Shown: one piece after another, positions 1 to 23,564 of the stretch
Position numbering within the stretch: position 1 is the stretch's first letter
Layout: every line of letters begins with the position of its first letter
Source: a virus
Length of the DNA: 23,564 bases
IMG/VR virus record: IMGVR_UViG_3300037086_000137
Span: 1-23,564 of that record
Strand: one strand, 5' to 3'
The notes under the pieces: generated by a model
Told to the model about the DNA's origin: nothing
The model's input: the letters and a program-made list of their open reading frames with translations, nothing else
Databases searched by the model: none
Made by a program: the position numbers and the translations under genes

Positions 1-546
1 TACAGCGGTGTGGCAAGCATACCGGGGGTTACTTTTTGTAAAGTATATCAAAATGTAACAATGGTAGAGGATGTCCGCACCATTCCAGCGAAAACGATAG
101 CCGTTGTTGTTGAGGGTGGGGATGATAACGCAATCGCACAAATGATTTTTAACAAGAACCCAATGGCCGGAACCTTTGGGGATGAGACAGTAAGTATTAT
201 TGATATACAGGGCATGACCAACACAATAAGTTTTTCCCGGCCGGCTCCCGTTGATATTTATGCTATCGTTAACGTAACAGTTGTTGATGTTGGAAAATGG
301 CCTGCAACGGGCGAGGAGGACATAAAGGCAGCAATCGTCGCGTATGCTCTTGAGCACTATTCTTTACCGGGTGAAGATATATATTCCTCTGATTTATTTA
401 TACCTGTATTGACAGTTTCGGGAATAAAAATAACAGGTATAACAATAGCAAAGACAGAGACCCCGGCAGATGATGAAGTGCCCCTTGCATGGAATGAAGT
501 TGCTAACTTTACAACTGCAAAAATCACGGTAGTAGTAACGAGTTAA
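1..546 (+). CDS. Baseplate J-like protein, C-terminal part (5' partial)
   Basis: The reading frame is open from base 1, so the gene begins upstream; the GTG at 10 is an internal valine. The text resembles the C-terminal part of the baseplate J/gp47 family (PF04865), with the typical stretch IAVVVEGGDDNAIAQMIF followed by a glycine-rich turn (GTFGD) and an alternating beta region (SFSRPAPVDIYAIVNVTV). In this family the protein forms the wedge-like periphery of a contractile tail baseplate. It is followed 16 bp later by a DUF2612 protein, the usual neighbour. The stop is TAA at 544-546. The family call is recalled from sequence patterns, not searched. Confidence 0.8.
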   Translation, partial: YSGVASIPGVTFCKVYQNVTMVEDVRTIPAKTIAVVVEGGDDNAIAQMIFNKNPMAGTFGDETVSIIDIQGMTNTISFSRPAPVDIYAIVNVTVVDVGKWPATGEEDIKAAIVAYALEHYSLPGEDIYSSDLFIPVLTVSGIKITGITIAKTETPADDEVPLAWNEVANFTTAKITVVVTS

Positions 547-562
547 TATAAAGGAAGTCAAT

Positions 563-1558
563 ATGACCGGGCCTTTTTTTCAAGACACTCAAGATACACA
601 GTTTAAGGATACGCAGGACGTTTCTTGGCAGGCTGCGGCCTCTGCCCCTACTTTATCCTTTCAAAATGCAGGGATTAGGTCTCTTTTTGTTGGCGGGTTT
701 ATTCAGTACACAGTTTTACGTACTCAGGGGGGCGTTGCTACTGATGTAACCAGTCTGTGCCTATTCTCTTCTTCTCACCCCTTACTTGCCTCCGTTAATG
801 TTTCCGGGCGTGTATCTGGAGTGTCCTTAGGTGAGGTAACCATAACAGCAACGTATGACGGCCTGACATGCACAACGATTTGCCCTGAAATAGTTTTCCC
901 GGAGAATCTCTCCATTACAACGATTGGACAGGGCGTTTTTCCGGAGAGCACTGCCTTCATTAACGCAGAGCAAAGGGTGTTGTCTCAGTTTCGACAATCC
1001 CCTGTTCTTCTTTCTATCCTTATGGCCTTTATCGGAGAGGTCAAAGTGCTCCAAGATGCCATTCGAGATGTTATGGCAAAGAGAACACTTTATTTAGCAA
1101 GCGGGGAAAACCTGGACGTTATTGGTCGGATTGTAGGGCAATTACGTGGCCTCATTAATCTTACCGAACAAAATTGGTTTACTCCGGATACGGCAGGCAG
1201 TTCTGTTGATCAAGCTCGTGTATGGGTAGAGAATGCGGCGCTAGAGGGGGTCGTTTCCGCTCCTGATGTGTTTTCGAAAGTGTTTATTCAAGGGAAGATA
1301 TATCGCAACAATGTACGCTACGGTTCTATCCCGGAGGTACAACAATTTGTATGGGCCCTTTTTAACATTCCAATAAGTGTTATTGTTACCGGTCCACTAA
1401 CCATCGATTTGGTGGTGCCTGACTCGGTTTCCAACGATACTTTGGCGTCCTTGAATAGTTTAGTGCGCTTGCGGACGTGTGAGTCAGTGTATTTGTTGCC
1501 GGTTCCTGCCGGAGTGAAGATAGATAATGTTATAAAGTTTTCAGACTATTCAGTGTAA
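563..1558 (+). CDS. Baseplate protein: BIG2 Ig-like domain plus DUF2612 domain
   Basis: 331 aa, starting at ATG after an AAGGAAG ribosome binding site. Residues 1-25 contain repeated DTQ triplets (QDTQDTQFKDTQ). Residues about 30-105 read as a bacterial Ig-like BIG2 domain, with the characteristic SSSHPLLASVNVSGRVSGVS and ending VTITATYDG. Residues about 135-331 match DUF2612-type phage baseplate proteins (SQFRQSPVLLSILMAFIGEV; LYLASGENLDVIGRIVGQLR). DUF2612 genes lie next to baseplate J and before the tail fibre, and probably help attach the fibre to the baseplate. BIG2 domains on tail proteins are thought to give weak carbohydrate contacts. The domain fusion is visible in the sequence; the role is inferred. 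Confidence 0.75.
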   Translation: MTGPFFQDTQDTQFKDTQDVSWQAAASAPTLSFQNAGIRSLFVGGFIQYTVLRTQGGVATDVTSLCLFSSSHPLLASVNVSGRVSGVSLGEVTITATYDGLTCTTICPEIVFPENLSITTIGQGVFPESTAFINAEQRVLSQFRQSPVLLSILMAFIGEVKVLQDAIRDVMAKRTLYLASGENLDVIGRIVGQLRGLINLTEQNWFTPDTAGSSVDQARVWVENAALEGVVSAPDVFSKVFIQGKIYRNNVRYGSIPEVQQFVWALFNIPISVIVTGPLTIDLVVPDSVSNDTLASLNSLVRLRTCESVYLLPVPAGVKIDNVIKFSDYSV

Positions 1559-1575
1559 CTAAAGGAGGAAAAAAC

Positions 1576-2937
1576 ATGAAAAGATTTACCGCATTTATTA
1601 GCGCCATTTTGATACTTACTTTTGTGCTGGGGCTTCCCGGATCAGCAGTAGCGGCGTCAAATAGAACAGCCGTTGTCGGCGGTATTTGGGCGAAGGATGC
1701 CCCCGCTCCGGGAAATAATCCAATAACAGGAACCACCTACGCAAACGACGCCCTTTCTGAATCGGTTATAAACAATGGCTGGCCGTTTTCTCAAGTAGTG
1801 AATTCGGCTACTTTCAATGAGTTCATGCGCCGCATTTCGATAATCCTTACGCTTTCGGAACAATGGGGTGTTCTTCCGTGGAGCACGTCAACGGCGTATA
1901 CTACGGGTGCGGTGGTAACAGGAAGTGACAACTATCAGTACAAGGCTTTACAAGGCTCTTCGGGAAAAGACCCTGTGTCGTATCCTACATATTGGGCATT
2001 GGAAAATGCCAGCGTTCCAAACTACGCCTTATCGACGGGCTCAAATAACGCATACGCTATTACTATACCACAGAAGAACGCACTCACCCCCGGGCAGCCT
2101 GTATTTTTCAAGGCAAACTTTTCAAATACTGGGTCTTGCACTTTAAGTGTTAATAGTCAAACCCCGGTAATAATAAAGAACGCGCGAGGGGTTGTTTTAT
2201 CATCCGGGGACATCCCGCAGAACGCTATCGTTATGGTCACTTATGACTCTGTGGCCGCAAACTACGTGCTGATATCCGGGAATGTTGCTTATTTATCGGA
2301 GCTTGCCGCCTTTGCGCTGAAAAACGGAAGTAGCAGTAATAAGTTCTCTGTCGCAAATGGCACGACCGGAAATGACGCTGTGAACTATGCTCAGATGATA
2401 GCTGCCATCGCAGGAGTGACGGGCGTTGATCTTTCGGCCTATGCAAAAACAGCGGATGTCTCAACAACGCTACAGTCGTACGCGAGGTTAACAGACCTTA
2501 CCCCGTATGCACCAATATCAATCCTTTCTGCGTACGCCTTAAAGAATGGAGACGTGGCCAACAAATTTTCTGTTGCAAACGGTGTAGCAGGAACAGATGC
2601 GGTGAATGTACAGCAGTTTCCTGCCGTTTTGTCAGGAAACGGTTGTCAAAAGTTACCCTCTGGTTTGATAATACAATGGGGGAAAACCATAACACCCACT
2701 GGTAATATAGGTAGCGGACGGTTTACGGAGGGTGTGTCCTTTCCTTGCCAGCAAGCTTTTACAACAGTTTTTAGCGTTTCTGTCCTTGTGGTCGCGAATG
2801 AAACGGACTATCAACCGTCAGCATCCTATGGAGTAACTGGAGTTACAAAAGACGGTTTTACTATAGCTTATGGCGAGTGGTTATCGGGAACATCCCAGCA
2901 ATTAGATGGTTTTTATTGGGTGGCTTACGGAAAATAA
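1576..2937 (+). CDS. Tail fibre protein with N-terminal signal peptide and gp53-like C-terminal domain
   Basis: 453 aa, ATG after AAAGGAGG. Residues 1-26 form a textbook Sec signal peptide: MKR, a hydrophobic core (FISAILILTFVLGL), then AVA before Ala27. Residues about 100-145 resemble a chitin-binding type 5/12 module (AYTTGAVV, YQYKAL, PTYW). A shaft region follows with two copies of an about 30-residue repeat (NKFSVANG...DAVN) separated by YA-rich short repeats. Residues about 355-453 match the gp53-like fibre C-terminal domain (KLPSGLIIQWGKT; ending FYWVAYGK), a receptor-binding tip. It is the last gene before the convergent terminators. The signal peptide is unexpected for a virion protein assembled in the cytoplasm. 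Confidence 0.8.
   Translation: MKRFTAFISAILILTFVLGLPGSAVAASNRTAVVGGIWAKDAPAPGNNPITGTTYANDALSESVINNGWPFSQVVNSATFNEFMRRISIILTLSEQWGVLPWSTSTAYTTGAVVTGSDNYQYKALQGSSGKDPVSYPTYWALENASVPNYALSTGSNNAYAITIPQKNALTPGQPVFFKANFSNTGSCTLSVNSQTPVIIKNARGVVLSSGDIPQNAIVMVTYDSVAANYVLISGNVAYLSELAAFALKNGSSSNKFSVANGTTGNDAVNYAQMIAAIAGVTGVDLSAYAKTADVSTTLQSYARLTDLTPYAPISILSAYALKNGDVANKFSVANGVAGTDAVNVQQFPAVLSGNGCQKLPSGLIIQWGKTITPTGNIGSGRFTEGVSFPCQQAFTTVFSVSVLVVANETDYQPSASYGVTGVTKDGFTIAYGEWLSGTSQQLDGFYWVAYGK
2311..2400 (+). repeat. Tail fibre internal repeat, copy 1
   Basis: Encodes about residues 246-275 of the fibre, with the core NKFSVANGTTGNDAVN. It is related to the copy at about 2533-2622 at protein level; the DNA has diverged mostly at third positions, so this is an old, selected structural repeat. 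Such repeats are common in fibre shafts. Confidence 0.7.
2533..2622 (+). repeat. Tail fibre internal repeat, copy 2
   Basis: Encodes about residues 320-349, with the core NKFSVANGVAGTDAVN, matching copy 1 at nearly every conserved position. The about 45 residues between copies contain repeated YA pairs typical of a trimeric fibre shaft. Confidence 0.7.
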
Positions 2938-2969
2938 ACCACTCTTCTAATGCCTCCTAGAAGAGCGGT
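2938..2969. terminator. Hairpin 1 of convergent terminator pair (serves mainly the - strand)
   Basis: The arms ACCACTCTTCTA and TAGAAGAGCGGT pair over 12 positions with one A-C mismatch and an 8-nt loop. Read on the - strand it is followed by TTTATTTT, as expected for a rho-independent terminator of the leftward replication transcripts. On the + strand the hairpin abuts the fibre stop codon but has a weaker T run. Confidence 0.7.
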
Positions 2970-2975
2970 GTTTGA

Positions 2976-3020
2976 AGGCTCGGGTGATTGTTTGGGGTTT
3001 CACCCGAGCCTGTTTATTTA
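2976..3020 (+). terminator. Hairpin 2 of convergent terminator pair (serves mainly the + strand)
   Basis: A perfect 12-bp stem (AGGCTCGGGTGA at 2976-2987 with TCACCCGAGCCT at 3000-3011) and a 12-nt loop, followed by GTTTATTTA. It ends the rightward tail-gene transcript. Leftward transcripts meet this hairpin first and then hairpin 1 with its own T run. Confidence 0.8.
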
Positions 3021-3313
3021 AAACCAAGCAAACGAGAAACCCAACGTTCACTCTGACCCATTGGGTGGCACGACACTTCTGCAATTTTTGTAAATAGATT
3101 ACAGTGTCTTACAAGTTCCCTTTTTTCATACCAAGCAACTTTAGAATTATTTCCGGTTAACCATTTTATAGAATATGATATTTGGTTTTCAGGATCTGGT
3201 TGACTGACGTTTACATTGACCTCTTGAATAAACCCCGCATTTCCATTCGCATCTGTAACAATATCATACGGCTTATATGCTTGTTGGATTGTTTCTTGTA
3301 AAACAGTACTCAC
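3014..3313 (-). CDS. Hypothetical small protein, possible SH3-like barrel
   Basis: 99 aa from GTG at 3313. This start is preferred to the TTG at 3331 because GGGGGAAG sits a few bases upstream. I do not recognise a family. Residues about 14-75 alternate short hydrophobic strands (PYDIVTD, GFIQEVNVNV, ISYSIKWL, KVAWYEKREL), a pattern like small SH3/KOW-like beta barrels seen in phage early regions. It is the last gene of the leftward transcript, next to the terminator pair and downstream of the Rad50 C-terminal half. No function is assigned. Confidence 0.65.
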   Translation of the reverse strand: MSTVLQETIQQAYKPYDIVTDANGNAGFIQEVNVNVSQPDPENQISYSIKWLTGNNSKVAWYEKRELVRHCNLFTKIAEVSCHPMGQSERWVSRLLGFK

Positions 3314-3327
3314 TACGCTTCCCCCTT

Positions 3328-3960
3328 TCAATTAATACGGATTTGGCTTATGCCATCCCGCATATAGAAGTTAATCCTACGATCGGCGTACTCGATTTGC
3401 TCCGTAATATGGCTTACCATGATTATCTGTAGATGAAGATCACTTTCACTCACTTCCTTTATAACTTTCGCCCCTAATACCGGAAGGTTCCCGCCTTTCA
3501 GCCACTTCAGAGGTTCATCCAAGAACAAAACGCTTGACGTTCGCCGGGGCGCGAGGCTCCACATAGATGGGCGTAGTGCAAAGGCCGTAAGATCAACTTC
3601 GCCGCCACAGCCTAAACTCAAGGGCGGAATCTTGTATTTACCCTTTGAGAACGATATGTCCGCCTCTGTGCGCCCCCTACGAAGTACAAAGTCGAAATCC
3701 AGCTTGAAGGGATCGTCAAAAACAGAGGCAAGGGCAAGCGTACCTAATTCGCTCAAGTGGTACTCTAACTCCTTTTGAGTTAGTTGTGCCACATTCTGTA
3801 TGGTGATTTGCGCCTCTTCACAGTATATGGACTGGAGGCGAAGTTCTTCTAGTTCTTTTTCCGTCCGTTTGAGGTCAAGCTCCACTTGCGCCCGGCTCCC
3901 CTTGCGCTGCTCGAGCTTTTGACGAAACTGTGAGGCTGTTTCTATTGTCTGATCTGTCAT
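3328..3960 (-). CDS. Rad50/SbcC-like ATPase, C-terminal half (split gene)
   Basis: 210 aa. Residues 8-65 form a charged coiled coil (KRTEKELEELRLQ). The ATPase lobe follows: the ABC signature at 115-127 (SLGCGGEVDLTAF), Walker B at 144-150 (VLFLDEP) and the switch histidine at 184 (MVSHITEQ). There is no Walker A and no zinc hook; both are in the separate gene at 6552-7631. Together the halves would form the SbcC/gp46 ATPase that drives SbcD (5511-6395) in double-strand end resection. It starts at ATG with a 4-bp ATGA overlap with the upstream gene. The role as half of a split protein is inferred from complementary motifs. Confidence 0.85.
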   Translation of the reverse strand: MTDQTIETASQFRQKLEQRKGSRAQVELDLKRTEKELEELRLQSIYCEEAQITIQNVAQLTQKELEYHLSELGTLALASVFDDPFKLDFDFVLRRGRTEADISFSKGKYKIPPLSLGCGGEVDLTAFALRPSMWSLAPRRTSSVLFLDEPLKWLKGGNLPVLGAKVIKEVSESDLHLQIIMVSHITEQIEYADRRINFYMRDGISQIRIN

Positions 3961-4160
3961 TTTTCTTCCTTTTTGGCTTCCCAGCCCGCATGAAAATCAA
4001 GCCACCTGTTTTGGACATCTTTGTCCCTAAATCCGCAACTTTCCCCGGCCCAATGTTTTCTTAAAGAAACCCGAAAAAGGCCGGAAGACATCTCTTCCTT
4101 AACTTTTTTAACGAACGCATCTCTGCAAGCATATACATCTGTCAAATCTACAATACCCAT
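3957..4160 (-). CDS. Hypothetical protein
   Basis: 67 aa from ATG at 4160, with GGGGGG just upstream and a TAATG junction with the preceding stop. A TTG at 4172 would add four residues but has no usable ribosome binding site. The stop overlaps the next start by ATGA. It is a charged soluble protein (VDLTDVYACRDAFVKKVKEE; RWLDFHAGWEAKKEEK). The WLDFHAGWEA stretch is typical of small phage early proteins of unknown role. It lies between the coiled-coil gene and the Rad50 C-terminal half. Confidence 0.65.
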   Translation of the reverse strand: MGIVDLTDVYACRDAFVKKVKEEMSSGLFRVSLRKHWAGESCGFRDKDVQNRWLDFHAGWEAKKEEK

Positions 4161-4408
4161 TATGCCCCCCAATTATAGTTTTCTTTCAATGCGACTACAG
4201 CATCGGAGAACTGAGTATCGAGTTTCTGTACTTCCTCCGTTTTGCTTTTTATAAGCGCATCAATGCCTTTTAAATCCTTAACTCCAAAACCCTCTTCTGC
4301 CTGTTTCAGAAGCTGGTTGCGTTCTCCCTCGATACGTGTTTTGTCGGTCTTGGCCGTATCAACCTTTTCCTTCATGTCTAACAAGTCTTGTGCGAGATTT
4401 GCTGCCAT
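4160..4408 (-). CDS. Small coiled-coil protein, possible Rad50 accessory
   Basis: 82 aa, ATG preceded by GGAGGACGACA. Residues 4-38 and 48-74 are two predicted coiled-coil helices (AQDLLDMKEKVDTAKTDKTR; IDALIKSKTEEVQKLDTQFS) joined by a glycine-containing turn (EEGFGVKDLKG). This helix-turn-helix hairpin resembles a piece of a Rad50 coil. It is two genes upstream of the Rad50 C-terminal half, which has only a short coil of its own. A role as a separate coil segment is an inference; it could simply be an independent dimeric protein. Confidence 0.7.
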   Translation of the reverse strand: MAANLAQDLLDMKEKVDTAKTDKTRIEGERNQLLKQAEEGFGVKDLKGIDALIKSKTEEVQKLDTQFSDAVVALKENYNWGA

Positions 4409-4709
4409 TGTCGTCCTCCAGTTTTACCCATTGTTTTCTTGATTTGTGCCACCTATATTCTGCGTAGCCCCCGGGGAATTTGAATATAAAAAGTACCCCG
4501 TGCTCTTCTTCTTGTGTTGTCGGAAGGCAAGTAAGAACTCGTTCACACTCCATATCCGGGAATGTTATAAGTAGTCCGTTCATATATCCCACAACCCATA
4601 TACACCCAGTCTCTGCATGCTCAGGGGAGTCGTAGGAGAACAACCAGTTCTCGAAGTTTTGTTTATGTCGGATACAACAATCGGAAGTACAAGTCCTACG
4701 CCGTTCCAT
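4359..4709 (-). CDS. Hypothetical protein
   Basis: 116 aa, ATG at 4709, overlapping the 3' end of the homing endonuclease gene by 14 bp and the start of the coiled-coil gene by 50 bp, an unusually long overlap here. The N-terminus is Cys/His-rich (CTSDCCIRH). The middle has a hydrophobic patch (CIWVVGYMNGLLITFP) and an aromatic segment (FIFKFPGGYAEYRW). No family recognised. The long 3' overlap could mean the natural stop was lost and the last residues are an added tail. Confidence 0.6.
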   Translation of the reverse strand: MERRRTCTSDCCIRHKQNFENWLFSYDSPEHAETGCIWVVGYMNGLLITFPDMECERVLTCLPTTQEEEHGVLFIFKFPGGYAEYRWHKSRKQWVKLEDDNGSKSRTRLVRHEGKG

Positions 4710-5508
4710 TTATATTACCCACGTGCCCGTTTATGTATTTATTCCATTTTTTAACGAATGCTTTTGACTTGCTTACAGGAAGACCACACCCACAAGCGCA
4801 TTTAGGTGGGGCTGTTCTTCTCATGCTTTTTGCATCTTCTTTCTCCCACCATTTTCTTAGTGCAACCAGTCTTTTTGTTTTTACTTCTTCAGATAAGGGA
4901 CTTTTTTTGTATTTTAATACCAAAGCCTGCGATATTTTTTGTTTGTTTATGTCCGACATGGGGCCGTGTGGAACTTTAAGACGTAGTCTGTTCTTTTCAG
5001 ATAGGGGCTTTCCTTTTTTCGCTTTAGAAAGAACCTTCCCAAACCCAGAATATTTTGGTTTTCTCATTTTTTGTAGGGCCTCTTCTGTATGCGGTCCCCT
5101 TGGGAGTCTGTGCTTTTCTTTAAATTCTTCAGATCTAGGCTGTCTCATTTTTTGTTTTGTTTCTTCAGAGTGCTTTTTCCCCGTATTCATTTCTGATAAG
5201 TGTTTTCTCATCTCTTCTGTAAAAACATAACCAGAAACACCCTCCCCACCTGTAGTTATATTATACCCTTTTGGCGTTCTGCAATCATAAAAAGCAATCC
5301 AGTATTTTTCCTTCCCACAAAGAGTTTTCCAGTCGTTTGCTGAATCTATTACTGAAATAGTGAAAGATTGTAGTCCGTATTTTCGTAGTGCGTTCCCAAA
5401 GTATGTATTAGATACTAGGTGTTCGACAATCCTTTTATTTACGTCGCGTGTTGTTATTCCAATATATACTTTACGACTAACTTTATTTTCTGCTTTATAT
5501 ACTATCAT
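4696..5508 (-). CDS. GIY-YIG homing endonuclease with NUMOD3 repeats
   Basis: 270 aa from ATG at 5508, two bases after the SbcD stop; the TTG at 5529 would start inside SbcD. Residues 1-90 are a GIY-YIG nuclease: VYKAEN as the first strand, VYIGITT for the YIG side, the conserved Arg in RDVNKRIVEH, a catalytic Glu in CGKEKYWI, and GYNITTGGEG as the typical end. Residues about 95-230 hold repeated NUMOD3-like DNA-binding segments (KHSEETKQKM). The C-terminus has a Cys cluster (CACGCG with a later GH) seen in phage homing nucleases. The gene is visibly more A+T-rich than its neighbours and has a poor ribosome binding site, as expected for a mobile intruder. Confidence 0.9.
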   Translation of the reverse strand: MIVYKAENKVSRKVYIGITTRDVNKRIVEHLVSNTYFGNALRKYGLQSFTISVIDSANDWKTLCGKEKYWIAFYDCRTPKGYNITTGGEGVSGYVFTEEMRKHLSEMNTGKKHSEETKQKMRQPRSEEFKEKHRLPRGPHTEEALQKMRKPKYSGFGKVLSKAKKGKPLSEKNRLRLKVPHGPMSDINKQKISQALVLKYKKSPLSEEVKTKRLVALRKWWEKEDAKSMRRTAPPKCACGCGLPVSKSKAFVKKWNKYINGHVGNINGTA

Positions 5509-5510
5509 AC

Positions 5511-6395
5511 TTATTTTACAAAAGACCAAATCATGTCCTTTGTTCCTTTACGAATACGGTTTGTACTTAAAAAAGTCTCTATGTTTTCTTCAAAGGATAG
5601 ACCAATATCCCCCGGCCCCGAATTAAGTTTGTTTACAAAGGCGTCTATCCTTACGTCTTTGTGCTCCACAACATCCAGGTGCTCCCTACTGACTACGCCC
5701 TCAGTAATAGGAATGAACTTCTGCTCCACCCTGTTCTTGTCGGCATACCAAAGGAAGACGCAAGGCTTGTGGTCTACCTGATCCGCTTTGTGTCGAGTAA
5801 GGCTCCCGGGATTGACAAGCATGCGCCCGTCCTTTTCTACTGTAAACGTTTTATGATTATGACCTGTGATTACGAGATCGTACCCGCTCATGCTTTTTAA
5901 GAACTTGTCGGCCCCGGGGTCGGTACAGCCGGGGAATGGAGAACGGCCAATGTAAGTCATGTAGTGGCAAAGGGCCACAGAAGCGTCGGTACAATCTTGT
6001 GGTTCTATTCCCCATGGGAACCCCCGTACTATCATTCCCTCACCCTCTAATACTTCCCCGGCTTTTAATACTTTAACCTTCCCCGCCTCTTCCAGAACAC
6101 TCAGTCCGCTTTTATCATATAGATCGAGACTGTGAGAAGGAAGATCGTGGTTCCCGGGGACGGTTATGATCCCGTTCGGTAAATGCCGCAAGGCCCATTG
6201 TAAGAGATAGGGGGAGGGCTTCCAGTGTTGGAAGATGTCCCCGGCGTCTAATATGGGACATTCCCACGCCTCCTGCAACTGGGAGAGCCAAAGAAGTTTT
6301 CGCTCTTGCTCTTCCCAATAGTTGTCCGTTCTACAGATGGGTTGGTCTTCTCGTAGATGAATATCGGCTGTTATGATAGCGTCAGGAGTGCTCAT
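5511..6395 (-). CDS. sbcD: SbcD/Mre11-like exonuclease subunit (gp47-like)
   Basis: 294 aa calcineurin-type metallophosphatase. All metal-binding motifs are visible: D11-I-H13, G52-D53, G81-N-H-D84, H144 in LCHYM, and G178-H-N-H181. Mre11/SbcD with its Rad50/SbcC partner processes DNA double-strand ends; in T4 the pair gp47/gp46 is needed for recombination-dependent replication. The C-terminal 60 residues form a small helical domain of the kind that binds the Rad50 coil base. It overlaps the upstream coiled-coil gene by ATGA and is followed by the homing endonuclease. Confidence 0.92.
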   Translation of the reverse strand: MSTPDAIITADIHLREDQPICRTDNYWEEQERKLLWLSQLQEAWECPILDAGDIFQHWKPSPYLLQWALRHLPNGIITVPGNHDLPSHSLDLYDKSGLSVLEEAGKVKVLKAGEVLEGEGMIVRGFPWGIEPQDCTDASVALCHYMTYIGRSPFPGCTDPGADKFLKSMSGYDLVITGHNHKTFTVEKDGRMLVNPGSLTRHKADQVDHKPCVFLWYADKNRVEQKFIPITEGVVSREHLDVVEHKDVRIDAFVNKLNSGPGDIGLSFEENIETFLSTNRIRKGTKDMIWSFVK

Positions 6396-6550
6396 TTCTT
6401 ATTCTCCGTTTTGTACAAGAGCTTTGTATATATAGAAAGTTCGTGTTCTTTTATACGAAGAGTCTTTTCAAGATTGCTTATTTTATGCCTCAGCTCGTCG
6501 TTTTCTTTCTTGACTCGCAGCCAACTTGAAATCCAGTTTATTAGTTTCAT
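6392..6550 (-). CDS. Short coiled-coil peptide between Rad50-N and SbcD
   Basis: 52 aa from ATG at 6550, supported by GGGAGGAGTG nine bases upstream; the GTG or TTG starts further up overlap Rad50-N. After an amphipathic start (MKLINWISSWLRV), nearly the whole peptide is a heptad-like coil (KENDELRHKISNLEKTLRIK). It starts one base after the Rad50-N stop and overlaps SbcD by ATGA, so it is probably co-translated with both. Function unknown; a structural part of the split Rad50-Mre11 complex is possible. Confidence 0.7.
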   Translation of the reverse strand: MKLINWISSWLRVKKENDELRHKISNLEKTLRIKEHELSIYTKLLYKTENKK

Positions 6551-6551
6551 G

Positions 6552-7631
6552 CTAATCACTCCTCCCGCATAGTGGGCAAACATCTGGCATTTTTGCGTTA
6601 AACGCTTCTTCTACCCTTACTAGTTCCCGGCCTATGACTACAAGCCTGTCGTCGCAGGCCACTATATTGACGCGAATCTTGCGTAAACTTGCAACGTAGG
6701 CCGATGTCGTCCGTAAAGACTCTTGCAACTGCCGGGCGGCCACGATGTCGCTCTCCGCTTCGATTATTCCTATTAATACGGTCTCCTTCTCGTTCCCTGT
6801 CTTTAGTTGACTACTTATGCCTTGCAATTTCCGTATGTCTTTACGTATGCTGTCTATCTTCTCAGGGAACTTCTGCGCTGCTGTTATCTCCTGTTCGGCT
6901 TTTAAGATAGACGAAATGTTGTCCATTTTTTTATCTGTTGCGTCTATGTTGTATCGCAAGGACGTAAGACGTGAGATGTCCTTCTGTACCCCCGTCCTTT
7001 TTGTTTCTATCCCCTCAAGTAGGATAACATCCCGTTCCATATCGTCAAGATATGCGAACTCCGTAAGCTGCTTTGACAGACGTTCTACAGACGCTTCCGT
7101 GGTTTTAAGGCTTGTGGCGATACTAAACTTCTTCTTCTCAGATGCGGATACGGCCCGGTCAATAACATCGAGATTGACCGCTTTGTTTACTATGCGGGCC
7201 ACTTCCCCCGAGTTATTGCTCAAAAGGTAATAACTCGACATCTGACTTTGGAAATTGACATCACTTAGATTGAGAGCATTCACAACTTCTTGCGGCGGCG
7301 CACCGTTTCCTATGGCACGCAGCTCCTTTTTGTTGGCCCTGTTTAGTTCGTTGAGTTCGTAGAAGTTTCCCTTGTTGTCGTGCCCACGGGCAATTACATT
7401 TCCATTCGACCACCGGGTTTCCACCAGCATGTCCCCTCCCCAATAGCTTTGATACATTTCCCATGAAGGAGAGGTGATGTTATTGAACATCCAGTCCAAA
7501 GCCTTAAACACGTTGGACTTGCCTGTTTTGCTATCCCCTACAAGGGCATTGACGCCCGGGTGAAACTGGATTGTAGTATCCTTGTGGGACAGTATGTTTA
7601 CGATACGAACAGACTCCAGTATATTTCCCAT
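6552..7631 (-). CDS. Rad50/SbcC-like ATPase, N-terminal half ending at the zinc hook (split gene)
   Basis: 359 aa. Residues 1-160 are the N-terminal ATPase lobe: Walker A at 32-39 (GDSKTGKS) and the Rad50-like Q-loop segment at about 127-140 (FQSQMSSYYLLS) leading into SGEVARIVN. Residues about 160-345 are coiled coil. The protein ends at VCPLCGRSD, a C352-x2-C355 zinc-hook motif at the extreme C-terminus. Walker B and the signature are absent here and found in the gene at 3328-3960. The ATG shares a TAATG junction with the preceding gene. In standard SbcC/Rad50 these parts form one chain. Confidence 0.88.
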   Translation of the reverse strand: MGNILESVRIVNILSHKDTTIQFHPGVNALVGDSKTGKSNVFKALDWMFNNITSPSWEMYQSYWGGDMLVETRWSNGNVIARGHDNKGNFYELNELNRANKKELRAIGNGAPPQEVVNALNLSDVNFQSQMSSYYLLSNNSGEVARIVNKAVNLDVIDRAVSASEKKKFSIATSLKTTEASVERLSKQLTEFAYLDDMERDVILLEGIETKRTGVQKDISRLTSLRYNIDATDKKMDNISSILKAEQEITAAQKFPEKIDSIRKDIRKLQGISSQLKTGNEKETVLIGIIEAESDIVAARQLQESLRTTSAYVASLRKIRVNIVACDDRLVVIGRELVRVEEAFNAKMPDVCPLCGRSD

Positions 7632-7795
7632 TATCGCCCTCTTCGGAAAAGTTCATTCATGTACTTATAGTATTCTCTCATATCTTTCTTTTCTTTGGTT
7701 GTTTTTGGCTCTGGTGGAAACACCAGGTTGCAAAGAAAGTCTCCCCACGCTTTCCTATAAATCTCGCGTATTTCTTTTAGTGTGTATTTTCTCAT
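7631..7795 (-). CDS. Hypothetical small basic protein
   Basis: 54 aa from ATG at 7795, overlapping the RuvC-like stop by ATGA, with AAAGG just upstream. It is helical and charged (MRKYTLKEIREIYRKAWGDF ... MREYYKYMNELFRRG) and couples to Rad50-N through TAATG. No family recognised. Confidence 0.6.
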   Translation of the reverse strand: MRKYTLKEIREIYRKAWGDFLCNLVFPPEPKTTKEKKDMREYYKYMNELFRRGR

Positions 7796-8298
7796 AGACC
7801 TTTCCGGCGGGACCACTCTGCTATCAACAACCCGTCGGCGTCCCCCTTCATGAATTGGGCAAGCTGGGGAAATAGACGGCGGCCCATTTCGAGGCTGGCG
7901 AGTTTGAGTGCTTCTGGTCCCTTAATCCCCCGGGGCAGCATGTCTTTCTGCCATTCCTTACTGTCGACGAATTGCATAGGGATTTGTAACAGATCGAGAA
8001 CGGTAAGCGTGGCCTCCAGTGCACGGACAGCACTCAAAGTTGCTGTAAACATGCCGGGGTTCACTAGAGGACGTTCCAGTAATACTAATGAAAACACCTC
8101 TCTTTCGAGCAGCTCTTTTAAGGCCACAACGTTTATGCGTGTTATATGTGATACCTCTTTTTGATAATTTAAACAGGATATAACAGGTGTTTTATGATAT
8201 GATGCCCCGTACCCGGAACAGGGTATAATTCCTATACTCCCGGTTACTCCGTTGTCGATTCCAATATACGTTTTTTCAGGTCTTTTCGTTCTGTACAT
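7792..8298 (-). CDS. RuvC-like Holliday junction resolvase
   Basis: 168 aa with an RNase H-like fold. The acidic residues of RuvC are in place: D15 in YIGIDNGVTGSIG, E75 in LVLLERP, and D153/D155 in KGDADGLLIAEW. Length matches RuvC. It would cleave four-way junctions made by the UvsX/Rad50-Mre11 recombination genes around it and debranch DNA before packaging. The GGGGGG ribosome binding site lies in the last codons of the upstream gene. Confidence 0.88.
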   Translation of the reverse strand: MYRTKRPEKTYIGIDNGVTGSIGIIPCSGYGASYHKTPVISCLNYQKEVSHITRINVVALKELLEREVFSLVLLERPLVNPGMFTATLSAVRALEATLTVLDLLQIPMQFVDSKEWQKDMLPRGIKGPEALKLASLEMGRRLFPQLAQFMKGDADGLLIAEWSRRKGL

Positions 8299-8301
8299 AA
8301 G

Positions 8302-8577
8302 TTAACCCCCCACCACTGTAATAAGGCCCTTACCTTTACTATGGAGCTTCGTCCTTAGTTCCTCTACTTCACGATCCGCCGCCTTTCTAAGACCTATTTC
8401 CCGGTCAAGAATAGCCAAAAGGTCCGCAATGCGGTGTCTCTGTACTTCAATTAGATGATCTTTTACCTTGTCCGGGGTAAGTTCTTTTAGGCCGCAGGAA
8501 CACTCGTAGTACTGGATGGCTCCTGAGGTTTCCATTTTGGTTAACTTATGTTCGATTACGAATAGTTTTTGGGACAT
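8302..8577 (-). CDS. Hypothetical protein with coiled-coil C-terminus
   Basis: 91 aa from ATG at 8577, chosen because AAAGGAGGGGGAGA is directly upstream. A longer in-frame reading from GTG at 8682 exists but seems to be a relic (see findings). The N-terminal part carries LFVIEHKLTK and a YYECSCGLKEL motif that looks like half a zinc site. Residues about 40-80 are helical and charged (LLAILDREIGLRKAADREVE). Function unknown; it is adjacent to the resolvase. Confidence 0.65.
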   Translation of the reverse strand: MSQKLFVIEHKLTKMETSGAIQYYECSCGLKELTPDKVKDHLIEVQRHRIADLLAILDREIGLRKAADREVEELRTKLHSKGKGLITVVGG

Positions 8578-8714
8578 TCTCCCCCTCCTTTTGGTTTGCA
8601 GGAACTGCAGGCAAAGTCCCCGGATGATATACTTATGTTTAATAACAAACAGCGTGTTTTCTTCTTGCTCAAAAACATACACTTACTTTTCCTGCACGTG
8701 ACCAATTCTTTCAT
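8556..8714 (-). CDS. Cysteine-rich mini-ORF (uncertain)
   Basis: 52 aa from ATG at 8714, with AGGGG five bases upstream, ending 22 bp inside the next gene. Seven cysteines (positions 7, 12, 22, 36, 39, 47 and nearby contexts such as FACSSCKPKGGGEC) and many lysines suggest a small zinc-binding peptide. However, another frame through the same DNA encodes LFVIKHK, similar to the downstream gene, so this may instead be a decayed duplicate. Either reading is possible. Confidence 0.35.
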   Translation of the reverse strand: MKELVTCRKSKCMFLSKKKTRCLLLNISISSGDFACSSCKPKGGGECPKNYS

Positions 8715-8722
8715 ACATACCC

Positions 8723-8977
8723 CTATAGTGAAAAAATTCCGATCTGCATCCCGGCGAGCTGTTTCTTACTGTTTATACTCAGTGTCTTGAAATCAGCCGC
8801 CTCTGCAATGATCCAGTTTTCCCTACTACGTACTTCGTAAAACAAGGTCTTGCCGCCAACTGAAAATCGACAATTACAAATCTGTACAGAATAGTAGGGT
8901 TCCCGTATATACAATCCTGTCTCAACTTCGTGGTACCCGTTGCCCACAAGCCATTTTTTAACCTGTTGTCTAGTCAC
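8723..8977 (-). CDS. Hypothetical protein
   Basis: 84 aa from GTG at 8977, immediately after the preceding TAA, with AAAGG seven bases upstream. Alternating strands (GLYIREPYYSVQICNCRFSV; TLFYEVRSRENWIIAEA) suggest a small beta-rich domain. No family recognised. The flanking genes are also small and unknown. Confidence 0.6.
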   Translation of the reverse strand: MTRQQVKKWLVGNGYHEVETGLYIREPYYSVQICNCRFSVGGKTLFYEVRSRENWIIAEAADFKTLSINSKKQLAGMQIGIFSL

Positions 8978-9172
8978 TTACGACCTTTCTATAAACTCAA
9001 GGTCTGTCTTCTTAAACCTTTGTGGATATTCACCTGGGAAAAACAATACGGTTACATCTATGTTTTCGTCCCCTGTTTGCGGGTCAATGAAACAAACTAC
9101 GTCCCCTCGCTTCCCAAAATAATCGCCTGGCTTTTTTACCATAACAATCTTTCCTATAATGGATTTCTCCAT
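8978..9172 (-). CDS. Hypothetical small protein, KOW/SH3-like pattern
   Basis: 64 aa, ATG four bases after the RecA-like stop. The order of short strands and turns (IIGKIVMVKKPG, KRGDVVCFID, IDVTVLFFPG, KKTDLEFIE) resembles a single SH3/KOW-type barrel, similar in style to the protein at 3014-3313. The fold assignment is inference only. It is probably co-translated with the recombinase gene. Confidence 0.6.
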   Translation of the reverse strand: MEKSIIGKIVMVKKPGDYFGKRGDVVCFIDPQTGDENIDVTVLFFPGEYPQRFKKTDLEFIERS

Positions 9173-9176
9173 ATCA

Positions 9177-10283
9177 TCAAAACCTCGGAATCCTGTTTAG
9201 TCGTACGCTTTCTTCCCGTTCCCGCCATACCTGGCCCGCCAGACGTTTTAAGTCCGGGAGCTTGCCCGATGTTACGATCATGTCCATTACTTCCCCGGTG
9301 CCGTCGAGAGGATAAGATCCCTTTACGCCAATATCCGGGGCATCCAATACGCCTCCAGAGCTCTTCTTCCATACGCCCAGCTTGATGAGGAAATCAATCA
9401 TAGAGCGGATGTCGTCTACGCCGTAGTCATACCAAATATCGAAGGCCACTTCGCGCAACTTTCCGTTCAGCTTGTTCTTGGTTATCTTTGCCTCGACTTT
9501 AGTCCCTACTTTTAACTCGTTCAGTTTATGTGTTCCCGTTTTATTGAGCCACACTTGATGTGATGAATAAAAGAAGGGGGCCTCCCCGCCGCTTGTAGTC
9601 CACGGATTGGAGAACGCTGTAGCGTTTGTGTTCTGACGGAGCTGTTGAACGATGATGAGAAGGCTTCGTGTTTCCTTGAGGCTTTGGTTTACCATGCGAA
9701 GAACTTTTCCAAGAATCTTCGCCTTTTCCATGCCGTAGCTCCCGGCGATCTTCTTCGCCGCTTCCTCACTCTTTGCCGCTGCCAACGCCTTACGCATTTC
9801 CTTCTCTAACTCCTCGTCGGACGTGAGAGCGTCCAAGGTATCAAGTACGTATATAAAAGGGCCTTTTTTCCCGGCCAAAAGGATATTGGTTTGGAACTGC
9901 TGTACGGTATTGGAAAGTCCTTGCGGGGGCTCTTCTACTGAATCCTCCACGTTGTCACCAAACAGAAAACGCGTATCAAAATTATAGGCCGCCTCTGCAT
10001 CATCCCGGTAGAACGAGTAGTCATCAAAACGTACATCGTTCACCCCTTCTGCAAGGGCCGTCTCCGCCAGCATGGATTTCCCTGAGGTACTGGACCCCGG
10101 GAGAGTCTGTATAGTTCCCAGTTCAAAGGCACCTCTCGTGTTGTCTGTGCATGCGAGATTTACCATTGTGGAGCCCGATGGATATAGGTCTTGCGGCTTT
10201 ACTTCTCTACGAGGCCTTGCTACGTCTTTTACAGACTCCTGCACCTGTTCCGGGATGGTGGCTGTCGTTCTATTTCTTTCCAT
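9177..10283 (-). CDS. RecA/UvsX-like recombinase
   Basis: 368 aa from ATG at 10283, with GGGGGAG nine bases upstream; the TTG at 10319 lacks a ribosome binding site. Walker A is at 63-70 (GSSTSGKS), Walker B at 144-148 (IYVLD). The L2-like DNA-binding segment at 211-246 follows RecA order (IVQQLRQNTN ... SGGEAPFFYSSHQVWL). UvsX-type proteins form filaments on ssDNA and pair homologous strands. The gp32-like and UvsY-like genes just upstream complete a T4-style presynaptic set. A RecA-fold helicase is the alternative, but the GG-x-A-x-x-F-Y-S-S stretch fits a recombinase better. Confidence 0.82.
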   Translation of the reverse strand: MERNRTTATIPEQVQESVKDVARPRREVKPQDLYPSGSTMVNLACTDNTRGAFELGTIQTLPGSSTSGKSMLAETALAEGVNDVRFDDYSFYRDDAEAAYNFDTRFLFGDNVEDSVEEPPQGLSNTVQQFQTNILLAGKKGPFIYVLDTLDALTSDEELEKEMRKALAAAKSEEAAKKIAGSYGMEKAKILGKVLRMVNQSLKETRSLLIIVQQLRQNTNATAFSNPWTTSGGEAPFFYSSHQVWLNKTGTHKLNELKVGTKVEAKITKNKLNGKLREVAFDIWYDYGVDDIRSMIDFLIKLGVWKKSSGGVLDAPDIGVKGSYPLDGTGEVMDMIVTSGKLPDLKRLAGQVWREREESVRLNRIPRF

Positions 10284-10521
10284 CGGAAACCACTCCCCCT
10301 TTCTTGAAATTTCCCTCAAGAAACTTGTTGAATTTTTCTTTATCTACAAACCACTTGCTTCCCGCTCCACCCGGCTGAAAGCCCAGTTTGTTAGTATCCA
10401 CCCACTTTAGAAGGGTGGCGTACGTAATATTCATGCCAGCCCTCTTCGCTTTCTCAAGTGCTTCCTCTGGCGTGAAGTACTTTATTTCTTCCTCTGTTTT
10501 GTGTTCTTCTGTTGTTGCCAT
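10270..10521 (-). CDS. Excisionase/MerR-like helix-turn-helix protein
   Basis: 83 aa, ATG after AAGGAGGGCGGC. Residues 15-72 match a small winged HTH of the excisionase/HTH_17 type: YFTPEEALEKA as first helix, NITYATLLKWV as recognition helix, then a wing and KWFVDKEKFNKFLEG. It overlaps the recombinase start by 14 bp and follows a structured spacer. It may be a DNA-binding regulator or architectural factor of this operon; the partner site is not known. Confidence 0.7.
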   Translation of the reverse strand: MATTEEHKTEEEIKYFTPEEALEKAKRAGMNITYATLLKWVDTNKLGFQPGGAGSKWFVDKEKFNKFLEGNFKKGGVVSDGKK

Positions 10522-10547
10522 GCCGCCCTCCTTCTTTTATTGGGGGA

Positions 10548-10615
10548 GAGAGCCGGGAACGGGTGAACTAGTGATAAAACGTTGCCCGTGCGTGTCCTCG
10601 TTCGTCCCGGCTCTC
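10548..10615 (-). promoter_or_regulatory. Stable hairpin in the spacer upstream of the HTH/RecA genes
   Basis: An 11-bp perfect stem (GAGAGCCGGGA at 10548-10558 with TCCCGGCTCTC at 10605-10615) is directly stacked on an inner 6-bp stem (ACGGGT 10559-10564 with GCCCGT 10584-10589) with a 19-nt loop, leaving a 15-nt one-sided bulge. No T run follows on the - strand, so it is not a standard terminator. The only sizeable non-coding spacer inside this operon (about 100 bp) holds it. It may be an mRNA processing, stability or autoregulatory element. Confidence 0.6.
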
Positions 10616-10623
10616 AACTTACC

Positions 10624-11790
10624 CTATTTACGAGTCCTTGTGGTTCTCGTTGCCATCCTGTCCGCTTCGTCGCGGCAGCCTTCCCATATTGTGCAGTCCG
10701 GGCAATGGTTCAACTTGTCACAGTCTATAACATAAGTGCCGCCTCCCGGAGCCGGGCATACCGCCGCATCGCTATTGGGTGCTGGGGCCTGTGGTGCGGG
10801 TGCTTGCGCCGCTGCCGGGGGCGGGGTTGGTGCAGGAGCTGCTGCCCCCCTTCTTCTTGTCGTCCCTGTTTCGGTAGGAGCCGCTGCCGGGGCTGGGGCC
10901 GGTGCCTGTGCCTGTGCAGGCTCCGGGGCGGGTGCAGGGCTTTCTGTTCTTGTTTGCCGCTGTCTCTCTCTTGGCTGTTCCTGAGGCTGTTCAGTCCCCG
11001 CTGTTTGTCGTCCTCGTCGTCCCTCTGTAGGGGCGGGAGCCTGTGCCTCTCCCCCAGCGTTTGCAGGCTCGACCTCGTCCTCAATCTCCAAGAAAATCTT
11101 GTTGAGTTCTTCGTATGACAATTCGACAAGGCATTTATCCAAATTGATCATTTCGGACAAAATGCTACGGTCATAATTCCCACGGGCCACGAAATCCACT
11201 CGGCCAGCTTCCAAGAATTTGTTATCGCCCAATTGTGCCTCGTCAAAACGAACCTTTAAAGTGAACCCATCTGTAAGCCCGGCGAATCCAAACCATTCAG
11301 GCTCCCCCTCTCTGCATTCCTTTTCAACATAGACGCCGAAGGTGTGATAGCTGGATTCAAAAACCTGAGTCACCTTTCCTGTATCTATATTGAAAATCTG
11401 ACGTTCTCTGGGGCGGAGGTCGTCGATGAGCTCTTTGTTTTTCTTGTAGCCGTCTTTTATCAATGCCGCCCGGCCTTCGCATACTGGACACCTTCTCTTG
11501 AAGGTCTTGGCGGGGCAGATGTATTTACGCCCCTTTTCCGTTCCGATGTTGGAGTGAACATGGAATGTTCTCTCGTACCACAGCTCCCCGGGGAGCGCAG
11601 CCGGATTGTGGCCTTCCGTTACTTCATAAACCACAACATCTATGAGGGCGCGAGAACCCTTTTCTGATTTTACGGCCTCGTAGTATTCTGTACCGTCCGG
11701 CAGACGTAGATAGCCGCCCCCGCTCTTGTGACTCTGTTCCTTCTCCTCCGCTTTGCGCCTTGCTTTGTCTCGTAATGATTCCTGTGCCAT
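10624..11790 (-). CDS. gp32-like single-stranded DNA-binding protein
   Basis: 388 aa from ATG at 11790; the ATG at 11799 abuts AGGAGG with no spacing, so the second ATG is used. The core has H79-x12-C92-x8-C101-x2-C104, nearly the zinc site of T4 gp32 (H64, C77, C87, C90). Residues about 245-340 are a Pro/Ala/Gln/Arg-rich disordered linker. The C-terminus has a second Cys cluster (C345, C357, C363, C366, C372) and ends in basic residues instead of the acidic tip common in SSBs. It coats ssDNA at forks and recombination intermediates. The neighbours UvsY-like and UvsX-like fit this role. Confidence 0.82.
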   Translation of the reverse strand: MAQESLRDKARRKAEEKEQSHKSGGGYLRLPDGTEYYEAVKSEKGSRALIDVVVYEVTEGHNPAALPGELWYERTFHVHSNIGTEKGRKYICPAKTFKRRCPVCEGRAALIKDGYKKNKELIDDLRPRERQIFNIDTGKVTQVFESSYHTFGVYVEKECREGEPEWFGFAGLTDGFTLKVRFDEAQLGDNKFLEAGRVDFVARGNYDRSILSEMINLDKCLVELSYEELNKIFLEIEDEVEPANAGGEAQAPAPTEGRRGRQTAGTEQPQEQPRERQRQTRTESPAPAPEPAQAQAPAPAPAAAPTETGTTRRRGAAAPAPTPPPAAAQAPAPQAPAPNSDAAVCPAPGGGTYVIDCDKLNHCPDCTIWEGCRDEADRMATRTTRTRK

Positions 11791-11814
11791 ACCGTACATC
11801 CTCCTTGATTTGTT

Positions 11815-12321
11815 TTACTGGTTAAGTCTCTGACGTGCCATTCCTCTCGTCGTTTCTTTTATCTTTTCCGCATGCTGTGAACCTTCGTATGCCGCTTGCG
11901 CCGCTGTTAAATCCCGTGGCTCCCGTGGCCCGGCAAAGTAAGAGGCCGCATGTAGGCGCACAAGGTTTTCTAATGCGCTCTTACGCTGTTCCATGCCATT
12001 GACGGCCACTTGGGATAAGTCCGCTGCCAAGCAGTCTTCTTGATATGTTTCTACAGCCTGCTTGTATTCTTGTGAAGACTCTACAGCGGATATTACAGAA
12101 TCTACCGTCACTTTTTCCACCCCATATTTAGAGGGGTTTGTTCTTACATCCTTGTCAACCTCTGCCCGCTTGACGTCCCGGGCCTGTTTTGACCTGTCAC
12201 GTTTGTCGCGAGCCCTTGCCGAAGCTTCTGCATAATAGGAATACAGTGCGGCTTGATTCAGCCACATTACATCCAGTTGTTCCGGGTCTATTTTTACATC
12301 CTGTCGATAATCTCGTTCCAT
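11815..12321 (-). CDS. UvsY-like recombination mediator (probable)
   Basis: 168 aa, ATG after AAAGGAGG. It is almost wholly helical and charged. The N-terminus (DVKIDPEQLD ... ALYSYYAEASARARDKRD) resembles the start of T4 UvsY (DVFIDSTKLQ ... MLYSKW) in spacing and pattern, and the middle has NPSKYGVEKVTVDSVISAV and QRKSALENLVRLHAASYF as in phage proteins of this group. A mediator loads the UvsX-like recombinase onto gp32-coated ssDNA. Position between P1 and the gp32-like gene supports this. The similarity is weak and recalled from memory. Confidence 0.5.
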   Translation of the reverse strand: MERDYRQDVKIDPEQLDVMWLNQAALYSYYAEASARARDKRDRSKQARDVKRAEVDKDVRTNPSKYGVEKVTVDSVISAVESSQEYKQAVETYQEDCLAADLSQVAVNGMEQRKSALENLVRLHAASYFAGPREPRDLTAAQAAYEGSQHAEKIKETTRGMARQRLNQ

Positions 12322-12464
12322 TAGTTTCCTCCTTTTATTACATTATATATTTTGATAATCATGTAGATGTTGTATGCCCAAAGTAACGGAAGGCCGATGC
12401 AGTACCAGAAAGCCTTTGCCCTCGCTATATACACATACTTTGTTAGATACTTCATCTTCTTCAT
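12321..12464 (-). CDS. 47-aa single-pass membrane peptide
   Basis: ATG at 12464 after GAGGACAGGGAC; the stop shares TAATG with the UvsY-like start, whose ribosome binding site lies inside this ORF. A basic N-terminus (MKKMKYLTKYVYIARAK) precedes a hydrophobic span of about 23 residues (FWYCIGLPLLWAYNIYMIIK). It is the first gene after promoter P1. Function unknown; phage early membrane peptides can act in superinfection exclusion or in attaching replication to the membrane, but nothing here tells which. Confidence 0.65.
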   Translation of the reverse strand: MKKMKYLTKYVYIARAKAFWYCIGLPLLWAYNIYMIIKIYNVIKGGN

Positions 12465-12490
12465 GTCCCTGTCCTCAACCTCTTGATAGT

Positions 12491-12519
12491 ACTATAAATT
12501 AAAAAGCGTAAAATTGCAA
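12491..12519 (-). promoter_or_regulatory. Promoter P1 (sigma70-like)
   Basis: TTGCAA (12519-12514), 17-bp spacer, TATAGT (12496-12491) on the - strand, about 27 bp before the 47-aa ORF start. It lies in an A+T-rich gap after the clamp-loader gene. Shares CTTGCA...TTTTA.CG.TTTTTA with P2. Confidence 0.75.
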
Positions 12520-12528
12520 GCAAAACTT

Positions 12529-13449
12529 TTAACCGTTCAAAGCCTTATAGCAGGCAAGCACGAGTCCGGCCTTACCATTGTTGAAGAACGGCTTCTCGAA
12601 GGAGTCTAGAATAAGAAACGCCCGGGGATTGTCGTCCTTCATTAAAACGTTGGAGCAGTATGTGAGCATACCCTGCCGTACCTGTTCCAGATTTTCCTTT
12701 TCTAACCCGGAGAGAATAGGCCCCAGCTTGCCCCACTTTTCCCCCTTTATAAGAGCCCGGTAGAGTTCGATAACGGCGTTGTTTCTTGCGGCGGTTGTTG
12801 CGGCTACCGCCAACATGTCTTCCTTTGGGAGGTCTATGACCTTTTCCAATACCTGCAGGGCGTCTCTACAACTTCCCATACTGTCCGTGGCTATCTGTTT
12901 GAGAACATCAAGAGGCACCCGCTTGCGCTCCGCCGATACTATCTCCCGGAGGAATTCTGCCATTTCCTCTTCTGATAGTGGTTGCATTTCGAATGTAACG
13001 CACCGGCTACGCAGAATTGTGGACAGCTCTTGCGGGTCTGTTGTGCATAGGATGAAGTATACGTGGTCGGGCGGCTCTTCCGTTACCTTTAACAGGTCGT
13101 CTTTCCCGTCCTTTGTTATCTTATGACACTCGTCAAGGAGCCATATCCTGCAGTCGCTTTCCATTGGGGGATACGATACTGACCTCCGTATCTCTCGTAT
13201 TGCGTCTATTCCCCGGGCGTCTGCAGAATCAACTTCTTTGTAGTCAAGTCCTTTACACCCTAGTGCGGCGGCCACCAACCTGCCCATTGTTGTTTTTCCG
13301 CAGCCATGAAAACCGATGAAGAGCCAGGTATGAGGAATCTCCTCTTTCTTGCGAGTCAATATTGCCTTGACTGCCTTTACAACCATCTTATTCCCGGCCC
13401 CGGCTATCTCGTCGAAGTCCCCGGGCCTGTACGCCTTTGCTAACGCCAT
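12529..13449 (-). CDS. Sliding-clamp loader ATPase (DnaX/gp44-like)
   Basis: 306 aa AAA+ protein. It begins with the clamp-loader signature LAKAYRPGDFDEIAG, then Walker A at 46-54 (GFHGCGKTT), Walker B at 106-109 (DECH) and the SRC trans-acting arginine motif at 148-150. It lacks the zinc-binding cysteines of bacterial DnaX and stops after the collar-like helices, so it resembles T4 gp44. It would open the clamp encoded at 16735-17781. No separate small subunit (gp62-like) is evident in the window. TAATG-type coupling to the upstream gene. Confidence 0.9.
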   Translation of the reverse strand: MALAKAYRPGDFDEIAGAGNKMVVKAVKAILTRKKEEIPHTWLFIGFHGCGKTTMGRLVAAALGCKGLDYKEVDSADARGIDAIREIRRSVSYPPMESDCRIWLLDECHKITKDGKDDLLKVTEEPPDHVYFILCTTDPQELSTILRSRCVTFEMQPLSEEEMAEFLREIVSAERKRVPLDVLKQIATDSMGSCRDALQVLEKVIDLPKEDMLAVAATTAARNNAVIELYRALIKGEKWGKLGPILSGLEKENLEQVRQGMLTYCSNVLMKDDNPRAFLILDSFEKPFFNNGKAGLVLACYKALNG

Positions 13450-13880
13450 TACTCGCCCTCCTTTAGTGGTACGAATAGACAGCAGGGATTTTCAACACCC
13501 ACGGCGCAGCGCATTGCATTGACGCTCTCTCGAACTGGGTCTGATCCGAACATCAGTTGAAAAGCAATCCTCTCGCTGTCTGTAAAGACTCTGTTCTTAA
13601 CTGTAACGGTAATGTGCCTATGAGGAAGCCCACTTTTACTTGGACGAATATCGAAAGCCATGTCCCACTCGATCCACCGGTGAACACTTCGCATGCGCTT
13701 CTCGAAGTCGTCATACGATTTTTCACTGTCTATATCTAGTTGTAGCTGATTAGGCTCCGGGTAAACTACTCGGCAGCAGTTTATCTTGGCCACCTCCTCG
13801 CAGTTTCGGTTGAAGTCGTACATCCGCTCCCATGCCTCTACGTTTCGTTCCGTTGCTTCTCTCAAGTCTTTCTCTGTCAT
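13449..13880 (-). CDS. Conserved-looking small protein with primase-like (AEP) residues
   Basis: 143 aa, ATG after GGAGGCGCA. I recognise the general phage hypothetical pattern (NQLQLDID ... SKSGLPHRHITV ... SERIAFQLMFGSDPVRES ... VENPCCLFVPL). The order D49-x-D51, then S83 with H87/H89, then D114 in FGSD matches the three motifs of archaeo-eukaryotic primases (DxD, sxH, hD), but the protein is much shorter than known AEPs. It sits between the polymerase and clamp loader with end-to-end coupling. A minimal primase is a hypothesis; an inactive or unrelated replication accessory protein is equally possible. Confidence 0.6.
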   Translation of the reverse strand: MTEKDLREATERNVEAWERMYDFNRNCEEVAKINCCRVVYPEPNQLQLDIDSEKSYDDFEKRMRSVHRWIEWDMAFDIRPSKSGLPHRHITVTVKNRVFTDSERIAFQLMFGSDPVRESVNAMRCAVGVENPCCLFVPLKEGE

Positions 13881-13892
13881 TGCGCCTCCTGT

Positions 13893-15308
13893 CTAAAGAT
13901 GTATTTCTTTTTTATCGTACCAAGATTGATCAATCTCGGTTATTGCTATCTCTACGTCGATTGGTACTAGAATCCATTTATATTTCTCCATAAGCTTCGT
14001 CGTCATGATTTCCTTGATAGTGCCCAGCAAATCCGCTTCTTCCCCCGGCTCCTCGTCCACTATAAGTTCGTCATGTATTTGTCCTATGATTTCCGATTTG
14101 AAACGATTCTCTACTATGAAGTCGTCTATGTCAATCATCGAGCTCAGGGTAAGATGAAATGCGCTGCCCTGAATAGGATAGTTTATGACTTCATTGCGGC
14201 GCATAACGCCTTGACAACGGAAGCCTGTAAGCGTATCGATATACCCCCTCTTCTGATACTCTGACCACCAGTCGTCCTTCCACTTTGTATACTGAGGAAA
14301 ACGTTTGTTCCAGAAATGGTTCTCCACACGTTTCATGTGGCGTTCGAAGTCTTCTAAACACTCTATCTTTTTCGACGCCAGGTGGTCGATTAAGCGAACG
14401 CCCCCGGGCAGCATGTGCGTATCTTTCTTTGCGGAGAACCAAAGAGCCCATGCGCAGGTCTTATACCAGTCCCCGTAGAACTCAGGAAATACGAAATCGC
14501 TCTTCCCGCTGTTTCTGATTGCTTTGTAATACTTCGTTCCGTTCTGTTTATCAAGGGCAAGAGTCAAATCCATTAGGTGTTTATCGATGAGATAGATTTC
14601 CATTGCCATATCCCGGTGCATATCGCTCTCGGGATTTGTGTTATACTTTGTCATCGTGGGGTCTTTGTGATAACAGTTTGCTACCCTTACTTCAACCCCG
14701 GAGAAGTCAATACTAACTAACTTCCGGCCCTTCTTCGGTTTTATCGCCCGCCGACAGATCTGACGAATCTCTGGGTCACGGTTGGGGATATTCTGGAAGT
14801 TCGGCATACTGCTGCTGCTTCGGAAGGTAACTACGTTGTCCAGTCTAAAGAAGGGGTGCATGACCCCGTCGACGGCGGCGGACACGAAGTTTGCGAGATA
14901 TGTGTCCTTTGCCTTTGCCAGCTTGCGCCGCCGCAACAGGTAGTCCAGTTCCGGGACATCTGACGTAAGGGCCTCTAACGCCTCCGCCCGGCAAGACGGT
15001 TTTCCTTCTGGATATGTCTTCGAGGGTTCTGTTCGTTCCGTTGGGATGAACTTCATCTTGTCGAAAAGAATAGTGGCCAACTGATCGTCGGAATTCAGAT
15101 TGAGCGTTCTTCCGTATGTGGCCCGGCCTACTCGTCCTATTTCGGAGTCGGCCAACTGTGCATCGAGACGTTCTATTTGTCGGCCCAGATGCCTCTGCAT
15201 GCGGTGACAGTAGTCTATGTCTACGTGGATACCTGCCCGCTCCGCCTTTGCCAATACTAAGGAGCTTCTGTGCATGAGTTCGTATGCTTCGAGAGTATAT
15301 GGGGTCAT
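13893..15308 (-). CDS. polA: Family-A DNA polymerase, polymerase domain only
   Basis: 471 aa. The N-terminal part is the thumb (YTLEAYELMHRSSLVLAKAE). The TFRSSSSMPNFQNIPNRD motif at 161-178 precedes motif A with D201 (SIDFSGVEVRVA), motif B at 265-279 (R-x3-K with a YG end) and motif C at 412-414 (IHDELIVDEE). All catalytic acids are present, so it should be active. The usual N-terminal 3'-5' exonuclease is not in this chain; it is fused to a uracil-DNA glycosylase in the separate upstream gene. The ATG shares a TAATG with a 15-codon ORF. Confidence 0.92.
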   Translation of the reverse strand: MTPYTLEAYELMHRSSLVLAKAERAGIHVDIDYCHRMQRHLGRQIERLDAQLADSEIGRVGRATYGRTLNLNSDDQLATILFDKMKFIPTERTEPSKTYPEGKPSCRAEALEALTSDVPELDYLLRRRKLAKAKDTYLANFVSAAVDGVMHPFFRLDNVVTFRSSSSMPNFQNIPNRDPEIRQICRRAIKPKKGRKLVSIDFSGVEVRVANCYHKDPTMTKYNTNPESDMHRDMAMEIYLIDKHLMDLTLALDKQNGTKYYKAIRNSGKSDFVFPEFYGDWYKTCAWALWFSAKKDTHMLPGGVRLIDHLASKKIECLEDFERHMKRVENHFWNKRFPQYTKWKDDWWSEYQKRGYIDTLTGFRCQGVMRRNEVINYPIQGSAFHLTLSSMIDIDDFIVENRFKSEIIGQIHDELIVDEEPGEEADLLGTIKEIMTTKLMEKYKWILVPIDVEIAITEIDQSWYDKKEIHL

Positions 15309-15355
15309 TAGAGATCAAATCCTTTGTCTTCCGTTTGGAACCGGGTACGTTCCAT
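15308..15355 (-). CDS. 15-codon ORF coupling into the polymerase gene
   Basis: ATG directly after the preceding TAA; encodes MERTRFQTEDKGFDL and ends in TAATG, whose ATG starts the polymerase. GAGGGG precedes it at good spacing. It may act mainly to bring ribosomes to the polymerase start. Whether the peptide matters is unknown. Confidence 0.35.
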   Translation of the reverse strand: MERTRFQTEDKGFDL

Positions 15356-15523
15356 TTAATTTCCCCTCATGCGAAGTGATGAAAACCTGTCTGTATGTCT
15401 AAATGCGGTACAGGGTGCCCCGTTGTAGCAGTCGTTGTCCTTGTCACACGTCCCGGCATATAGACAGTACTGAGTCTTCTTGTTTTTCTTTTTCCTCGGC
15501 CCGGCCTTTGTTTTGTACTTCAC
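15356..15523 (-). CDS. 55-aa Cys-rich basic protein between exonuclease and polymerase genes
   Basis: GTG start overlapping the exonuclease stop (GTGA). The N-terminal 20 residues are very basic (KAGPRKKKNKKTQ), then C20-x5-C26-x5-C32-x5-C38 (evenly spaced cysteines), ending HTDRFSSLRMRGN. The spacing suggests a small metal-binding or nucleic-acid-binding domain. It is too short for standard gene finders. Its place between two halves of a DNA polymerase suggests a replication role, but this is inference. Confidence 0.6.
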   Translation of the reverse strand: MKYKTKAGPRKKKNKKTQYCLYAGTCDKDNDCYNGAPCTAFRHTDRFSSLRMRGN

Positions 15524-16734
15524 TTTATCATCCTCATCTGAATTTCGGACAGTCTAAACTCAAGCAGGCTATCCAGTCCGTTGTATACTAATAGGTCATC
15601 CATAGGAATCTCGTGAATACGGTTGAAGCTGTTCCCCACTTTGTTCTCCCCGGACTTTAGGAGCGGCTCTATATGACTATCGTAGTCGCATAGTCCAAAA
15701 TGTATATACGCTTGGAACTTCAGACCAGAGGACAGAGACCTGTTGTCTATAATGTGGGCGGCTATCATGCTATCCCACTCCCAGTTCCCAACATGCACTC
15801 CTAATATCTCTTTCGACCACGTATCCTCAAACTTCATGTTATGTGCCCGCTTCGGAATAAAGGGGCTTGATATTACCTCACACAGTTTACGGCGCACAAC
15901 ACCGTCCTCTGGAATAGGAAAGGCAAACGCCTCCATGCCAGATGTGCTTATGGAGCACGTCACTATGCGGTGCCCCGGGGCCTGTGGTTTCAGTCCCGTG
16001 GTCTCGTAGTCAAACGCAATGGATTGTCCCCAGTCGATGTAACTTTGCAGGCGATTGTAAATCTTGCGACTATTGTATTCCCGAGTCACCAAACTCTTTT
16101 CATTTAGGAAGTTCGGCATGGGCTCTCGCAACTTGTCAAACGCTTGCTCTAAATCTTGGTCGAATATAACTTCGACGACCTTGTTATCCATCTTTAGAGA
16201 ACGCTGTACATAGGAGGGATGAAATGTGGGGCAGACCCATGCGGATACGTCTCGGTCGGGAATGGTGAATCCCCGCCACCGAGATATGCCGCCGAGGTCT
16301 TTCATCCAGCGGCCACCCAGAAAAGATTCGACAGCCGGGCCGCCCAATAGGATTATCATCTTCGGACGGAAGCTTTCTATCTCTGCCCATACCCGGGGCC
16401 TGCAGTGGTTTATCTCTTCGCTTGTTGGTGTTCTATTGTTGGCGGGCCTACAGTTTACAGCATTTATCTTCCTGCAGTCCCTATCGAGGTCAATACCATA
16501 GGACAATAACTTCTTTCGAAGATATTGCCCGGCGCGTCCGATTAACTGTTTGTTTAGTCTGTCCTCGTCTTCCCCGGGGGCCTCCGCAATAAAAAGCACT
16601 CCACGTTTGCCCTCCCCGGTAGCCTCCATTTTTGGAGATAGACAATGCCGGTAGAGTCCACATGCGGCGCACCCAGTAAGACGACTAAGAGTATCTTTAG
16701 ACTTGACTTCTTCTTTAGAGAAAAACCCCGGCAT
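15520..16734 (-). CDS. Family-4 uracil-DNA glycosylase fused to DnaQ-like 3'-5' exonuclease
   Basis: 404 aa. Residues 15-205 are a family-4 UDG: Fe-S cysteines C22, C25, C95 and C111 with spacing 3/70/16, close to the family; EAPGEDED for the active site; NCRPANNRTP; and the FHPS loop at 171-174. Residues 236-404 are the proofreading exonuclease: Exo I D242/E244 (FDYETTGLKP), Exo II HNMKFED at 298-304, Exo III Y384-x3-D388. UDG-exo-pol fusions in one chain occur in phages; here the polymerase domain is on a separate gene. The product would remove uracil and mismatches while working with the polymerase. ATG directly follows the clamp stop. Confidence 0.9.
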   Translation of the reverse strand: MPGFFSKEEVKSKDTLSRLTGCAACGLYRHCLSPKMEATGEGKRGVLFIAEAPGEDEDRLNKQLIGRAGQYLRKKLLSYGIDLDRDCRKINAVNCRPANNRTPTSEEINHCRPRVWAEIESFRPKMIILLGGPAVESFLGGRWMKDLGGISRWRGFTIPDRDVSAWVCPTFHPSYVQRSLKMDNKVVEVIFDQDLEQAFDKLREPMPNFLNEKSLVTREYNSRKIYNRLQSYIDWGQSIAFDYETTGLKPQAPGHRIVTCSISTSGMEAFAFPIPEDGVVRRKLCEVISSPFIPKRAHNMKFEDTWSKEILGVHVGNWEWDSMIAAHIIDNRSLSSGLKFQAYIHFGLCDYDSHIEPLLKSGENKVGNSFNRIHEIPMDDLLVYNGLDSLLEFRLSEIQMRMIK

Positions 16735-17781
16735 TTATTCCCCGCCCCCTATCTGTGTGCATACAACGTGAACGAAGTTGTCGTTGGAGAATTTCAGTCT
16801 GTTTACAGAAGCCACGGCAGCGCAACGGCTACTCAAGATAGAGCTTAAAAATGTGGGGTTTATGCGGAACGATACCGGCTCGCCGTCATAACGAACCCGG
16901 CTCCATTCCTCGAATGATTCTGAACGTGCACCGGAGAGTACCGAGCCCCGCACTACGATTTTGCCGTCCCCCATAGACACGCCGATTGAGGGGGTTCCTG
17001 ACGCAGAATCTCCGGCAAAGATAGAGGCCCTTGAAATGATTTCAGCCATATCCTCCGGGAATTTTACTGTGCCCCCGGCAACCTCGAGGTTTTTGTTGAG
17101 ATCCGGGAATTTGAGCTGCCCGTATGTGCGGCAGGAGAATAGGGTTCCAGATTCCGATGAGAAGTGTATCCACCCGTTTGCGATGGCGTACTGCACCGGC
17201 CCGGGGTTGTATTTTACGAGCTCTTTGGCGGCTGTAGCCGGGATGAGAAGGTCGTCGGTATGGAACAAATCCACTCCGCCGCCGAATATATATCTCGTCA
17301 ACCTGAATCTGTCGCAGCTTTCAATGTGGTCTTGCGCCGCATGCAAGCAGGTAAGCACCGGCTCCGACATGTCCTTTCCTACGCTGAACAGGCAGCTTGC
17401 CATGCCTATCAAGAAATCCATAGGCAAGTCCTTCCAATCGAATTCGTCCCCGTCCCCTAAGAAGAGGGGGAGAACGATGTCCGGCTGGAACTGGATTGTG
17501 GCTTTGAACTTTTTCCCTTTTATCTCAAGCCCGCTTTCGGACGACGAGATGTCTAGCTCCGCCTCCTTTGTCTTCTTCAGCAGCGCAAACAGCTCCGCCG
17601 CACGCACAGCACCCTCGACATGAAAGTCTATGGGATGCGCTACCGACAGTTCATCATTGTATGTATGAACTTGCCCCCCCTTGAAAACGAAGCTGTCCGA
17701 TTGTTCTATTAATGCCCGGGACGCCAACCCCGGATGTACCAATTCGAGCGTCTGCAATAACTTTACCCTGTTTGTGTTCAT
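16735..17781 (-). CDS. dnaN: Sliding clamp (DNA polymerase III beta-like)
   Basis: 348 aa, ATG after GGAGGAGGCTACAAA. The start (ELVHPGLASRALIEQSDSFVF ... VHTYNDELSV, shown in parts) is typical of phage beta-clamp proteins, with the repeated small beta-alpha-beta pattern and the central DHIESCDRFRLTRY segment equal to bacterial DnaN's ATDGHRLA region. Two or three clamp-like domains form a ring on DNA that tethers the polymerase. It is coupled to the UDG-exonuclease gene. Loader is at 12529-13449. Confidence 0.85.
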   Translation of the reverse strand: MNTNRVKLLQTLELVHPGLASRALIEQSDSFVFKGGQVHTYNDELSVAHPIDFHVEGAVRAAELFALLKKTKEAELDISSSESGLEIKGKKFKATIQFQPDIVLPLFLGDGDEFDWKDLPMDFLIGMASCLFSVGKDMSEPVLTCLHAAQDHIESCDRFRLTRYIFGGGVDLFHTDDLLIPATAAKELVKYNPGPVQYAIANGWIHFSSESGTLFSCRTYGQLKFPDLNKNLEVAGGTVKFPEDMAEIISRASIFAGDSASGTPSIGVSMGDGKIVVRGSVLSGARSESFEEWSRVRYDGEPVSFRINPTFLSSILSSRCAAVASVNRLKFSNDNFVHVVCTQIGGGE

Positions 17782-17804
17782 TTTGTAGCCTCCTCCGTCG
17801 TGTT

Positions 17805-17999
17805 TTAATCAAACTCTTCGATTGTCATTGTTAATGTTTTAGGCGGTTCGTGCCCTTTAACAATGCTCTTTATGGAAATGGACATGTTTTTTACTATATT
17901 AAAACAAGGCTCTTTGTTACTCGCCGTGCATTTCACGCTCTTATACCACGCGTCTGTTTTATTTTTCTTCACCAATTCCATTTTTATATGTGCAGCCAT
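17805..17999 (-). CDS. Hypothetical protein
   Basis: 64 aa, ATG after AAGGAGACGAC. The pattern KMELVKKNKTDAWYKSVKC and IVKNMSISIKSIVKGHEPPK looks like a compact beta domain; no family recognised. It lies between the methyltransferase and the clamp and is probably expressed from P2. Confidence 0.65.
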   Translation of the reverse strand: MAAHIKMELVKKNKTDAWYKSVKCTASNKEPCFNIVKNMSISIKSIVKGHEPPKTLTMTIEEFD

Positions 18000-18014
18000 G
18001 TCGTCTCCTTTTAT

Positions 18015-19400
18015 TTACTCGAATAACGGTCGTACTTCTTTGAAGTCGTCCCCCTTGTAGTAACAGAGAACCATCTGGTGTGTCCGTCCTAATTTTCTAT
18101 ATTTACTGAAAAAGCTACTTGTGCGCACCGCCAAGCTCCCCACGGCCGTAATCAGAACGGCGTCGTTGTATAGCCGCAGCCCGGCGTCCTTAAATGCAGC
18201 ATTCGTATCGTCTATGAAGCCACGTAGCATGCCTGTGTCCTTATCTCTGAAGTCCCCTACAACAAAGCATGCGAACCGATTGTTTTTCAATAGGCTACAA
18301 CTACGTTTGATTATGGAACGATATGACTCTAAAAAGCCCTCGTATGACATGGATGAGATATCCTTTGGGTCGTCGCTATACACTTCCAGGTTCCCGTATG
18401 GAGGGCAGCTAAACAGAAAGTCTGCGCCGCCCGGCTCCACGTGGCCTCGCGTAAGGCTACGGATGTTTGAACTGTCCCCGTTAATCCATGTGGGGGCCTT
18501 CGCGCCACGAGTGATTCCTTTGGCGTCCATATCTACCCATTGGGCCATGTTTGCCAAAACCTGGTTCTCGCTTAGTTCTACCCCGGTGTATTGATAACCA
18601 AGCATGCTCGCGACGATTCCCCGGACTGAACCCCCGGCGAATGGGTCTAGGATAGTGCCCCCGGGCGGGCACCACCAACTGTAGGCCAGCTCGCAGAGCA
18701 CTGGGTCGAATATGCTTGTCCCCTTGAGATTGTTCTCCGGCTTCGCATTGGGGTCATTCGCCGCATTCTGCCGCCTTTGTTCCATGAGCTTGTTGAGTCC
18801 GTCTTGTGCTACAAACGCTGTAGCCGGGCCGGGCTTTACTTTTGGCTGATTTAAAATCTTGTTGGTGGAATCAACACCATAGGTGAGATACCCTTTCTTA
18901 CGCTGCATCTTACCGGTGCGCAGCGTGTCAGTCTCCCCGGTAATTTCCCCTGCCATGTCCTGCCGCAGCATGTTCTTCTTCTTTTGGTCTACGGATACGG
19001 CGGCGTGTTCCGCTTTTATATCATGCACGCTTGCTAGGTCTCCGTAGAGTAATTGGTTTCTTTTTTGTTGGAGGGACGCATCCGGGTGGGTTTTTATCGA
19101 TTCCGTATTATACAAAAGGGCCTTTGCCTTTTCGTCCTGCGTCAACATGCCCGCTTGGAACTTATGGAAGTCGGAGGATACGGTCTTGCTGAACTTCAAC
19201 GCATTCTCCCCCCGGCCAAGCTCGCTCTTGATTCCCAGTTGCAGCCAAGCGTTTTTCCTGTCCTGCCATGCGCCCTCCCGAGCATTTAACACTGAGAACG
19301 GACTTACGATAAACCTGTCCTTGAACGTTAGGAGCAGCCGCTCAACACTTATATCAAACCCCCCTACTTCCTGAGGGTTGAAACGATTTCGTTTTGCCAT
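18015..19400 (-). CDS. DNA N6-adenine/N4-cytosine methyltransferase with long N-terminal region
   Basis: 461 aa. Motif I is at 252-258 (DPFAGGS, in ILDPFAGGSVRGIVASMLG) and the catalytic motif IV at 331-335 (SCPPY). Motif I precedes IV, so it is not of the beta class order. The first 230 residues contain SVLNAREGAWQDRKNAWLQL and ELGRGE, seen in phage methyltransferases often annotated as ParB-like/methylase. A stand-alone phage methylase would protect phage DNA from host restriction or mark it. No restriction enzyme is next to it. Target sequence is unknown. Confidence 0.85.
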   Translation of the reverse strand: MAKRNRFNPQEVGGFDISVERLLLTFKDRFIVSPFSVLNAREGAWQDRKNAWLQLGIKSELGRGENALKFSKTVSSDFHKFQAGMLTQDEKAKALLYNTESIKTHPDASLQQKRNQLLYGDLASVHDIKAEHAAVSVDQKKKNMLRQDMAGEITGETDTLRTGKMQRKKGYLTYGVDSTNKILNQPKVKPGPATAFVAQDGLNKLMEQRRQNAANDPNAKPENNLKGTSIFDPVLCELAYSWWCPPGGTILDPFAGGSVRGIVASMLGYQYTGVELSENQVLANMAQWVDMDAKGITRGAKAPTWINGDSSNIRSLTRGHVEPGGADFLFSCPPYGNLEVYSDDPKDISSMSYEGFLESYRSIIKRSCSLLKNNRFACFVVGDFRDKDTGMLRGFIDDTNAAFKDAGLRLYNDAVLITAVGSLAVRTSSFFSKYRKLGRTHQMVLCYYKGDDFKEVRPLFE

Positions 19401-19402
19401 GT

Positions 19403-19612
19403 TTATTCCCCTTTTAAATGAACTCGGAAAGCTACTCGATACTTCTGAAATAGCCTTTGTGCTACGTCGTTGTTGAGATACTGTTCTATTTCAAGTGTCT
19501 GTTTAACAAACTCTTCTTCTGTGCTTGGTTTGTATTCTGGGTATGTTGTCAAGTGTACGGTTCCCGTCGTTTGTTTATACGGAGTCTTCTTGTTGTTTGT
19601 TTTGCCCGGCAT
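19403..19612 (-). CDS. Hypothetical protein
   Basis: 69 aa, ATG at 19612, one base after the preceding stop. Basic N-terminus (MPGKTNNKKTPYKQTTGTVH), then a helical acidic part (STEEEFVKQTLEIEQYLNND) and KYRVAFRVHLKGE. No family recognised. It is two bases upstream of the methyltransferase, so it may be an expression partner. Confidence 0.6.
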   Translation of the reverse strand: MPGKTNNKKTPYKQTTGTVHLTTYPEYKPSTEEEFVKQTLEIEQYLNNDVAQRLFQKYRVAFRVHLKGE

Positions 19613-19613
19613 A

Positions 19614-20042
19614 TTAGAAGCCCCCCTCCCTCTTTGGTGTAAACCCTGTTATTTTTCCTTCCTCGTGGAAGTCGTTGTATTTTCTTAATTCTTCGGGCAG
19701 CTTGCCAAGCCCCTCAGAGCCCAATACTATGTTGCATATTGTGGCTACAAGGCGTTGATGTATTTTGGGGTCGGCTTCCCCGTCAAGCTCCCTGTAGTAG
19801 TCAATTACGTTGTTGATGTATTTTACTTTGTTTGGTTTGTCCGAAATCATTTCGGTGTAAAGTGCCCGGGCCATACGCAGCATGTGAAGCAGTGCTGAAT
19901 AACTCATGAATTGAGTGCGCCATAGAAAGGGCATGAGCATCGTGCCTACTTTGATATCCTCGCTGCGATAGTTGTAGTGGGTGCGCTCATTTATTACTAA
20001 AGATGTCGTCCCCTGCATGATGGAAAACCTTTTTCGCTGCAT
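19614..20042 (-). CDS. Hypothetical helical protein
   Basis: 142 aa from ATG at 20042, chosen for GGAGG six bases upstream and because P2 lies before it. The frame stays open to an ATG at 20114, which would add a hydrophobic stretch (MLALLTFLLYAIF) but reads through the promoter. The body is helical (ALLHMLRMARALYTEM; HQRLVATICNIVLGSEGLG). Function unknown. It is the first gene after P2 and heads the transcript for methylation and replication genes. Confidence 0.65.
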   Translation of the reverse strand: MQRKRFSIMQGTTSLVINERTHYNYRSEDIKVGTMLMPFLWRTQFMSYSALLHMLRMARALYTEMISDKPNKVKYINNVIDYYRELDGEADPKIHQRLVATICNIVLGSEGLGKLPEELRKYNDFHEEGKITGFTPKREGGF

Positions 20043-20081
20043 TGCAATCCTCCGTTTTCTCTGTATTTGTTGCTTAAAAAT

Positions 20082-20110
20082 AGCATACAGTAAAAACGTT
20101 AAAAGTGCAA
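20082..20110 (-). promoter_or_regulatory. Promoter P2 (sigma70-like)
   Basis: TTGCAC (20110-20105), 17-bp spacer, TATGCT (20087-20082) on the - strand, about 40 bp before the chosen start at 20042. Spacer TTTTAACGTTTTTACTG resembles that of P1 (TTTTACGCTTTTTAATT). Confidence 0.7.
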
Positions 20111-20126
20111 GCATTATTTTTAATCC

Positions 20127-20945
20127 TTAGCAATTATTTTTCTGGGAGGATACATACTCAGTCTCGCGTATTCCTACAATCCAGAACAGGTCCCCGGGCT
20201 GCAAGAATGGGAGGCACTTTGCTTCATAGTGAGAGTCTAGTCGTATGGAATCTAGCTGGGCAGTAACAGCGGGGGCGTGGTAGTCAAGGCCGCTGTTGGC
20301 CAACGTGACAAGCCAATCAACGCCCACAGGCCCGTACTTCCTTAATCTCTCCGTAGGATCGGCCCCGACCTTTATTCCCAGCACAGGAATACGGGAACCC
20401 AAATCTATTCGTAAGCCATTTAAAAGGCCCGCCAAAGACATCCCGCTGCCTACTGGGATAACGATGCGCTTGACTTCTTTTGGGATGTCCTTTACCTGTG
20501 TTCTCGTTTGATACACGGCCTCCCAGCACTCCATACCAAATGGAATGTTTGTCCAGTTCAAACGTTTAGCGTCTTCACGGGCTCGCGCAATGATGACGTT
20601 GTTGTACCCGGCCTTGTGCTGTACTATGGTGGCCCCGGCGTCCCTTGCGGATATAAGTTCCGGGGAGAGCTCCCCTTGAGGAGTATGTACTCGACATGGG
20701 ATGTTTAAATGCTTCGCAATATGAGCCACAATGTTTACCTGGGGACTGGAGCGGCTGCCCGCTGTGCATAAACCAACGGCCCGTTGTGACAAGGCCCAAC
20801 ATGTGCGCACCTTACCTCCCCGGACGCCAGCTATCTCGAAAGTGTCTTCCCGTTTTACATATAGGCCCCGGGCGGCAATATATTCGATTGGAGTCAAGGG
20901 ATTGTCGTCCCACTTTTTGTTACTATCTATGTCTAAATCAAACAT
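20127..20945 (-). CDS. PLP-dependent enzyme, fold type II (tryptophan synthase beta / ACC deaminase-like)
   Basis: 272 aa from ATG at 20945 with GAGGGG upstream; the ATG at 20987 lies in a terminator hairpin and is rejected. The VKREDTFEIAGVRGGKVR segment puts the likely Schiff-base lysine at K45. SRSSPQVNIVAHIAKHLNIP is the substrate/helix region of ACC deaminase-like proteins, and PVGSGMSLAGLLNGL is the glycine-rich loop for the PLP phosphate. I recall similar genes in actinobacterial phages with no proven role. Possible roles include amino-acid chemistry for DNA modification or host metabolism; the sequence does not decide. Confidence 0.82.
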   Translation of the reverse strand: MFDLDIDSNKKWDDNPLTPIEYIAARGLYVKREDTFEIAGVRGGKVRTCWALSQRAVGLCTAGSRSSPQVNIVAHIAKHLNIPCRVHTPQGELSPELISARDAGATIVQHKAGYNNVIIARAREDAKRLNWTNIPFGMECWEAVYQTRTQVKDIPKEVKRIVIPVGSGMSLAGLLNGLRIDLGSRIPVLGIKVGADPTERLRKYGPVGVDWLVTLANSGLDYHAPAVTAQLDSIRLDSHYEAKCLPFLQPGDLFWIVGIRETEYVSSQKNNC

Positions 20946-20971
20946 ACGGATTCCCCTCGGACTTGGACTAG

Positions 20972-21003
20972 AAAAGCCCCCTCCCATGCGAAGGGGGCTT
21001 TTT
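20972..21003 (-). terminator. Rho-independent terminator after the Pro/Ala-linker gene
   Basis: An 11-bp perfect stem (AAAAGCCCCCT with AGGGGGCTTTT) and a 9-nt loop. On the - strand the stem ends in CTTTT then CTAG; it follows the stop at 21030 by about 27 bp. It would limit transcription from P3 into the PLP enzyme gene, giving far more of the first product. Confidence 0.85.
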
Positions 21004-21029
21004 AGATGTAATGTAAATGCAACCCCCGA

Positions 21030-21596
21030 TTATTTGAGGGTCAGGATTCCGTCCTTCTCCGTGGCGTAGCCCAAGAGGGTCAGGAGCTTGCGGGCGAATC
21101 CGAAATCCCAGGTGGCGATGTTCAGGTTCGTCTTGCCGCCGTTCTTGACATAGTTGGCGTCCGAAGCCGCTGCAATGTCTTTAACGGTTGCGCCGCTCTT
21201 GAGGGCCTCTGCCAAAGCCTTCACCCGGGTGTATTTATTGGGGTCGGCTTTGGGAGGAACGGGTTTCTTCTTGTCCTTCGCCGGGGCCTTTGCGGGAGCC
21301 GCTGCGGGTTTGAGATGAGCAAGATATCCGCCGTCTTCCAGATGCTTCCAGGTTTCGGGGGTAATCTCTTTCTTGTCCACCTCGGTGATGAGGGGGCAGC
21401 CATCTTTGATCCCGGCGATAATTACGTCCGCAGTCCCGTCGAGGGGGATTGCCGGGGCCAAGCCCAATACGGTGTTGAGCTCTGTTGCGACCTTGATGAT
21501 ATCGCCATTGTTTTCCGCCGGTGCGGGTGCCGGTGCTGCCGCTGCTGCGGGTGCTGCCGGGGCCTTCTCTGCTGCTGCTTTCTTTCTTGTTGCCAT
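21030..21596 (-). CDS. Two-domain protein with Pro/Ala/Lys-rich linkers, unknown function
   Basis: 188 aa from ATG at 21596, chosen for AAAGGAGG seven bases upstream. N-terminal linker (KKAAAEKAPAAPAAAAAPAP), a small folded domain at about 30-90 (IIKVATELNTVLGLAPAIPL; PETWKHLEDGG), a second Lys/Pro/Ala linker (PAAAPAKAPAKDKKKPVPP), and a C-terminal winged-helix-like part (YTRVKALAEALKSGATVKDI ... LLTLLGYATEKDG). The lysine-rich linkers suggest DNA binding. It has its own promoter P3 and terminator, so it is probably abundant. More G+C-rich than its neighbours. Not recognised. Confidence 0.75.
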   Translation of the reverse strand: MATRKKAAAEKAPAAPAAAAAPAPAPAENNGDIIKVATELNTVLGLAPAIPLDGTADVIIAGIKDGCPLITEVDKKEITPETWKHLEDGGYLAHLKPAAAPAKAPAKDKKKPVPPKADPNKYTRVKALAEALKSGATVKDIAAASDANYVKNGGKTNLNIATWDFGFARKLLTLLGYATEKDGILTLK

Positions 21597-21657
21597 TGTG
21601 TAGCCTCCTTTAAAATGTTGTTTGTTAGTTTGTGTCCTCTTTTCCAATGTTGAGTGT

Positions 21658-21686
21658 AATATAGTATACTACTAGAAAAAAAGCAA
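21658..21686 (-). promoter_or_regulatory. Promoter P3 (sigma70-like)
   Basis: TTGCTT (21686-21681), 17-bp spacer, TATATT (21663-21658) on the - strand, with an A-rich tract upstream (AAAGAAAGGTAAAGAAAG on the - strand, about 21700-21718) that could act as an UP element. It leaves a leader of about 55 nt before the start at 21596. Confidence 0.78.
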
Positions 21687-21727
21687 GGTTTATTTTTAAC
21701 TTTCTTTACCTTTCTTTTTGTATACGA

Positions 21728-23005
21728 CTACACTTGCACCCAAATCCTCCACCGAGAACTCTCGTCGTGTTCCATGAGCTTTATGGCAAAGCTTCGATAT
21801 CCCTCTCCCCCGGGGTCGTTTCTTGATTTAGTAAAGGTGATAACGAAATGCGCCCCGCCGCCTTCCGTATCCTTTGGCTTCTTTAGTTTGATGGTGTTGT
21901 TAAGTGCGTCTTCCAATGACGAGGCCCCACGTTGATCTCCACTCTTCCCTGCATGGTGCACAATGATTACCGTAATGCCTATGGCCCGCAGTCGCACGAT
22001 CCAGTTGCTCAACATCGACGTCAACTGGTTGTCGTTTTCATCGCGCCCGGCTGTTAAGCTGCTGAGATTGTCCAGTATAAGAACCTTTATTCTCTTGTTG
22101 GCATTCAGAAAATCGATGATGCGTTCCTGCCACTCGGGTTTCATAAGATTTACGGCCTTTTTGTATTTCTCTACGTAGTCCGGGCTGCTAAAGACAAGCA
22201 ATGGGAATTTCCTGCTCTCCGGGCCAAGCGGCCCTACGATTTGTCGAATCCTGTCCTGCATGTCGAAGAATCCCATTTCCCCGTCCATGTAGAGAACGCC
22301 CCCGGGATGTTTTACTACCCACGGGCCTATCTCGATATCCTGATACTTCTCTCGGGTAAGAGAAACGGCTATCATCAGAGCAAGCCAGCTTTTTCCTATC
22401 CCCCGGGCAGCGTAGATAAGATTGAGACTCCCCTCACGCAACCACGGCCACAGAAATGCCCGGGGGACTTTTATTCGTTCATTGAGAAGATTTGTGCTTG
22501 ACTTCATGGACTCCGAAAAGGATGTTGTTGTTGTATCGAAGTCTGTGGCTACGAAGTCCCCCACTCGTTGGACAATACTATCCACGCTTTCCTTTTGATC
22601 GAGGCCGTATCCTATATCCGAATACAAAAGACTTACGGAGCGGAACTTGAAATACTCAACGGCCTCGCTAATGGCAAACTCGACGTCCAGTGCGTGCGCC
22701 CTTTCCTTCTCATGGCTGCTGCTTAGACGTGTAAGAAACTGTTCTATAATGTCGGCGGTGGCCGGGGCAAGCCCCTCCCGGACTCGTCGGTCGAAGATGT
22801 CCTGTATATGAACCCCGGGGGCCTTTTTGAACTCTGCGTAGTGTTCTATGCACCAGTCGGCTACCGTTTTTGTGTAGGAGCCTTCAACATAATCTGCGTT
22901 GTATATTGGAATGATTCCTTTTAAAAACTCCGTGGATGTTATCATTGCGATAAGAATCGCGTCTTCTTGAGATGTGTTTATAGTTTCCTCGGTAACAGCA
23001 CCCAT
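21728..23005 (-). CDS. Replicative helicase, RecA-fold (DnaB/RepA-like)
   Basis: 425 aa, ATG after GGGAGAAG. Residues 12-110 resemble a DnaB-like N-terminal helical domain (QEDAILIAMITSTEFLKG). The ATPase core has Walker A at 200-207 (ARGIGKSW), catalytic E243 in MDGEM, Walker B at 309-313 (LILDN), and HHAGKS at 350-355, as in AAA_25/RepA hexameric helicases. No primase domain is fused. It should unwind the fork; the loader gene is one base upstream. Some doubt remains between DnaB-like and RepA-like naming. Confidence 0.85.
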   Translation of the reverse strand: MGAVTEETINTSQEDAILIAMITSTEFLKGIIPIYNADYVEGSYTKTVADWCIEHYAEFKKAPGVHIQDIFDRRVREGLAPATADIIEQFLTRLSSSHEKERAHALDVEFAISEAVEYFKFRSVSLLYSDIGYGLDQKESVDSIVQRVGDFVATDFDTTTTSFSESMKSSTNLLNERIKVPRAFLWPWLREGSLNLIYAARGIGKSWLALMIAVSLTREKYQDIEIGPWVVKHPGGVLYMDGEMGFFDMQDRIRQIVGPLGPESRKFPLLVFSSPDYVEKYKKAVNLMKPEWQERIIDFLNANKRIKVLILDNLSSLTAGRDENDNQLTSMLSNWIVRLRAIGITVIIVHHAGKSGDQRGASSLEDALNNTIKLKKPKDTEGGGAHFVITFTKSRNDPGGEGYRSFAIKLMEHDESSRWRIWVQV

Positions 23006-23006
23006 T

Positions 23007-23564
23007 CTATCTCTTCTCCCTTCGGTCGCTTCCCTGCAGTTCTATAACATCGCACATCCCCATAATGCGGGACGCAATTCGTTCGCTGTAGCCCCCGGCA
23101 ATGCTTTCCAATTGAATGTTGCCCGATACTATGGTTGGATACTTGAAATTCCAACGATGGTCTATAATACGATACAATGTTTGGAACGTCCAGTCCGAAG
23201 CCTGCTCTGTCCCAAAGTCGTCCAGGTAGAGCCAGCAGGCCTCCGCATATTCGTTGTAAACATCCTCCTCCGTTTCTTCCATGCCCGGGCCTTTGGTGAA
23301 CGTTTTCTTTATCCTAGACAACAGATTAGGAACGTTAGTAAACCGGGCGTATGAACGATCTACTGGAAACTCTTTCTTGGAGTCTAGAATGGTCTGCCGT
23401 ATAGCAAGGGCCACCATCAGGTGTGTTTTGCCCACGCCGGGGTTACCCACGATATACAAAGAGCGTCCGGGCAAGGCCTGGTGCGCCGCCTTGAAATCAG
23501 ATAGAGACACCTGTTGATAGCGTGGGGGTATCTCAAGTTCCCGCATGCGCAGGGACAGCCGGGC
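23007..23564 (-). CDS. DnaC/IstB-like helicase loader (5' partial)
   Basis: The frame stays open through the right window edge (reading ...ARLSLRMRELEIPPRYQ), and the ATG at 23546 has no ribosome binding site, so the N-terminus is outside. The AAA+ core has Walker A (GNPGVGKTHL), Walker B (WLYLDDFG), sensor I region (IVSGNIQLESI) and the arginine-bearing SERIASRIMG stretch typical of DnaC/IstB. The product loads the adjacent helicase onto DNA. In family members the missing part often has a zinc-binding N-terminal region. Confidence 0.85.
   Translation of the reverse strand, partial: ARLSLRMRELEIPPRYQQVSLSDFKAAHQALPGRSLYIVGNPGVGKTHLMVALAIRQTILDSKKEFPVDRSYARFTNVPNLLSRIKKTFTKGPGMEETEEDVYNEYAEACWLYLDDFGTEQASDWTFQTLYRIIDHRWNFKYPTIVSGNIQLESIAGGYSERIASRIMGMCDVIELQGSDRREKR

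Follow-up and report, generated by a model that had tools for sequence, protein, structure and literature searches.

The window, one virus record of 23,564 bases and a 23.6-kb genome fragment, encodes a Rad50/SbcC ATPase that is split into two genes at the zinc hook. Rad50 in separate chains cut at the hook, together with a conserved tiny coiled-coil protein, is found in many phages and on some large bacterial plasmids, so that a protein regarded as one looping chain would evidently be able to function in separate parts. Judging from the sequences, we consider it quite probable that these genes specify a phage SbcCD in which Rad50 would be assembled in trans, with a two-chain head, an arm that ends at the hook and a mini coil protein that would brace this arm.

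Identity of the two halves and their gene neighborhood

The sequence-only reading of the window had taken two ORFs for the halves of a split Rad50, with complementary motifs that each occur once. Both ORFs were found at the coordinates it gave, on the minus strand, and both observations were confirmed. The N-half (359 aa; 6552..7631, minus strand) comprises an N-lobe (residues 1-153) with the Walker A motif GDSKTGKS, a helical arm (155-347) and a terminal CPLCG. Its C-terminus reads ...MPDVCPLCGRSD, i.e. it ends in ...CPLCGRSD, with the zinc-hook motif CPLC at residues 352-355 (6567..6578, minus strand). The C-half (210 aa; 3328..3960, minus strand) contains a coil of around 65 aa, the signature motif CGGEVD, Walker B (LFLDEP) and the switch His (MVSH). 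By sequence, all four motifs of a Rad50-type ABC head are present, divided between two chains.

The N-half matches AAA_23 (E 4.6e-9) and PHROG 16465 (E 3e-20). Its family profile recovers Rad50 N-lobes among the solved structures (E 2.7e-16), and the distal end of this profile matches the solved hook domain of human Rad50 (5gox, E 9e-5). In the AlphaFold2 model (mean pLDDT 87), which has Rad50 1f2u as its best structural match (Z 13.6), the N-lobe is followed by arm helices 155-191 and 194-347 that stop at the hook. The C-half matches PHROG 15167 over its full length (E 2.6e-12) as well as the Rad50 C-lobe 3qkr_B, with an E of 5e-4 for the window sequence and of 1.2e-13 for the family profile. 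All of 30 aligned C-halves have the catalytic Glu in Walker B, and both hook cysteines are likewise invariant in 61 aligned N-halves. The CxxC motif, which marks the arm tip as in Rad50/SbcC, was present in 126 of the 126 N-halves that were measured, usually around 20 residues or less from the C-terminus; Microbacterium phage Magritte is the exception (see below).

As transcribed from the minus strand, the gene order is N-half, a 63-aa ORF, SbcD, endonuclease, a 116-aa ORF, the 82-aa coil protein, a 71-aa ORF and C-half. The SbcD/Mre11-like metallophosphoesterase (294 aa; 5511..6395, minus strand; motifs DIH, GD, GNHD, H and GHNH) was recognized by Pfam Metallophos_2 (E 1.3e-10) and by the SbcD-like PHROG 100 (E 2e-4), and provides the genetic link to the SbcD/Mre11 nuclease that is characteristic of Rad50/SbcC. 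A GIY-YIG/NUMOD3 homing endonuclease (4696..5529, minus strand; PHROG 314, E 4e-31, with matches to Pfam GIY-YIG and NUMOD3 as well) lies between SbcD and the mini coil gene (4160..4408, minus strand), which is flanked by the 116-aa ORF (4359..4709, minus strand) and the 71-aa ORF (3957..4172, minus strand). The endonuclease lies outside the module, and we read it and two small ORFs in the same interval, none of which the sequence-only reading had mentioned, as additions of the lineage of the window.

Elsewhere in the window, a RecA-family recombinase and a clamp-loader-like gene (9177-10319 and 12529-13449) form a recombination/replication set. Separate genes (13893-15308 and 15520-16734) encode the DNA polymerase A domain and the associated 3'-5' exonuclease, the latter fused behind a uracil-DNA glycosylase-like domain; a similar-looking gene of 406 aa occurs in locus L003. 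A PALP-type pyridoxal-phosphate enzyme is found near an N6/N4 DNA methylase (20127-20987 and 18015-19400), and the two are possibly part of a DNA modification set.

A second complete SbcC gene in the genome had been named as a finding that would speak against a split. The window itself is a fragment of a genome that could still carry one, but 35 records of relatives, complete cultured-phage genomes included, yielded no second Rad50. AAA_23 gave one match over the cut-off in 34 of these records, and in the remaining one, Tunturi_5, the N-half was detected with the family profile. The AAA_23 frames did not exceed 520 aa and were all too short for a fused Rad50 of ordinary size.

Conservation of the split among viral relatives

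The same split was already present in the earliest relatives found, and its conservation was established in two samples that have certain contigs in common. A search of viral contigs with the C-half alignment yielded 80 loci, which together with other loci represented 73 distinct C-halves; from at least 530 relatives detected in a second scan, 80 were taken for analysis, and 70 of these proved distinct. In both samples (73 and 70 distinct C-halves) the N- and C-halves were always separate. Within the second sample, 63 loci included 4.6 kb or more of sequence before the C-half. SbcD and the mini coil were found in all 63 and the N-half in 62, and in each of these 62, for which the order could be scored, it was N-half, SbcD, mini coil of around 80 aa and C-half. 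The arrangement in the first sample was similar. Among the 70 distinct loci of the second sample no protein joined any two of the four parts, and the mini coil was fused to neither half. Some longer C-half ORFs of the first sample were considered as fusions, but these appeared to be upstream start choices. The search of related phages that the sequence-only reading had proposed thus recovered the split in both samples and no fused form in the second.

Some loci deviate from this pattern. In L009 (3875-5103) and L046 (4882-5843) the N-half reads as two overlapping ORFs, the result of a frameshift or a further split; the N-half is intact in L010, a contig with a locus closely similar to that with the two overlapping ORFs. 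In Magritte, the N-half lacks CxxC, the N-half, MRE11 and C-half genes lie far apart (L099:2501-3553, L006:1655-2686 and L004:284-934), and no mini coil gene was recognized. Given these absences, one or more lineages may be able to do without the hook and the mini coil. The halves are also widely separated in Tunturi_5. Regarding bacterial chromosomes, a single narrow-pattern scan of genome contigs gave one weak locus for the split.

The distance matrices of N-lobe, C-half, SbcD and mini coil correlate, mostly beyond every shuffle. The correlation between N-lobe and C-half had a rho of 0.56 (shuffled maximum 0.17), and that between N-lobe and mini coil a rho of just 0.22, which is about the shuffled maximum. 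Part of the correlation may result from shared phage descent.

The small coil protein

The sequence-only reading had noted two coiled-coil mini-proteins between the halves. The one at 4160-4408 proved to be conserved; the other, the 63-aa coiled-coil ORF (6392..6583, minus strand), has no homolog in any related locus, as a phmmer search over all ORFs of the first 94 loci matched only the query itself, and it probably lies outside the module. The family HMM of the conserved protein matches the window with an E of 2e-22 and finds one gene in 68 of the 73 distinct loci of the first sample (worst E 1.9e-10). Beyond these matches, locus L077 and a Microcystis phage, no ORF of that sample scored better than E 0.025. 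In L077 the usual arrangement is reversed, with the gene (7993-8235; E 4e-16) downstream of the C-half. The HMM score was weak for the Microcystis phage, and the same holds for the candidates of Bacillota phages and plasmids (E 2e-4 to 0.02).

In most loci the mini coil protein has a length of around 75-95 aa, and its gene adjoins that of the C-half, often with an overlap of a few bases. The window protein was modeled by AlphaFold2 with a pLDDT of 95.5 and a pTM of 0.66 as two helices (2-41 and 46-77) with a short turn in between; considering this secondary structure and the pTM, it is predicted to be a two-helix hairpin. A Foldseek search with the model against PDB and BFVD returned nothing useful, and no consistent PHROG, Pfam or NCBIfam family was found. 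Comparison of the mini coil and arm profiles gave a probability of 75%, which for coiled coils is no evidence of kinship.

The arm varies in units of 47 residues

The two coils are unequal in length, as had been claimed: the arm of the window measures 194 residues from anchor to hook versus around 65-70 in the C-half. In 126 N-halves, the arm length, taken as the distance between the N-lobe end and CxxC, is quantized in 47-residue units to 147, 194, 241 or 288 residues. More precisely, the classes comprise 144-152, 183-204, mostly 231-249, and 288 residues, with few lengths in between (e.g. 172, 218 and 221). The best comb period was 47.0, with an R of 0.83 versus at most 0.28 across 500 smoothed resamples. 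The autocorrelation of the arm sequence peaks at lag 47 and then at 94, and the two larger length classes have concordant profiles. Related sequences share arm classes, and the poorly resolved N-lobe tree requires a minimum of 29 class changes, versus a mean of 32 with shuffled labels. Considering how near this is to the shuffled number, the steps are not explained by shared descent.

While the arm varies by up to 140 residues, the mini coil and the C-half coil (around 65) are constant in length, so that a single mini coil cannot by itself account for the returning strand. The idea that the coil protein just completes the antiparallel strand therefore fits poorly. As the whole story it was rejected, since mini coil and C-half coil together (around 145 residues) fit the shortest arm class (147) only. 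The broader suggestion, that part of the coil is supplied in trans, is plausible for the near-universal protein at 4160-4408 and not for the ORF at 6392-6583. The spacing of hydrophobic residues is 3.38 in the arm (weak at 3.5), 3.5 in the C-half coil and 3.64 in the mini coil; the arm value is unlike that of an ordinary heptad coil.

Plasmid forms and natural fusions

Plasmid MRG65-300 of Alteromonas mediterranea encodes a protein of 546 aa (L189:3983-5623) with a C-lobe (6-149) followed by an N-half (197-544) that ends in CEKC. As judged from its sequence, this is a Rad50 of permuted domain order whose two lobes share a single chain that terminates at the hook, and the joining of the lobes supports the notion that they form one head. 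The 176-aa gene just upstream of the fusion begins like a mini coil protein (HFGTDSLTA), a likeness seen by eye and not by score.

A three-piece form is found on the Bacillota plasmids p3 of B. velezensis and pB6464 of Alkaliphilus, and the Geobacillus plasmid pGspE55-1 and the Paenibacillus plasmid pSC2 carry a fusion of SbcD with the N-half next to separate genes for mini coil and C-half. A joining of SbcD to Rad50 parts is also known from the Mre11-Rad50 (SbcDC) fusions of plasmids and phages surveyed in 2011, two of which, those of Anaerostipes and Bacillus phage 0305phi8-36, were noted to lack one P-loop segment (PMC3175470). The Geobacillus and Paenibacillus fusions differ in that a C-half was found, in a separate gene. 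By analogy with these plasmids, a separate C-half gene would explain the missing segment, and the split thus offers a reading of the 2011 remark on half-missing SbcDC fusions.

Proposed assembly and alternative explanations

The suggestion of the sequence-only reading that this Rad50 is built from several chains is strongly supported by the conserved gene order, the complementary motifs, the lack of a second Rad50 in the 35 records and the permuted lobe fusion. The N-half would supply the Walker A lobe and the entire outgoing arm, tipped by the CPxC hook, and the C-half the short coil and the lobe with signature motif, Walker B and switch His. These lobes would dock into one ABC ATPase head that would bind SbcD as ordinary SbcCD does, and two heads would dimerize on ATP, by which the SbcD nuclease would be regulated at DNA ends in phage recombination/replication. 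The coil of the C-half would pair with the base of the arm, and the mini hairpin of around 80 aa would brace the distal arm, replacing the missing returning strand, possibly in multiple copies with one per 47-residue unit. One zinc ion would be shared by two hooks, closing the arms. It is along these lines that we infer the assembly of the complex, its stoichiometry, zinc binding and activity.

The GIY-YIG endonuclease between the halves of the window might suggest that the gene was broken recently, for instance by invasion of a homing endonuclease, and that the halves are remnants. However, the break point is identical in well over 100 distinct viral loci and the ATPase motifs are conserved; given this conservation of the split, such damage was rejected as hardly conceivable. 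It is also very improbable that the halves represent two unrelated ATPases that are neighbors by chance. The large distance between them in Magritte and Tunturi_5 and their different database names (exonuclease for PHROG 16465, ATPase for PHROG 15167) could be taken that way, but this reading was rejected on basis of the complementary once-only motifs, the essentially complete co-occurrence and the presence of both lobes in one chain in the Alteromonas fusion. A split defense-type SMC protein, LmuB of Lamassu, instead of a repair SbcC, is improbable too. In a PADLOC scan that covered the halves, the mini coil and SbcD, the N-half did match LmuB PDLC03859 over its whole length (E 2.7e-16), but no LmuA or LmuC was recognized among the window genes between or beside the halves and the partner is SbcD. 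In addition, the catalytic Walker B Glu is kept (30 of 30 aligned C-halves), whereas in LmuB it is usually, not universally, changed to Gln (PMC10586767). As a fused relative, LmuB rather speaks for the proposed assembly: on its profile the window N-half covers positions 6-339 and a related C-half 429-586, and the gap of around 89 residues equals the size of the mini protein.

For the arm, we tentatively put forward a trans-assembled modular rod, in which a mini hairpin would dock on each 47-residue unit and a multicopy mini coil would yield a chain of three-helix bundles. If true, the number of units would set the arm length, and an SMC-like arm built in this way would represent a new architecture. 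The main rival to the proposed bracing of the arm, conceivable yet doubtful, holds that two N-half arms pair in parallel, hook to hook, and that the mini coil acts elsewhere, as a regulator or adaptor of SbcD or the head without a structural role. Such pairing would suit the constant length of mini coil and C-half next to an arm that steps by 47 residues, the spacing peak at 3.38 (weak at 3.5), unlike that expected for pairing with an ordinary heptad partner, and the retention of both halves in Magritte without a recognized mini coil gene. The near-universal occurrence of the mini coil in the other loci, its position next to the C-half gene, often with an overlap of a few bases, and the correspondence of its size to the gap on the LmuB profile argue against it.

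Comparison with known systems

The PHROG families of the halves were already known, but PHROG 16465 and 15167 are not labeled as parts of one protein, and in cultured phages the halves are annotated as chromosome segregation protein, exonuclease, ATPase or hypothetical protein. In the open-licence literature that was searched, neither a Rad50 that is split at the hook nor the third component is described. The labels of many phage genes (hypothetical, exonuclease, ParA, chromosome segregation protein) would be corrected accordingly.

Rad50 is regarded as signaling along one chain, from head to hook and back. A natural Rad50 without chain continuity, kept in many phages, separates the needs of head, arm strands and hook, and with an arm length that changes in fixed 47-residue steps it offers ready-made parts for testing head-hook communication.

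LmuB of Lamassu is Rad50-like as well and in many members has a CPxCG hook, but it is a single chain of around 600-650 aa in a defense operon. With Rad50/SbcC and Mre11/SbcD, including phage gp46/gp47 and the Rad50 of jumbo phages, the window system has the N-lobe, the C-lobe, the CxxC hook and the SbcD partner in common. The known Rad50/SbcC is a single chain with the hook in its middle and two arm strands alike in length, as in Aphrodite1 (825 aa, mid-chain CPEC). In the system described here, in contrast, the chain stops at the hook, the arm of 144-288 residues faces a C-half coil of around 65, the SbcD gene separates those of the two halves, and the set includes a third small gene.
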